Of a DNA stretch of 59,862 bases, positions 1 through 59,862 are shown piece after piece (the first letter of the stretch is position 1; each line of letters begins with the position of its first letter). A model generated the notes under the pieces. It was not told the DNA's origin. It ran no database searches and was given only the letters and a program-made list of their open reading frames with translations. The DNA is from Rhodospirillaceae bacterium bin65. Its GTDB lineage: Bacteria > Pseudomonadota > Alphaproteobacteria > Bin65. A program made the translations under genes and the position numbers. Location: NCBI GenBank assembly GCA_002238725.1, contig MPMX01000025.1, positions 1-59,862 on the forward strand, given 5' to 3'.

Positions 1-245
1 CTTCTTGTGGGTCATGAACAGCCTCTTCTGGCGATCGGTTATGTGACGCCCGGGCAACGCCGCACTCCCCTGCTGGGAAAGCGTCACCGTTCGCCCGGCC
101 GGCCGAATCCGCCAGAAGGCCCGGGGGAAAATTTTGCGAGGCGGCGGCCCGGAACTACGGTCGGGCTACGCCCTCCCTCCGTTCCGGGCCGCCGCCTTCC
201 CCCGTCTCATCCTGATTGACGCTGGAGTCTCATCCTGTTTGTCGC
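1..245 (-). mobile_element. Probable insertion-sequence end (partial)
   Basis: On the minus strand an ATG at 15 begins a reading frame (MTHKK) that runs off the window, preceded by AGAGG at good spacing. Behind it are a 16-bp inverted repeat and two direct copies of GTCTCATCCTG (about 208-218 and 228-238, plus strand). Repeated short sites next to a transposase start are typical of IS21-family ends, where the transposase binds tandem sites. No transposase domain is visible, so this is an inference. It borders the trailer side of the CRISPR array. Confidence 0.35.
140..196. repeat. Inverted repeat, 16-bp perfect arms
   Basis: GGCGGCGGCCCGGAAC (140-155) is exactly complementary to GTTCCGGGCCGCCGCC (181-196), with a 25-nt loop. 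It lies between the presumed transposase start and the repeated element end. It could act as a terminator shielding the element from outside transcription, but there is no U-tract. Confidence 0.7.
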
Positions 246-285
246 GCCGCAAGGGCGAGCTCACCGTGTTCGACGAACAGAACTG

Positions 286-3104
286 GCTTCAATGAGGCCG
301 GGGCGCGCGCGCCCCGGATGCGTCCCATGCCCGGATCTCGCGCCCGACGATGAACACGCTTCAATGAGGCCGGGGCGCGCGCGCCCCGGATGCAGGCGAT
401 GTTGGTGATGAGCGGCCCCACCGATCCTTGCTTCAATGAGGCCGGGGCGCGCGCGCCCCGGATGCGTCGAACGCCGCCCGGCCACCGCCCTCGCTTCGGT
501 CGCTTCAATGAGGCCGGGGCGCGCGCGCCCCGGATGCGCCGCTGTAGGGCGGTATCGCGTCGCCGCAAATCGACAGCTTCAATGAGGCCGGGGCGCGCGC
601 GCCCCGGATGCGATGGCGTGCCACTCTGCCGAGCCCTGCTCGAGGTCGCTTCAATGAGGCCGGGGCGCGCGCGCCCCGGATGCGCCGTCTCTGCGCTTTG
701 CCCCGGAACTGCCCTACCGCGACGCTTCAATGAGGCCGGGGCGCGCGCGCCCCGGATGCTCGAGAGGAAGCTGTTCGGGTTCCGCGTCACCCCGTGCTTC
801 AATGAGGCCGGGGCGCGCGCGCCCCGGATGCGTCTACCAGGCCGTCGAACGCAACAAGGTCTCGCCGGCTTCAATGAGGCCGGGGCGCGCGCGCCCCGGA
901 TGCCGGGAGCGGTGGCTGTCCGGCTCGCTCGCCGAGAGATCGCTTCAATGAGGCCGGGGCGCGCGCGCCCCGGATGCTTCGACAGAACATCAAGCGGAAC
1001 GTCCAGCGCCTCGGCCAGCTTCAATGAGGCCGGGGCGCGCGCGCCCCGGATGCAGCGCTCTACCATGATCGTCTGGCCGTCGTCGCCTACGCGCTTCAAT
1101 GAGGCCGGGGCGCGCGCGCCCCGGATGCCGGCGAGCCACAGGGTTCCATCCCGAGAATCAACCGGCTTCAATGAGGCCGGGGCGCGCGCGCCCCGGATGC
1201 TCATGAGTATCCACAAGATGAGGACACCGACGAGCGCGCTTCAATGAGGCCGGGGCGCGCGCGCCCCGGATGCGTCCGTTCGAATTCTAGCGGCCAACCC
1301 ATACCAACCCCGCTTCAATGAGGCCGGGGCGCGCGCGCCCCGGATGCATATCCACGTGTAATAGCCATTAAACGGCATAGATAGCTTCAATGAGGCCGGG
1401 GCGCGCGCGCCCCGGATGCGGTGTTCATGAACACGGCGGCCGGGTTCCGACGAATGCTTCAATGAGGCCGGGGCGCGCGCGCCCCGGATGCGTCACAGGT
1501 GGGGTAGTCAAACCACCCTTACCATCAGCTTCAATGAGGCCGGGGCGCGCGCGCCCCGGATGCGCCGCGTCTACCGCCCGCTTGCGCGAGGGCCTGGAGG
1601 GCTTCAATGAGGCCGGGGCGCGCGCGCCCCGGATGCACCTTGTAGGTCTCGCCGCCGTGCGTATAGCGATCCTCGCTTCAATGAGGCCGGGGCGCGCGCG
1701 CCCCGGATGCTGACGGACGAAAACGCCAGCGGCGTCACCGATCTCATGCTTCAATGAGGCCGGGGCGCGCGCGCCCCGGATGCCCCGCGCCACCTGTTCA
1801 TGGTTCTGCGCCATGGCAATGCTTCAATGAGGCCGGGGCGCGCGCGCCCCGGATGCTCCGCCGCATTGAAGAGGAGATAATCCCCATGCCCATGGGCTTC
1901 AATGAGGCCGGGGCGCGCGCGCCCCGGATGCCTCTTCCGGGGGCTGGAAATGAGCGCGCCGCGCGTCCATGCTTCAATGAGGCCGGGGCGCGCGCGCCCC
2001 GGATGCCACCCGGTTTCCGGGTGCGCGGTAGCGGTAGCTGTTGGCTTCAATGAGGCCGGGGCGCGCGCGCCCCGGATGCCTCCCCGGATGTAGGTCCCTG
2101 CCGGAATAGCTCCCGAGCTTCAATGAGGCCGGGGCGCGCGCGCCCCGGATGCGGGGAGAGCCATTACACTAGCCTCAAGTTTGTGCCAGGCTTCAATGAG
2201 GCCGGGGCGCGCGCGCCCCGGATGCCGCCGCAGTTGAACCTTGCGGACGCACCCCCCGTCTTCGCTTCAATGAGGCCGGGGCGCGCGCGCCCCGGATGCC
2301 ACGGCATAGCGGCTCCCCCCCTAGTATCTCTTCGCGGCTTCAATGAGGCCGGGGCGCGCGCGCCCCGGATGCGCTGGCTGTGTGAATGGAGTATGCCATG
2401 AGCAGCAAGGCTTCAATGAGGCCGGGGCGCGCGCGCCCCGGATGCTTCGATGTCAGCGAAGCGGCTCACCGAACCTACCGTGGCTTCAATGAGGCCGGGG
2501 CGCGCGCGCCCCGGATGCTCCACTGGACGCCGTCGCGCCGGTCCATCGATTGCAGGCTTCAATGAGGCCGGGGCGCGCGCGCCCCGGATGCCTTCGCCGA
2601 CGCCCTCAAACGATGCAATGCCAGACGCGCTTCAATGAGGCCGGGGCGCGCGCGCCCCGGATGCTGGTCCCATGGACGCCCGATCTATGCAATGCCGGAC
2701 GGCTTCAATGAGGCCGGGGCGCGCGCGCCCCGGATGCCTTCTGCGAGAGCGACGCCGTGATCGCCGCTTGCATGTGCTTCAATGAGGCCGGGGCGCGCGC
2801 GCCCCGGATGCTTGTCCTCAATCAACGCGGATGCAGCCGTATTACCGAGCTTCAATGAGGCCGGGGCGCGCGCGCCCCGGATGCTGATGGGTATCACCTC
2901 ATCCACGCACCAGTCGACACTATGCTTCAATGAGGCCGGGGCGCGCGCGCCCCGGATGCGATGACGATTCCCGTGACTACGGCCGCAATCGCCAAGCTTC
3001 AATGAGGCCGGGGCGCGCGCGCCCCGGATGCAACGGCACTTCGGCCGGAAGGAAACGCCGTACCTCGCGCTTCAATGAGGCCGGGGCGCGCGCGCCCCGG
3101 ATGC
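286..3104 (-). CRISPR. CRISPR array, 39 repeats and 38 spacers, type I-G
   Basis: A 36-nt repeat starts at 286, 358, 430, 502, 576 and so on to 3069, with spacers of about 36-40 nt. On the plus strand the repeat is GCTTCAATGAGG, then a perfectly palindromic 20-nt core (CCGGGGCGCGCGCGCCCCGG), then ATGC. All copies look identical. Read on the minus strand the repeat ends in ATTGAAGC, which resembles the ATTGAAA(C/G) 5' handle of many type I crRNAs. I therefore infer minus-strand transcription, with the youngest spacers at the 3104 end beside cas2. No decayed terminal repeat is seen at either end. Long open frames through the array are repeat artefacts. Confidence 0.98.
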
Positions 3105-3369
3105 AGGCACCATACAACCTGTTGGCAGCCAAGACAAAATCCAGTCGATTTCGAGCGGTTCGGGAATTTCCCTGCAGCAGGCATCTTTTTGGCATCTCGC
3201 GTATCCTGGCGAACGCCCCGAATCTCCCAGCTATCAACATGTTGTACGGTTTCGAGCGATCCCCGGTATTTCTGCGTTGCCTCACCACTCGAACCGACTC
3301 GGCTGAACTCCCAACGGCTGATTTCGGTGTCAGGCATCGGATTCACAGTCCCTTGAAACGGGTGCATCA
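3105..3369 (-). promoter_or_regulatory. CRISPR leader (inferred)
   Basis: This 265-nt non-coding stretch separates the cas2 stop from the last repeat. Its position between the adaptation genes and the array, and the repeat orientation, make it the likely leader and array promoter. It is less G+C-rich than the array, with runs such as CTTTTTGG and AAAATCC. I did not find a convincing -35/-10 pair on the minus strand, so the array may be partly read through from the cas operon. Confidence 0.6.
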
Positions 3370-3663
3370 TCATACAACAACCGCTTGACGCTCGATCGCT
3401 GAAAATGTCTTGCCGATGCTCATAACAGCGATATCGGTCTTATCTGCTGGCCCTATGTCGATCACGAGAACGTGGTCCTCGCCCGCCTTGATAAGTTCGC
3501 GCAGCTTCGTTTCCAGTTCAGCGCGACGACGACGCGACAGGCGGCACTGGAACACCGATAGCTGGAGCCATTCCCCAAAGCCGTGCATGGTCTTGAAAAC
3601 GCGCCGCCAGCGTCGCGTATCTGAGATGTCGTATGTGACGATGTAGGTGCGCTCATCGCTCAT
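3370..3663 (-). CDS. cas2: CRISPR-associated endonuclease Cas2
   Basis: Small ferredoxin-fold protein that bridges Cas1 dimers in the spacer-integration complex. The 97-residue product begins MSDERTYIVTYDISDTRRW, the usual Cas2 first strand with the YDI motif, and contains the LSVFQCRLS strand typical of the family. I start at the ATG at 3663 because AGGTGG lies about six bases upstream; a GTG at 3672 is in frame but lacks a good site. It follows cas4-cas1 by 12 nt, so the two are almost certainly co-translated, and it is the last gene before the leader. Confidence 0.95.
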   Translation of the reverse strand: MSDERTYIVTYDISDTRRWRRVFKTMHGFGEWLQLSVFQCRLSRRRRAELETKLRELIKAGEDHVLVIDIGPADKTDIAVMSIGKTFSAIERQAVVV

Positions 3664-3675
3664 GGTGACCACCTG

Positions 3676-5412
3676 TCATCGGGGAAGGTAGTGCGGATAA
3701 TCGGGCAGTTCGCCCAGCAGATGGCGGCACAGCAGGCGCGCCTGGAGCAGCAGAAGCCGCCGCATGCTGAGCCGGTAGCCGAACAGCGGGTGGGTGGTTT
3801 CCTGAGAGAGCCGGCGCTCGAACGCGCCGACGAAACGGCGGCGCCCTGCTTGTGTCAGGGACGTGCCGGTGGGAGCGCTGACGAAGTCCCCCGGCGAGAC
3901 CTCGCCGGTGTTGACCGCCGACAGGACCACCGAGTCCGCGATGATCGGCCGAAACGGCTCCATCACGTCGAGGGCGAGCGCGGGCTTTCCGTATCGCGGC
4001 GCATGGAAGAAGCCCCGATAGGGATCGAGACCAACCGTTGCTAGCGCGACGGTCAGATGGCGCGTCAGCATGGCGTATGCGAGCGACAGCATGGCATTTA
4101 CGGGATCGGTCGGAGGACGCCGGTTGCGGGCGTCGAAACGGAACGGCGCCAAGCTATCCCCAGCTTCCGCCGATTCCTTGGTGCCCGGTGGCGTCAGTAG
4201 ATCGGAAAATGCACGGAAGTACGTTGCTGCCGCGTCCCCTTCCAGTCCGAGCAACGCGCTCACCGCAGTCGCGCGCTTCGTCGACCTCCGGGCGGCGTTG
4301 AGCCGGTCCAGCACGACCTTGCGCTGCTCGCGGTCGCCGCGCCAGTTTCGGCGCACAATGGTCCGCTGGTTCACGATCTTCGCGGCGACCAGATCGCGGG
4401 CGAAGGCCAGGCAATAGGTAGGGTCGAAGCTGCGCTGGTACTGCGCCGTTCGGACTTCCACATTGCGGTGGCCAACTCCGTGGGCGATGCCCCGAAACCA
4501 GCCGCCATGGCTGTGGAAGGCGACCGGGATTTCGCGGTCCATGAGCGTGACAAGCGCGGGCGTGGTGATCGAGACGTTCCCGAACAGCGCCACGTCGGAC
4601 ACATCGTTCAATCGCACGGTGGTATCGCCCTGCTCTTCGTCGGCGATCTTGAGGGTTTCGCCTTCCTTCGAAACACGCGCCCTCTGCGACTGGACGATCA
4701 GCGGCAAGGCCTCGTCCGCCCCGATGGCGATGGGGCGGGGCGCCAGATCGGAGCCCCCGAGCGCGCGCATCTCGTCCGGCAGGCAAATGGACACGAGCGC
4801 ACAGCGCGGGCATTTCGGGCTGTCCCGTAAGGGTGGCGGAATACGGCCGTGGGCCACCGTCAGACGGAGCCGGCTCACCGCCTCCCGTGCGGCGAGGCGG
4901 AGTTCATCGTCCAGCGCAATCCGGACCCGCTCGCGGCTCTCGGCATACCAGATGGCGCCTTCCTCGACCCTGTAGCCGTGCTCTTCGAGCAGCAGCGCCT
5001 GAAGGCAAACCTGGACACGCTCCGGCTCGTAGGCCCCCTTCTCGACGTGGGGCCGCTTTCCGCGCTTATAGTCGACCGGCGTAACCGCGCCGTCCTCGGC
5101 CTCGGCAATGTCGATTTTCGCGATAACACCGAGCTTCTCGGACGAGAGCGTCAGAGAGCGGCTGACAACCTTGGTATCGTCGCTCTCCAGAGCTTCGGGA
5201 TCTGGCAACGGTTTGTTGGGTCGGTCGACCCGAGTATGCACCCGCCGCCCGTCCACAGTGTCGCCGGTCTCCGCCCATTCGGCCTGACCCCACATGAGAT
5301 AGGCGAGGCGCGGGCAATAGACGAACTCGTTCACCATCCTTGCCGGGACCAGCGGATGCTCGCCGGTCGCGGACGGCGCGGGGAGATGAAGTTCCAACTG
5401 GGAGGGAGGCAC
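3676..5412 (-). CDS. cas4-cas1: Cas4-Cas1 fusion protein
   Basis: Adaptation enzyme of 578 residues. Residues about 1-225 are a Cas4 RecB-like nuclease. It has the iron-sulfur cysteines at C33 (YCPR), C201, C204 and C210 (KCPRC...SIC), and nuclease residues around D101 and D114-Y-K116, followed by QVCLQALLLEE. Residues about 235-578 are Cas1, with metal-binding E391 (GLEGDAA), H470 (GFFHAPRYG) and E485 (DVMEPFRP). This fusion is characteristic of type I-U/I-G; in Geobacter sulfurreducens it selects TTN motifs during spacer acquisition. The gene begins 5 nt after the Cas8-like gene ends. All catalytic residues I looked for are present. Confidence 0.96.
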   Translation of the reverse strand: MPPSQLELHLPAPSATGEHPLVPARMVNEFVYCPRLAYLMWGQAEWAETGDTVDGRRVHTRVDRPNKPLPDPEALESDDTKVVSRSLTLSSEKLGVIAKIDIAEAEDGAVTPVDYKRGKRPHVEKGAYEPERVQVCLQALLLEEHGYRVEEGAIWYAESRERVRIALDDELRLAAREAVSRLRLTVAHGRIPPPLRDSPKCPRCALVSICLPDEMRALGGSDLAPRPIAIGADEALPLIVQSQRARVSKEGETLKIADEEQGDTTVRLNDVSDVALFGNVSITTPALVTLMDREIPVAFHSHGGWFRGIAHGVGHRNVEVRTAQYQRSFDPTYCLAFARDLVAAKIVNQRTIVRRNWRGDREQRKVVLDRLNAARRSTKRATAVSALLGLEGDAAATYFRAFSDLLTPPGTKESAEAGDSLAPFRFDARNRRPPTDPVNAMLSLAYAMLTRHLTVALATVGLDPYRGFFHAPRYGKPALALDVMEPFRPIIADSVVLSAVNTGEVSPGDFVSAPTGTSLTQAGRRRFVGAFERRLSQETTHPLFGYRLSMRRLLLLQARLLCRHLLGELPDYPHYLPR

Positions 5413-5417
5413 CCAAC

Positions 5418-6398
5418 CTAATCCTGTTCGGACACCATGTTGGCTCTCGTGAAATTCATGAACTTGCCGGACGAGATACGCCGCGCCCGGCGACGCTCGA
5501 CGATACCGAATGCCGCCCGCGTCTCAGACCGATCCAGATGTGGATGACTAAGAAGCGCCCGGATACAGGCGAGGCTGATTGGCTCTCGCCACATTGGCCA
5601 TTCGACGGCAAATCGGCCATCGGCCTCCCGGACACCGCCGACAATCGCCAATTTCACTTCGCCAGCGCGCTGTCTCGGAACAACGGTCAGAACAGAGATA
5701 CCGATGGCGGCGAGCCTGTTAGCTCCGTGTTGCGTGGTTTCCTTGGTCTTGGCGTCCGTCGGATCCCGCGCGCGTAGCGCGTAACGGACGTCTTCGTTAG
5801 GATCCCAACGAAACGACTGGGTAGCGTCTGGCCGCGTCCACGGCGCGAACAGCGCTTCGCGAAGGCACTCACCTTCTGATATCTCGACTTTTCTACCACC
5901 CACGCCGCGATGCGGTGGGGTCGCTTCCCGGGGAATCGAAGCGAGACGCGCCAGAAAGTGCTGATGCCCCTGACCGAACATGAGGCAAAGCGGCGTCGGC
6001 TCGGCCTTTTTGCGGTCGTGGGATATTGCCGCATCGCTGACGAGAGCCGACCACAAATCGGCCGTGTAGGGAGCTTCGTTGGCCTCGGCCGCGACTTGCC
6101 CGAGTCTACGGGCCGTCTCTTGCGGGGGTAGCGTCAAGTCCCGCAGCCCATCGAAATCGTGGCGGGCCGACAAACTGCGCAGCCCTTCCGAGGCAGCCCC
6201 GACAATGGCTGCTTCGTCCGCGGTTTCCGGCACCCGCAGAGCCGGCCGGAGCGGCAATTCATCAAACGTCCAGAAGACTCGCGGCCGCCAGTCCGGCCGC
6301 GTCTCTTCGAGAATGCGCAGCAGGCCCAACAACGCCATGAAGGCCAGCAGGTTGTCGGGTTCCAGCCCCTCGAGGCGATGAGTCGTGCGGCCAGTCAC
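5418..6398 (-). CDS. Type I-G Cas8-like / Cas3-extension-type subunit
   Basis: A 326-residue protein encoded between cas3 and cas4-cas1, overlapping cas3 by 4 nt (ATGA), so translationally coupled. Its N-terminus (RLEGLEPDNLLAFMALLGLL, then FWTFDELPLRP) resembles the start of Csx17/Cas8-type large subunits and the small proteins found beside cas3 in type I-G loci (Csb3 or Cas3-extension families). It is much shorter than the roughly 700-residue Csx17, and no csx17 gene is present in the window. I infer that it takes the Cas8 position, recognising the flanking motif or linking the effector to Cas3. I cannot tell which named family it belongs to. Confidence 0.7.
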   Translation of the reverse strand: MTGRTTHRLEGLEPDNLLAFMALLGLLRILEETRPDWRPRVFWTFDELPLRPALRVPETADEAAIVGAASEGLRSLSARHDFDGLRDLTLPPQETARRLGQVAAEANEAPYTADLWSALVSDAAISHDRKKAEPTPLCLMFGQGHQHFLARLASIPREATPPHRGVGGRKVEISEGECLREALFAPWTRPDATQSFRWDPNEDVRYALRARDPTDAKTKETTQHGANRLAAIGISVLTVVPRQRAGEVKLAIVGGVREADGRFAVEWPMWREPISLACIRALLSHPHLDRSETRAAFGIVERRRARRISSGKFMNFTRANMVSEQD

Positions 6399-9325
6399 GA
6401 GGCGTGCTCCCTTTCCGCTTCCGATGCCCTGTGGTCGGCGAGACGCAGGACCGCTTCAAGATGGGCCAATCCCCATATCCCATATCGGCGCTTGAGGGCC
6501 TCGAATAACGATGGCCAATCGGTGCCATGGAACTCGAAGGCCAGGGACTGCGGACCCGGCTCTTCCGTCTCCAGCTGCCACGCGGGAACATCCAGACATG
6601 GCGGCAAGTCCCCTTCCGCCTCCCGGTCGAGGAAATCGAAGAACGGCCGGCCCAGACCGTGATGGGTCCCGACCAGCCAGAGGACGAGTGCGGGATCTCT
6701 TGCCTCCGCGAAATGGGGATGCGCTCGAGCCATGCGTACGGACAAGGCTTCGTGCCGCCAGCCCTTTGGCAGTCCAGCGCGTGTCCACGCATCCGGCGAA
6801 CATGAGCGACCACTCTTTGCCATTGGCGGCCCGTCAGGGCGGTTCCACGGATCGCCGCCCGATAGCATGATCTGGAAGCGTTGGTCGGCCTTGCCGGCGT
6901 CGTGCAGGAAAGCCGCCAGGCGCAGATCGTCAGCGACATCACCGAGGCCGAGTTTTTGGGCAAACCATTTGGCGAGACCGGCGACGTGGTGGCTGTGGTC
7001 GTCAAGCGGCACCCGTTCGCTGGATGTGTGGGAGGCGTTGTCGTCTTCGGTCGCGGGCAAAGCTGAACCCGGCGCGCTCTTGCCCTTGATTCCTCGCTCC
7101 GCGACAAGGATCGCACCATTTTCCCGTCCCGCGCCGTAAGGAAAATAAATGTCGATTCGCCCATTGGCGCCTCGCAACGCCGCCAAGGGATTCGTCACGT
7201 CGCGGGGTCGCGAATTATTGTCCTCTTGATCGGCCTCTTCCACCTCCACGGAAGAAGGCAGCGCCTCAACAAGCCGTTCCACCAGACTAGAGGTGTCAGT
7301 GGTCTCGTCCGCAATTGTCGCCGACAGTCGGTCCCATTGGGTGTCCGTTCGCACAGAATCTCGTGCAATCCGAACCGCGCATCGCCGCCCCCAATAGGGT
7401 TCGGCCGCGTCATCAGCCACATCCCTGACGATTTCTGCGGAATTGGGCGCCCAACCGAACTCGTCGCAACCGCCGTATTCGGCGGGTACGATCAGGATAT
7501 CCCCCGTTCGCAAGTCCTCCGGCCCCACCACACGAGTGCGCGGATCGCCGGACCCAGCCCAGCGAAAGGCGCGCCGTCCATCCTGCGGCTCTCGGATTTC
7601 TCCCGAAGCCTCTCGCTCTGGCGCGTCGGACATGTCGCCAAGGCTTTCTCCTTGCCGGCCCAGCCAAGCGCGAGCTGTCCAGAGCGGGACTTCGACCGCC
7701 TCGGCGGCGCGCGGTGGAACCAACCGGATCAACTCGTCAAGTGAGCCTTGTTCACCGTCCTTGAGATCGTCTTCGCCAAAATCGCCCCGCCACACGATGG
7801 ATACTCCGGCGGCAGTCCGATCGGCTCCGTGCAGAAACAGTGCGACCTCCGGATCTGCCGCCGGTCGTGGCGATGTCCATGACCAAAGGTCGAGATATCC
7901 CGGCATGACAACGGGAGCGTTTGACCGTTCCGTCGCAAGATCGTTCGAATCGATGCCTGCTTCCGCCAAGCGTTTCGGCAAAGTCTCCACGCCGAAATCC
8001 ACGGTGCCTTCCCGGGCAACCGCTTGAAGCGCTTCCCATGTCTTCCGGATGCGGTCGCCGTAGACGGGATCGTCGGCCTTCTTGGCGATGTCCTCGGGAC
8101 AGGCCAGGATTGCAGCTTCTGTGGAAACTGGCCGTCCGGCCCGATTCAGCCTGCCGAACCGCTGACGGAGCGCATCTAGTGGAGCAGCCTGGGTTACCAG
8201 ACCGTCGAGATCGAGATCGACGCCGACTTCCAGGCATTGGGTTGCGACTACGAATAGGGGTTTCGCTCTCCCGCGAGACTTTGCGCCGGTGCGGAACGGT
8301 GCAAGCGCCTCAACGATCCGGTCCCGGTCCACGTCGCGCGAGCGTCCGATCATCAGTATGACGTCGGTGCCGCCATTGGCGCCCTCTTTCAGCCTTTCCC
8401 TAAAGTTCTCGAAGGTATCTCGCGCGAGGGCCACGCGGTTGACCACGATGCCAACAGCAGGCGACGACAGGTCTTGCTCTTTCAGCCGCTTCATGGTCTC
8501 GCAAGCGGCCGTTGCGAAGGCCTCCGCGACAGACGCGCCGCGCACGACCCTTAGCGAAGCTGGCTTGCGTGCTTCAATCCTCTTCTTCAGTTCGGGATGA
8601 TCCCGATCTTTCGGTAGGAGCGAGAAGTGCCGTGCCGCCGTTTCGCCAGGCGTTGCTGACAGGAGCACTCGTTGCACTTTGGCTCCACCAATCGACCGCA
8701 CGGCGTCGAGCGTTTGCCGGAACGGTTGTGAGAGGTGTGCCTCGTCCAGAAGGATCAGGCTGTCAACACCAAGCAGGCCGGCATGGACGGGCTTCATGCG
8801 GTCGGATACGCCGTATCCGCGAAACAATAGCCGCGAGCCGACCTGATCGACTGTGGAGCAAAGAATCGTCGGCTGCGTTGGCGTCCGAGCCCAATCGTGC
8901 TCCAGCGGCGCACCACCGCGAAGCCGTCCCGCAACCAGCGGTGGCGCGCCGTCGCCCGCGAGCTGTTGCAGACGGCGTGCAACTTCTCCAACAACGTCAC
9001 GCCCGTCCGCAACTTCGCTCAGCGGGTCGCAAAGCGCTTTGGCGATCTTCTCCGCGCGTGTGAATGCATCGTCCACCACGAGACGCCGATCCACTACAAG
9101 GGCGATCCGCAACGCAGCCTTACTTGGCATGTCGGCGCGTAGCGCCAAGTGGAATACCGCCGCGTCCAAGGCTGCGGTCTTTCCTACGCCGGTCGGCAGG
9201 TCCAACACGTCTGGCCATGTGTCACAGTCGGCGAGCCCTTCCACCAAAGCCTGCTGCCACGGAAACGGGCGATGACCATGGATGGCACGAAAAAATTCGT
9301 CGAAGTCGGCCGGACGCAGACCCAT
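6395..9325 (-). CDS. cas3: CRISPR helicase-nuclease Cas3 (helicase then HD)
   Basis: 976-residue interference nuclease-helicase that degrades DNA marked by the effector. The superfamily 2 helicase comes first: Walker A LPTGVGKT (about 43-50), DEAH at 193-196, LLSATPGE, and the late motif RQRFGRLNRAGRP. The HD nuclease domain is C-terminal: H808-D809 in AAFLHDAGKADQRF, then RHEALS and THHGLG near 887-891. Helicase-first order is the arrangement expected for type I-U/I-G and is opposite to most type I Cas3 proteins. The gene starts 3 nt after csb2 ends and overlaps the next gene by 4 nt. Catalytic motifs look intact. Confidence 0.95.
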   Translation of the reverse strand: MGLRPADFDEFFRAIHGHRPFPWQQALVEGLADCDTWPDVLDLPTGVGKTAALDAAVFHLALRADMPSKAALRIALVVDRRLVVDDAFTRAEKIAKALCDPLSEVADGRDVVGEVARRLQQLAGDGAPPLVAGRLRGGAPLEHDWARTPTQPTILCSTVDQVGSRLLFRGYGVSDRMKPVHAGLLGVDSLILLDEAHLSQPFRQTLDAVRSIGGAKVQRVLLSATPGETAARHFSLLPKDRDHPELKKRIEARKPASLRVVRGASVAEAFATAACETMKRLKEQDLSSPAVGIVVNRVALARDTFENFRERLKEGANGGTDVILMIGRSRDVDRDRIVEALAPFRTGAKSRGRAKPLFVVATQCLEVGVDLDLDGLVTQAAPLDALRQRFGRLNRAGRPVSTEAAILACPEDIAKKADDPVYGDRIRKTWEALQAVAREGTVDFGVETLPKRLAEAGIDSNDLATERSNAPVVMPGYLDLWSWTSPRPAADPEVALFLHGADRTAAGVSIVWRGDFGEDDLKDGEQGSLDELIRLVPPRAAEAVEVPLWTARAWLGRQGESLGDMSDAPEREASGEIREPQDGRRAFRWAGSGDPRTRVVGPEDLRTGDILIVPAEYGGCDEFGWAPNSAEIVRDVADDAAEPYWGRRCAVRIARDSVRTDTQWDRLSATIADETTDTSSLVERLVEALPSSVEVEEADQEDNNSRPRDVTNPLAALRGANGRIDIYFPYGAGRENGAILVAERGIKGKSAPGSALPATEDDNASHTSSERVPLDDHSHHVAGLAKWFAQKLGLGDVADDLRLAAFLHDAGKADQRFQIMLSGGDPWNRPDGPPMAKSGRSCSPDAWTRAGLPKGWRHEALSVRMARAHPHFAEARDPALVLWLVGTHHGLGRPFFDFLDREAEGDLPPCLDVPAWQLETEEPGPQSLAFEFHGTDWPSLFEALKRRYGIWGLAHLEAVLRLADHRASEAEREHAS

Positions 9326-9328
9326 GGG

Positions 9329-10771
9329 TCAGCCTACCAGACCGCGGCAGAGGCCGAGGCCGGTAAACCGGCCGGCGCCAAGGAGGACGGGGCCGCGTAC
9401 ATCCTGCTCGAACTCGATGACGGCATGAACAAGCGGCCGACTCGAGAGCGATTTCGGGGCCTTCCATTGGGCCCATGGAGGCTCTCCCGCCAAGGGGCGC
9501 GCGGGCGGCATCCCGTCGATTGCCGAATGCTTGCCGACTTGGATTCGATCCGTATCAGGCCGCGGCAGTCCTGCGTGCTCACAAGCGTTCGCGACAAGCT
9601 CCCGTTTCTCAGCCTCGCCCTTCCGCTTGAGATGCCGTTCCAGCACGATCGGTGTAACGCTGGCCCAGACGCGCGAAGACTCCAGATAGGGTCCAATCGA
9701 AAGGGACCGCCTTCGCGTGCCTTCGTCCGGGGCAGGCGCCAAGCGCAGTGGCTCGTTCAGGGGCGGTCCTTCCAATGTCAGAACGCGCCGTTCCGTGACC
9801 TGACGGTATGGCGCGACGCTCTCGAACGCCGCACGAAGTCCCTCGATACCGTCCAGGGCCGTCCCGCGCGGGGGAATCAGGGCGAAACCGAAGACACGCC
9901 CATCGGCGTGGGGAAAGCCGGCAAATGCCATCGGCGCGATCGCGAGATGGGGATGCCGGGTCGGTGCGCCTTCCGACGTATGACCCGAGATTTCCTCCGG
10001 TATGGAGTCCTCCCGACCAGCCTTGCGATAGCCGCTCATCAGGGTCTGCCTCAGCAAGCGGCAAACGAGGGAGGCTGCCCGGATGTCGGGAACCGCACCC
10101 TCGACCGCCTCCAGCACCAGCCAGTCGCTGGACAATTCAGAAGTCGAGGATCGCTGAGCGAAATTGGGCGCACCGGGACGGATCGACGGGCGGACAGGGT
10201 TCGTGCGATGCGCCACTTCCAGTTCGCGCAACCGTCCGGGATAGACGCGTCGGCGGGCGAGTCCGGCCGGATGTCTGAACGCCACGGTCCTGCCTGAAAG
10301 GAACCGGCACCGTGTCAGGCTCGCCGAATGGCCGACGTAGCCGATATCCCGCGCCATCGCGTCCAGCGCATCGAACACAACGGGCTCGGGCTCTTCAGGC
10401 CATGCAAGCATCACCAGCGGATCGTCCGGACGCGCGACGGGAAAGCGGCGTGGTTGGCGCGGACGTCGCTCAGGCATCACCTTGATGTACGTGTCCGCCG
10501 CTCTCGACGCCCTGGAATCGTTCGGCGGCACGTACACGTCGGGCGTTGTCCGGGAGGTGTGATCGCTCGCGTGAATGGCTGGAGCGGGCTGCTGTTCCAG
10601 CCACTCCAGCGCGGTCCGTTCCTCCGACCTTTCACCTCGGGCGGCCCAGGCGGATACCAGCGCAGAGAAAACCCGGTCCGGCTGTGGAGGCCAGTCTGGC
10701 GCGTCGTCTCCCGGTTCTCGCGCCGCGCGACAGACGCCGGTCAGGAATTCCATTTCGAAGATGAGGCTCAT
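9329..10771 (-). CDS. csb2: Csb2, Cas5-Cas6 fusion of type I-G
   Basis: 480-residue RAMP-type protein (GSU0054-like). In type I-U/I-G this protein combines the Cas5 role at the 5' handle with the Cas6 role of cutting the repeat hairpin. The N-terminal half has the typical start (IFEMEFLTGVCRAA) and the run HPHLAIAPMAFAGFPHADGR around the middle. The C-terminus ends with the glycine-rich loop GPVLLGAGRFTGLGLC expected of Cas6-like RAMP proteins. It overlaps csb1 by 4 nt. Its presence matters for the degenerate mini-array upstream: the conserved hairpin there is the structure this enzyme would be expected to recognise. Confidence 0.9.
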   Translation of the reverse strand: MSLIFEMEFLTGVCRAAREPGDDAPDWPPQPDRVFSALVSAWAARGERSEERTALEWLEQQPAPAIHASDHTSRTTPDVYVPPNDSRASRAADTYIKVMPERRPRQPRRFPVARPDDPLVMLAWPEEPEPVVFDALDAMARDIGYVGHSASLTRCRFLSGRTVAFRHPAGLARRRVYPGRLRELEVAHRTNPVRPSIRPGAPNFAQRSSTSELSSDWLVLEAVEGAVPDIRAASLVCRLLRQTLMSGYRKAGREDSIPEEISGHTSEGAPTRHPHLAIAPMAFAGFPHADGRVFGFALIPPRGTALDGIEGLRAAFESVAPYRQVTERRVLTLEGPPLNEPLRLAPAPDEGTRRRSLSIGPYLESSRVWASVTPIVLERHLKRKGEAEKRELVANACEHAGLPRPDTDRIQVGKHSAIDGMPPARPLAGEPPWAQWKAPKSLSSRPLVHAVIEFEQDVRGPVLLGAGRFTGLGLCRGLVG

Positions 10772-12012
10772 TCTCCGTCCTCGCCTTCGCTACCCTGGCC
10801 TTCCAACGCCAGTTGACGGCTGCTGCGGACGATCTCGACAAGCTTGTCCTGGGGCCTGAGAGTCAGCGACCGAAACCTGAAGCCCGTCGCCTCGGCTTCC
10901 GCATAAGCCCCCCGATACAATGCTTGCACTGCCGTACGGTCGAGTTCGAACTCTTCCGTCGAGCCGTCAGCGCGCACCATTGCAAGCGGCCCGGCTCCAT
11001 CACAGACCAGATCGCAACGAGAGCGCAGGGCGTAACCGCGTGCATCCTGTTCGGCCAATGCTACGAGCCCGAGAGCCGCAATCAACGCACGCCCCGTGGC
11101 GTCCCGTTCGCCGCCGCCGAAACGCAACCTTCTCAGTCCGGCCAGAGTGATAGTAGCCCGATGTTCCGCGTGGTCGCAGGTCACACCGAGAGGCTCGACG
11201 CTCGGTGCTATGTTGCTGTGGTTTATCTCGGAAGGACGAACCAACTTGGCGCCCTTTCCGGCCGCGCTCTTGTCTGTACTCCAATTGGAGACAGACGCGC
11301 CCTTGTATACTTCCACATTCCGAAGGATGCCCAGCGGATCGATCCGGCTCCCCGTTCGCCGGCCTGCGGTTCGAGACTCGACTTCGCCGGTACGCGGATC
11401 GGCGGGGCCATCCTCGACCGGTGCGTCGATACCCATGATTTCGGAGACGAGCGCACGCGGGAATTTGGCCCCAAGGCCACCGCCTTCTCCCTGGCTGTGC
11501 CAGGCTCCGAACAGCAATGCAGCCGGAGACAGTTCCAGCAACGCCGTCGCATCGGCGGGCTTCGCAGCTGCAAGGCGTTGACCCTCTTCGCTCTGCATGA
11601 AGGGGGTGCTTTCCAGGAAACTGTCGCGAAGGATGGCGTCATAGACACGATGCGGCGCATCCAGTGAAGTGATCCGCTCCAGAGGCTCCAGCCCCTCGCC
11701 GCGAAAATCCACTGTGATGTACGGCAGCGGTATCAGCCCGTCGCCGCTACCTTCCTCGGCGGCAGCCAGCAGCGCTTCTTCCATCCGGTTTGCCTGGCTC
11801 TGAACGCTGTCGATCAGTACACACCAGACCTCCTCGCGACCAACGCGCCGCCGTTCGAACACATGCCGTGGCGGCGCCCCTCGGCGTGCGGGCGGATAGG
11901 TCGGAGGAAATATCTTGTCTCCTGGCCCTCCAATCGGCTGAAGCCGCCGGAGGCGGCGAATTGCAGCATCCTCATGGACTGCACGTTTCAGGGCTTCCAG
12001 ATCGATTGTCAT
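10768..12012 (-). CDS. csb1: Csb1 (Cas7) backbone subunit of type I-G
   Basis: 414-residue GSU0053/Csb1-family protein, the repeated backbone subunit that coats the crRNA spacer. Recognisable parts are FERRRVGREEVWCVLIDSVQ near the start, SQANRMEEAL, the ALLFGAWHSQG segment, and NHSNIAPSVEPLGVTCDHA in the C-terminal half. The start is an ATG whose first bases overlap the stop of the small gene upstream (ATGA), so translation of the two is probably linked. It is the first large gene of the cas operon, so its level would respond directly to the promoter at 12246-12275. Confidence 0.93.
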   Translation of the reverse strand: MTIDLEALKRAVHEDAAIRRLRRLQPIGGPGDKIFPPTYPPARRGAPPRHVFERRRVGREEVWCVLIDSVQSQANRMEEALLAAAEEGSGDGLIPLPYITVDFRGEGLEPLERITSLDAPHRVYDAILRDSFLESTPFMQSEEGQRLAAAKPADATALLELSPAALLFGAWHSQGEGGGLGAKFPRALVSEIMGIDAPVEDGPADPRTGEVESRTAGRRTGSRIDPLGILRNVEVYKGASVSNWSTDKSAAGKGAKLVRPSEINHSNIAPSVEPLGVTCDHAEHRATITLAGLRRLRFGGGERDATGRALIAALGLVALAEQDARGYALRSRCDLVCDGAGPLAMVRADGSTEEFELDRTAVQALYRGAYAEAEATGFRFRSLTLRPQDKLVEIVRSSRQLALEGQGSEGEDGE

Positions 12013-12212
12013 CGTTTGTTTCTCCGCTCGATCATGCCGACAGGCCGGTCGCTCTGATCGAGCGGTTCCTTATCGGCTTTGGGCCATCGGGAGTCCCCAG
12101 CCGGCCGGTATGGCGGCGTGTCGGGCTCGATGTCGTAGTCCACGTTCTCGGTCGACACGCATATCCGTTCGACCCTGAGCGCGGCATATGTTGTACGATG
12201 GATCCGGACCAC
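12009..12212 (-). CDS. Small protein at the head of the type I-G operon
   Basis: A 67-residue reading frame starting at a GTG at 12212, with AGAGGTG six bases upstream, and ending in a 4-nt ATGA overlap with csb1. It sits about 27 nt downstream of the predicted cas transcription start, so it is the first translated unit of the operon. A longer form from the ATG at 12275 is excluded because that codon lies in the -35 box. The product is basic at both ends with an acidic, proline-rich middle (YDIEPDTPPYRPAGD). I recognise no domain. It may be a leader peptide coupling translation into csb1, or a small effector-associated protein. Confidence 0.6.
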   Translation of the reverse strand: MVRIHRTTYAALRVERICVSTENVDYDIEPDTPPYRPAGDSRWPKADKEPLDQSDRPVGMIERRNKR

Positions 12213-12239
12213 GATGCTCACCTCTTGGTGAATGCGACT

Positions 12240-12275
12240 GGAGATGCTATATGGGAACCGAAGGAGAAATGTCAA
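12240..12275 (-). promoter_or_regulatory. Promoter of the cas operon
   Basis: On the minus strand TTGACA (12270-12275) is followed after 18 nt by TATAGC (12246-12251), a strong vegetative-type promoter. The expected start is near 12239, leaving a short leader to the ribosome site and the GTG at 12212. No other promoter is needed for the tightly packed genes down to cas2. The -35 box lies inside the 40-nt stretch to which the degenerate mini-array spacer partly matches. Confidence 0.8.
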
Positions 12276-12299
12276 CCCCTATAACCCCACAAATATAGC
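12260..12299 (-). promoter_or_regulatory. Partial protospacer for the CreR-like RNA, over the cas -35 box
   Basis: Read on the minus strand from 12299, GCTATATTTGTGGGGTT aligns with the mini-array spacer start GCTATGTTGGTAGGGTT at 14 of 17 positions. Mismatches are at 6, 9 and 12; position 18 also differs. Positions 6, 12 and 18 are the bases flipped out in type I effectors, so only position 9 is a true seed-region mismatch. The three bases 5' of the protospacer are TTA, fitting the TTN motif of type I-U/I-G. Beyond position 18 the match disappears, as expected for binding without cleavage. The full footprint (about -21 to -60) covers the -35 box. Confidence 0.8.
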
Positions 12300-12332
12300 T
12301 AAGACGATTCCTGTTTCGAGCTCAATCTGCGA

Positions 12333-12441
12333 TGATGACGGTTCGGCGGAAGCAGGCCGCATTGAAGCGCTATGTTGGTAGGGTTGCCCGTGCGTTCCAT
12401 TCGGGCATGCTTCCGGGCCGCAAGGCCCGGCTTCATTGGAC
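12333..12441 (+). ncRNA. Degenerate repeat-spacer-repeat mini-array (CreR/CreA-like RNA)
   Basis: Two imperfect copies of the CRISPR repeat flank a 40-nt spacer (12369-12408), on the strand opposite to the main array. The first copy ends at 12368 and matches the last 16 nt of the repeat at 14 positions, with the handle CATTGAAGC exact; its upstream half is decayed. The second copy (12409-12441) keeps a strong hairpin (CCGGGCC, GCAA loop, GGCCCGG) but its tail is altered (CTTCATTGGAC). This is the split expected if only a 5' handle and a 3' processing hairpin are needed. A hairpin with arms TTCCGC/GCGGAA (12465-12479) lies downstream but has no U-tract. I see no strong promoter; TATAGC at 12294-12299 or TATAAC at 12280-12285 may serve. 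Confidence 0.8.
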
Positions 12442-12590
12442 TACCGAAATCCGTCGCTCGATCGTTCCGCAACGCGGAATTCACGCTCCAATTCCACCAA
12501 CTTTCCTCACCGACACCCTTGGCGAACCTGTGCTATTCACATGACGCGCACATGAGCGTCGACAAATGACGGTGCCCGGATGGAATCCGC

Positions 12591-14969
12591 ATGAATGAGG
12601 CCGATACCTGCCGGAAGTACGTCGTTCCCAAGCTTCAAGCGGCGGGCTGGGACGAGCGCCCGCATGCGATCAACGAGCAGAGAACCTTCACCGACGGCAG
12701 GGTCGTGTTCGTTGGCGGCAAGGCGCGGCGCGGCAGACAGAAGCGCGCGGACTATCTTCTCCGATACCGTCCAGACTTCCCGGTCGCCGTCGTCGAGGCG
12801 AAGGCGCGCTACAAGCACGCTGCGGAGGGCCTTCAGCAGGCCAAGGACTATGCTGAAACCCTTGGGCTGCGCTTCGCCTATGCCACCAATGGCGACGGGA
12901 TCGTGGAGTTCGATTACACCACGGGCATCGAGCGCGCGGTCACGGAATTTCCGACGCCGGAAAACCTCTGGACCCGCCTTCGCGACATCGACGGCCCGGA
13001 CGACGATCTGGCAGCCCACCGCCTGCTCACCCCGACATTCCCGGACCGCACCAAGCCGCTGCGCTATTACCAAGAGATAGCCGTCAACCGCGCTGTCCAA
13101 GCGGTCCTGCAAGGACGCAGACGGGCACTTCTGACTCTCTGCACCGGTGCGGGCAAGACAGCAGTCGCCTTTCAAATTTGCTGGAAGCTCTGGCAGGCGC
13201 GTTGGAACGCCAAGGGCGACAACCGGAGGCCGAAAGTCCTGTTCCTGGCGGACAGGAACGTTCTCATCGACGATCCCATGGCAAAGGACTTCTTCCCTTT
13301 CGGTGAGGCGAGGCACAGGATCGCGGGCGGCCGCGCGGTGAAGAGCCGCGACATCTATTTCGCGACTTACCAGACAATGGCGGAAGACGAGAGCCGGCCC
13401 GGCCTCTATCGTGAGTACGCCCGAGAGTTCTTCGACCTGATCGTGGTGGACGAGTGCCACAGGGGCAGCGCGCGGGAGGACAGCGCCTGGCGTGAAATTC
13501 TGGAATGGTTCGAGCCCGCAACCCAAATCGGGATGACCGCGACGCCACGCCGGGAAGAGAACGCAGATACTTACGCCTACTTCGGCGATCCGCTCTACCT
13601 ATACAGCCTAGCCCAGGGCATCGCCGACGGCTTCCTGGCGCCCTACCGGGTGCACCGCATCATAACGGACTACGATTCCGCCGGCTGGCGTCCCACTAAG
13701 GGCGAACTCGATCGTTACGGGCGCGAGATTCCGGACGCCGATTACGGCACGGCGGACTTCGAGCGGAAGGTGGCGTTGCGCGCCCGGACGCAGGCCATCG
13801 CCCGCCACCTCGCTAGCTTCATGGCCCAGACGGACCGCTTTGCGAAGAGCATCGTCTTTTGCGTCGATCAGGAACACGCGCTTGAGATGCGTTCGGCGCT
13901 TGCTGAACTGAACGCCGATCTGATGAAGGATCACCCGGACTATGTGTGCCGCGTGACGGCCGATGAGGGCCATGTGGGAAGCGCCCACCGGGAGAAGTTC
14001 CAGGACCTTGAGACGCAGACTCCAGCGGTTCTCACCACGTCGCAGTTGCTGACGACGGGTGTCGACGCGCCGACCTGCAAGAACGTAGTGCTTGCCCGAA
14101 TGGTTGGCTCCATGGCGGAGTTCAAGCAGATAATCGGACGCGGCACTCGCCTCCGGCCCGACTATGGAAAACTCGCATTCAACATCATCGACTACACGGG
14201 CACGGCGACGCGCATGTTCGCGGACCCGGCCTTCGACGGCGAACCCGTCCGCGAAGGCGAAACCGTGATCGACGCTGAAGGGGAGACCGTCGGGACGGAG
14301 GAAGGAGAGGACGCCGCTCCCGACCCCGACGACATAGGAGACGACCCGTGGGTTACTCCCGACGACGGAGCGACGCAGGGTGAGGGCGACGATCCCGGTC
14401 CGCGCAAGTTCTATGTGGACGGTGGGGAGGTCGAGATCATCCGGCATCTGGTTTACGAGCTCGATGCGGACGGGCGGCGGCTGACGTGCAAGCATCTGAC
14501 CGACTACACCGGCGAGAAAGTTCGCACACTCTACCCAAACGCCTCCGAGCTTCGAGCGGGCTGGCTTGATCCGGAACGCCGGGGCGAGATCGTCGAGCGG
14601 CTCGAAGAGGTTGGAATCGACCTTGCCATACTGGCCGAGGCCGCGGGAAGGCCGGAAGCGGACGAGTTCGACCTTCTCTGCCATCTGGCCTACAACACAC
14701 CGCTCCGGACCCGCCGCGAGCGCGCCGACAAACTCCGGCGGGAGCAACACGACTTCTTCGCCCGTTTCGGCTCAGAGGCCCGTGAAGTCCTTGATGCCGT
14801 CATCGAGAAATATGCGGAACACGGCAGCGCCCAACTCAAACTGCCTGACGTCCTCGAAGTGCCGCCGCTTAGCGAGTGGGGCAACGTGATCGAGCTCTCG
14901 GCCCGCTTCGGCGGAAGCACGGCATTGCGCCGCGCGGTCGTCGAGATGCAGTCTCTGCTTTACGCTTGA
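12591..14969 (+). CDS. hsdR: Type I restriction enzyme, R subunit
   Basis: 792-residue motor-nuclease of a type I restriction-modification system, which translocates and cuts DNA lacking the host methyl mark. The N-terminal nuclease shows D54 and E69-A-K71. The helicase part shows Walker A LCTGAGKT (183-190), DECH (287-290), GMTATP (near 312) and the late motif QIIGRGTRLR. The C-terminal part (YELDADGRRLTCKHLTDYTG onward) is the typical EcoEI-type tail that contacts the methylase. The ATG at 12591 has only a weak ribosome site. It heads an hsdR-hsdM-hsdS operon divergent from the cas operon; the 315 bp between them hold the mini-array and its target. Confidence 0.95.
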   Translation: MNEADTCRKYVVPKLQAAGWDERPHAINEQRTFTDGRVVFVGGKARRGRQKRADYLLRYRPDFPVAVVEAKARYKHAAEGLQQAKDYAETLGLRFAYATNGDGIVEFDYTTGIERAVTEFPTPENLWTRLRDIDGPDDDLAAHRLLTPTFPDRTKPLRYYQEIAVNRAVQAVLQGRRRALLTLCTGAGKTAVAFQICWKLWQARWNAKGDNRRPKVLFLADRNVLIDDPMAKDFFPFGEARHRIAGGRAVKSRDIYFATYQTMAEDESRPGLYREYAREFFDLIVVDECHRGSAREDSAWREILEWFEPATQIGMTATPRREENADTYAYFGDPLYLYSLAQGIADGFLAPYRVHRIITDYDSAGWRPTKGELDRYGREIPDADYGTADFERKVALRARTQAIARHLASFMAQTDRFAKSIVFCVDQEHALEMRSALAELNADLMKDHPDYVCRVTADEGHVGSAHREKFQDLETQTPAVLTTSQLLTTGVDAPTCKNVVLARMVGSMAEFKQIIGRGTRLRPDYGKLAFNIIDYTGTATRMFADPAFDGEPVREGETVIDAEGETVGTEEGEDAAPDPDDIGDDPWVTPDDGATQGEGDDPGPRKFYVDGGEVEIIRHLVYELDADGRRLTCKHLTDYTGEKVRTLYPNASELRAGWLDPERRGEIVERLEEVGIDLAILAEAAGRPEADEFDLLCHLAYNTPLRTRRERADKLRREQHDFFARFGSEAREVLDAVIEKYAEHGSAQLKLPDVLEVPPLSEWGNVIELSARFGGSTALRRAVVEMQSLLYA

Positions 14970-14985
14970 TCCGCAGGAGACTCGA

Positions 14986-16551
14986 TTGGCACGAACCTCC
15001 CGAAAGAAGGCTGCGCCGAAGCAAGTGACCACGGCCCAGCGCCTCGACAGCATCGTCAAGTCCGCGCGCAGGGTCATGCGCAAGGACAAGGGCCTGAACG
15101 GCGATCTCGACCGCCTGCCCATGCTGGCCTGGATCATGTTCCTGAAGTTCCTCGACGACATGGAACGCGTCGAGGAAGAGCGCACGACGCTTGCTGGGAA
15201 GGGCTATCGCCCAATCGTCGAGCCGCCCTACCGTTGGCGTGACTGGGCCGCCGACGAGGATGGCGTCACCGGACCGGACCTCCTCGCCTTTCTTTCCGCC
15301 GAGCATTCTGAACGCCCCGATGGAACGCAGGGTCCCGGCCTTTTTGCCTACCTTCGCGCCCTTCGCGGCGACAACGGGGAACGCGAACGGCGCGATGTGG
15401 TCGCCACCGTGTTCCAGGGCTTTGCCAACAGGATGGAGAGCGGCTACTTGCTCCGCGACGTGGTGAACCTGATCGACGGCATCCACTTCGACTCCTCCGA
15501 GGAGGTCCATGTCCTGGGCCGCCTCTATGAAACGCTCTTGCGCGAGATGCGCGACGCCGCCGGCGACTCCGGCGAGTTCTATACCCCCCGGCCCGTGGTG
15601 CGCTTCATGGTCGAGGCGCTCGACCCGCAATTGGGAGAGACCGTTCTCGACCCGGCCTGCGGCACGGGCGGCTTTCTGTGCGAGGCGTTCCAGCACCTCG
15701 AACCGCACGCCGATACCGTCGAGAAGCGACGGGTGCTTCAGCAGGAAACCTTGATCGGGGGTGAGGCGAAGTCGCTGCCCTTTCTGCTTGCGCAGCTCAA
15801 TCTCCTGCTCCACGGCCTCCACGCGCCGCGTATCGACCCCGGCAACGCGCTGCGCTTTCGCCTATCGGAGATCGGCGAAGGACAACGGGTGAACGTGATC
15901 CTGACTAACCCGCCCTTCGGCGGCGAGGAAGAGGCAGGCATTCTCAACAACTTCCCCAAGGACCGGCGCACGGCGGAGACGGCGCTATTGTTCCTTCAGC
16001 TCATCATGAGGCGGTTGAAGCGCGCCGGGCGCGGCCGCGCCGCAGTCGTCGTGCCGAACGGCACGCTGTTCGGTGACGGCCTCTGCGCCCGAATCAAGGC
16101 TGACCTGCTGGAACGGTTCAACCTGCACACCGTCGTCCGCCTGCCCGAGGGCGTGTTCGCTCCCTATACAGACATCCCGACGAACCTGATCTTTTTCGAC
16201 ACGACCGGCCCGACCCGCGAAATCTGGTACTACGAGCAGTCCCGGCCCGAGGGGCGCAGGAAATATTCCAAGACTGCGCCCCTTGCTTATGAAGACCTCG
16301 CCTCCTGCCGTGCTTGGTGGAGCGACCGGGAAGAGAATGAGCGTGCCTGGAAGGTCTCTGCCGGGGGGCTCATTCGGCGTGACAAGGAGGGTCGTGCCAC
16401 GGCCTGCAACCTCGACGTCAAGAATCCCCATACAGGCGAGGTGGAGGACCGCCGCGAGCCGACGGAGATCGTGGACGCGATCATCGAACGCGAACGCTCC
16501 ATCCTGTCCCTGATGGACGAGATTAAGTCCGAGTTGGCAGGACGTGCGTGA
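14986..16551 (+). CDS. hsdM: Type I DNA methyltransferase, M subunit
   Basis: 521-residue N6-adenine methyltransferase subunit. The helical N-terminal domain (QRLDSIVKSARRVMRKDKGL) precedes the catalytic domain. That domain has the S-adenosylmethionine motif DPACGTGGF (222-230) and the catalytic NPPF (308-311). I take the TTG at 14986 as start because AGGAGA sits six bases upstream. It begins 16 nt after hsdR ends and its TGA overlaps the hsdS ATG by one base, so the three genes form one operon. All key motifs are intact. Confidence 0.95.
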   Translation: MARTSRKKAAPKQVTTAQRLDSIVKSARRVMRKDKGLNGDLDRLPMLAWIMFLKFLDDMERVEEERTTLAGKGYRPIVEPPYRWRDWAADEDGVTGPDLLAFLSAEHSERPDGTQGPGLFAYLRALRGDNGERERRDVVATVFQGFANRMESGYLLRDVVNLIDGIHFDSSEEVHVLGRLYETLLREMRDAAGDSGEFYTPRPVVRFMVEALDPQLGETVLDPACGTGGFLCEAFQHLEPHADTVEKRRVLQQETLIGGEAKSLPFLLAQLNLLLHGLHAPRIDPGNALRFRLSEIGEGQRVNVILTNPPFGGEEEAGILNNFPKDRRTAETALLFLQLIMRRLKRAGRGRAAVVVPNGTLFGDGLCARIKADLLERFNLHTVVRLPEGVFAPYTDIPTNLIFFDTTGPTREIWYYEQSRPEGRRKYSKTAPLAYEDLASCRAWWSDREENERAWKVSAGGLIRRDKEGRATACNLDVKNPHTGEVEDRREPTEIVDAIIERERSILSLMDEIKSELAGRA

Positions 16552-17711
16552 TGGAGTGGCCTCTATCGCCAATTTGCGAGATCGCGCGCCCGATCAACCG
16601 GAAAGTTATAGTTGATCCTGAGAAATCATACAGACTTCTGGGAATGCGATCACGAATTGGTGGTCCATTTATACGTGAAACAAAGCTCGGCACTGAGATT
16701 TCCGCCTCTACCTTGAACAGGGTGGAGGTCGGAGACTTTATTTACAGTAGGCTCTTCGCGTGGCAAGGGTCGTTTGGTGTTATTCCACAACAATTCGACG
16801 GTGCGTTTGTTTCGGGTGAGTTTCCAATCTTCGAGGTCGATCCAGCGAGAGCAGACGCTCGTTTTCTCGTTTTTTGGTTTGGTCTTCCGGAATCACAGAA
16901 GATCGTAGAGGCGGATTGCTTCGGTTCGACACCGGGGACACGCAACCGCTACAAGGAAGCGTATTTTCTTAATCTCTCAGTTCCCCTTCCGCCTCTCGAC
17001 GAGCAGCGGCGGATCGTGACGCGGCTCGACCGTATAGCAGAGTTGATCGAAAAGCGGCGGCAGGCCATCGCCGCCTCCGAAGCGGAGCTGCAAGCTCTGC
17101 TATCCAAGGCATTCAAACGCGCAATCCATCGCACTCCTCTACGATCCATGGCCGAGGTTGCGCCCCTTGTGCGTCGCCCGGTCGAGATCGAGCCAGACAA
17201 AAGCTATCCCGAACTCGGCGTTCGCTCGTTCGGGCGGGGAACATTCCACAAACCCGCGCTGGACGGAGCCCAAGTCGGCACGAAGAAGCTCTTTCATATC
17301 GAACCCGGCGACCTCGTATTCAACATTGTGTTCGCGTGGGAGGGCGCGGTCGCCGTCGTGCAATCGGATGACAAGGGCCGGGTTGGTTCTCATCGATTCC
17401 TGACATGCGTAACCGCGCCCAATACCGTAACAGCGGATTTCCTGCAGTTTTACTTCCTTACGCACGATGGCTTGCAACAGCTGGGAGAAGCCTCGCCGGG
17501 TGGAGCCGGCAGAAATCGTACACTCGGCTTGAAGAAGCTTGAAGCTATCAAAGTCCCGGTACCACCGATTGGCGTGCAACACTGGTTCGATCATCTTCTG
17601 GCCAAGGCGTATCGAGTGCGGCGCATCCGCGACGGGACCGCTCAAGACATCGACGCCCTACCGTCCGCCATGCTTCGCGAAGTGTTTGGAGGGGGAAATG
17701 CGATGCTTTAG
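16551..17711 (+). CDS. hsdS: Type I restriction specificity subunit
   Basis: 386-residue DNA-recognition subunit with two target-recognition domains. The first half runs to about residue 145 and ends in the conserved helix region PLPPLDEQRRIVTRLDRIAELIEKRRQ. The second half has a similar layout ending in VPVPPIGVQHWFDHLLAKA. Both halves contain a TK or GTKKL strand followed by GDF/GDL, showing internal duplication. Its base composition is visibly lower in G+C than hsdR and hsdM around 16600-17000, as expected for exchangeable specificity domains. The ATG overlaps the hsdM stop. Confidence 0.93.
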   Translation: MEWPLSPICEIARPINRKVIVDPEKSYRLLGMRSRIGGPFIRETKLGTEISASTLNRVEVGDFIYSRLFAWQGSFGVIPQQFDGAFVSGEFPIFEVDPARADARFLVFWFGLPESQKIVEADCFGSTPGTRNRYKEAYFLNLSVPLPPLDEQRRIVTRLDRIAELIEKRRQAIAASEAELQALLSKAFKRAIHRTPLRSMAEVAPLVRRPVEIEPDKSYPELGVRSFGRGTFHKPALDGAQVGTKKLFHIEPGDLVFNIVFAWEGAVAVVQSDDKGRVGSHRFLTCVTAPNTVTADFLQFYFLTHDGLQQLGEASPGGAGRNRTLGLKKLEAIKVPVPPIGVQHWFDHLLAKAYRVRRIRDGTAQDIDALPSAMLREVFGGGNAML

Positions 17712-17907
17712 TCAGTCGGTGCCGTATGACTGTCGCTTCAGATTGGCGACAACCGTCGAGTCACGGAGTAGTTGTCGTTACGGTCTTGTCAGGCGGTAGA
17801 GCGATGAGTGCGCCAGTTCTGTGCCTTTGCGCGGAAACCGTTCGCTTTATCGGATATCTTCCCGGTCCCTTCAGCGAGTCGGACAGCGACCGAACCGAGG
17901 CGCGCGC

Positions 17908-19317
17908 ATGACGGCCGATCGGATCGTAGCGATGGCCGCGGCGGGCGAATCCGAGACCTTGGAATTCAAGACCACGACAGGCACACGCCGCGAAGCGGTG
18001 AGGACCGTCTGCGCCATGCTCAACCAGCAAGGCGGACTTGTGCTGTTCGGTATAACGCCGGAAGGCAAGGCGGTCGGTCAGCAAGTGAGCGAACGGACGA
18101 TCGAGGAGGTGAGCGCCGAGATCGGCAGGATCGAACCACCGGCCTTCCCGACGATTGAACGGATCCCGCTAGAGCAAGGCCGAGAAGTCGTGGTTCTCTC
18201 CGTCAACCAAGGGTCCACGAAACCGTACCAGTACCGGGGCACGGCCTATCGCCGCGTGGGGAACACGACCCTCGCGATGGGTGTCGATGAATACAACCGC
18301 GTGCTCTTCGAGCGCATGCACGGCGAACGGCGCTGGGAGAACGAGCCTGCAACCGGGTGGTCGATTGAGGACCTGGATGTGGCGGAAATCCGCAATACCG
18401 TTGCCGAAGCGGTGCGGATCGGCCGGTTGAACGAACCCGGCCATCGGGAACCGGAGAATTTACTACGCGGACTCGGGCTACTCCGTGACGGCGTTTTGGT
18501 CCGGGCGGCGGCTGTCCTGTTCGGCAACGCCGAGCGACTCGAGTTCGAGATGCCCCAGTGCCTGCTCCGCGTAGCCCGTTTCCGGGGAATCGACCGTACG
18601 GAGTTCCTCGACAATCGGCAGTTCAACGGCAACGCCTTCGTGCTTCTCTCGAGCGCGGAGCGCTTTCTGCGCGACACCCTGCCCATCGCCGGCCGGTTCG
18701 AACCGGGCCGCATTCAGCGCATCGACGAACCGCTGTACCCACCTTTGTCTACGCGAGAGGCGCTGGCGAATGCCCTTTGCCACCGCGACTACGCGATTGG
18801 AGGCGGCTCCGTGGGCTTGGCTGTTTACGACGACCGCCTGGAGGTGACGTCGACGGGGAGCCTGCATTTCGGACTGACCCCGGATGATCTCTTTGATCAG
18901 CACGAATCAAGGCCCTGGAACCCACTGATCGCGCGCACCTTCTATCGGCGGGGACTTATCGAGGAATGGGGTCGCGGTACGCTCAAGATGGCGGAACTGG
19001 CGATTTCCGCAGGCCTGCCGCGCCCCGAAATAGAAGATGTCGGCGATTGTGTGACTGTGCGCTTCCACCTCGGCCGGTTCACCCCGGCCCAGCGCAGCGG
19101 AACCAATGCGACCGAACGGCAGAAGGCGATCCTCGCCCTGCTGGATCAGGCAGACGATGGGTTGTCGCTACGCGAAATTCATGCGCAATTGCCTCTGGAC
19201 ACGACTGTACGTCAAGTGAGAAGAGCGCTGACGAGCTTGAGAGAACGCGGGCTGGCAGCTTCCACCAGGCCCGGGCCTGCCGCGCGGTGGAAGCGGTCAA
19301 GAGGAAGACAAGAATGA
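17908..19317 (+). CDS. AlbA_2 (Schlafen-type) domain protein with HATPase_c_4 and winged helix
   Basis: 469 residues from the ATG at 17908; a longer frame from 17821 lacks a ribosome site. The N-terminal AlbA_2 domain carries the typical GESETLEFK and MLNQQGGLVLFGI segments. The middle has the RecG-like/HATPase_c_4 signature REALANALCHRDYAIGGGSVGLAVYDDRLEV, and WGRGTLKM. The last 80 residues look like a helix-turn-helix (SLREIHAQLPLDTTVRQVRRAL). Such proteins are often found in defence islands and beside type I restriction loci, as here 196 bp after hsdS. Its role is unknown to me; regulator or defence effector are both possible. Confidence 0.85.
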   Translation: MTADRIVAMAAAGESETLEFKTTTGTRREAVRTVCAMLNQQGGLVLFGITPEGKAVGQQVSERTIEEVSAEIGRIEPPAFPTIERIPLEQGREVVVLSVNQGSTKPYQYRGTAYRRVGNTTLAMGVDEYNRVLFERMHGERRWENEPATGWSIEDLDVAEIRNTVAEAVRIGRLNEPGHREPENLLRGLGLLRDGVLVRAAAVLFGNAERLEFEMPQCLLRVARFRGIDRTEFLDNRQFNGNAFVLLSSAERFLRDTLPIAGRFEPGRIQRIDEPLYPPLSTREALANALCHRDYAIGGGSVGLAVYDDRLEVTSTGSLHFGLTPDDLFDQHESRPWNPLIARTFYRRGLIEEWGRGTLKMAELAISAGLPRPEIEDVGDCVTVRFHLGRFTPAQRSGTNATERQKAILALLDQADDGLSLREIHAQLPLDTTVRQVRRALTSLRERGLAASTRPGPAARWKRSRGRQE

Positions 19318-19609
19318 TCTGACCCGCAGGGTTCGATTGGGGTCGGACTAGGGTCCAATAGGGGTCAATTGAAGACACAGGCAGTGAGCTGCTCATCAAT
19401 CGTCGAGCCTGCGGAGTGTCCGTGGCTCCGCCTCTGTTGTCGCTTTAGCCGCTACAAAGCAGCCATTTGATGGCCGTCGCGGTCGTGAACACCCTTGTCG
19501 ATTCCCAAGGTCATTGGCAAACAACACGGTGCCGAGTTACAAAAAGCTAGGTAGAATCAAACCTTTACCGCTGAGTCAGATCGAGACAATAAGAGAATGT
19601 CGGTCTCGG

Positions 19610-19631
19610 TGGTTGCGGGCCCCCGCAACCA
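19610..19631. repeat. Hairpin resembling the 3' end of tRNA-fMet (possible attachment-site remnant)
   Basis: TGGTTGCGGG and CCCGCAACCA pair perfectly around a CC centre. The right arm with its preceding bases, CCCCCGCAACCA, equals the usual bacterial initiator tRNA 3' end including CCA, but the rest of the tRNA is absent. It is followed at once by a terminator, the usual neighbour of a tRNA end. Short tRNA 3' ends are left by integrases at the far side of an inserted element. This is suggestive only. Confidence 0.35.
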
Positions 19632-19632
19632 A

Positions 19633-19670
19633 AAAAGCCCTTGAAAACATTGATGTTTTCGAGGGCTTTT
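19633..19670. terminator. Strong bidirectional terminator
   Basis: AAAAGCCCTTGAAAAC (19633-19648) pairs with GTTTTCGAGGGCTTTT (19655-19670) at 15 of 16 positions with one wobble, around the loop ATTGAT. The A-tract on one side and T-tract on the other make it effective on both strands. Confidence 0.85.
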
Positions 19671-20067
19671 CCATTTCCAGACAGGGACATTACCAGGTGT
19701 TGGGAATCAGGTGGGAATCACGGGGAATCCAAATTTGGTCTGTCATCGTCGGCAACCGGCGAAGTCCGGCGGCGCCGTTGTCGCGGGTGCACTGGGAGGG
19801 TGTGTTTGTTCGGTCACCGGGTGGGAATCGGAGTAGAGGAAGAGCAGCGTCCTGAACGAGCCCGGTGGGAGCGGCGCTTCAGCCATATCGGCACCTGGAA
19901 CATCGAAGGAGAGAAATCCAGACCGGGAACCGCTCGGGGCAAACGAGCAGCTTCCACTGTCAATCCCAACCGAAAATCTCTCACTTTTCGAAATCGAAAA
20001 TTTCTCACTTTGAGCTTGAGGTCGTCCCCCCAAGCGCGGTGTTGGGGGCGTTGAACTCGGTGGAGTT

Positions 20068-20129
20068 GTGGGTAACCGGGTTGGCGCAGCGGCCGCCAAG
20101 AGTTCGGCGGCGCCAACCCGGTTATCCAC
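20068..20129. repeat. Inverted repeat, 20-bp arms
   Basis: GTGGGTAACCGGGTTGGCGC (20068-20087) matches the reverse complement of 20110-20129 at 19 of 20 positions, with a 22-nt centre. It sits downstream of the istB fragment inside the IS relic and may be its transcription stop. Confidence 0.75.
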
Positions 20130-20172
20130 GGCGGGCGGCTTGCACCGTTCCTGCTTTCGCTCTGCACGGCGT

Positions 20173-20349
20173 TCACGCCGCGACCTTCTTGCGGCGCCGT
20201 TCCGAGCCGGATTGCAGCATGTTCTGGTGATCCTTTATCCGGTCGCTGTTGCCGCAGATGTTGACGATATGACAGTGGTGCACGAGCCGGTCGATGAGTG
20301 CGCCGGCCATTACCTCGTCGCCGAGTACGTCGCCCCATTCAGCGAAGCC
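20173..20349 (-). pseudogene. istB: istB, C-terminal fragment
   Basis: The frame encodes GFAEWGDVLGDEVMAGALID, then RLVHHCHIV and a basic end, the conserved C-terminus of the IS21 helper ATPase IstB (typical S-E-W-G, LLDRL-HH-HI). Upstream of 20349 the similarity stops; Walker motifs and the rest of the roughly 250-residue protein are missing. It is a truncated remnant on the minus strand. Confidence 0.75.
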
Positions 20350-20821
20350 ACCCGTACGCAAGAGGCGTCCGGATCGGCAAGACGCGCCAGGCCCGATCCA
20401 CCGCCGGTCGATTGCCGAGGTGAAAGAGGGGGTCGGGCAAAGCGGTGCCGCTTCAGGCAGAAGCGGAAGCATAGTCCGTGATTTACCCGGGAGGGCCGCG
20501 CATAGCTTGATTCGGGTTCTTGTGTCAGAAAAAATAGTTAAATCGTATTTCAGCAATAGCAGCGCGATTGCTCGGCCATTTAAGGGCAAGCGTTCGGGTT
20601 CTCTGTCCTTGTTGAGGCAGGATTGGCATCGCGATCTCCGGAGAAGTTCCGTAGGTTGATAGTGTCCAAAATCGGCTATAGGACACTCTCGGCGGCCCGA
20701 GAGCTAATGTTCGTTGACAGCGAATCTTGAGCCATTGAACGGCTTGGTCCGCCGACGGATTCTCCGCGGTTTCCCAAACATTTTGCAATTGCGTAAAGCA
20801 GCAAGTCGATCCCGGTCGTTC

Positions 20822-21829
20822 TTACGACACTCTAAGTAAGACCTTGCCCATGTTCTCGCGTTCTTCGAGCACCCGTTGAGCTTCTGCGTAGTCTTCGAAG
20901 GGCAGAACCCGATCGATCGCCACCTTCAACCAGCCTTCGAGAATTCCATCGAAAATTTCCCCTGCTCGCATGCGGACCTCCTCGGCATTGCTGGTGAAAT
21001 GTTCCAAATGGCTGCGTGTGAACAGGACCGAACCGGCGGCACCGAGCGCCAGCGGCTCGACTTCGTGAACCTGCCCGGAGACCGACCCGAAAAGAATGCA
21101 GATGCCGCGCCTGCGGGCACACTTGATACTGTCGTGAATGGTTGCGATACCGACCGAATCCCAGACGATATCAACACCGGCTCCGTCGGTTTCCTCGTTC
21201 ACGATATTGAGGAAAGACTGATGTCGGTATTCGACTACAACGTCGGCTCCGAGGCTACGCACGAATGCGGCTTTTTCGGGACTGCCAACGGTCGTGAAGA
21301 CCCTGGCGCCCTGGTGCTTGGCCAGTTGGATGAGGATATGTCCGACTCCGCCGGCCCCGGCATGTACGAGGCACGAACTGTCCGGACCCAGGGTCGTGAA
21401 CCCATGGCACTGATAATGGGCCGTCCCGCCTTGTAGAGGGACCGCCGCCGCCAAATCCATGGAAATACCGTCCGGTACCGGTGCACATCGCCAGGCCGGT
21501 ACGGCAACGAATTCGGCATAGGCGCCGATGCCCTCCTGGAAGCAGACCTTGTCGCCCAGGTCTACGTCATCGACGCCGTCGCCGACCTCGCTCACCGCGC
21601 CGGACGCTTCGAGCCCCAGAGTGAATGGAAACTTCGGCTCGTAGCTGATGCCCGACGGCCCGGTCGGCCGGGCCTTGTAGACGCCCGTCCTGAGATAGAT
21701 GTCCTTGAAATTGATGCCAACGTGCGAAACTTTGACAACGACCCAGCCCGGTGCCGCCCTGGGCACAGGCAGGTCAACAATTTCCATAACCTCAGGGCCG
21801 CCAAACCGATTGGCGATAACCGCTTTCAT
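20822..21829 (-). CDS. Quinone oxidoreductase-like MDR enzyme
   Basis: 335-residue medium-chain dehydrogenase/reductase without the structural zinc cysteines, as in NADPH:quinone reductases. Visible are the substrate-domain pattern HVGINFKDIYLRTGVYK, the nucleotide-binding VHAGAGGVGHILIQLAK and SVGIATIHDSIKCARRRG. The start ATG has AGGAGG five bases upstream. The gene lies at the edge of the catabolic cluster, on the minus strand, about 100 bp downstream of the TauE/SafE gene and perhaps co-transcribed with it. Substrate is unknown; a role in the adjoining pathway is inference. Confidence 0.88.
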   Translation of the reverse strand: MKAVIANRFGGPEVMEIVDLPVPRAAPGWVVVKVSHVGINFKDIYLRTGVYKARPTGPSGISYEPKFPFTLGLEASGAVSEVGDGVDDVDLGDKVCFQEGIGAYAEFVAVPAWRCAPVPDGISMDLAAAVPLQGGTAHYQCHGFTTLGPDSSCLVHAGAGGVGHILIQLAKHQGARVFTTVGSPEKAAFVRSLGADVVVEYRHQSFLNIVNEETDGAGVDIVWDSVGIATIHDSIKCARRRGICILFGSVSGQVHEVEPLALGAAGSVLFTRSHLEHFTSNAEEVRMRAGEIFDGILEGWLKVAIDRVLPFEDYAEAQRVLEERENMGKVLLRVS

Positions 21830-21927
21830 GAGTGCCTCCTCTTTGCAGCTGGATGGGCAAGTATCGGGATCATGACCGATTCACGGGCGTTCTCAATTAA
21901 CCGAGAAATTCGATCCATACAGCAAGC

Positions 21928-22830
21928 CTAGATCAGATAATACAGACCGATGGCGAATAGAACGATGGCGACGTACAGCTTCAGCAGCCTTTCGTTTACA
22001 TAGCGGTTAAGCAACGGCCCCAACAACGACCCGATCATGATCCCGCTGCCTTCGATCCCTACCAGCCACCAGTCCAACTGGACATGCATGGCGATGTAGG
22101 CGAGGACACTGGCCATCAGCGGGATCATCAGGGCGACCAGCGCCGTGCCGACCACGAGGTACATGGGAAACAACAAGACCATCGCCATGAACGGCGTTAC
22201 CAGGAAGCCGCCGCCGACACCCATCGATGCGCCAACGAATGAGACTCCGAAGGCGCCGGCAGCGACGCCCAGCGGTTTGAAATCGAATTCGTCGCCGGCG
22301 AAGGCGATGCGCACTCTATTCCAGGCGACGGACAGGGTCTTGGGTGCGTGTCCGGCTGGCGCCGTATCGGAGTCGGCATCGATCTGCGCCTGACGCACCC
22401 GCTCCGACGCAGCCTCTGCCTTGCGTGCTGCGCGTGACGGAGATTTAGCCCAGGCCTCGTATAAAATCGCCACCGCAACCAAAGCGACGAGACCGCCGAA
22501 TACCGGCCGGTATAGGGCCATATCGCCAAGATAAGTCTTCGAAAACCACGAACCGGCGATGGCGCCGAACGGCGCACCGATTCCGAACGCCACAGCGAGC
22601 GGCCAGACAATGCGTTTCTGACGCTGATAGATGGGGACGGAGAAGATGCGGCTGATGAATTCGAGAATCTGATTGACGGCTTTGATCATGTTGGGATCGC
22701 CGATCCCGAGAACCGAGATATGGCCGATTCCCGCGAGAATGCCGCCGCCGCCGCCGCCCATGGCCATGACGAATCCCGCTATGACCGACCATCCGAACGC
22801 GAGGTACGGATTGAAAGTCAGGTCTTCCAT
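21928..22830 (-). CDS. TauE/SafE family transporter
   Basis: 300-residue membrane protein with about eight hydrophobic segments and the family's glycine-rich first segment (VIAGFVMAMGGGGGGILAG) and repeat (SFVGASMGVGGGFLVTPFMA). A hydrophilic loop of about 40 residues (KSPSRAARKAEAASERVRQA onward) separates the two halves. The family exports sulfite, sulfoacetate or related anions, or takes up small organic sulfonates. Here it may move a product or counter-ion of the neighbouring pathway. It is divergent from the GntR regulator, 131 bp apart. Confidence 0.88.
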   Translation of the reverse strand: MEDLTFNPYLAFGWSVIAGFVMAMGGGGGGILAGIGHISVLGIGDPNMIKAVNQILEFISRIFSVPIYQRQKRIVWPLAVAFGIGAPFGAIAGSWFSKTYLGDMALYRPVFGGLVALVAVAILYEAWAKSPSRAARKAEAASERVRQAQIDADSDTAPAGHAPKTLSVAWNRVRIAFAGDEFDFKPLGVAAGAFGVSFVGASMGVGGGFLVTPFMAMVLLFPMYLVVGTALVALMIPLMASVLAYIAMHVQLDWWLVGIEGSGIMIGSLLGPLLNRYVNERLLKLYVAIVLFAIGLYYLI

Positions 22831-22961
22831 GCGCCCGGTTCCCGGATTCTAACCGCCGATATTTTAGCACCGTTTGCTTCGCATCTCCAAAACGGGTAGG
22901 TAGGTGCTGCGCACCGTGGGTCAGGAGCATCCTCACGAGGGTCGAAACATTTAGAGGCACA

Positions 22962-23738
22962 ATGTCGAACGACGCGCTTAAGAATTTGTTGCAGATGATC
23001 GAGGAAGAGAAAGACCCAAACGTCTTGAAGCAACCCAAGTATGCCCAGCTTGCCACTCATTTGTCACACATGATTGAAGCGGGTGTCTGGAAGCCGGGCG
23101 ACAAGTTGCCATCGGAAGCTGACATGGCCGAGGCCTTGCCCGCAAGTCTCGGAACCATCCAAAAAGCCCTGAACCGCTTGTACGATCAAGGTGCTATCAT
23201 TCGCAAACATTACCGCGGCACTTTCGTAAACGGCCCGCAATCGCTTCTCGGTCCTTGGCATTTGAAATTCATCGATGATGACGGCAAGACGATCCTGCCT
23301 GTTCATCAGGAAGTGGTTGGTGTAGAGAGGGTAGAGGGTGAACAACCGTGGGCATCTTTCCTGGGTGAAAGTTTTTTCTATGTCTGTATCAAACGCGCCG
23401 TTGACGTGAACGAAGAATTCCTCGCCATTAGCCATTTTTTTGTATCTGGCGACAAATATGGCGATCTTCTCGACGTGCCGATCGGAGAACTCGACGGCAC
23501 CTACATCCGAGCAATCCTTAGGTCGAGATTTGGGACGCCGACCCTGCGGCTCAACGAAAAGGTCGCCTGCCAATCCTTTCCGCGCGACGTATGTGAAAGC
23601 CTCGGCCTGCCCAGAGACTCGGTCGGCATGGTCTTTCATATCCAGAGTTACGGGTACCGGGATGAAGCAATTTCGTACCACCTCGTGTACCTGCCGCCTA
23701 ACCGGCGGCTTCTGGAACTGGGGGAGAAGCAGACATAA
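22962..23738 (+). CDS. GntR-family regulator with UTRA-type ligand domain
   Basis: 258 residues. The N-terminal winged helix is clear: QLATHLSHMIEAGVWKPGDK, LPSEADMAEALPASLGTIQKALNRLYDQG, RGTFV. The rest, up to YRDEAISYHLVYLPPNRRLL, fits the UTRA/HutC ligand-binding fold. TAGAGG lies a few bases before the ATG. It is the only regulator in the catabolic cluster and sits between the transporter/oxidoreductase genes and the mmgE operon, so it probably controls them in response to a pathway compound. The shared TATATAGT-type element near four cluster promoters is a candidate binding site, not proven. Confidence 0.88.
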   Translation: MSNDALKNLLQMIEEEKDPNVLKQPKYAQLATHLSHMIEAGVWKPGDKLPSEADMAEALPASLGTIQKALNRLYDQGAIIRKHYRGTFVNGPQSLLGPWHLKFIDDDGKTILPVHQEVVGVERVEGEQPWASFLGESFFYVCIKRAVDVNEEFLAISHFFVSGDKYGDLLDVPIGELDGTYIRAILRSRFGTPTLRLNEKVACQSFPRDVCESLGLPRDSVGMVFHIQSYGYRDEAISYHLVYLPPNRRLLELGEKQT

Positions 23739-23782
23739 AGCCGATAAAGAGCACAGGACGTTTCAGCAATTCCCTGTTCAAT

Positions 23783-25201
23783 TCAACCGCTCGCGGAATG
23801 CGGACGGAGGGCCGCCTTCAGGTCCCGCATATCGTCAAGCGTCTCCAAGTTATCAACAGCATCGATGACCCGGGTGGCCCAGTGGTATCCAAGGCGTTCG
23901 GTCATTCGGCGGAACTTCGCTTCCAATTCCTGTTTAGTCAATGGATTGGTAATTTCGCCTTTATGAGCCGTTAAGCAGACACGGTGGCGTTGACCGTCCT
24001 TCGTCGCGATCTCGGCGCCACCGGGCCATGATCGGCCGGTCAGCCTTTCCAGTTCCTGGCTGCGAACGATTTTCACATTCTCCGACGCGAAGCGAAGGAT
24101 ATCGGCGTTTGTGTATTTTTCTTCCAACAGCTGGTCGAACCAATACTCGCCGTCCATTGCCGTTGCAGCAGCGATATAGCGGAGATTGTTGAAGGCTTCC
24201 GTCGAATTATTCGGCGCGCGGAAAAAATCATGCGCATGAGCCGACACATAGGCTGACAGCAAATCGATGCGGGCGATTTCGCTGAATTCCAGATCTTCTT
24301 TGCGCAGAATTTCGAGCAATGAATCGATATTGGCATTGAAGGTTTTTTTGGCGGGGTGGATACAAAAATCCACTTCCCGCGAGCGCCACACCGCACCCAG
24401 ATCGGCAGCTGATTCTTCCAGATTATAGTTTGGAGAAACGATTCCCGATCCAAAGCAAAGCCCGTCTTCATAAAGCCGGTATCCCGCTTCGAACCCGGTC
24501 CGGGCGATATAGCCGTTTTCGATACCGCTGGCGACAGACCTCCCGGCGAACAACGATTTTCCCATATAGCCGCCCGACGGACGGTAGACGCCCGCCAATT
24601 GCGTGCCGCCGAGAACCAGGGCCTGAACCATTCTTTCCGGATTTAACTCGAGCAGACGTGCGGTGGCCACGGACGTACCGATGGCGCCAAGCGCGCCCGT
24701 CGCCTGCCAACCTCTGCTGCCCGCATCGAAGTATCCGCCACGCCCGCTGACGTCAGTCGCCACGGCCGCTCGAAGACAGACTTCCGTACCTGCGACACAG
24801 GCCGCAATCACCTCCCGTCCGGAAAGTTGTTCTTTCTCGGCCACGGCAATCGCCGCTTGCGGCATCAGGTAATTGGTATGGACAGGATGCGCGTTAAATG
24901 AGTCGCCGATATTCGGTGCGTGAGCCGTCGTTCCGTTGACAAGCCCTGCTGTACGAACCGGCAGCTCGATGCCGGTTCCCCAAACGCTAGCATCCGGCTT
25001 TCCGGCATCGAGACCGCCGGCATATTCGAGGATCAGGGCGCCGGTTTCGAGCTCGAGGCCGCGCACCGCGCAGCCGATGCCGTCCAGAATCGACCGCTTG
25101 GTGAATTCAATCACGTCCGACGGTATGTCGTCGTAGACGAGACCAGCCGCCCACTCGGCGACCCGAGAGGTGACCGGACCGACAATTTCCTCGTCTAGCA
25201 T
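23783..25201 (-). CDS. MmgE/PrpD family protein
   Basis: 472-residue protein of the 2-methylcitrate dehydratase / cis-aconitate decarboxylase / iminodisuccinate epimerase fold. Family features are the helical start (VAEWAAGLVYDDIPSDVIEF), the core VNGTTAHAPNIGDSFNAHPV, and CIHPAKKTFNANIDSLLEIL followed by YVSAHAHDFFRAP. Start ATG at 25201 is 50 bp after the stop of amidohydrolase 1, so both are likely read from one promoter near 26500. Members act on di- and tricarboxylic acids by dehydration, isomerisation or decarboxylation; this fits the TctCBA carboxylate transporter nearby. The exact reaction is unknown. Confidence 0.88.
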   Translation of the reverse strand: MLDEEIVGPVTSRVAEWAAGLVYDDIPSDVIEFTKRSILDGIGCAVRGLELETGALILEYAGGLDAGKPDASVWGTGIELPVRTAGLVNGTTAHAPNIGDSFNAHPVHTNYLMPQAAIAVAEKEQLSGREVIAACVAGTEVCLRAAVATDVSGRGGYFDAGSRGWQATGALGAIGTSVATARLLELNPERMVQALVLGGTQLAGVYRPSGGYMGKSLFAGRSVASGIENGYIARTGFEAGYRLYEDGLCFGSGIVSPNYNLEESAADLGAVWRSREVDFCIHPAKKTFNANIDSLLEILRKEDLEFSEIARIDLLSAYVSAHAHDFFRAPNNSTEAFNNLRYIAAATAMDGEYWFDQLLEEKYTNADILRFASENVKIVRSQELERLTGRSWPGGAEIATKDGQRHRVCLTAHKGEITNPLTKQELEAKFRRMTERLGYHWATRVIDAVDNLETLDDMRDLKAALRPHSASG

Positions 25202-25251
25202 TCGAGAAATACGGGCGCAGCCCCGGGGAGGGCCGTGCCCGACCCGGTCAT

Positions 25252-26454
25252 TCAGGCGTCGGGTTTCAGCTTGAACACATCGATCAGGTTCCGCGAGAAG
25301 AACAGTTCCCTGTGCTCGGGACTGATGTCCGGAAACTCGTTCAGATAACGTTCGACGCCGCTGATGCCGCTGGAATCCCAGTGCGGATAGTCGCTGGTGT
25401 ATCCCATGTTCTTGCCTTCCCAGAGCTCCATCGTCTCGGCCAACAAGGGTTCGTCGTCCTCGAAGGCACAGATGCAGACCTGGCGCTTGAAGTATTCGGA
25501 CGGCAGCATGTCCAGGTTCAGTTCATGGGCCGGACGGGATTCGACATGCTCGTCCATGCGGCCGATGAAGTAGGGCACCCAGGTGACGCCGGCTTCGCAC
25601 ATCATCACGTTCAGCTTGGGATGGCGCTGCAATACGCCGTAGCCGATGATGGCGATGAGAGCGCCGCACATTTCCAGCGGATGGGACGCCACATGGGCCA
25701 TCCAATAGACGTCGTATTTGTAGTCGGCGCTATGGGTGGCGTTGTAGGTGCCCGTCGCCTCATGGAACAGGAGCGCCATGTCGTTGTCCGTCATGGCTTC
25801 CCAGACGGGATCCCATTCTTCGGTCCACCAGCGCACGTCCTGCATGACATTGGGCCGGAGCCACATGGCTGACGCGCCCATCTCCTTGCACCGCTTGACC
25901 TCGGCGACAGCTCGCCCCGGCTCCAACGGAATGGCGCCGCACCACAGATGGCGCTTGCCAACGCAATAATCCTTGGCGGTCCAATCGTTCAACGCTCGCA
26001 TGAGGGCGTATTGCAGGTCGATATCGACCACGTCCGGCAGGAACAGTCCGCCCGTGGGAATCCACATGCCGATATCGACACCGGTGATATCCATGTCCTC
26101 GTCACGCTTCTCGAGGGCATGCTGGACAGCTTCGTCCCGTGTCAGGGAAACGCCGCGTGGCCGGTAGTCCGAGTTGCCTTCCGGACGGCCCACACCCCAG
26201 CCATGCGGCTTTTGGTACATGCGCCCCTCAACGACGAAACGGACACCGCCTCCGTTATCGATCGCCACCGATGGCGCCTGATCCCGGAAATCGTTATCCA
26301 GGTATTTCGTGAAGGCTTCCAGCGGCTCAATCAAATGGCGGTCGCCGTCAAAAACAAAAAACTCGTTACCCACCGTCTTGGTCGATTGACGATATGAATC
26401 GGCAACCGCTTCGTAGAAGTCTTTCCCGTTTTGTTGAACTGCTGTCTCGCCCAT
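25252..26454 (-). CDS. Amidohydrolase family protein 1 (ACMSD-like TIM barrel)
   Basis: 400 residues from the ATG at 26454; the open frame continues upstream to 26820 but that part is low-complexity and lacks a ribosome site. Motifs of the amidohydrolase-2/ACMSD group are FVFDGDRHLIEPLEAF at the start, MRPNVMQDVRWW-type loops, LLFHEATGTY, the metal-region HVASHPLEMCGAL and the late aspartate loop SDYPHWDSSGISG. The group includes decarboxylases and hydrolases of unsaturated or aromatic carboxylic acids. It is a close paralogue of the divergent gene at 26959 (same motifs throughout) and forms an operon with the MmgE/PrpD gene. Confidence 0.9.
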   Translation of the reverse strand: MGETAVQQNGKDFYEAVADSYRQSTKTVGNEFFVFDGDRHLIEPLEAFTKYLDNDFRDQAPSVAIDNGGGVRFVVEGRMYQKPHGWGVGRPEGNSDYRPRGVSLTRDEAVQHALEKRDEDMDITGVDIGMWIPTGGLFLPDVVDIDLQYALMRALNDWTAKDYCVGKRHLWCGAIPLEPGRAVAEVKRCKEMGASAMWLRPNVMQDVRWWTEEWDPVWEAMTDNDMALLFHEATGTYNATHSADYKYDVYWMAHVASHPLEMCGALIAIIGYGVLQRHPKLNVMMCEAGVTWVPYFIGRMDEHVESRPAHELNLDMLPSEYFKRQVCICAFEDDEPLLAETMELWEGKNMGYTSDYPHWDSSGISGVERYLNEFPDISPEHRELFFSRNLIDVFKLKPDA

Positions 26455-26510
26455 AACGATACCCAATCCGCATTCTCGACACGATGCCTTGACCATCAAA
26501 GCATTTCGAT

Positions 26511-26526
26511 CTGCTATATAGTACAG
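26511..26526 (-). promoter_or_regulatory. Promoter element of the amidohydrolase 1 - mmgE operon
   Basis: On the minus strand TACTATATAGCAG gives a -10-like TATAGC about 60 bp before the start codon, with only a weak -35 (AGGTCA). The core CTATATAG is palindromic and resembles elements at 26835, 28230 and 33562. A poor -35 with a shared palindrome suggests control by a regulator. Confidence 0.45.
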
Positions 26527-26813
26527 ATTATCAAATGACCTTTCGGATGGCGAGTCAAGAGTTAACGGCGGCGCGGCCGGGCGGTCCGGCTGCGGCGGCG
26601 CAACAGTGCGCCACTCACGCCCGCTCGCCGGTTGCGGCGGAGGGCAGGAAATGTATGGCTTGAAGCTCAATGCGAGGGTTCGGCCGGCGGTTGTCGACGA
26701 GGGTTCGGCGCATCGCTCCCCGCGCGGGCCCTCCCGCAAGCTGCATGGGCAAGCCGCCACCGAGCCCGCGGGACAATGTTGCGCCGCCGCGCCGGTATCC
26801 AATCTAGCCGCCG

Positions 26814-26842
26814 TTGACACAAAAAATTTGCTGATATATAGT
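26814..26842 (+). promoter_or_regulatory. Promoter of amidohydrolase 2
   Basis: TTGACA (26814-26819), 17 nt, TATAGT (26837-26842), embedded in TGATATATAGTAGTTTG. This is a strong vegetative-type promoter about 110 bp before the ATG. The 504-bp divergent region 26455-26958 has no gene; apart from this promoter and the opposite one at 26511-26526 it is a G+C-rich stretch (about 26560-26810) in which I see nothing else. Confidence 0.7.
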
Positions 26843-26958
26843 AGTTTGCCAAGAAACTGGATTTGAATGATTCTAACATAATTGCTGGTACAGATTGACC
26901 GGCAAGATTCTCATTGAATTCATACGCATTTGAAGAACTGCTAACACGGGGGCACGCA

Positions 26959-28152
26959 ATGGCGGAACCGGCAGGAAAGTTAAACGGACAAGATCACTAT
27001 CGAACTATTGCCAAAGAGTATCGCTCAGCGAGCAAAAAAATTCGCCCCGAGTATTTTGTCATCGATGCCGACCGGCATATCATCGAACCCCCTGAAGCCT
27101 TTAACAAATATCTCGACAAGAAGTATGCCGACGCCGCGGTCAAGGAAGTTCGGGACAACTTCGGTGCGACCCGGTTAATGATCGAAGGCCGATTGTATCA
27201 AAAGCCGAGGGGGCTCGGTAGCGGCCGACCCGAGGGCACCTCCGATCACCGCCCGCGGGGAGTCTCCCTGAGCTATCGGGATGCCTGCGAACACGTCTAC
27301 GCCAACCGGGACGAAGATATGGATCGCACGGGCATCGACGTCGCCCTGTGGATTCCGACAATGGGTGTGTTCCTACCCGACGTCCTCGATTGGGACCTGC
27401 AATACGCGTATATGCGCGGCTACAATGAATGGATAGCCAACGACTGGGCGGTCGGTAAACGTCATTTGTGGTGCGCCACGATTCCCCTCGATCCCACCAA
27501 CGCGGTGGCGGAAATCAAGCGTGTCGCAGAGATGGGGGCGAACGGGATCGCGATGCGCCCCAATGTGATGCAGGACGTCCGCTGGTGGGGGCCGGATTGG
27601 GATCCGGTCTGGGAGGCTATGGTGGACGCCGGCTTGCCCGTGGTGTTCCACGAAGGGACCGGCACCTATCACGCTTCCTACAGCACCGAGTACAAGTTCG
27701 ATCATTACTGGTTGACCCACACGGTCTCACACCCGTGTGAAATGACCACGGGCCTGGTCGGGATCATCGGCATGGGCGTCCTCGCGCGCCATCCGGGACT
27801 GAGAGTCCTTCTGTGTGAGGGCGGCGCGACATGGGTGCCGTTCTATCTCGGTCGGCTGGACGACCATTTCGAAGACCGGCCGGGAGAGAACACTTATATA
27901 GACCGGTTACCTTCGGAGTATTTCAGGCAACAGTGTTGTATCTGCACGTTCGAGCCCCAGGAACCGCTCTTGAAAGAGACGATGGAGTGGCTGAACGGCA
28001 GGAACATGGCGTGCACGAGCGACTATCCGCACTGGGATTCGAGCGGCGTCAGCGGTGTCGAGCAATATCTCAAATATTATCCAGATTTCGACGAGGAAAC
28101 CCGGAATCGATTCTTTTCGCACAATGCGATCGACGTTCTGGGTAACCTTTAG
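26959..28152 (+). CDS. Amidohydrolase family protein 2 (ACMSD-like TIM barrel)
   Basis: 397 residues from the ATG at 26959 (MAEPAGKLN); the ATT/TTG-type upstream frame has no ribosome site. It has the same motif set as its divergent paralogue: FVIDADRHIIEPPEAFNKYL, GRPEGTSDHRPRGVSLSY, MRPNVMQDVRWWGPDWDPVW, VVFHEGTGTYHASYS, HTVSHPCEMTTGL and SDYPHWDSSGVSGVE. Conserved metal-region histidines and the late aspartate are present. The two paralogues may form a hetero-oligomer or act on successive or stereoisomeric substrates. It precedes the TctCBA genes, tctC beginning 112 bp downstream with its own promoter element. Confidence 0.9.
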   Translation: MAEPAGKLNGQDHYRTIAKEYRSASKKIRPEYFVIDADRHIIEPPEAFNKYLDKKYADAAVKEVRDNFGATRLMIEGRLYQKPRGLGSGRPEGTSDHRPRGVSLSYRDACEHVYANRDEDMDRTGIDVALWIPTMGVFLPDVLDWDLQYAYMRGYNEWIANDWAVGKRHLWCATIPLDPTNAVAEIKRVAEMGANGIAMRPNVMQDVRWWGPDWDPVWEAMVDAGLPVVFHEGTGTYHASYSTEYKFDHYWLTHTVSHPCEMTTGLVGIIGMGVLARHPGLRVLLCEGGATWVPFYLGRLDDHFEDRPGENTYIDRLPSEYFRQQCCICTFEPQEPLLKETMEWLNGRNMACTSDYPHWDSSGVSGVEQYLKYYPDFDEETRNRFFSHNAIDVLGNL

Positions 28153-28229
28153 AAGCGAGACACAACAAAAATTCGGCGAGGAGATAACTCACCAGAAGTT
28201 CGAACCCTCATTGAAACCATTTCGTTTGG

Positions 28230-28237
28230 TATATAGT
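28230..28237 (+). promoter_or_regulatory. Promoter element of tctC
   Basis: TATATAGT lies 28 bp before the tctC ATG and just upstream of the ribosome site GGGAGGAG, in the context TTTGGTATATAGTGCGAAGTTTGC. TTGAAA lies 13 nt upstream of TATATAGT (15 nt before TATAGT), too close for a standard -35. The element matches those of the other cluster promoters. Confidence 0.45.
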
Positions 28238-28264
28238 GCGAAGTTTGCACTGGGAGGAGTAGCA

Positions 28265-29248
28265 ATGAGTACGACTGCATACATCCGTAAAACGACGGGT
28301 ATCGTTGCGATTGGACTCGCGTTGTCGATCGCAACATCCGGTTCGTGGGCCGCAGAAAAGTTCCCCAACAGACCGATCGACATAATCGCCAACTATGGCC
28401 CCGGCGGCGGCGCCGATCAATTCGTCAGGGCCCTGGCGCCGCTGTTGTCGAAAGAGCTCGGCGTGAAGGTCCAGCCGTCGAACGTCACGGGCGCGCAAGG
28501 CAATGCCGGCGTTCAGGCGGTCGCGACGGCAAAGCCCGACGGTTACACCATCGGTTCGATCACCGCGTTTTCCGTCGCATCCTGGTTGCAGGGCTACGGC
28601 AAGCTCCGGGCCAAGGATATGTCGTTTATCGGCCTCGGCCAGGTCACCGATTCCATGCTCTTCGTTCCCTACAAGAGCAAGTTCAAAAACTTCAAGGACA
28701 TCCTGGCGTATGTCAAAGCCAACCCGGGCAAGATGAAGCTTGCGCTTGGCGCCAGTTTCGGCGGTCCCGACGACCTTACCCTGAAGTACCTCGCGACCAA
28801 GGGATACAAGTGGAAGCCAATTCCTTACGAGCTCCCGGCCGAACGATATGCGGCGCCTCTGGGCGGTCATGTCGACATCATGTATGAGGAACCCGGCGAC
28901 GTGAGACAGTTCATCGAGGCCAAGCAGATTCGGCCCGTGGTCGTATTTTCCCCGGAAAAGAACCCGTACTATCCCGACGTTCCGAAGATCACGGACTTCG
29001 GATTCAATATGTATCTGAAAAACTACCGGGCAATCATCACGGCCAAGGACGTTCCCGCCGATCGCCAGAAAATCCTGAGCGAAGCGCTGGGCCGGGCGTT
29101 CACCTCGCCCGAATTCAAGAAGTTTTGCGACCGGACCGCGACGTGTACGGCGCCGCGGAATCCCCAGGATACCAGGAAATTCATCGAGACCTACTACAAC
29201 ACGATGAAAAAGTACTCCAAGCAGTTCGGGATCCCGACCAAGGAGTAG
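28265..29248 (+). CDS. tctC: Tripartite tricarboxylate transporter, periplasmic binding protein
   Basis: 327 residues from the ATG at 28265, chosen because GGGAGGAG is seven bases upstream. A signal peptide (basic YIRK, hydrophobic TTGIVAIGLALSIATSGSWA, cut near A-E) exports it to the periplasm. Bug/TctC features follow: FPNRPIDIIANYGPGGGADQ, then GNAGVQAVATAKPDGYTIG and the domain-closing DILAYVKANPGKMKLA. It captures a carboxylate ligand for the TctAB membrane pair encoded next. The ligand is unknown; the neighbouring enzymes suggest a di- or aromatic carboxylate or amide. Confidence 0.92.
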   Translation: MSTTAYIRKTTGIVAIGLALSIATSGSWAAEKFPNRPIDIIANYGPGGGADQFVRALAPLLSKELGVKVQPSNVTGAQGNAGVQAVATAKPDGYTIGSITAFSVASWLQGYGKLRAKDMSFIGLGQVTDSMLFVPYKSKFKNFKDILAYVKANPGKMKLALGASFGGPDDLTLKYLATKGYKWKPIPYELPAERYAAPLGGHVDIMYEEPGDVRQFIEAKQIRPVVVFSPEKNPYYPDVPKITDFGFNMYLKNYRAIITAKDVPADRQKILSEALGRAFTSPEFKKFCDRTATCTAPRNPQDTRKFIETYYNTMKKYSKQFGIPTKE

Positions 29249-29302
29249 GACTGGACGACAGCCTTCGAAGAACGCCCATCATCAGTGCGTAAAGTCCGCT
29301 TC

Positions 29303-29335
29303 GATCCCCCCTTCCGTTCGGCGGGAGGGGGGATC
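29303..29335 (+). terminator. Intercistronic hairpin between tctC and tctB
   Basis: GATCCCCCCTTCCG pairs with CGGGAGGGGGGATC (one wobble) around TTCGG, a 14-bp stem, followed by GGTTGTG. It sits 54 nt after the tctC stop and shortly before tctB. Such hairpins protect the upstream message or reduce read-through, giving more binding protein than membrane subunit. Confidence 0.7.
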
Positions 29336-29355
29336 GGTTGTGTAGAGGGTTTAGA

Positions 29356-29979
29356 TTGGCCCATATGGATTCAGTATGGAAGCGGCTGAGCTTGTCGCAA
29401 ATTGCCGTTCCGTTGCTCGTTCTGGGTGCCGGTTGTCTTATATTTTTTGCCTTATTCACCGACGTAAATTTCGACGCCGAGAGGCCCCATAATCCGGTAA
29501 CATGGCCGTCGATGATGACGACAGCGCTTATGTCCGTTGCCGGAGTTATGCTTCTATGGAACCTGCGTGGGATTTGGAAAGAACGTAGAAACTTGCGCCG
29601 CCAACAGATGACCGCCGGCGAGACGCGATCCACTTCCGACGAAATCGTCGACGAAACCAAGATTGCGATTGTCGGCAGCGAGGTAATTGAGGCAGGCGAG
29701 CATAACAACAAGAAGATGATATTGGGATTCCTGGGAATTTTCGGATATGGAATCGCCACCACATACATAGGGTTCGCATTCGCAACCTTCTCGGTAATTC
29801 TCTATTGGCTTTTGATCAGCGGGCAGCGCAAACCTCTGCGAATCCTGCTGACCAGCAGCATTGCGACTTTGGCGATTTTGTACATATTTCTCAAACTCGC
29901 CTACATGCCTCTGCCCAAGGGTGTCGGCGTCTTTCATGACCTGACAATTGGGTTCTATCGCATATTGGGATTGTTCTAA
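29356..29979 (+). CDS. tctB: Tripartite tricarboxylate transporter, small membrane subunit
   Basis: 207 residues from a TTG at 29356 with AGAGGG six bases upstream; the ATG at 29365 is the alternative. Four hydrophobic segments are seen, at about LLVLGAGCLIFFALF, MMTTALMSVAGVMLLW, FLGIFGYGIATTYIGFAFAT and ILLTSSIATLAILYIFL, with a charged cytoplasmic loop of about 45 residues between the second and third. Length and layout fit TctB, which partners TctA. It lies 42 nt before tctA and after the intercistronic hairpin. Confidence 0.85.
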   Translation: MAHMDSVWKRLSLSQIAVPLLVLGAGCLIFFALFTDVNFDAERPHNPVTWPSMMTTALMSVAGVMLLWNLRGIWKERRNLRRQQMTAGETRSTSDEIVDETKIAIVGSEVIEAGEHNNKKMILGFLGIFGYGIATTYIGFAFATFSVILYWLLISGQRKPLRILLTSSIATLAILYIFLKLAYMPLPKGVGVFHDLTIGFYRILGLF

Positions 29980-30021
29980 CGTCGTCGCTGAGCGACGGGC
30001 TGTTCGAGGTAAGGCACGGCG

Positions 30022-31533
30022 ATGGACATAATATCAAATTTGATTGCTGGAATGGGCAATCTCTTTCAATTTACAAATTTTGGGTTTCTTTTGGCGGGGT
30101 CATTCATCGGTATTGTGGCGGGGGCTCTGCCCGGCATTGCATTCGTCAACGCCATGGCATTAGGTCTGCCTTTTGCCTATTTTATGTCCCCTGTTTCCGC
30201 AATGTTATTTTTGACCGGCATTTATGTCGGCGGCATATTCGGTGGGTCTATTTCGTCCGTTCTTTTGAACATTCCCGGTTCGCCCGGGTCATTGCCAGCG
30301 ACCTGGGACGGTTACCCGATGACCAAAAAGGGGCGCTCGGCGAAAGCCCTGGGCATTGCCATCACCTGCTCCGCCATCGGCGGCATGGTCAGCGCACTGT
30401 TGATGATTTTCTTCGCACCGCCGTTCGCTCAATTCGCCTTGACTTTCGATCAGCCGGAGTTTTTTGCCGCGACGTTCCTGGGGCTCGTTGCGGTGGTATC
30501 CATTGCTAAAGGCAATATGCTGCCCTCGCTGTTGTCGCTCTTTGCCGGTCTCATCATCGCTACAGTCGGGATAGATTATTTTTACGCAATGCCACGTCTG
30601 ACTTTTGGCTGGGATGTGCTGGATAGCAGGGTTAGTTTTGTTGTAGCGATGATTGGAATGTTTGCGGTCGGCGAGGTTCTGTTTACACTCACCCAACACT
30701 TGAAAATTGGCCATCGCGACCTGGACAAGCACACCAAACTCCCCTCCTTCAGAGAACTATGGAAACTGAAGGGTACGATCGCACGGGGCTCCGCTTTGGG
30801 GTGCATGATCGGTGTCATTCCCGGCGCCGGCGGTCTTGTGGGAGCGATCATCGCCTACGGCGTGGAAAAGCAGGTTTCGCCGCGAGGGGAGAAGTTCGGA
30901 ACCGGTGTGGAAGAAGGATTGGCGGCGCCGGAAACGGCGAAGAATGCGACTACGGGTGCGGCAACGATTCCCATGTTGACTCTGGGGATCCCGGGAAGCG
31001 CTGCGACCGCCATTATGATGGCGGCTCTCATGTTGAAGGGAGTGAACCCCGGCCCGATTCTGTTCGTGACCGGCAAAGAATTGGTATACACGGTCTTCGC
31101 CGGTTACCTGGTTGCCAATCTCCTGATCGTCGTCATGGGTTTGCCGATTGCGCGCGGATTCTCCCTTATTATGAAAGTACCGCCAGCAATTCTTTATTCC
31201 ATGATAATCGTTTTGGCCGTGGTCGGTGCGTTTGCAGTGCGCAATAATATTGCGGACATCTATATCTGCTTGTTCTTCGGCGTTCTGAGCTATTTCATGA
31301 AGCGGTTCAACATACCGACGACGCCGATGGTCCTTGGCATAATCTTGGGACCGTTGGCCGAGCGGTTTTACCTGACTTCCCTGGCCAGCTACGACACTGT
31401 TTTTATATTTTTCACTCGCCCGAAAAGCGGTGTGATAATGGCACTCGCCTTCGCATTCCTGCTGTGGTCCCTGTGGCCTTCCATAATGCAGCTCGGTCGG
31501 GCGATTGGAAATCGTGTCGGCGGCTCAACATGA
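30022..31533 (+). CDS. tctA: Tripartite tricarboxylate transporter, large membrane subunit
   Basis: 503-residue integral membrane protein with about twelve hydrophobic segments. Family signatures are GALPGIAFVNAMALGLPFAY, the GGIFGGSISSVLLNIPGSPG loop, the second-half counterpart GVIPGAGGLVGAIIAYGVEK and TIPMLTLGIPGSAATAIMM. It forms the sodium- or proton-coupled translocation path for the ligand delivered by TctC. It is the last gene of the plus-strand run; the convergent ferredoxin gene ends 44 bp beyond. Confidence 0.93.
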   Translation: MDIISNLIAGMGNLFQFTNFGFLLAGSFIGIVAGALPGIAFVNAMALGLPFAYFMSPVSAMLFLTGIYVGGIFGGSISSVLLNIPGSPGSLPATWDGYPMTKKGRSAKALGIAITCSAIGGMVSALLMIFFAPPFAQFALTFDQPEFFAATFLGLVAVVSIAKGNMLPSLLSLFAGLIIATVGIDYFYAMPRLTFGWDVLDSRVSFVVAMIGMFAVGEVLFTLTQHLKIGHRDLDKHTKLPSFRELWKLKGTIARGSALGCMIGVIPGAGGLVGAIIAYGVEKQVSPRGEKFGTGVEEGLAAPETAKNATTGAATIPMLTLGIPGSAATAIMMAALMLKGVNPGPILFVTGKELVYTVFAGYLVANLLIVVMGLPIARGFSLIMKVPPAILYSMIIVLAVVGAFAVRNNIADIYICLFFGVLSYFMKRFNIPTTPMVLGIILGPLAERFYLTSLASYDTVFIFFTRPKSGVIMALAFAFLLWSLWPSIMQLGRAIGNRVGGST

Positions 31534-31576
31534 CAAATGCCATCGATTGGATACCTGAATTCGAGTACCGCATCGT

Positions 31577-31963
31577 TTAAGTGTTTTCTACTATATGCTT
31601 CGGTAACACTAGTAATTCTGTAACTCGTTTTTTCTGAATGACGTGCATAAGTAGAATTTTATCGATGTCCTCGCGGCTGGCGTAGCGATAGCGTACTTTT
31701 TCCGGCATAATCATCATCATGGGGCCGACCTCACAATAGAAGTCGAGACATCCAGCCGAATGAACCCGCACATACTCGAGGTTTAACTTCTTAACGCGCG
31801 CGATCAAGTAATCGCGAAGGTCGGCCGCGCCGTTAAGACCGCATGACCGGCGCGCATTCGGACTGCGTTGAAACATGCAGCAAAATATCTGGCAGCGATA
31901 GTCTCCCGGGTAATATGGTACCGGATCGAAAAACAGCTCCGTTGAGGCCCTTGGACTTTTCAT
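31577..31963 (-). CDS. Thioredoxin-like (2Fe-2S) ferredoxin
   Basis: 128 residues with the cysteine pattern of the thin ferredoxin family: FCCMFQRSPNARRSCGLNGA, then ARVKKLNLEYVRVHSAGCLDFYCEVGPMMMI and the closing RYRYASREDIDKILLMHV. It probably delivers electrons to a redox partner. The radical SAM gene upstream on the same strand (197 bp away) is the obvious candidate, since such enzymes need a low-potential donor. The CLD-FY-CE spacing has one extra residue compared with the common CLDRCE form. A possible weak start site is GGATGAG. Confidence 0.85.
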   Translation of the reverse strand: MKSPRASTELFFDPVPYYPGDYRCQIFCCMFQRSPNARRSCGLNGAADLRDYLIARVKKLNLEYVRVHSAGCLDFYCEVGPMMMIMPEKVRYRYASREDIDKILLMHVIQKKRVTELLVLPKHIVENT

Positions 31964-32160
31964 TGCGACTCATCCGTAACCGTCCCCATATTTCGATCGG
32001 TACGCGATATGCACTGCAATCGAGCCCGATGCCGCTTGTCCACTTTTTTTGAAACGGGTACTGCGTGAAATTCGACGCAACCGGTTCCGGCAAACCGCAC
32101 AAAAATCCAATGCTGCGCCGCGCGGAGCATTGGTCCTCCACCGTCAACGCGCCGGTCTGC

Positions 32161-33522
32161 TCACCACGCACAATTCAAATGGAATGGAAGTGGCGGAGCT
32201 TCATACAGGTCTTCCGGCGGTAAACCGACGTAGCGAAGGTCGTCTTCGGCAATCGCTGGCATGGTCGGCTGCATGCCATCATAAAACTTTGTATTGACGA
32301 GCATACGGCAACAGCCGGCGCAGTAAGTATCGACTCCGAATTTCTCGGTGATCGATTTCAGGTTGGAATAAATGTAAATCATCTCGCGAATGCTAGGTGG
32401 TTTTTGGCCTTCCAACGCCGTGCCCTTTAGCGGCACAAACACAAAAATCGTCGGGATCACGCCCATGGACGCCAGGTGCTCAATGCCGTCGACTGTTCTC
32501 TGCGCCGGCTCCAGACCGGCAAGTAGATTGGCGTTTGCCCGCCCAGTGCCAAAATTCTTGACAATATGCTTGATCATCTTGTCATACTGATCGTGGCCTG
32601 GGACGCCATCTTCGATGTCTCTCACCTTGCCCGGGCATAATTTGTTGAACAACTGCGGGTCGAAAATTTCGTAGTTGTATCCCACCATGTCGGCGCCCGC
32701 TTCGAACAGCATATCGACGCATTTTTCTTCTCTGGGTGGGGCGATTGTTAGTCGCAGCCAATTATCCGGAAACGCTTCCTTGATCGGTCTTAAGAACTTT
32801 GCGTGGACTTTTGCACCCCTGTCGGGGCCGGCCGTCGTCCCGCCGGCAAATACCGGACCGTGCCGGAAGCCAGGGTGTTTACGGGCTTCTTCCAAGGTTT
32901 CCAAAAAATCATCGACGCGTTTCGGATACGGATCCCGTCCGGATTCCAGGTTTTCGTCGATCCCGCAAAACCGGCACTCGGTTCCTTCGAATTCCTTGAC
33001 GAAATGACCAAAATACACGCATTGCGGGAAGATCGTGGCGCCTCCGAAGTCGCCAGCGTGAGGCATGATGGACCGCATGGAATGGCCGTTTGAGGTCTTC
33101 TTGTCATAATAGCCTGGAGTCGCCGGCAGGGTACAATTCATCAACCGTTCCGGTTCAGCGTCCTCCTCCAGGCATTTCCAGCGGCCGTCTTCTTTCAACC
33201 GGGCTGGCTTTTTCCCAATGAAATATTGACCGTCGCCATCGATCTCCAATGTGAAGGGCGTGCCATCCTCGAAATGCTCGTTCACGGCGGCGCCGTGCGG
33301 CAGACCGACGTAGACTTTTCCCGGTGTCAGGATGATATCGAGGGCGTGCTTGCCAACCGCGCCGACCGCATGATCGACTTTGAGGGATTTGCCGATTTCC
33401 TCGCTGGCAGCGGGTGAAATACGCAAGCCCTGGCTGAGCAGCTCGAGTTTCAAAATGACCGGGTGGTAAGGCACGCCAATCTGCTGTGGCATTCGGTTAA
33501 CGCGTCGTAGTATCCTGTTCAT
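32161..33522 (-). CDS. Radical SAM enzyme with CX14CX2C motif, function unknown
   Basis: 453 residues from the ATG at 33522 (GGAAG nine bases upstream; an in-frame TTG at 33528 is too close to it). Cysteines C168, C183 and C186 (FPQC...EGTECRFCGI) make a CX14CX2C arrangement in place of the usual CX3CX2C, followed by a radical SAM-like barrel pattern (PVFAGGTTAG, ADMVGYNYEIFDP, LLAGLEP, IPTIFVFVPLKGT). A second cysteine group, DTYCAGCCRM, lies near the C-terminus. The N-terminal 130 residues are extra and have no domain I know. It may resemble the radical SAM proteins of nitrilase (MSMEG_0568-type) clusters, but I am not sure. It is probably co-transcribed with the ferredoxin. Confidence 0.75.
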   Translation of the reverse strand: MNRILRRVNRMPQQIGVPYHPVILKLELLSQGLRISPAASEEIGKSLKVDHAVGAVGKHALDIILTPGKVYVGLPHGAAVNEHFEDGTPFTLEIDGDGQYFIGKKPARLKEDGRWKCLEEDAEPERLMNCTLPATPGYYDKKTSNGHSMRSIMPHAGDFGGATIFPQCVYFGHFVKEFEGTECRFCGIDENLESGRDPYPKRVDDFLETLEEARKHPGFRHGPVFAGGTTAGPDRGAKVHAKFLRPIKEAFPDNWLRLTIAPPREEKCVDMLFEAGADMVGYNYEIFDPQLFNKLCPGKVRDIEDGVPGHDQYDKMIKHIVKNFGTGRANANLLAGLEPAQRTVDGIEHLASMGVIPTIFVFVPLKGTALEGQKPPSIREMIYIYSNLKSITEKFGVDTYCAGCCRMLVNTKFYDGMQPTMPAIAEDDLRYVGLPPEDLYEAPPLPFHLNCAW

Positions 33523-33561
33523 GGCCAACGACTTCCGTTCCGACGATAACCGGGATTCCGT

Positions 33562-33569
33562 ACTATAAA
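33562..33569 (-). promoter_or_regulatory. Promoter element of the radical SAM - ferredoxin unit
   Basis: On the minus strand TTTATAGT lies about 40 bp before the start codon, within CCAAACTACTTTATAGTACG. On the plus strand the same DNA reads AAGTAGTTTGG, matching the AGTAGTTTG next to the amidohydrolase 2 promoter. No good -35 is seen. Confidence 0.45.
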
Positions 33570-33624
33570 GTAGTTTGGAGGGATTTGTAACCGAAAAGTC
33601 AGGTCGCGTCGTCGCGATGCGGCC

Positions 33625-35055
33625 TCAGAGGCCAGGACCGGTCCAAAGGATCGGCGGCTGTTCGTTCTGCAGGCCCGACGACGCTTCGAACGCGGCGGCG
33701 ACTCGAACGATCAGGTTTTCGTCGTTCCAATTGCCGATGATCTGCATGCCGATCGGTAAGCGGTTCGAACTCAGGCCGCACGGTAAAGCGACGCTGGGCA
33801 ACCCCAGGTAACTTACGGGTACGGTGAAACGGCGATGATCGCCTGATAGATCCGGCGGGTCATCGATATCCGCATGCATGCCGGGAAACACAGGAGTTAA
33901 CAGGCAATCGACATCGGCAAAAAGTTCTGCGGCATCGCGTCTGTACTGCTTCCGTTCGGCGACAAGCCGGTCGTAACGACCCGGAACCGCATCGTGGGCA
34001 TTGGCCATGTCCCGGTGCACGATCTCGCCGAACAGGGACGGGTCGGCACGGTCGTACTCGTCCGCAAGCACGTCGGCGAATTCACGGAAAATAATTTCAG
34101 CCAGCCGGGCAGGGTCTAGGGTTTTGCTGAATGTTGGTGCGCTGACGGATTTGACCTGCCCCCCCAGCATTTCAAAAGTAGCAACTGCATTAGAAAGAGC
34201 TTCGGCCACTTCGGGATCGAGTCCTTCGAATGAAAAACCGTCAACGAGACCCAAACGCAATCCTCCGATTCCCCGGTGCATTTCCCGAGCAAAATCCTCT
34301 TGCGGCAGGTCAAGCGAGTTCGGATCGCCTGGATCATGGCCGGCCATCGCCGTCAACAATGCGGCGGCATCGGCAACGCGGTTTGCAATCGGCCCTACCG
34401 TTCCAAAGCTTCGGCACCTTGGGAATGTCCCGCGACAACTGACCCGCCCATAAGTCGGCCTGATGCCGACAATGCCGCATCGCGACGCTGGGCCGCGCAC
34501 GGAGCCGCCGGCATCGGTGCCGGTCCCACCCAGGCAAAGTCGCGCAGCCACCGCAGCGCCCGTGCCGCTCGATGAGCCGCCAGGGTCGTGGAGAAGCGAC
34601 CAGGGATTTCGCGTATTCCCGAAATGAGGATTGAAGCCGCCTTTGCCGCCGGCGGCGAATTCATTCATGTTGGCCTTTCCGAGGATGACGGCGCCCGCCG
34701 CCTTCAATCGCGCAACCGCCGTCGCATCCCGTTCTGGGACGCGCTCCGCGCCCCGGGCTTTGTAAAGCGCTGAACCGACGGTTGTTGGATATCCGGCGAC
34801 GTCGGTATCGTCCTTGATGACGATGGGAATGCCGTGCAGTTCGCCCCGGTCGATGCCGTTTCTCAGCTCGGCGTCTAATGTCGCGGCTGTCGCGATGGCC
34901 AGATCTTCGGTAACCGCGATCAACGCATTCAGCTCGGGCTGGAGCAGGTGGATTCCATTCAGAAAGTGCCGGGTTATAGCACCAACGCTAAAGGCGCCCG
35001 ACCTCAATCCGGCGCCGGCATCGGCAATACTCGTTGGCCACCCTTCGGCACTCAT
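33625..35055 (-). CDS. Amidase signature family hydrolase
   Basis: 476 residues from the ATG at 35055 (GAGGTC upstream); the frame extends to 35139 without a better start. The catalytic triad is visible: lysine in GIPIVIKDDTDVAG, the cis-serine in HDPGGSSSGTGAAVAA and the nucleophile in GGTGTDAGGSVRGPASRCGI. Members hydrolyse amides of carboxylic acids, including gatA-like, indoleacetamide and malonamate-type enzymes. Lacking gatB or gatC neighbours, it is more likely catabolic. It would release a carboxylate and ammonia from an imported amide, which suits the surrounding cluster. It lies upstream of the radical SAM gene on the same strand. Confidence 0.9.
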   Translation of the reverse strand: MSAEGWPTSIADAGAGLRSGAFSVGAITRHFLNGIHLLQPELNALIAVTEDLAIATAATLDAELRNGIDRGELHGIPIVIKDDTDVAGYPTTVGSALYKARGAERVPERDATAVARLKAAGAVILGKANMNEFAAGGKGGFNPHFGNTRNPWSLLHDPGGSSSGTGAAVAARLCLGGTGTDAGGSVRGPASRCGIVGIRPTYGRVSCRGTFPRCRSFGTVGPIANRVADAAALLTAMAGHDPGDPNSLDLPQEDFAREMHRGIGGLRLGLVDGFSFEGLDPEVAEALSNAVATFEMLGGQVKSVSAPTFSKTLDPARLAEIIFREFADVLADEYDRADPSLFGEIVHRDMANAHDAVPGRYDRLVAERKQYRRDAAELFADVDCLLTPVFPGMHADIDDPPDLSGDHRRFTVPVSYLGLPSVALPCGLSSNRLPIGMQIIGNWNDENLIVRVAAAFEASSGLQNEQPPILWTGPGL

Positions 35056-35404
35056 GGAAATGACCTCGATCCCGACTTCATCAAGAACTGCGCAACTGAA
35101 TCGCCTGAAATTCCAACACACCTGGGCCATAGCGCCCAACGCAACCGGTGTAATGACAGGCTTGGCCCATCAGGTAAGTTGTTCGGCGTCGCTTTTTGAC
35201 GCTGATCGGCATGCTGACCCATTGAACTTGCGTCAATCTGTGGGGTCAAAGGAGCGCGCCGAATAGCAGGCGGAACAGCGACCAGACGATGCGCATGGCG
35301 CCGCCGAGTGTCCGGCGCGCGTTTCCGAATGTCACGCGACTTTAGTTTGCGGGCGCAAGGGACTGCGGGTCGCTGGAACGGTGGTGCTTGGGAAATGCGC
35401 ACCG
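35056..35404. other. Intergenic stretch after the toxin gene
   Basis: 349 bp with no convincing gene. Six-base inverted arms TGACCC and GGGTCA (about 35215-35248) and a CTTTTTGACGC tract are visible; they resemble insertion-sequence end motifs but I cannot support this. Confidence 0.3.
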
Positions 35405-35830
35405 TCAGCGGCGCACGGCGCGGCTCTTCTTCGAGCGAGCCAGTGCGAGGAAGCGGGCCTTGATCTGCGCGAACAGTCCCGGCGGGATGAAACCGTAGCT
35501 GAAGACGTCCGGCTGACCGAGCAGCGGAGACAGCCCGGCATTGGGCCATTCATCGATATTGTGTTCCGACACGATCACCCAGCTCGGCGTGTCGTCGAGA
35601 CCCAGGGCCTGTCTGACGCGCGCCGGGACTTCGATGCCTGTGGAATCGACTCCAGGCGGTGTATGGGTGATCGGGAGCAGCACGACGTAGCGCGGAAGTA
35701 CAGCCGGGTCGGTCGCGGCTATCAGACAGGTCGGGCGGGTCTTGCCCTGGTCGCGACCGGCGGCGGCCTCGTGCGTCCAGAGGTAGTCGTAGCGGACGAC
35801 CAGGCCTGGCTTCGGATCGGGAAGCGCCAC
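35405..35830 (-). CDS. PemK/MazF-like toxin
   Basis: 141-residue protein of the type II toxin-antitoxin PemK/MazF endoribonuclease fold. The start PKPGLVVRYDYLWTHE followed by GRDQGKTRPTCLIAA is the typical opening with the conserved arginine-proline strand. LPRYVVLLPITHTPP forms the core strand and SWVIVSEHNIDEWPN the late one. It would cleave mRNA when freed from its antitoxin. It starts 10 nt after the antitoxin gene ends, so the two are an operon. Confidence 0.85.
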   Translation of the reverse strand: MALPDPKPGLVVRYDYLWTHEAAAGRDQGKTRPTCLIAATDPAVLPRYVVLLPITHTPPGVDSTGIEVPARVRQALGLDDTPSWVIVSEHNIDEWPNAGLSPLLGQPDVFSYGFIPPGLFAQIKARFLALARSKKSRAVRR

Positions 35831-35840
35831 CGATTCGTCG

Positions 35841-36095
35841 TTACGTCAGCAGGTCGTCGAGCGGCTTGTGCTCCCCATCCATCGCGGCGCGCTCCACGGC
35901 GTCGATCACCACATCGGCGGCGGCGTCCGTGCGATGGCTGCGCTGCGCCGAAGCCCGAAGCCAGTCATAGTGCTCCGCGGACATGAGCACGAACTCGCGG
36001 CGCCCATGCCGGGTTATCTCCACCGGCTTGCGCTGCGCTTCGTGCTGGAACCGGCCGAACTTGCGCTGGAACTCGAGGGCGCTCACGGTGGGCAT
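35841..36095 (-). CDS. Phd/YefM-type antitoxin
   Basis: 84 residues from the ATG at 36095, with CAGGAAG six bases upstream. The N-terminus MPTVSALEFQRKFGRFQHEA, then KPVEITRHGRREFVLMSAEHYDWLRA, is the Phd/YefM DNA-binding fold. The acidic, flexible C-terminus (DAVERAAMDGEHKPLDDLL) is the usual toxin-neutralising arm. Such antitoxins repress their own operon. It lies next to a broken integrase, consistent with arrival on a mobile element. Confidence 0.85.
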   Translation of the reverse strand: MPTVSALEFQRKFGRFQHEAQRKPVEITRHGRREFVLMSAEHYDWLRASAQRSHRTDAAADVVIDAVERAAMDGEHKPLDDLLT

Positions 36096-36159
36096 GGCAG
36101 GCTTCCTGGCCACAGGGACTTGTCTCAATATACGTATAATCCGTAGAAATGAAAGCGAC

Positions 36160-36460
36160 TCATGGCGTAGCGACGAAATCGCTGTCGATGCTGTCGCCGA
36201 TGCGCGCCGCGGAAGCCTTCACGGTATCGCGGGCAAGGTGGGCGGTACCGGGCGGTCGTCTGCACCTGTGTGTGACCGAGCAGTTTGCCGATCATCGGCA
36301 AACCCTCGCCCAGCGCCAGCGCGCGCGAGGCGAAGGAGTGACGGAGGTCATGAATGCGCACTTCGTCGAGACCGGCGCAATCCCGGATGCGCCGCCACGG
36401 GTGCTGAAGGTCGGTGAGGTGGCTGCCGGGTATCCCTTGGAAGCGAAATGGGGATCGGGA
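36160..36460 (-). pseudogene. Tyrosine recombinase (integrase), frameshifted C-terminal fragment
   Basis: The minus strand encodes HLTDLQHPWRRIRDCAGLDE, VRIHDLRHSFASRALALGEG and LPMIGKLLGHTQVQTTARY, the conserved RHR...H catalytic half of phage-type integrases. One extra base after the TAC of TARY (near 36231) shifts the frame; the correct ending AHLARDTVKASAARIG, down to VATP and a stop at 36160-36162, continues in the next frame. The N-terminal two-thirds are missing. It is a dead relic of an integrated element. Confidence 0.85.
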
Positions 36461-36479
36461 AACACGGGGGCAATCTGGA

Positions 36480-37238
36480 ATGGTCGAGGAGCACGAAATG
36501 CAGGTTGCCGCGTTTCTGGCGAAGGCCATGGTCGTCAAGTGTTTTCGCGATACGATCCTCGAAGACATTCATTCGGGAATCCATCCGGTCACGCATACCG
36601 GAATATTTTCCGATATCGTGGTGATCGACGCCAACGGCTGGCGCATTCCCTGGCCGGAGGTGGCGCATATCGAACCCGACGAGTTGCGCGACCTGATGCG
36701 CTGGATCGTCACCCGCCTCTACACCTGCAACGTCAAGGCAGGCGATTTCGACTTCCTCGGAATGCTTGACTGGGCTGCGAGGGAGGCTCAGGCCAGGGAC
36801 GAACCGGAACTCGATGAGATAACGATAGGAGGCCTTGAGCGCAGGCGGATGTTCGGACCCGGCGACGGGATCGTGGCGAAGCTAGCTGGGACTGAGCCTG
36901 CCGCTGGAGGCCCCGGTCGGCTGGATCGCCGACCTGTGGCGGGTCGCCGGCCGCCCGCCCCCTCCTCGGACGGGGTGGGCCGGGGACGGGAAGATCGCGC
37001 GCTGGTGTCAGTGCTGGACGGAATAGGCGCAGAGAAGTCGCACCGCTGGATGGCCGAGCGCATCTTGGGCGAGGCGAGGGTTGCCTCGGAGTGGAGTTCC
37101 GAAAGCTGGATGCGCGCCCAGGTCCGGCGCTGGATCCCCAAGGCCGGGGCGTTGGCAGCCGGCGGCTGGCGCGACCTCGTGCCTCGACATTTTCCCGAGC
37201 CATGGCGGACCACGCCGACAGCGGGACCGGGCGCGTAG
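36480..37238 (+). CDS. Hypothetical protein, accessory
   Basis: 252 residues from the ATG at 36480. Residues 1-115 look like a real globular domain (MQVAAFLAKAMVVKCFRDTI, GIFSDIVVIDANGWRIPWPE, HIEPDELRDLMRWIVTRLYT). The second half is low-complexity and rich in Arg, Gly and Pro. Around 36885 a neighbouring frame reads LPLEAPVGWIADLWR, so a frameshift may have extended or altered the C-terminus. I do not recognise a family. It starts just beyond the integrase relic on the opposite strand and probably belongs to the same former element. Confidence 0.5.
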   Translation: MVEEHEMQVAAFLAKAMVVKCFRDTILEDIHSGIHPVTHTGIFSDIVVIDANGWRIPWPEVAHIEPDELRDLMRWIVTRLYTCNVKAGDFDFLGMLDWAAREAQARDEPELDEITIGGLERRRMFGPGDGIVAKLAGTEPAAGGPGRLDRRPVAGRRPPAPSSDGVGRGREDRALVSVLDGIGAEKSHRWMAERILGEARVASEWSSESWMRAQVRRWIPKAGALAAGGWRDLVPRHFPEPWRTTPTAGPGA

Positions 37239-37499
37239 CGGCCGTTTGTCCGGCCGCAAGCGGGATATCGCGTTGCGGCTTCCGCCGCCCGGCGCTGCCG
37301 TCGCCGGCGCCGGATCGGAAACAGCCCCGCAATCCGGGCGGTTTCGGGGGACATGCGGGGTCGGGAGTTGACTTGAATCAGCTTGCTGAGTTGAAGACTG
37401 ACAAGGATAGTGTTTGATCAAGTCATTGTTATTACAGTAAAAACGTTAATTTTGGGCAGACCATGACATTTCATGACACTTTACGACACCCGCACGCGG
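37239..37499. other. Junction between accessory and core DNA
   Basis: 261 bp without a convincing gene. The first part is G+C-rich; from about 37370 to 37490 it turns A+T-rich, with loose repeats ATGACATTTC, ATGACACTTT, ACGACACCC directly against the aroC stop. Right of it all genes are dense housekeeping genes. It may be the edge of an integrated region. Confidence 0.4.
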
Positions 37500-38585
37500 C
37501 TACCGACCGCGCTGGCCCAGGTCGCGCAGCCAGTGGTCGGCGAGGACGCAGGCCATCATGGCCTCGCCGATCGGCACGGCGCGGATGCCGACGCAGGGAT
37601 CGTGCCGGCCTTTGGTGATCGCGGCGGTGTCCTCGCCGTCGACCGTGACCGTGGGCCGCGGCCGGGGCAGCGACGAGGTCGGCTTGACGGCGAAGCGCAC
37701 GACCAGTGGCTCTCCGTTGGTGATGCCGCCCAGCGTGCCGCCGGCCCGGTTGCTGTCGAACACCATGGCGCCGTCTTCCATGTGCATAGTGTCGTGGGCA
37801 TCTTCGCCGGGAAGCTCCACGCCGGCAAAGCCGTCGCCGATCTCAACCGCCTTGACCGCGTTGATCGACATCATCGCCTTGGCGAGGTCGGCGTCCATCT
37901 TGTCGTAGACCGGCTCGCCCAGGCCGGGCGGTACGCCCTCGCCGTGAATTTCCAGCACCGCGCCGGCAGAGGAGCCGGCCTTGCGCGCCACCGTCAGGAA
38001 GTTCTCCCACACCGGTACGGCCGCCGCGTCCGGGCACCAGAAGGGGTTGTCGCCGACGATGTCCCAGTCCCAGCGCGCGCGGTCGATCTCCAGGGCCCCC
38101 ATCTTCACCATCGCGCCGCGGATGCGGAAGGTGTCGCCCCAGGCGGCGTTCAGGACCTGCCGGGCGACCGCACCGGCGGCGACCCGCATGGCGGTCTCGC
38201 GCGCCGAGGCCCGGCCGCTGCCGCGATAGTCGCGGATGCCGTATTTCTTCCAGTAGGTGAAATCGGCATGGCCGGGCCGGAACAGGTCCTTGATTTCGGA
38301 ATAGTCCCGCGGGCGCTGGTCGACATTCTCGATGATCAGGCTGATCGGCGTGCCGGTGGTCAGCCCCTCGAAGGTGCCGGAGAGGATGCGGACCCGGTCC
38401 GGCTCCTTGCGCTGGGTGACGAATTTCGACTGGCCCGGCCGGCGCTTGTCGAGCCAGGGCTGGATATCGTCCTCGGTCAGCGGCAGGCGCGGCGGCACAC
38501 CGTCGACCACGCCGCCGATGGCGAGCCCGTGGCTCTCGCCCCAGGTGGTGAAGCGGAACGCCGTGCCGAAGGCGTTGCCGGGCAT
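37500..38585 (-). CDS. aroC: Chorismate synthase
   Basis: 361-residue, flavin-dependent last enzyme of the shikimate pathway, converting EPSP to chorismate. Family signatures are [20 protein letters not shown] at the start, the FMN-site [18 protein letters not shown], and [20 protein letters not shown] and [15 protein letters not shown] further on. Length is normal for the bifunctional or reductase-dependent bacterial form. It starts 4 nt after fabI, a pairing common in alphaproteobacteria. Confidence 0.97.
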
Positions 38586-38589
38586 GGCG

Positions 38590-39435
38590 CTAGTCCGCCC
38601 CGCGCGCTTCGGCGGCCCCGCGCGCTTCGGCGATCAGGTCCGGCGCGTCGATCGCCTTCATGCCGACGACATGATAGCCGCTGTCGACATGGTGGACCTC
38701 TCCGGTCACGCCGGTCGACAGGTCCGAGAGCAGATAGAGGCCCGCGCCGCCGACCTCGCCGGTCGTCACGTTCCGGCGCAGGGGCGCATTGTCGGCGTTC
38801 CATTTCAGGATGTAGCGGAAGTCGCCGATGCCCGACGCCGCCAGCGTCTTGATCGGCCCGGCCGAGATGGCGTTGACCCGGATGCCCCGGTCGCCCAGGT
38901 CGACGGCGAGATACTTGACGCTCGCCTCGAGCGCCGCCTTGGCCACGCCCATCACGTTGTAATGCGGCATCACCCGCTCGGCGCCGTAATAGGTCAGCGT
39001 CAGCAGGCTGCCGCCGTCGTTCATCAGGGCCGCGGCGCGGCGGCTGACGTCGGTGAAGGAATAGCAGGAGACCAGCATCGAGCGGACGAAATTATCCTTT
39101 GTCGTGTGGAGATACTTGCCCTTCAGTTCGTCCTTGTCGGCATAGGCGATGGCGTGAACGACGAAATCCAGGCTGCCCCAGGCCTTGCCGAGCGCTCCGA
39201 AGGCCGCATCGAGGGATTCCGCCTCCGTGACGTCGCAAGGCAGGACGAGCGATGCGCCGACGCTATCCGCCAGCGGACGGACGCGCTTCTCCAGCGCCTC
39301 GCCCTGGAAGGTGAAGGCCAGTTCGGCGCCCTGCTCCGCGACCGCGCGCGCGATTCCCCAGGCGATCGACCGGTCGTTGGCGACGCCCATCACAATGCCG
39401 CGCTTGCCGGCCATCAGTCCCGCTTGTGCGGCCAT
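38590..39435 (-). CDS. fabI: Enoyl-[acyl-carrier-protein] reductase (NADH)
   Basis: 281-residue short-chain dehydrogenase catalysing the last step of each fatty-acid elongation round. The nucleotide site is [20 protein letters not shown]; the FabI-type Y-X6-K active site is in [20 protein letters not shown] followed by [32 protein letters not shown] is the substrate loop. An in-frame ATG 21 nt downstream (MAGKRG) is an alternative start. It is co-transcribed with aroC. Confidence 0.96.
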
Positions 39436-39608
39436 GAATCGATTATGCCCATCCTGCTGCGGTGCGGATGCATCCTACACGGCGCGCTAGACCGGTCAAT
39501 TGCGCGACAAGCCCGGCCGGGCGCGGTATGGTCTTCGGCCAGTCCGGGCAGGACCGCGGCCGGCCGCCGCCTGTTCGGCCCCGCAGGAAACAACGAACCG
39601 CACCGGGG

Positions 39609-40928
39609 ATGACGGAAGCCAAAAGCCGCATCGACGACCGGGAAAAGCCCGCCGCCTGGCGAGCGGTACGCGCCGCGGGCGACTTCTGCGTCTATCTCGG
39701 CCTGCGTTTCTGGAAAGACCATAATTTCAGCGCGGCGGCCTCGCTCAGCTACACCACCCTGCTGGCGGTCGTGCCGCTCGCCGCCATCGGCTTCTCGATC
39801 CTGGCGGCCTTTCCGGTGTTCGACCGGATCCGCACCGATCTGCTGTCCTTCATCCTGGAGATCTTCCTGCCGCAGAATGTCGAGGCGGTGCGCGGCCAGT
39901 TCGACCTGTTCCTGCGCAACACGCGGGAGCTGACCGCGGTCGGCACGGTGGCGCTCGCGGTCACCGCCGTCATCCTGCTCGATACGGTCGATACCTGGTT
40001 CAACCGGATCTGGCGCCAGCCGGAGGTCCGGCCGCTGGTTCAGCGCATGACCATGTACTGGGCGGTTCTCACCGTCACGCCGCTGCTCGCCGGCGGCAGC
40101 ATCGCGATCTCCACCTATCTGTTTGCGCAGGCGAACCTGGGCGTCGTCGAGGGAAGCTGGGTGCAGAATACAGCCGTCCGCTGGCTGCCGCCGCTGCTGC
40201 TCTTCGTTTCCTTCGCCGTCGCCTACATGGTGATCCCGTACCGCAAGGTCCGGCTGGGTTATGCCGCGCTCGGCGCAGTCGTTGCGCTGCTGCTGTACGA
40301 CGGGCTGAAATGGGGCTTCTCGCTCTATTTCCACGCCTTCCCGTCCTACGAAACCCTGTATGGCGCGCTGTCCTACATTCCGCTGCTGCTGATCTGGATG
40401 TACCTGGTGTGGTGCGCCGTCCTGTTCGGCGCGCAGACCGCCGCGGCGCTGCCGGAGTGGCTGGCGCTGCAGCGTCACGGGGCGCCCGGCGAAAGCCGCG
40501 CGACAAGACGGCTCGGACAGGCGATGGTGATCCTGCACGGCCTGTACCGGGCCGGGGAGACCGGCCGGCCGGTCGACACCGAAACGCTGCTGGAGCCGCT
40601 GCCGGATTCCGCCGAGTTGCTGGAGCCGCTGCTGGAGCGGCTCGAAGCGTTGCACTATATCGCGCGCTCCAACGAGGATGCCTGGATCCTGTCGCGCGAC
40701 CCGGCGGCGCTGACCGTCTACGAAATCGCCCGCGACCTCGGCATCACCATCCGGCCGGGACTGGGCGGATTACAGGACGAGGCGGTCTGGACCGACCGGC
40801 TGGACTCCCTGATCGGACTGTCCGAGACGGCACAGAAATCGGTGCTGGACGTTTCGCTGCGCGAGCTGTTCGGCGCCGCCCGGGAAAACGACGGCGAAAA
40901 TGCCGTGCCGACGGATCGGACGAACTGA
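39609..40928 (+). CDS. YihY/BrkB family inner-membrane protein
   Basis: 439 residues from the ATG at 39609; the longer frame upstream is Arg/Pro-rich and not conserved in style. The first 290 residues carry the family pattern: DHNFSAAASLSYTTLLAVVP, PQNVEAVRGQFDLFLRNTRE, then six membrane segments ending YIPLLLIWMYLVWCAVLFGA. A cytoplasmic tail of about 140 residues (winged-helix-like, LEPLLERLEALHYIARSN) follows. The family was once called RNase BN; that role is discarded and the function is unclear. It is divergent from fabI. Confidence 0.88.
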   Translation: MTEAKSRIDDREKPAAWRAVRAAGDFCVYLGLRFWKDHNFSAAASLSYTTLLAVVPLAAIGFSILAAFPVFDRIRTDLLSFILEIFLPQNVEAVRGQFDLFLRNTRELTAVGTVALAVTAVILLDTVDTWFNRIWRQPEVRPLVQRMTMYWAVLTVTPLLAGGSIAISTYLFAQANLGVVEGSWVQNTAVRWLPPLLLFVSFAVAYMVIPYRKVRLGYAALGAVVALLLYDGLKWGFSLYFHAFPSYETLYGALSYIPLLLIWMYLVWCAVLFGAQTAAALPEWLALQRHGAPGESRATRRLGQAMVILHGLYRAGETGRPVDTETLLEPLPDSAELLEPLLERLEALHYIARSNEDAWILSRDPAALTVYEIARDLGITIRPGLGGLQDEAVWTDRLDSLIGLSETAQKSVLDVSLRELFGAARENDGENAVPTDRTN

Positions 40929-40961
40929 ACCGGGAAAAACTGATCCGGGAAAAGGGTGCGC

Positions 40962-41453
40962 TCAGAGCGCAACCGCCCACGCGCCGCGCCGCGTCCGGCA
41001 GCGGCGGCCGCTGACGGTCTCCGTCCTGCCGTCGGCGAGCTGCACCGTCTCGGTGAAATTGCGGCAGACCCGACCCTTGGCCGAACCGCGCTTGGCGCGG
41101 TAGGGCGGCGAGGTCGGCGTGACGATGCCGCCGTTTCCGGTGCGCGAATTGCGCCAGGCATGGCTGTGGCCGGTCCTGCCTTGCTTCATCGCCCGGTGCG
41201 CGTTCAGATGCGCCATTTCGCGGTCCTTGCGGTCGAGCGCATGGCCGATCCGGTTGCCGATGAACCCGCCGACCAGACTGCCGATCGCGGCGCCGGCCAG
41301 CCGGCCGCTCGTATCGCCTTTCCGGGCCAGGGCCGCGCCGGCGAGCGCGCCGATCACCGCGCCGCCGGCGGTCCCGGCGGTTTCCTTGTTCGTCGTGCAG
41401 GCCGGCAGGACGAGAGCTGCACTCAGTCCGACAGCCAGAAGCACTTTGCGCAC
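40962..41453 (-). CDS. Glycine-zipper outer-membrane lipoprotein
   Basis: 163 residues from a GTG at 41453, chosen because AGGAG lies eight bases upstream and the product then starts with a clean signal peptide, [19 protein letters not shown], whose LPAC is a lipobox. A glycine-zipper segment follows ([40 protein letters not shown]), as in the 17-kDa surface antigen and SlyB families. The tail ([20 protein letters not shown], then RRCRTRRG) is the common SH3-like ending. It probably sits in the outer membrane and helps envelope integrity. Confidence 0.85.
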
Positions 41454-41659
41454 CGTTCGATCTCCTGTTGCCATGGCCTTTCCGGCCGGCTGCGCCAACC
41501 GCACAACCGGCGCCGATCCCTGCCTGCTTATATGCTGTACGCCGGTATCTCCGACAACCGTCGCCGGAAAACATTCGAACGGCAGACGCCCGCGCGGCGG
41601 CTCTAGTCGGGCGATGCCGCCGGTATCCGGCCTGCGCGGATCGGGGTATAGTTCCGGCC

Positions 41660-42250
<591 letters not shown>

Positions 42251-42280
42251 AAAATCCGGATTGACCCGGCTGAGCCCGGA

Positions 42281-42652
42281 TCAGCCTTCTTTCTCCGGCT
42301 TCTCGACATGCTCCATGACCTCGCCGAGGTCGGAATCGTCCTCGCCCAGATCGGAGGCATCCTCCAGGACATCGTCGTCCTCGTCCCCGTCGCTGTCGAC
42401 ATCGACCTCCTCGATATCTTCGGGCAGCTTCACGTCATCGCTTGCCTCTTCGCTTTCGGCGGCCGGTTTTTTCTCGGCCTTGCTCTTGACTTCTTCCTGC
42501 ACCGGCGGCTTGCGGCTGCGTCCGCGAACTAAATCGTCCGGATTGAACGTCGCCCCGCAATAGGGGCACAGTGCCGGCACTTTCGACAGGTCATAAAATT
42601 TGCCGCTGCACGAAGGGCAGGCGCGTTTCTGTCCGAGGTCGGCGTCAGCCAA
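42281..42652 (-). CDS. TIGR02300 family zinc-ribbon acidic protein
   Basis: 123 residues from a TTG at 42652, with GGAG seven bases upstream. The N-terminus has two CxxC pairs (KRACPSCSGKFYDL and ALCPYCGATFNPDD), then a low-complexity tail very rich in Glu and Asp (VDSDGDEDDDVLEDASDLGE). This layout is typical of a small alphaproteobacterial family of unknown function commonly encoded next to aroA. It is divergent from aroA here. Confidence 0.85.
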   Translation of the reverse strand: MADADLGQKRACPSCSGKFYDLSKVPALCPYCGATFNPDDLVRGRSRKPPVQEEVKSKAEKKPAAESEEASDDVKLPEDIEEVDVDSDGDEDDDVLEDASDLGEDDSDLGEVMEHVEKPEKEG

Positions 42653-42840
42653 GGCAGGTCTCCGGATCGGGGCGGAAAATTCGCAGTGGCGTCGCCGGAC
42701 GGCGGCAACCTGCACCATGCGAAAGTCGAATGAGGCGGCTATGTGGTAGACAGGCGCCCGCCGTCAAGACCCGAATTGCACATCCGCACCGATCCATCCG
42801 CCGCCTTCGCCCCGCCAATCGCTCTTCCCGAAGCTCTCCG

Positions 42841-44247
42841 ATGTCTGCTGTCCTTCCCGAAATTCCCGACGGTGCGGCCCACCCCGCGATGGCGCGCCGC
42901 GCCGGCACGCTTGACGGCGTGGCGGTGGTGCCCGGCGACAAGTCGATCTCGCACCGCGCCCTGATGCTCGGCGCGCTCGCCATCGGCCGGACCCGGGTGA
43001 CCGGCCTGCTGGAAGGCGCCGACGTCCTGACCACGGCCAACGCCTTGCGCTGCCTGGGCGTGCCGGTGGCGCGGCAGCCCGACGGCACCTGGACAATTGA
43101 CGGCGTCGGCGTTGGCGGGCTTGCTGCGCCGGATACGGTTCTGGACATGGGCAACGCCGGCACCGCTGCGCGGCTGCTGCTCGGCATCCTGGCGAGCCAC
43201 GATCTGCGCGCGGTGATGACCGGCGACGCCTCGCTGTGCCGGCGGCCGATGGCGCGGGTGACCGAACCGCTGTCGCAGATGGGCGCGCGCTTCGACTGCG
43301 CCGCCGGCGGGCGGCTGCCGTTGACCGTCTGGGGCGCACGAGCGCCTGTTCCCATAGTATACGCCCTGCCTGTCGTCTCGGCCCAGGTCAAGACGGCCGT
43401 GATGTTCGCCGGGCTCAACACGATGGGCGAGACTTCGGTGATCGAAGCTGCGCCGACGCGCGACCATACCGTGCGTATGATGCGCTATTTCGGCTGCACG
43501 GTATCCTCCGCAGGCGGAAGAGCCGGAACGCGAGTCACGGTCCGCGGCTGGCAGGAATATTCCGCAGCCGATCTCTCTGTGCCGGGCGACCCCTCGTCGG
43601 CGGCTTTTCCGCTGGTCGCGGCCCTGCTGGCCGGCAGCGGCGCTGTGACCGTTCGCGGCGTCTGCCTCGATCCGCTGCGCACCGGTCTGTACGATACCCT
43701 CGCCGAAATGGACGCGAACCTTTCCATCGAGAACCGGCGTGAGGTCTCCGGCGAGCCGGTCGGTGATCTGGTGGCGGCGGCCGGCGCGCTGAACGCCGTC
43801 GCGGTGCCGGCGGCGCGCGCGGCGTCGATGATCGATGAGTACCCGGTTCTCGCCGCCGCTGCGGCCGTTGCAAACGGGACCAGCCGGTTCGAGGGAATCG
43901 GCGAATTGCGGGTCAAGGAAAGCGACCGCCTGGCCGCCGTCGCCGACGGGCTTGCCCGCTGCGGCGTACCGGTGCGGACCGGCGACGACTGGATGGAGAT
44001 CGACGGCTCCGGCGGCCGTCCGGTTGCCGGCACCGGGCCGGATAATCCGGTCGCCACGCTGCACGATCACCGCATCGCCATGAGCTTCCTGGTTCTCGGC
44101 CTCGCCAGCAGGGATGGCGTCGCCGTGGACGATACGGCTATGATCGGGACCAGCTTCCCCGGTTTCATTCCGACGATGCAGGCGCTCGGCGCGCCGATCG
44201 AACCGCTGACCGATCCGATAGACCAACCGACCGGAGATCGACCATGA
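42841..44247 (+). CDS. aroA: 3-phosphoshikimate 1-carboxyvinyltransferase (EPSP synthase)
   Basis: 468 residues from the ATG at 42841. It makes EPSP from shikimate 3-phosphate and phosphoenolpyruvate. Motifs are VPGDKSISHRALMLGALAIG, LDMGNAGTAARLLLGILA, SLCRRPMARVTEPL, and the catalytic region IDEYPVLAAAAAVANGTS with ELRVKESDRLAAVADG. The AGT-AR stretch and SLCRRPM fit class II enzymes, the form found in Agrobacterium and other alphaproteobacteria. Its end overlaps the aldolase start by 4 nt. Confidence 0.96.
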   Translation: MSAVLPEIPDGAAHPAMARRAGTLDGVAVVPGDKSISHRALMLGALAIGRTRVTGLLEGADVLTTANALRCLGVPVARQPDGTWTIDGVGVGGLAAPDTVLDMGNAGTAARLLLGILASHDLRAVMTGDASLCRRPMARVTEPLSQMGARFDCAAGGRLPLTVWGARAPVPIVYALPVVSAQVKTAVMFAGLNTMGETSVIEAAPTRDHTVRMMRYFGCTVSSAGGRAGTRVTVRGWQEYSAADLSVPGDPSSAAFPLVAALLAGSGAVTVRGVCLDPLRTGLYDTLAEMDANLSIENRREVSGEPVGDLVAAAGALNAVAVPAARAASMIDEYPVLAAAAAVANGTSRFEGIGELRVKESDRLAAVADGLARCGVPVRTGDDWMEIDGSGGRPVAGTGPDNPVATLHDHRIAMSFLVLGLASRDGVAVDDTAMIGTSFPGFIPTMQALGAPIEPLTDPIDQPTGDRP

Positions 44248-45029
44248 GCACCGTTACGGCCATCCGCCCCGCCGGCAGTGTCCGCGACCGGGTATCCGAC
44301 GAGGAATGGAGCGTTCGCGTCGATCTCGCCGCTGCCTACCGGCTGGTGGCCCACTATGGCTGGGACGATCTGATCTACACCCACATCTCCGCGCGGGTTC
44401 CCGGCCCGGAACATCATTTCCTGATCAACCCCTACGGCATGATGTTCGAAGAGATCACGGCCTCCAGCCTGATCAAGATCGATCTTGACGGCGCGCTGAT
44501 GATGGAGAGCGATTATCCGGTCAACCAGGCCGGCTTCACCATCCACAGTGCAGTTCACGAGGTGCGGGACGACGCGCGATGCGTGATCCACCTCCACACG
44601 CTCGACGGCACCGCGGTGTCGACCGACAGCCGCGGCCTGATGCCGCTCAACCAGACGGCGCTGCTGATCCGCAACCAGATCGCCTGGCACGATTACGAGG
44701 GCGTCGCCGTCGACCTCGACGAGCGGCCGCGCCTGCAGAAAGACCTGGGTGACCGGAACTATATGCTGCTGTGGAACCACGGCACGCTGACCTGCGGGGA
44801 AACCGTCGCCGAAGCCTTCCAGCGCATGTATTTCCTGGAACGCGCCTGCTCGATGCAGGTGCGGACGCTCTCGACCGGGGCCGAAATTCATCCGCCGAAA
44901 AAAGAGATTGTCGCAAAGACGGCGCACCAGGGCGCCAATCGGGAGTTCTTCGCAAGAATCTCCAACGACATGGCCTGGCCCGCCCTGCTGCGCATGCTGG
45001 ACCGGCGCGATCCGTCCTACCGGGAATAG
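44244..45029 (+). CDS. Class II aldolase/adducin family protein
   Basis: 261 residues, start overlapping aroA by 4 nt (ATGA). The family pattern is clear: RLVAHYGWDDLIYTHISARV, ASSLIKIDLDGALM, the zinc-binding VIHLHTLDGTAVSTDSRGLM, and a third histidine in LLWNHGTLTCGETVAEAFQR. Bacterial members are sugar-phosphate aldolases or, for this subgroup near core genes, of unknown substrate. The metal ligands are kept, so it is probably an active enzyme. Its link to aroA is probably only operonic. Confidence 0.9.
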   Translation: MSTVTAIRPAGSVRDRVSDEEWSVRVDLAAAYRLVAHYGWDDLIYTHISARVPGPEHHFLINPYGMMFEEITASSLIKIDLDGALMMESDYPVNQAGFTIHSAVHEVRDDARCVIHLHTLDGTAVSTDSRGLMPLNQTALLIRNQIAWHDYEGVAVDLDERPRLQKDLGDRNYMLLWNHGTLTCGETVAEAFQRMYFLERACSMQVRTLSTGAEIHPPKKEIVAKTAHQGANREFFARISNDMAWPALLRMLDRRDPSYRE

Positions 45030-45123
45030 GCGGGCGCCTTCGGAACGGTGACGGCCCGGGCGGTCTTGCGGCCCGGTTGCGACGGTCCGGCCGTGTAGTC
45101 CGATACGATCGCGGGAGAGCCCG

Positions 45124-46011
45124 ATGGGCATCGTTACCAACGTGATTTTGCCGCTGGCACTGGCGCTCATCATGTTCGCGATGGGGCTGGGCCTGACGGG
45201 CCGGGATTTCGCCCGGGTGTTCCGCCAGCCGAAGGATTTCTTCGTCGGCGCAGGTCTGCAATTGATCGTGCTGCCGGCCGCCGCCTTCGTTCTGGCGTCG
45301 GTCTGGCCGATGGCCGCGATCCTGGCGGTCGGCCTGATGATCCTCGCCACCTGCCCCGGCGGGACAACCTCCAACCTGATGACCCTGATCGCCCGCGGCG
45401 ATGTCGCGTTGTCGATCTCGCTCACCGCGGTCATCAGCCTGCTCGCCGTCGTCACCGTGCCGCTCATCGTCGGCGGCAGCCTGAGCCATTTCATGGGTCA
45501 GGCCGCGCCGCCCCTGCCGGTGCTCGAGACCGTCCTCAAGATCACCGCCATCGTCGTGGTGCCGACGGCACTCGGCATGCTGGTGCGCCGCCTCGCGCCG
45601 GCATTCGCGCAATGGGCCGGCGGCCATACGCGCCTCTTGTCGACCGCGGTGTTCGTTCTGGTGGTCATCGCAGGGCTGATCGTGTCGCGCGACGACATCG
45701 TACCCTTCTTTGCCCAGGCCGGCCTTGTCGCCCTGGTTTTCAACCTGCTGATGCTGGCGATTGCCCATGGTGTCGCCACCGCACTGCGTCTCAACCCGGC
45801 GCAGCGGATCGCGGTCACCATCGAATGTGGCTTCCAGAATGCGACCCTGGGCATCGTCGTCGGAACGACCCTGCTCGGCGATGTCCGCTTCGCCATCCCG
45901 AGCGCCGTTTATGGCCTGATCATGCTCTTCACCGGCCTCGGCTATGCCCTGATCGTAGCGAGAAGGCGGGACGGAGCCGCGAGCGGCGGCCGGGGACCAG
46001 GCGGCTCTTGA
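45124..46011 (+). CDS. Bile acid:sodium symporter (BASS) family transporter
   Basis: 295 residues with about nine or ten membrane segments. Typical features are the opening NVILPLALALIMFAMGLGLT, CPGGTTSNLMTLIARGDVAL, SISLTAVISLLAVVTVPLIV and, in the second half, ECGFQNATLGIVVGTTLLGD, where the E-C-G-x-Q-N/S motif binds sodium. Bacterial members carry keto acids such as pyruvate or pantoate, not only bile acids. It starts 94 bp after the aldolase and its stop overlaps the next start. Confidence 0.92.
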   Translation: MGIVTNVILPLALALIMFAMGLGLTGRDFARVFRQPKDFFVGAGLQLIVLPAAAFVLASVWPMAAILAVGLMILATCPGGTTSNLMTLIARGDVALSISLTAVISLLAVVTVPLIVGGSLSHFMGQAAPPLPVLETVLKITAIVVVPTALGMLVRRLAPAFAQWAGGHTRLLSTAVFVLVVIAGLIVSRDDIVPFFAQAGLVALVFNLLMLAIAHGVATALRLNPAQRIAVTIECGFQNATLGIVVGTTLLGDVRFAIPSAVYGLIMLFTGLGYALIVARRRDGAASGGRGPGGS

Positions 46012-46703
46012 CGGAGCGCCCGCCGGAATCCCCGCCCGAATCTCCGCCGGAAGCCCTGCCGGGTTCGCCGGCGTCGTCTCCGGGCGCTACGGCGGACGCG
46101 CTGTTCCGTGACCATGCGGTGTTCCGGCTGGTGCATAACCGCTTCTATCGCGTGTCGCCGCGCCTGTTCCGCTCCGGCCAGCCGACGCCGGCGCAACTGC
46201 GCCGCTGGACCCGCAGGCACGGCCTCAAGACGGTGATCAATCTGCGCGGACGGCACCCCCACGCCACCTACGGGCAGGAGATTGCGGCCTGCCGCGCACT
46301 CGGTCTCGTCCATATCGACTTCCGGATCGAATCCCGCGGCGCGCCGGGGAAGGACCGGATGTTGCAGTTGCTCGACATGGCCGAGGGGCTGGACTACCCG
46401 GTTCTCGCACACTGCAAGACCGGCGCCGATCGGGCCGGGCTGTTCGCCGCCGCCTTCCTGCACGGCGTGGAGGATCGGCCGATCGGGCTGGCGCAACGGC
46501 AGCTCGGATTGCGCTACGGCCACTGGCGCCAGGCCAAGACCGGGATCCTGGATCTGTTCTTCGAACACTATGTCCGCGATACGGGCGGGCGGGGCTTCCG
46601 CCGCTGGCTCGAGGAAGACTACGATCCCGCCGCCCTGAAGGCGGATTTCATGAGCCGATGGTGGGCGACGGTGCTCGTCGACCGGATTCTGCGCCGGGAA
46701 TAG
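46008..46703 (+). CDS. Dual-specificity/tyrosine phosphatase family protein
   Basis: 231 residues from a TTG at 46008 that overlaps the transporter stop (TTGA). The first 30 residues are Pro/Ser-rich. Then RFYRVSPRLFRSGQPTPAQL and GLKTVINLRGRHPH fit the fold, and the catalytic P-loop is HCKTGADRAG (CX5R, with C in PVLAHCKTGADRAGLFAAAF). The family includes Siw14-like and lipid-A or inositol-phosphate phosphatases. A lipopolysaccharide or nucleotide substrate is possible; I cannot say. Confidence 0.88.
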   Translation: MTERPPESPPESPPEALPGSPASSPGATADALFRDHAVFRLVHNRFYRVSPRLFRSGQPTPAQLRRWTRRHGLKTVINLRGRHPHATYGQEIAACRALGLVHIDFRIESRGAPGKDRMLQLLDMAEGLDYPVLAHCKTGADRAGLFAAAFLHGVEDRPIGLAQRQLGLRYGHWRQAKTGILDLFFEHYVRDTGGRGFRRWLEEDYDPAALKADFMSRWWATVLVDRILRRE

Positions 46704-46791
46704 CCCGCGCCCTTTGCCCGCTGGCGCCCGAGTCGGCGCGATCTCCGGACGCCGCCTTGCTTGCCCGTCGTGTCCGCCCCACTTTGCGGCC

Positions 46792-47832
46792 ATGCCCGAT
46801 GCCGCTGCTGCCCCGGCCGTTTTCCCCGAGGAGTCCCCGCCCGCCGTCCGGGTCCGCGGCCTTGCCAAGACCTATCGCGGTTCGAAAAATTTCCCGCCGA
46901 GCCAGGCGCTGAAGGGCATCGATCTCGACATTCCCAAAGGGTCCGTGTTCGGCCTGCTCGGACCCAACGGGGCGGGCAAATCGACCCTGATCAATATCCT
47001 GGCCGGCCTGGTCAACAAGACCGCCGGGACGGCCTCGATCTGGGGCATCGATATCGACCGGCATCCGCGCCGCTCGCGCGCCGCCATCGGCGTGGTGCCG
47101 CAGGAATTGAACATCGACGCCTTCTTCACGCCGCGCGAGTTGCTGAATTTCCAGGCCGGCCTGTTCGGCGTGCCGGAGCGCGAGCGGATCACCGACGAAC
47201 TGCTCGCCGCCGTCCAGCTGACCGACAAGGCGGAAAACTATTCGCGCACCCTCTCCGGCGGCATGCGGCGTCGGCTGATGGTCGCCAAGGCGATGGTCCA
47301 CAAACCGCCTGTTCTGGTGCTGGACGAACCGACCGCCGGCGTCGACGTCGAACTGCGCCAGCAGCTGTGGAGCCAGATCCGGGCGCTGAACCGGTCGGGT
47401 ACGACCGTCCTGCTGACCACCCACTATCTGGCGGAAGCGCAGGAACTGTGCGACCGGATCGCCTTCATCGATCATGGCGAGGTCATCGCCTGCGACACCA
47501 CCGGGGCGCTGCTCGAGCGGGTGGACCGCAAGGAAGTCACGTTCCTGCTGGGCGAATCGCTGAGCGAACTGCCGGCGGGGCTGGCGCACTACAGCGCCGA
47601 ACTCATCCCGCCGCGCCGGCTGGTCATCCGCTACCGCCCGAGCCGGACCCGGTTCCGCGATCTTATCAACGACGTGCGCGAAAACGGCCTGACCATCGTC
47701 GACCTGTCGACTCACGAAAGCGATCTCGAAGACCTGTTCCTGCAGCTCACCGCCGCGCCTGCGGATGCCGGTGCGGATTCATCGGAAGCGCAGGACAGTC
47801 CATCGCCGCCACCGGCCGTCGCGGGCCGGTAA
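46792..47832 (+). CDS. ABC transporter ATP-binding protein
   Basis: 346 residues from the ATG at 46792. Walker A LLGPNGAGKSTLINILAG, Q-loop VVPQELNIDAFF, signature LSGGMRRRLMVAKAM, Walker B VLVLDEPTAGVD and the switch histidine in LLTTHYLAEAQELCD are all intact. The C-terminal domain (FRDLINDVRENGLTIVDLST, HESDLEDLFLQL) is that of ABC-2 exporters such as the YadG type. The expected yadH-like permease gene is not adjacent; the next gene is on the other strand. Confidence 0.93.
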   Translation: MPDAAAAPAVFPEESPPAVRVRGLAKTYRGSKNFPPSQALKGIDLDIPKGSVFGLLGPNGAGKSTLINILAGLVNKTAGTASIWGIDIDRHPRRSRAAIGVVPQELNIDAFFTPRELLNFQAGLFGVPERERITDELLAAVQLTDKAENYSRTLSGGMRRRLMVAKAMVHKPPVLVLDEPTAGVDVELRQQLWSQIRALNRSGTTVLLTTHYLAEAQELCDRIAFIDHGEVIACDTTGALLERVDRKEVTFLLGESLSELPAGLAHYSAELIPPRRLVIRYRPSRTRFRDLINDVRENGLTIVDLSTHESDLEDLFLQLTAAPADAGADSSEAQDSPSPPPAVAGR

Positions 47833-47856
47833 GACAGTCCCGCTCGGCCGGTGGCG

Positions 47857-48882
47857 TCAGCCGCCCCAGGCGACGCCGCAGACCTTGCCGAAATGGCGGC
47901 CTTCGGGGAAGGCGCGCAGGGCTTCGGCGACATCCTCGAACGCGAAGCTGTGGGCGTCGTCGACCGCCGGCCGGGTGGCGAAATGGGTCATCGCCCGGTT
48001 CATCGCCTCGAACATGGACCGGCTGCCGACCGTGACGCCCTGTAGGCGGACATTCTGGGTCACGACCGGCCCGAGATTGAGCGTGCCCGCCGCACCCGCC
48101 AGCACGCCGATCAGGCTGACCGTGCCACCCGGCCTTATCGCCCGCAGCGATTGTTCCAGCGTTCCGCCGCCGCCGACCTCGACGATATGGTCGACGCTGC
48201 GGCCCAGCGCAGCCCGCGCCGCCTTACCCCAGTCCGGGGTCTCGCGGTAGTTGATCAGGTGATCGGCGCCCATCGCCTGGGCCTTCGCCAGCTTGTCGTC
48301 GCTCGACGACGTGGCCACGATTTCCGCGCCCTGCATCTTTGCGAATTGCAGCGCAAATAGGGATACGCCGCCCGTTCCCTGCACCAGGACGGCGTCGCCG
48401 GCCTTGACCTGCCCCTGCTCGACCACGGCGTTCCAGGCGGTGACGGCGGCGCAGGGCAGCGTTGCCGCCTCGACCGGCGTCATATGCGCCGGCGCCTTGA
48501 CCACACCGGTTTCCTGCAGAAGCATTTTCTCCTGCACGGTGCCGTCGTTCGGGCCGCCCAGCGTGCCGCCCCAGCATTCCTCCCGAAACGTGCCGTCGAT
48601 CCAGTTCTGGCCGAAAATCGGGCAGACCAAGTCGCCCAGCGCGACGCGGCCGACCCCTTCGCCGACAGCCTCCACCGTGCCTGCGCCGTCGGACAGCGGC
48701 ACCAGCGGGAGCTCGCCCGAGCGCCGGCCGTAGCCGCGGTTGACCATGACGGTATCGCGGTAATTGATCGAAGCCGCCTGCATTCGGACCACGATCTCGC
48801 CCGGGCCGGGCACCGGATCGGGCCGCTCGGCCAGCCGGATATTGTCGAGGCCCCAGTCTCCTTCGATCTGCATCACGCGCAT
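47857..48882 (-). CDS. Zinc-type alcohol dehydrogenase-like MDR protein
   Basis: 341-residue medium-chain dehydrogenase/reductase. The N-terminal domain has INYRDTVMVNRGYGRRSGEL, PLVPLSDGAGTVEAVGEGVG and a GGTLGGPNDGTV loop. The nucleotide site is VLVQGTGGVSLFALQFAKMQ, then GADHLINYRETPDWGKAARA. The structural zinc cysteines are absent, so it is an NAD(P)H-dependent quinone or enoyl reductase type. It is convergent with the ABC ATPase gene and divergent from comM. Confidence 0.9.
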   Translation of the reverse strand: MRVMQIEGDWGLDNIRLAERPDPVPGPGEIVVRMQAASINYRDTVMVNRGYGRRSGELPLVPLSDGAGTVEAVGEGVGRVALGDLVCPIFGQNWIDGTFREECWGGTLGGPNDGTVQEKMLLQETGVVKAPAHMTPVEAATLPCAAVTAWNAVVEQGQVKAGDAVLVQGTGGVSLFALQFAKMQGAEIVATSSSDDKLAKAQAMGADHLINYRETPDWGKAARAALGRSVDHIVEVGGGGTLEQSLRAIRPGGTVSLIGVLAGAAGTLNLGPVVTQNVRLQGVTVGSRSMFEAMNRAMTHFATRPAVDDAHSFAFEDVAEALRAFPEGRHFGKVCGVAWGG

Positions 48883-49020
48883 GGCGGTTTCCTTCCGGTT
48901 TGGAAATTCGATCGGAGCCGGACCTTAGCGACCGTTTGCGGCGGGTCAACCGGCCACCGAACGCTGTTGGACAAAACGAATACATTGCCGATGAAAGGCT
49001 GCTCTGCTATCGCCCCTGTC

Positions 49021-50565
49021 ATGGTTGCGCGGGTCAAGACCGTTGCCTTTCAGGGCATCGACGTGCTGGACATCGACGTCCAGGTCCAAATCAGCAGCGG
49101 CATCGTCGCTTACAAGATTGTCGGGCTGCCGGACAAGGCCGTGGGCGAATCGCAGGAACGGGTGCGCAGCGCGCTCACCGCTCTCGGCCTCGCCCTGCCG
49201 GCCAAGCGGATCACGGTCAACCTGGCGCCGGCCGACGTGCTCAAGGAAGGCAGCCATTTCGATCTGCCGATCGCCGTTGGCATGCTCATGGCAATGGGCG
49301 CGCTGCCGGCCGATGCGCTGGACGGCTTCACCGTGGTCGGCGAACTGGCGCTGGACGGTCAGATCGCGCCCGTCGCGGGCGTGTTGCCCGCAGCCATGGC
49401 GGCGGTCGGCGAGGGAAAGCGCGGCATCGTCTGCCCGGCGGCCTGCGGCAGCGAGGCTGCCTGGGCCGGCGATCTGGATGTCCTGGCGCCGCGCTCGCTG
49501 ATCGCGCTCGTCAACCATTTCAAGGGCACCCAGGTGCTGAGCCCGCCGGAGCCGGCGCTCGCCGACGACGAGAGCCGCTATCCGGACCTGGCCGATATCA
49601 AGGGGCAGGAAACCGCCAAGCGCGCGCTGGAGATCGCCGCGGCCGGCGGCCACAACCTGCTGATGATCGGCCCGCCCGGCTCCGGTAAGTCGATGCTGGC
49701 GGCACGGCTGCCCGGCATTCTGCCGCCGCTGGACGCTGCCGAGGCGCTGGAAGTCAGCATGATCCATTCCGTCGCTGGCATGCTGGACAACGGCCGCATC
49801 ACAAGGCGCCGGCCGTTCCGCGATCCGCACCATTCGGCGTCGCTGCCCGCCCTGGTCGGCGGCGGCCTGCGCGCCAAGCCCGGTGAGGCCTCGCTCGCCC
49901 ATCTGGGTGTCCTGTTTCTCGACGAGCTGCCGGAGTTCAACCGCCAGACCCTGGAAGCGCTGCGCCAGCCGGTCGAATCCGGCCGGGCGGTGGTCGCGCG
50001 CGCCAACCATCATGTGACCTATCCGGCGCGTTTCCAGCTGGTCGCCGCGATGAACCCCTGCCGCTGCGGCCATCTGGACGATGCGGCGCTCGCCTGTTCG
50101 CGCGCGCCGCGCTGCGCCCGGGAATACCAGACCCGGATCTCCGGCCCGATGTTCGACCGGATTGATCTTCACGTCGACGTGCCGGCGGTCAGCGCGGCCG
50201 ATCTGTCGCTGCCGCCGCCGCGCGAGAGCAGCGCCGACGTTGGCCCGCGGGTCGCCGCCGCGCGCGCCGTCCAGAAGGCGCGCTACGCCGGACAGGGCAT
50301 CCGCACCAACGCCGAGGCCGACGGCGACCTGCTGGAAGCCGCCGCCGCCCTCGACGCGGCCGGACGCGCGCTGCTCACCGAGGCGGCGGAGAAGCTGCGG
50401 CTCAGCGCCCGCGGCTATCACCGGGTTCTGCGCGTCGCGCGGACCCTGGCGGACATGGACGGGAAGAATGCCGACGGGGCGGATGGGGCCGGCGCCGCCG
50501 GCGTCGGCCGGCTGCACATCGCCGAGGCGCTGAGCTACCGCCGGATCGCGCCGGGCGCGGGCTGA
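49021..50565 (+). CDS. comM: ComM/YifB family Mg-chelatase-like AAA+ ATPase
   Basis: 514 residues from the ATG at 49021 (MVARVKTVAFQGIDVLDIDV, the usual opening); an ATG at 48991 is in frame but extends beyond the family start. Features: N-terminal Lon-protease-like fold (VGLPDKAVGESQERVRSALT), Walker A GPPGSGKSMLAARLPGILPP, Walker B VLFLDELPEF and the cysteine-rich NPCRCGHLDD...ACSRAPRCAREY. ComM is a hexameric branch-migration helicase helping integrate transformed DNA. Length is normal (about 506). Confidence 0.94.
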   Translation: MVARVKTVAFQGIDVLDIDVQVQISSGIVAYKIVGLPDKAVGESQERVRSALTALGLALPAKRITVNLAPADVLKEGSHFDLPIAVGMLMAMGALPADALDGFTVVGELALDGQIAPVAGVLPAAMAAVGEGKRGIVCPAACGSEAAWAGDLDVLAPRSLIALVNHFKGTQVLSPPEPALADDESRYPDLADIKGQETAKRALEIAAAGGHNLLMIGPPGSGKSMLAARLPGILPPLDAAEALEVSMIHSVAGMLDNGRITRRRPFRDPHHSASLPALVGGGLRAKPGEASLAHLGVLFLDELPEFNRQTLEALRQPVESGRAVVARANHHVTYPARFQLVAAMNPCRCGHLDDAALACSRAPRCAREYQTRISGPMFDRIDLHVDVPAVSAADLSLPPPRESSADVGPRVAAARAVQKARYAGQGIRTNAEADGDLLEAAAALDAAGRALLTEAAEKLRLSARGYHRVLRVARTLADMDGKNADGADGAGAAGVGRLHIAEALSYRRIAPGAG

Positions 50566-50697
50566 GTGCGCCCGCAACCTCGCCCGCAATCGCCGCCGGG
50601 CTCCTTGACGCCTGTCGGTCCCTGCACCACTTGACCGCCACCATTCGAACGGCCACCTTGGACCGTGCCGCCAGCCTCCCGACCGCGAGAATTTTCG

Positions 50698-51261
50698 ATG
50701 TTCATCCAGACCGCCGAAACGCCGAACCCGGTAACCCTGAAATTCCTGCCCGGCCGCACGGTGCTGGAACAGGGGACCGCCGATTTTCCCACATCGGACG
50801 CGGCGGACGGACGGTCGCCGCTGGCCGAGGCGCTGTTCGGCGTCGACGGAGTCGCCGGCGTGTTTCTGGGCTCGGATTTCATCACCGTGACCAAGGCCGG
50901 CCACACGGACTGGCCCTTGCTGAAGCCTTCGGTCCTCGGCGTGATCATGGAGCATTTCACCGCCGGCCGGCCGGTCATGGCGCCGGACCGGGCCGAGACC
51001 GGCGACGAGATGCCGGGCGCAGACGACGACGATCCCGTGGTCCAGCAGATCCGCGAGCTGATCGATACGCGGGTCCGCCCGGCGGTGGCGATGGACGGCG
51101 GCGATATCCAGTTCCACGGTTTCGACAGCGGTATCGTTTATCTCACCATGCGCGGCGCCTGCGCCGGCTGCCCAAGCTCGACGATGACGCTCAAGGCCGG
51201 CATCGAGAACATGCTGCGCCATTATGTGCCCGAAGTGCACGAAGTGCGCTCGGTCTACTGA
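50698..51261 (+). CDS. NifU-like iron-sulfur scaffold protein
   Basis: 187 residues from the ATG at 50698. The N-terminal Nfu domain (MFIQTAETPNPVTLKFLPGR, PLAEALFGVDGVAGVFLGSD) is joined to the C-terminal NifU domain (RVRPAVAMDGGDIQFHGFDS) with the cluster-binding CAGCPSS (CxxC). This two-domain form is the common alphaproteobacterial and mitochondrial Nfu1 type, which passes [4Fe-4S] clusters to target enzymes such as lipoyl synthase or the MiaB encoded nearby. Its stop overlaps the next start by one base. Confidence 0.94.
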   Translation: MFIQTAETPNPVTLKFLPGRTVLEQGTADFPTSDAADGRSPLAEALFGVDGVAGVFLGSDFITVTKAGHTDWPLLKPSVLGVIMEHFTAGRPVMAPDRAETGDEMPGADDDDPVVQQIRELIDTRVRPAVAMDGGDIQFHGFDSGIVYLTMRGACAGCPSSTMTLKAGIENMLRHYVPEVHEVRSVY

Positions 51262-51845
51262 TGAGCGCCGACCCGGCGACGCTGGACCTGGTCCTCCGCT
51301 CCGCCCGATCCTTCGACCGCTACACCGACGAGCCGGTGTCCGACGAAACGCTGGCCGCCGTCTGGGACCTGACGAAATGGGGGCCGACCAGCACCAACGG
51401 CCAGCCCGCGCGCGTCCTGTTCCTGAAGTCGCCGGACCAGAAGGAACGGCTCCGCCCGGCTCTTTCGGCCACCAATGTCGAAAAGACCATGGCTGCGCCG
51501 GTCGTTGCCCTCGTCGCCCACGACACCCGCTTCTTCGAACATCTGCCGCGCCTGTTCCCCAAGGTGCCCGACGCGCGGTCCTGGTTCGACGGCAAGCCGC
51601 ACGCCGGTATCACGGCGTTCCGCAATGGCACGCTCCAGGGCGCCTACCTGATTATCGCCGCCCGGGCGCTCGGGCTGGATTGCGGTCCGATGTCCGGCTT
51701 CGACAACGCCACCGTCGATGCAGAGTTTTTCCCGGACGGCCGCTTGCAGTCCAATTTCCTGTGCTGCCTCGGCTATGGCGACAGCTCGGCCCTCAAGGAC
51801 CAGCCGCCGCGCCTGTCGTTCGACGAGGCCTGCGAAATACTCTGA
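51261..51845 (+). CDS. Nitroreductase family, malonic semialdehyde reductase-like (RutE/HadB)
   Basis: 194 residues starting at the ATG that shares its A with the nfu stop (TGATG). The pattern RSARSFDRYTDEPVSDETLA, WDLTKWGPTSTNGQPARVLF, and the late DCGPMSGFDNATVDAEFF with NFLCCLGYGD matches the RutE/HadB-like subgroup of FMN-dependent reductases. In pyrimidine breakdown RutE reduces malonic semialdehyde, but no other rut genes are here, so the substrate is uncertain. Confidence 0.9.
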   Translation: MSADPATLDLVLRSARSFDRYTDEPVSDETLAAVWDLTKWGPTSTNGQPARVLFLKSPDQKERLRPALSATNVEKTMAAPVVALVAHDTRFFEHLPRLFPKVPDARSWFDGKPHAGITAFRNGTLQGAYLIIAARALGLDCGPMSGFDNATVDAEFFPDGRLQSNFLCCLGYGDSSALKDQPPRLSFDEACEIL

Positions 51846-51855
51846 CCTCCCGGCC

Positions 51856-52548
51856 ATGGCCCGGATTCTGATTTTCGACACCAGCGGCGCTGCGTGCAGT
51901 GCCGCGGTCTGGGCCGGAGACGGCGTGATCGCCGAACGCTACGAGGCGATGCCGCGCGGACAGGCCGAACGCCTGCTGCCGATGGTCGAAGAGACATTGG
52001 CTGCAGCCGGCATTGCCTTCGGGCAGTTGGACGCGGTCGGAGTCACCCGGGGGCCGGGCGCCTTTACCGGCCTCAGGATCGGCCTGGCAGCGGCGCGGGG
52101 AATGGCCCTCGCACTGGAAATTCCCGCTATCGGCATCACGACCTTCGAGGCCCTCGCGGTGCGCGCGCCGGCGGGCTGCGCCGTCGCCATCGATACCAGG
52201 CGCAACGATTTTTTCTGCCAATGCTTCGGGCCCGGCGGCGCGGCAGGCGGCGAGCCGGAAATTCTGGGCGCGGCCGACGCAATCTCGCTGGCCGCGGCAA
52301 GGAGCCTTCCCCTTATCACGGATTCGCCTGCGCTTGCGGGCGGAGAAACCGGCCCGGGCGGCGGAAGAACCCCGGATGCCCCGGCGGCCGGCCCGCCGAG
52401 AGCCGCCGCCTTTGCGTCGCTGGTCGCCGGGCGTCATCATGCCTTGGGAGAAGGGCGGCCGGGCGGCTTCGACATGCCGCGCCCGCTATATCTGCGCCCG
52501 CCGGAAGCGCGATTGCCCGAAACCCGCCGCCCCGGACAGGCCCGGTGA
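51856..52548 (+). CDS. tsaB: tRNA threonylcarbamoyladenosine biosynthesis protein TsaB
   Basis: 230 residues from the ATG at 51856. TsaB pairs with TsaD in making t6A37 of ANN-decoding tRNAs. Signatures: ILIFDTSGAACSAAVWAGDG, GQAERLLPMVEETLAAAGIA, and the conserved VTRGPGAFTGLRIGLAAARG. The usual downstream partner rimI is not seen; only a short frame starting VIDIRPAAGGESS at 52545 follows, ending in A+T-rich DNA. That frame may be a rimI stump. Confidence 0.94.
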   Translation: MARILIFDTSGAACSAAVWAGDGVIAERYEAMPRGQAERLLPMVEETLAAAGIAFGQLDAVGVTRGPGAFTGLRIGLAAARGMALALEIPAIGITTFEALAVRAPAGCAVAIDTRRNDFFCQCFGPGGAAGGEPEILGAADAISLAAARSLPLITDSPALAGGETGPGGGRTPDAPAAGPPRAAAFASLVAGRHHALGEGRPGGFDMPRPLYLRPPEARLPETRRPGQAR

Positions 52549-52721
52549 TCGATATCCGGCCGGCCGCCGGCGGGGAAAGTTCTCGGGCGGAGCGCTTCCG
52601 GATCCGACCGCCTGTTACATATCGGAGTTTCTGTAATGGGGAGGAAAAATGAAATAATATCGAGAAGTCGGGCCGAAAATTGCAATCTATTACTAAATTA
52701 TTCAAAAAATTATTGTATACC

Positions 52722-52751
52722 ATTTGCAATATAATGCAAATTTCGTATAGT
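52722..52751 (+). promoter_or_regulatory. mucR promoter with a palindrome over the -35 region
   Basis: ATTTGCA (52722-52728) and TGCAAAT (52735-52741) are perfect inverted arms around ATATAA. TTGCAA inside the left arm could be the -35, with TATAGT at 52746-52751 after 16 nt. The region 52640-52760 is strikingly A+T-rich against its surroundings, as expected for a MucR-bound, self-repressed promoter. Confidence 0.55.
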
Positions 52752-52789
52752 GAATCGATTTTGGTACCCAATTCCCGTCGGAACCGGCA

Positions 52790-53221
52790 ATGTCCGAACA
52801 AGAAAATACTGATCATGCCAGCCTGTTGTCACAGACTGTCGAAATCGTCTCCTCCTATGTTTCGAACAACACGGTGCTCCTGGGCGACCTGCCGCGCCTG
52901 ATCGAAGAAACCTATTCTGCCCTCGAAGCGCAGGGCAGCGGCGCCGAGGCCGCCGATCCCGAACGGCCGCGGCCGGCGGTGCCGATCAAGAAGTCCATTC
53001 AGCCGGATTACATCGTGTGCCTCGAAGACGGCAAGCAACTCAAGATGCTGAAGCGGCATCTAAAAACCGCCTACAACATGACGCCGGATGAATACCGGGA
53101 GCGTTGGAACCTACCTTCGGACTATCCGATGGTCGCGCCGAACTACGCCAGGCGCCGCAGCCAGTTGGCCAAGCAGATCGGCCTCGGCACGGGCGGCCGC
53201 GGCCGTGGGCAAGGCGGCTAG
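52790..53221 (+). CDS. mucR: MucR/Ros family transcriptional regulator
   Basis: 143 residues. The Ros-type zinc finger is clear: PDYIVCLEDGKQLKMLKRHL, then KTAYNMTPDEYRERWNLP, with conserved Cys and His ligands and the NMTPDEYR helix. The N-terminal half (VEIVSSYVSNNTVLLGDLPR) is the oligomerisation region that lets MucR proteins bridge A+T-rich DNA in H-NS-like fashion. The family controls surface polysaccharides, motility and virulence genes in alphaproteobacteria and represses its own gene. Confidence 0.95.
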   Translation: MSEQENTDHASLLSQTVEIVSSYVSNNTVLLGDLPRLIEETYSALEAQGSGAEAADPERPRPAVPIKKSIQPDYIVCLEDGKQLKMLKRHLKTAYNMTPDEYRERWNLPSDYPMVAPNYARRRSQLAKQIGLGTGGRGRGQGG

Positions 53222-53373
53222 ACGCCGGCCGCGCCGGACGCTGGGCGGCGAATTGCTGCCCCGGTAACCGGTTTCGGGACTCGTGTCGCCGGCCATGACG
53301 CGATAGGCTGTCAACGCTGCGCGCGGCGTCGCCGGCGCGCGGTTCGTCGCATTCGAGGCCACGCCGGAATACC

Positions 53374-53790
53374 ATGCCCGACCGGATCGAGAAACTGTGC
53401 AATGAACGCGGACTGCGCATGACCGAACAGCGCCGCGTAATCGCGCGCGTTCTCTCCGAAAGCGAGGATCACCCGGATGTCGAACAGGTCTATCGCCGCG
53501 CCGTCGAGCAGGACCCGAACATCAGCATTTCGACGGTCTACCGGACAGTTCGCCTTTTCGAGGAAGCCAATATCCTGCACCGCCACGATTTCGGCGACGG
53601 GCGTGCGCGCTACGAAGAAACGCCCGAAGAGCATCACGATCATCTGATCGACGTGCAGACCGGCGAAGTCATAGAATTCCGCAATGACGAGATCGAGCGG
53701 TTGCAGGACCGGATCGCGGCGGAGTTGGGCTATGAACTCGTCGATCACCGGCTTGAGCTCTATGCCCGCAAGAGAAGAGGCAGGTCATGA
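53374..53790 (+). CDS. fur: Fur family transcriptional regulator
   Basis: 138 residues with the winged helix RMTEQRRVIARVLSESEDHP, then ISISTVYRTVRLFEEANIL and the metal-site HHDHLIDVQTGEVIEFRNDE. The CxxC zinc pair of enterobacterial Fur is replaced by D-V-Q-T-G, the usual alphaproteobacterial form (Fur/Mur), which in some species senses manganese. It ends 63 bp before olsB. Confidence 0.92.
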   Translation: MPDRIEKLCNERGLRMTEQRRVIARVLSESEDHPDVEQVYRRAVEQDPNISISTVYRTVRLFEEANILHRHDFGDGRARYEETPEEHHDHLIDVQTGEVIEFRNDEIERLQDRIAAELGYELVDHRLELYARKRRGRS

Positions 53791-53853
53791 GGCGCGCCGT
53801 CTTTGCCCCCGGCTTGCGGCAAAACCGGGCGCTGTCCTAGTTCCGTTCTGCCT

Positions 53854-54720
53854 ATGATGTCGATCCCTATCGCCGACCCGCGGGATACCGAAGGCTTCAG
53901 CGCGCGCCAGATCGATGAACGCGTCGGTCCGCTGCATGTGAGGCTGGCGGAAACCGAGGCTGAAATCGATGCCGCCCTGGCGCTGCGTTACCGGGTTTTC
54001 TACGAGGAAATGGCCGCCCGGCCCTCGGAAGAGGTCGCCCGGCTCAAGCGCGATTTCGACGATTTCGACGCCCATTGCGATCACCTGATCGTGCTGGACG
54101 ACGATCTGGGCACCGGGCCGGCAAGCGTCGTCGGCACCTATCGCATGTTGCGCCGGGCCGGCGCGGCCCGGGTCGGCGGGTTCTATTCCGCAGCGGAGTA
54201 CGATATCGGCCGGCTGGTCGCCGAACCGGGCGAAATCCTGGAAATGGGGCGCTCCTGCGTCGACTCCGCCCATCGCACGCGCCGCGCCATGCAGGTGCTC
54301 TGGCGCGGCGTGTCGGCCTACGTCCTGTCGAACGACATCGCGTTCCTGTTCGGGTGCGCCAGCCTGCACGGAACCGATCCCGAAGCGGTCGCGCTGCCCC
54401 TGGCCTATCTGCACCACAACCATCTTGCGCCCGAACGGTACCGCCCGGTTGCGGTGTCGGACCGCTATGTTGGCATGGATCTCATGCCGGCCGACCGGAT
54501 CGACCCCCGGGCGGCGCTTCGCGACCTGCCGCCGATGATCAAGGGCTATCTTCGCCTCGGCGGCTCGGTGGGCGACGGCGCCGTCATCGACCATGCGTTC
54601 AATACGGTGGACGTTTGCGTCATCGTCGATGTCGCCGTCGTCTCGGACCGGTACTACAAGCACTATACGCGCGAGCTCGACCTGCCGGACAAACGCACGG
54701 CCAGGGCATCCGGTTGCTGA
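53854..54720 (+). CDS. olsB: L-ornithine N-alpha-acyltransferase OlsB
   Basis: 288 residues from the ATG at 53854 (MMSIPIADP); the upstream in-frame extension is not conserved in style. OlsB transfers a 3-hydroxyacyl group from acyl carrier protein to ornithine, giving lyso-ornithine lipid. The GNAT-like pattern includes RLAETEAEIDAALALRYRVF, YEEMAARPSEEVARLKRDFD, DIGRLVAEPGEILEMGRSCV and LWRGVSAYVLSNDIAFLFGC. Pairing with olsA 14 nt downstream supports the assignment. Confidence 0.92.
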   Translation: MMSIPIADPRDTEGFSARQIDERVGPLHVRLAETEAEIDAALALRYRVFYEEMAARPSEEVARLKRDFDDFDAHCDHLIVLDDDLGTGPASVVGTYRMLRRAGAARVGGFYSAAEYDIGRLVAEPGEILEMGRSCVDSAHRTRRAMQVLWRGVSAYVLSNDIAFLFGCASLHGTDPEAVALPLAYLHHNHLAPERYRPVAVSDRYVGMDLMPADRIDPRAALRDLPPMIKGYLRLGGSVGDGAVIDHAFNTVDVCVIVDVAVVSDRYYKHYTRELDLPDKRTARASGC

Positions 54721-54734
54721 AAGGCGAAGGCGGG

Positions 54735-55619
54735 ATGCTGTATATTTCCCATATCCGCGCGGCCGTCCGCGCGGCCGCCTGCCTGGCCTGGTTTGCGGTG
54801 CTCATTCCGGTTCAGGCGATCAACCTCGCCCTGCGCCTGAACTTTGCGCGGAAATGGCCGATCAGTGTCTATCGCATCTTCAACCGCCTGCTCGGCATCA
54901 AACTGGTTGTTGACGGCAAACCCGAAAAAAAAGGGCCTGTGCTGTTCGTCGCCAATCACACCTCCTATGCGGATATTGCGGTGCTCGGCGCGCTCCTCGA
55001 AGCCAGTTTCGTCGCCAAGGCGGAGGTTGCCAAATGGCCGGTTTTCGGCCTGTGCGCCAAGATCAGCCGGACCGTGTTCGTCGACCGCAACCCGCGCCTT
55101 GCCGTCCGGCAGGCCGAACTGCTGAAGGAGCGTCTGACCGCGGGCGACAGCCTGATCCTGTTTCCGGAGGGCACCAGCAGCGACGGCAACTTCGTCCTGC
55201 CGTTCCGCAGCGCCCTGTTCAGCGCTGCTGCCATCCGGATCGACGGCGAGCCGGTGGTCGTCCAGCCGGTTTCGGTGGCCTACACCCACTTGGACGGGAT
55301 TCCGATGGGCCGGCATCTGCGGCCCTTCTTCGCCTGGTACGGCGACATGGAACTGGCGGGGCATCTCTGGCAATTCCTGGGCATCGGCCGGTCGCGCGTC
55401 GAAGTCCGGTTCCACGAGACGGCGACGATCGACCGGTTCGCTTCGCGCAAGGAACTGGCAACCTGGTGCCACGCAATCATCGCCGCCGGCGTCGCCCGGT
55501 CGCTGACCGGGCGGGACCAGCCGGCCGGCCCTGCCCGGCTGCAGCCGGCCGGGGAGTCCGCCGCCGGGGCCGGCGTTCCGCCTGACGGCCGGGACCCGGT
55601 AGAAGAGGCCGCCGCTTGA
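54735..55619 (+). CDS. olsA: Lyso-ornithine lipid acyltransferase OlsA (PlsC-like)
   Basis: 294 residues from the ATG at 54735. An N-terminal membrane segment (AAACLAWFAVLIPVQAINLA) precedes the PlsC-type acyltransferase domain, with NHTSYAD (the HX4D motif as HTSYAD), ISRTVFVDRNPR, and LILFPEGTSSDGNFVLPFRS (PEGT). It would add the second acyl chain to lyso-ornithine lipid. The last 35 residues are Pro/Gly/Ala-rich and dispensable-looking. Without olsB next door I would call it a generic 1-acylglycerol-phosphate acyltransferase. Confidence 0.9.
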   Translation: MLYISHIRAAVRAAACLAWFAVLIPVQAINLALRLNFARKWPISVYRIFNRLLGIKLVVDGKPEKKGPVLFVANHTSYADIAVLGALLEASFVAKAEVAKWPVFGLCAKISRTVFVDRNPRLAVRQAELLKERLTAGDSLILFPEGTSSDGNFVLPFRSALFSAAAIRIDGEPVVVQPVSVAYTHLDGIPMGRHLRPFFAWYGDMELAGHLWQFLGIGRSRVEVRFHETATIDRFASRKELATWCHAIIAAGVARSLTGRDQPAGPARLQPAGESAAGAGVPPDGRDPVEEAAA

Positions 55620-55704
55620 CACACCCTTTCCGGCGCTTACCGTATTGGGCCTCGAAGGCGCCCCAGAGTCAGAGGCCACGCGCCGCCACCGGTAAACCGC
55701 CCGC

Positions 55705-57120
55705 ATGCAGAAATCGGTCTATATCAAGACCTACGGCTGCCAGATGAATGTCTACGATTCCGCGCGTATGGCGGATGTTCTGGCGCCCAGCGGATACCGG
55801 CAGGCCGAAGCGCCGGAGGATGCCGACCTCATCATCCTCAACACCTGCCATATCCGGGAGAAAGCGGCCGAAAAGGTCTATTCCGAGCTCGGGCGGCTCA
55901 AGCGCATCAAGCAGGCGCGCCGGGCGGCGGGCAAGGAGGCGACGATCGCCGTCGCCGGCTGCGTCGCCCAGGCCGAAGGCGCGGAAATCCGCCGGCGCGC
56001 GCCGGCGGTCGATCTGGTCTTCGGCCCGCAGACCTATCACCGCCTGCCCGACCTGCTGGCCGAGACCCGGCGCGCGGGCAGCGCCGTCGACCAGGACTTC
56101 GAGGCCGACGAGAAATTCGATGTCCTGCCGGAGGAAAGCGCGTCCCAGGGGCCGGCCGCATTTCTCACCGTGCAGGAAGGCTGCGACAAGTTCTGCACCT
56201 TCTGTGTCGTGCCCTATACGCGCGGCGCCGAATTTTCGCGCCCGGCCGCGGCCGTTATCGCGGAGGCCCGGCGCATGGTCGCCGGCGGCACGCGGGAGAT
56301 CACGCTGCTGGGCCAGAACGTCAACGCCTACGCCGGGGAGGCGCCCGGCGGAATCGGGAGCGGCATCGGGGGCGGAAATGGCCCCGCCGGAACCTGGCGC
56401 CTCGGCCGCCTGATCCGCGAACTGGCGGAGATCGACGGTCTCGACCGGATTCGCTACACGACCTCGCACCCCCGGGATATGGACGACGGCCTGATCGCCG
56501 CCCATGCCGATGTGCCGGCGCTGATGCCGTATCTCCATTTGCCGGTGCAAAGCGGGTCGGACCGGGTGTTGGCGGCCATGAATCGGAAACACACGGCAGC
56601 CGATTACCGGCGGATCGTCGACCGGTTGCGGGCCGTCCGCCCCGATATCGCGCTGTCGTCGGACTTCATCGTCGGATTTCCCGGCGAGACGGACGAGGAT
56701 TTCGCCGCGACGCTGAAGCTGGTGACGGAAGTCGGCTACGCCCAGGCCTATTCCTTCAAATACAGCGCCCGGCCCGGGACGCCGGCCTCGACGGCTGCGG
56801 ACCAGGTTCCCGAAGAGGCGAAGGCCGGGCGGCTGGCGGCGCTCCAGCAATTGCTCGATGCGCAGCAGGCCGCCTTCAACCATGCCTGTATCGGCCGCAC
56901 GATGCCGGTGCTGCTCGACCGTCCCGGACGCAATCCCGGCCAGATGGTCGGACGCAGCCCGTGGATGCAGGCGGTTCATGTCACGGCGCCGCCGGAGCGG
57001 TTCGGCAGCATCGCCGATGTCGCGATCGACCGGGCGACCGCCAACAGCCTGGCGGGACGCCTGCCGGCCGCCGAGACCGGGCCGGCGCGCGGGTTCGCCG
57101 AAGGGATCCGGGCCGCGTGA
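55705..57120 (+). CDS. miaB: tRNA-2-methylthio-N6-dimethylallyladenosine synthase MiaB
   Basis: 471-residue radical SAM methylthiotransferase for A37 of tRNAs. The N-terminal cluster cysteines are in [16 protein letters not shown] and AGCVAQAEG; the radical SAM site is [16 protein letters not shown] (CX3CX2C). [29 protein letters not shown] and the C-terminal TRAM-like region complete it. A Gly-rich insert ([15 protein letters not shown]) after QNVNAY is longer than usual. It heads the conserved miaB-phoH-ybeY-corC-lnt run. Confidence 0.97.
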
Positions 57121-58148
57121 GCCGCAAACCGGCGACCGGAACGATCCTGGCCGCCCCGCGCGACGGCGGCACGAGCCTTCGCTTCGACGACAACGGGCTC
57201 ATGTCCGCCCTGTGCGGAGCCCACGACGCCAATCTTGCGCGGCTCGAACAGAAGACCGGCGCGACGATCCATGCCCGTGGCAACCGGCTGACCGTCACCG
57301 GGCCGGAGGACGCGCAGGTCACGGCCGTCAGCGCACTCAAGTCCCTGTACAAGGCCGCGCGCAACGGCGGCGCCGTCGCCCAGCCGGACGTCGATGCCGC
57401 CATTCGCATGGCCGGAGAGGCGCCGGATCTGCAGGATACCGTCGACGTCACGATCCGGACGCCGCGACGGCTGGTCAGCGCCCGCTCGCCCGGTCAGGCC
57501 GCCTATGTCCGCGCCCTGCGCGCCTATGAAATGACGTTCGGACTCGGCCCGGCCGGCACCGGCAAGACCTATCTGGCGGTCGCCTGCGCGGTGAACATGA
57601 TGCAGAGCGGGAAGGTCGAGCGGCTCATCCTGTCGCGGCCGGCGGTGGAAGCGGGCGAGCGCCTCGGCTTCCTGCCCGGCGATCTGCGCGAAAAGGTCGA
57701 TCCCTATCTGCGGCCGCTCTACGACGCGCTCTACGAGATGCTGCCCGGCGACCGGGTCGCGAAGAAGCTGGAGAGCGGCGAGATCGAGGTGGCGCCGCTC
57801 GCTTTCATGCGCGGCCGGACACTGTCGAACGCCTTCATCATCCTCGACGAGGCGCAGAACACCACGCCGATGCAGATGAAGATGCTGCTGACGCGGCTGG
57901 GCGAAAATTCGCGCATGGTGGTCACCGGCGACCTCAGCCAGGTCGACCTGCCGCGCGGCGTCCGCTCCGGCCTGCGCGACGCGGTCGAGATCATGGGCGG
58001 CATGGATGGCGTGGGGTTCGCGCATTTCGGCCATATCGATGTCGTGCGCCACGATCTGGTGTCGCGCATCGTTCAGGCCTACGACGCCCGGGACGATGCC
58101 CAGGGCAGGTTGAACCTCGAACCGGGCGAAGAAGCGCCGGCGCGATGA
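57117..58148 (+). CDS. PhoH family ATPase
   Basis: 343 residues from a GTG at 57117 that overlaps the miaB stop by 4 nt. A KH-like N-terminal part ([20 protein letters not shown]) precedes the ATPase with Walker [20 protein letters not shown] and Walker [21 protein letters not shown], then [20 protein letters not shown]. This is the YbeZ/PhoH-L form whose gene accompanies ybeY, and it is thought to help YbeY in RNA maturation. Confidence 0.95.
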
Positions 58149-58681
58149 CGGGGCCGGAGATAGTCTTCGATCTTGCTCCGGCCTGCTGGCGCCGCGCCGA
58201 TGGCGACGCGGAATCCCTGTGCCGGGCGGCCGTCTGCGCCGTGACTAGGGCACTGCCCGGCCTGGACCTGGCCGGATGGGAACTGGGGCTGACGATAGCC
58301 GACGATGCCCGTATCCGCGCCCTCAACCGGGACCATCGCGGAATCGACCGGCCGACCGACGTGTTGTCCTTCCCGCTCGACAGGCCGGGCCCCGGCCGAA
58401 CCGGCCCGGCCGGCGGCCTGCTGGGCGATGTCGTTTTGTCCGGCGAGACCGTGCTGCGCGATGCCGGTGTCCTCGGGCGGACGCCCGCCGATCACCTGAC
58501 CCATCTTGCGATACACGGCATGCTGCACCTGCTGGGTTACGATCACGCCACAGCAGCCGAAGCCGGGCGGATGGAGGCGCTGGAAATCGCGATTCTGGCT
58601 GGATTGGGCATTGCCAATCCCTATGCTGGGCCACAGATGCCGGATAATCCCCTGAAACCCCTGGAAGCGGAAAATGCCTGA
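58145..58681 (+). CDS. ybeY: Endoribonuclease YbeY
   Basis: 178 residues overlapping the PhoH gene by 4 nt. The zinc-binding motif is HGMLHLLGYDHATAAEAGRM, preceded by NRDHRGIDRPTDVLSFPLDR and LLGDVVLS, all standard for this single-strand-specific RNase acting in 16S rRNA 3' maturation and ribosome quality control. The C-terminus is followed by an 8-nt overlap with the next gene. Confidence 0.96.
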   Translation: MTGPEIVFDLAPACWRRADGDAESLCRAAVCAVTRALPGLDLAGWELGLTIADDARIRALNRDHRGIDRPTDVLSFPLDRPGPGRTGPAGGLLGDVVLSGETVLRDAGVLGRTPADHLTHLAIHGMLHLLGYDHATAAEAGRMEALEIAILAGLGIANPYAGPQMPDNPLKPLEAENA

Positions 58682-59705
58682 GGATTCGGCCGGCGCGCAG
58701 GAAAGCGCACCCTCCGACAGTAGCAGCGGCCAGTCCGCCGGCGGATCGCCAGGCTCGGTGCCCGCGGCGCTGCCGGAGCCCGGCCTGCCTGCCGTAGCCG
58801 GCAACGGCCACCGCGAGACGCCGGCGCCGGCCGGCGCTTCGACCAGGCCGCGCGGGCCGATCCAGCGGTTTCTGCGCAGCCTGCGCCGGCCGCGCAACGG
58901 CGAACAGATCCGCGACACGATCGGCGAGCTGCTCGACGACGCCGGCGGCCCCCAGGCGCCGATGGCGGCCGACGAACGGCGGCTGATCCACAATATCCTC
59001 CAGTTGCACGAGCTGACGGTGCGCGACGTCATGGTGCCCCGGGCGGATATCACGGCGATCGACATTTCGACCGGCCTGCCGGCGCTGATCGAGCTGGTGA
59101 GCAGCGAGACCCATTCGCGCCTGCCGGTCTACCGCGGCACGCTCGACGAGATTGTTGGCATGGTGCACATCAAGGATGTGCTGCCCTTCTGGAGCAAGCG
59201 GCGCAACTTCAAGCTGGAGAAGATCGTCCGCAAGGCGCTGTTCGCGGCGCCGTCGATGAGCGTTCTCGATCTGCTCGCCGAAATGCGCGACACCCGCATC
59301 CATCTGGCCCTGGTCGTGGACGAATTCGGCGGAATCGACGGGCTGGTCACCATCGAAGACCTGGTCGAGGAGATCGTCGGGGAAATCGAAGACGAGCACG
59401 ATGACGCCGAGAGCCCGAAGATCGAGGAAATCCGCCCCGGAATCGCCGAAGCCGACGCCCGGGCACGCCTCGAAGACCTGGAAGCGCTCTATGGCGAGTT
59501 CCTGACCGACGAGGAACGCGACGACATAGACACGATCGGCGGTCTGGTCTTTTTCCTTGCCAACCGGGTACCGACCCGCGGCCAGCTGATCCCCCATGCG
59601 AGCGGGATCGAACTGGAGGTGCTGGAGGCCGATCCGCGGCGCATCCACCGGGTGCGGCTACGGAAACTGCCGGCGCGGCGGGCGGAAGACCCCAACCCGC
59701 ATTGA
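58674..59705 (+). CDS. corC: CBS-domain hemolysin/CorC family protein
   Basis: 343 residues without membrane segments. A Pro/Gly/Ser-rich leader of about 60 residues precedes DDAGGPQAPMAADERRLIHN, LHELTVRDVMVPRADITAID (first CBS), VGMVHIKDVLPFWSKR and MRDTRIHLALVVDEFGGIDG (second CBS), and the C-terminal CorC_HlyC domain (IDTIGGLVFFLANRVPTRGQ). Lack of the DUF21 membrane domain marks the CorC-type soluble form, whose gene usually precedes lnt. Confidence 0.94.
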   Translation: MPEDSAGAQESAPSDSSSGQSAGGSPGSVPAALPEPGLPAVAGNGHRETPAPAGASTRPRGPIQRFLRSLRRPRNGEQIRDTIGELLDDAGGPQAPMAADERRLIHNILQLHELTVRDVMVPRADITAIDISTGLPALIELVSSETHSRLPVYRGTLDEIVGMVHIKDVLPFWSKRRNFKLEKIVRKALFAAPSMSVLDLLAEMRDTRIHLALVVDEFGGIDGLVTIEDLVEEIVGEIEDEHDDAESPKIEEIRPGIAEADARARLEDLEALYGEFLTDEERDDIDTIGGLVFFLANRVPTRGQLIPHASGIELEVLEADPRRIHRVRLRKLPARRAEDPNPH

Positions 59706-59741
59706 CGGCCCCGTTGCCCGCCAGCGCAGAGCGCCCCGATC

Positions 59742-59862
59742 GTGCCGTCGGACCCGTGCAGCCCGGCTGAACCGGCGGCCCCGGTCGGCGGCCGGCCCGG
59801 CCCGCAGACCGTCTGGCGCGCGGCTGTCCTGCCGGTCGCCGCCGGCGCCCTTTGCGCGCTCG
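59742..59862 (+). CDS. lnt: Apolipoprotein N-acyltransferase, N-terminal start (cut by window end)
   Basis: A GTG at 59742 opens a frame that stays open to the window end, 40 codons. After a Pro/Gly-rich start comes VWRAAVLPVAAGALCAL, which fits the first membrane segment of Lnt. The assignment rests mainly on the conserved order miaB-phoH-ybeY-corC-lnt. The true start could lie elsewhere. Confidence 0.5.
   Translation, partial: MPSDPCSPAEPAAPVGGRPGPQTVWRAAVLPVAAGALCAL

Follow-up and report, generated by a model that had tools for sequence, protein, structure and literature searches.

The window, as we call the whole stretch of DNA analysed (59,862 nt of contig MPMX01000025.1 from Rhodospirillaceae bacterium bin65), carries a type I-G CRISPR-Cas locus. 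The cas genes were arranged in a predicted operon in the order 67-aa ORF, csb1, csb2, cas3, 326-aa protein, cas4-cas1 and cas2, which was followed by the main CRISPR array. The genes, with the family profile matched where one is given, and the array are:

12009..12212, minus strand: 67-aa ORF that starts with GTG and opens the predicted operon
10768..12012, minus strand: csb1 (cas7), TIGR02570
9329..10771, minus strand: csb2 (cas5-cas6), TIGR02165
6395..9325, minus strand: cas3, TIGR02621
5418..6398, minus strand: 326-aa 'Cas3-extension' protein, predicted short Cas8g
3676..5412, minus strand: cas4-cas1 fusion, NF049935
3370..3672, minus strand: cas2, TIGR01573
286..3104, minus strand: main CRISPR array with 39 identical repeats and 38 spacers

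The type I-G gene set was recognised by family profile matches, csb2 being present together with csb1, cas3 and cas4-cas1, and the spacers of the main array were 36-40 nt long. The 'Cas3-extension' family has at least 2230 homologues and is, by its predicted fold, a putative short Cas8g; for the 326-aa protein the fold match covers residues 9-383 in a chain of 649 residues. No match was found when solved structures were searched by sequence with this family and with csb1, and a csx17 search of the genome likewise gave no match, its control search being uninformative. The 67-aa ORF shares 4 nt (ATGA) with csb1, an overlap that was conserved, and has eight homologues with 70-85% identity; a Pfam search with the copies from the window and from a related locus, L007, returned no family above the cut-off. 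Divergent from the cas operon, 12591-17711 holds a type I restriction gene for an EcoAI-like R subunit, followed by ORFs that by eye resemble M and S subunits.

Upstream of the cas operon and on the opposite strand, a mini-array spanning 12333-12441 was found:

12333..12368, plus strand: R1, a degenerate CRISPR repeat as aligned to the main-array repeat, whose 3' end retains the handle CATTGAAGC
12369..12408, plus strand: single spacer of 40 nt that matches the predicted cas promoter over positions 1-17
12409..12441, plus strand: R2, a degenerate repeat that folds into a 7-bp hairpin with a GCAA loop and has a decayed 3' handle

The handle CATTGAAGC ends at 12368, the spacer starts directly after it, and the predicted mini-array RNA would carry a ATTGAAGC handle, from 12361. 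R1 and R2 are unlike each other and unlike the 39 identical main repeats, which sets the mini-array apart from an ordinary defence array with its identical repeats. CreRs are mini-CRISPRs that lie beside cas genes, and the element agrees with this description, being a mini-CRISPR with degenerate repeats that adjoins the cas operon. The fold of the whole mini-array RNA was not more stable than those of shuffles (z -0.56). A consensus promoter scan found no promoter near the mini-array, and the same scan also missed the cas promoter, in which the -10 is just 4/6. The site matched by the spacer and its surroundings are as follows:

12283..12299, minus strand: target, running from 12299 to 12283, matched at 14/17 with mismatches at 6, 9 and 12
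12300..12302, minus strand: PAM TTA (TTN)
12260..12299, minus strand: expected 40-nt effector footprint, inferred from the spacer length, which would cover the -35
12270..12275, minus strand: -35 TTGACA of the predicted cas promoter, starting at footprint base 25
12246..12251, minus strand: best -10, the -10-like TATAGC (4/6), at a spacing of 18

The original prediction had claimed a 14/17 match between spacer positions 1-17 and this site with the next mismatch at 18, a TTA flank fitting TTN, and a 40-nt footprint over the -35 box, and all of these were borne out by the recomputed alignment. As in a CreR, the spacer is thus partly complementary to the predicted cas promoter, at a site with the PAM of the subtype. 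It had further been claimed that the mismatches follow the flip-out periodicity; this holds for 6 and 12 and fails for 9, which is not a flipped-out position, so that the flip-out rule accounts for two of the three mismatches.

The match was rarely approached by chance. The shuffle check suggested with the prediction came out in its favour, as none of 10,000 shuffled spacers (5,000 mononucleotide and 5,000 dinucleotide) reached 14/17 with a TTN flank in the region 12013-12590. The best shuffled spacers with TTN reached 13/17, in 6 mononucleotide and 4 dinucleotide shuffles, and when the TTN requirement was dropped, 14/17 was attained by 8/5,000 and 9/5,000, respectively. No main-array spacer had 14/17 with TTN (0/38), the best reaching 12. 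Across the 59.9-kb window, 14/17 matches were located at one site with TTN and at four without, and TTNGCTATNTTNGTNGGGTT, the target with 6, 9 and 12 left free, occurred a single time in the 4.29-Mb genome, at the promoter site, compared with 0 occurrences of the backwards control.

To follow the pair through evolution, we examined 78 related loci from a csb1 search of genome contigs. Three of them, L007, L009 and L011, with csb1 80%, 71% and 72% identical to that of the window, share its anatomy, including the mini-array, the TTN, the target, the -35 and a 67-69-aa ORF overlapping csb1 by ATGA. The R1 handle region is kept as ATTGAAG or ATTGCAG in these three, and R2 folds to a 6-7 bp hairpin in all four loci. 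Their spacers differ from that of the window at 7, 5 and 2 of the 17 positions, and the targets shift in step: pairwise spacer differences among the four loci are 2-7/17, and each spacer matches its own target at 14-15/17. Positions 1-5, 7, 8, 10, 11 and 13-17 are paired in 4/4 loci, and at six of these (1, 2, 4, 10, 13 and 15) the changes are compensatory, the letters varying with the pairing kept. The pairing state varies at the flipped-out bases 6 and 12 alone, and 9 is mismatched in every locus. The PAMs are TTA, TTT, TTG and TTA, and the -35, counted from target base 1, starts at base 25, 24, 20 and 26 (window, L007, L009 and L011, respectively); the 40-nt footprint would include the -35 in the three relatives as well. 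A shorter case was observed in L012, where 11 matched bases follow TTA upstream of TTGACC.

Complementarity conserved among orthologues, the absence of which had been named as evidence against the prediction, was found in part: covarying pairs were present in L007, L009 and L011, but four of the seven loci with csb1 of at least 70% identity (L008, L010, L020 and L027) had no pair under the definition used in the survey described below. The equivalent region of L010 contains other ORFs, one of them with a weak, below-cut-off antitoxin match.

For the wider survey, three of 79 csb1-upstream regions were dropped (L039, L047 and L067, <600 nt upstream), leaving 76 regions of at least 600 nt with 95 handle-adjacent spacers. 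A pair was defined by at least 13/17 matched positions, a TTN flank and intact positions 1-5. Such pairs were found in 14/76 regions (15 with TTN and no condition on 1-5), compared with a mean of 0.07 and a maximum of 1 in shuffled regions (60 rounds) and 0 in 39 rotations of swapped regions. Unfiltered matches of at least 13/17 were found in 20/76 regions, versus 4.5 expected from shuffled and 3.9 from swapped regions, which indicates that the TTN and 1-5 filters matter. Matches lacking the TTN flank also occur in other loci; L020 contains many matches among tandem repeats, and L015, L055, L058 and L069 have matches at other offsets only. Upstream of csb1 in L003 (2823-2945), a pair of 16/18 with a TTT flank and a mismatch at 3 was observed. 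Further sources of csb1 were viral contigs (2 distant relatives), plasmids (21 records, four regions examined) and whole genomes (few).

The mismatch statistics were based on 15 pairs, the 14 survey pairs and one from a plasmid (L097), with L048 (mismatch at 2), L003 (mismatch at 3), L012 (11 nt only), and L014 and L046 (12/17) excluded. These pairs contain 42 mismatches in positions 6-17, of which 21 are at 6 or 12, a number as high being reached in 0/200,000 permutations. With the window clade (the window, L007, L009 and L011) collapsed to one, 18 mismatches remained at 6/12, again with 0/200,000 permutations as high. This pile-up is the 5+1 pattern described for the type I-G effector in PMC9638904. 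Position 9 was mismatched in 7/15 pairs (p 0.0016 when 6 and 12 are kept constant, and 0.016 when a count this high is allowed at any position), but in 4/12 with the window clade taken as one locus (p 0.35), which is no enrichment. Since the enrichment rests on one clade, we dropped position 9 as a selected mismatch and treat it as tolerated, not proven selected. Position 15, mismatched in 5/15 pairs, was not significant (p 0.26). Clear cas-promoter cases among the 15 pairs are confined to the window clade, which supplies four.

Pairs at other sites were varied. In L060 (2063-2650), the mini-array is located in the leader of a gene with a PIN domain (PF13470, E 2.2e-19), with the target 63 nt upstream and 16/17 matched, the mismatch being at 12; the arrangement resembles that of a protein toxin under CRISPR repression, here within a type I-G locus. 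The target in L019 (1700-1930, Alicyclobacillus acidiphilus) covers, as read by eye, the -35/-10 of a hydrophobic short ORF that lies before csb1 and has a terminator-like hairpin; L019 was therefore rejected as a cas-promoter case, the sequence placing its target at that ORF and hairpin. Pairs at other small ORFs were found in L037, L038 and L043, and the layout of all five loci is like that of CreTA or CrePA. In an Azospirillum locus (L014, 2001-3000), the site of a 12/17 match with a TTT flank is followed by a strong ribosome-binding site and by a tiny ORF that has a terminator-like hairpin, an arrangement that is CreT-like by eye. In L040, L048, L051 and L097, the mini-array was seen by eye inside the presumed csb1 5' leader with the target just upstream, which is possibly a second layout of autorepression. 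The set of 15 is completed by the pairs of L042, L072 and L078.

The spacer-promoter match and its joint change in three relatives make it likely that the RNA guides the Cas complex to silence its own genes. We therefore propose, with a probability of roughly 85%, that the mini-array specifies a CreR, and that this crRNA-like RNA would direct the type I-G effector to repress its own cas operon. The autorepression suggested by the original prediction thus gains support from the match, the PAM, the chance tests and the covariation, all of them evidence at the level of sequence.

Pairing with sites at non-cas ORFs in other type I-G loci (L060, L019, L037, L038 and L043) would also suit a CreTA-like addiction, in which the 67-aa first ORF is a toxin driven by the promoter and repression of Cas is a by-product. 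In 4/4 loci, however, this ORF overlaps csb1 by ATGA, so that its product would be made whenever Cas is made, and neither the window copy nor the L007 copy matches a Pfam family above the cut-off; such an addiction appears very improbable here. Another reading takes the mini-array as a self-limiting guide, which mainly represses its own divergent promoter and affects the cas promoter through overlap only. The position of the target between the mini-array and the operon is consistent with it, as are L048, L078 and L097, in which the pair seems by eye to lie at the mini-array's own promoter. We regard it as highly unlikely for the window clade, given that in 4/4 loci the cas -35 begins at base 20-26 as counted from target base 1 and that the promoter scan lists none toward the mini-array from 12240 to 12340.

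The degenerate repeats and the absence of the pair in 4/7 near relatives are what might be expected of a functionless relic, a decayed array remnant whose likeness to the promoter arose by chance or from an accidental self-spacer. Against this stand the compensatory changes at six positions, with the handle, hairpin, PAM and geometry kept, and the chance tests with shuffled spacers, with shuffled or swapped regions and with the genome-wide pattern. A chance or relic origin was rejected on the basis of the shuffles, the covariation, the region survey and the genome-wide target count, and is hardly credible.

The preferred reading, that of a CreR, can be compared with known systems. The CreR concept reportedly goes back to Liu et al. 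2023 in Cell Host Microbe. Haloarchaeal CreA belongs to type I-B, and the guide in Cas9 autorepression is the long-form tracrRNA; the effector there represses its own expression by an RNA guide with short pairing, as proposed here, and the guide here would come from a mini-array instead. This type II autorepression is relieved by anti-CRISPRs, and CreR autorepression via partial promoter complementarity is known in I-B, I-E and V-A, according to PMC13131331. The predicted element would share with these CreRs a crRNA-like RNA, a partial cas-promoter match and autorepression by the own effector; it differs in that it lies in type I-G, outside the three subtypes named in that text, and is known from covariation rather than experiment. 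A review calls CreR widely distributed in Type I and states that CreRs are relieved by competing crRNAs and anti-CRISPRs (PMC12737573). As described for CreA in PMC8501985 and PMC10097628, the repeats flanking the spacer are degenerate, and the spacer partly matches a PAM-flanked site that lies at a promoter or just downstream of one; CreA represses a toxin, whereas the promoter targeted in the window is predicted to drive the cas operon. In haloarchaeal CreA, any mutation in 1-5 or 7-11 abolished function and 6 and 12 were free (PMC8501985). The window clade likewise has 6 and 12 free but leaves unpaired in 4/4 loci the position 9 that this CreA needs paired. I-F CreA pairs at 17/20, not at 6, 11 and 18 (PMC10097628).

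Among the type I subtypes, I-G is described as the least well understood in PMC9638904, which reports an effector with a TTN PAM, an 8-nt handle and a flipped sixth base, and with Cas3 as a stable subunit. The locus resembles the system of Thioalkalivibrio sulfidiphilus treated there in its Csb1 (Cas7), Csb2, Cas3 and predicted Cas8g, TTN PAM, 8-nt handle and 5+1 pairing, and differs in that the Cas8g of the window is predicted to be short (326 aa). A literature search found no CreR in type I-G; the founding paper (Liu et al. 2023) was outside its scope and may hold such a prediction. What appears to be new here, as supported by the sequence comparisons, is the extension of the CreR principle to type I-G, for which natural covariation provides the evidence.

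In the mechanism that we propose, the mini-array RNA would be transcribed, processed and loaded into the effector, which would then bind in the promoter region along three blocks of Cas7 size (1-5, 7-11 except 9, and 13-17), cover the -35 and block RNA polymerase. Binding would occur without cutting, because pairing extends over just 17 of the 40 nt, with a gap at 9. With Cas3 as a stable effector subunit in type I-G, it is less evident than in other systems that the effector would bind and not cut, which counts against the mechanism. By analogy with known CreRs, repression may be eased by crRNAs from the array that compete for the Cas proteins, or by anti-CRISPRs that take the effector away, and the supply of Cas would thereby follow demand.

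A broader generalisation, which we offer as speculative and rather doubtful, is that type I-G systems of many phyla use crRNA-like guides as promoter switches, on cas in the window clade and on toxin-like genes elsewhere, with a pairing code of their own in which three Cas7 blocks pair, 6 and 12 are free and a tolerated gap at 9 prevents cutting by the Cas3-bearing effector. If the reading of the window is true, crRNA-like self-control reaches type I-G, in which Cas3 belongs to the resting effector. The coevolved guide-promoter pairs would then be targets with which to ask how such an effector can bind and yet not cut, and which base pairs it needs, and a supply of Cas that is released upon loss or inhibition of the effector would matter for anti-CRISPR work and for type I-G genome engineering.
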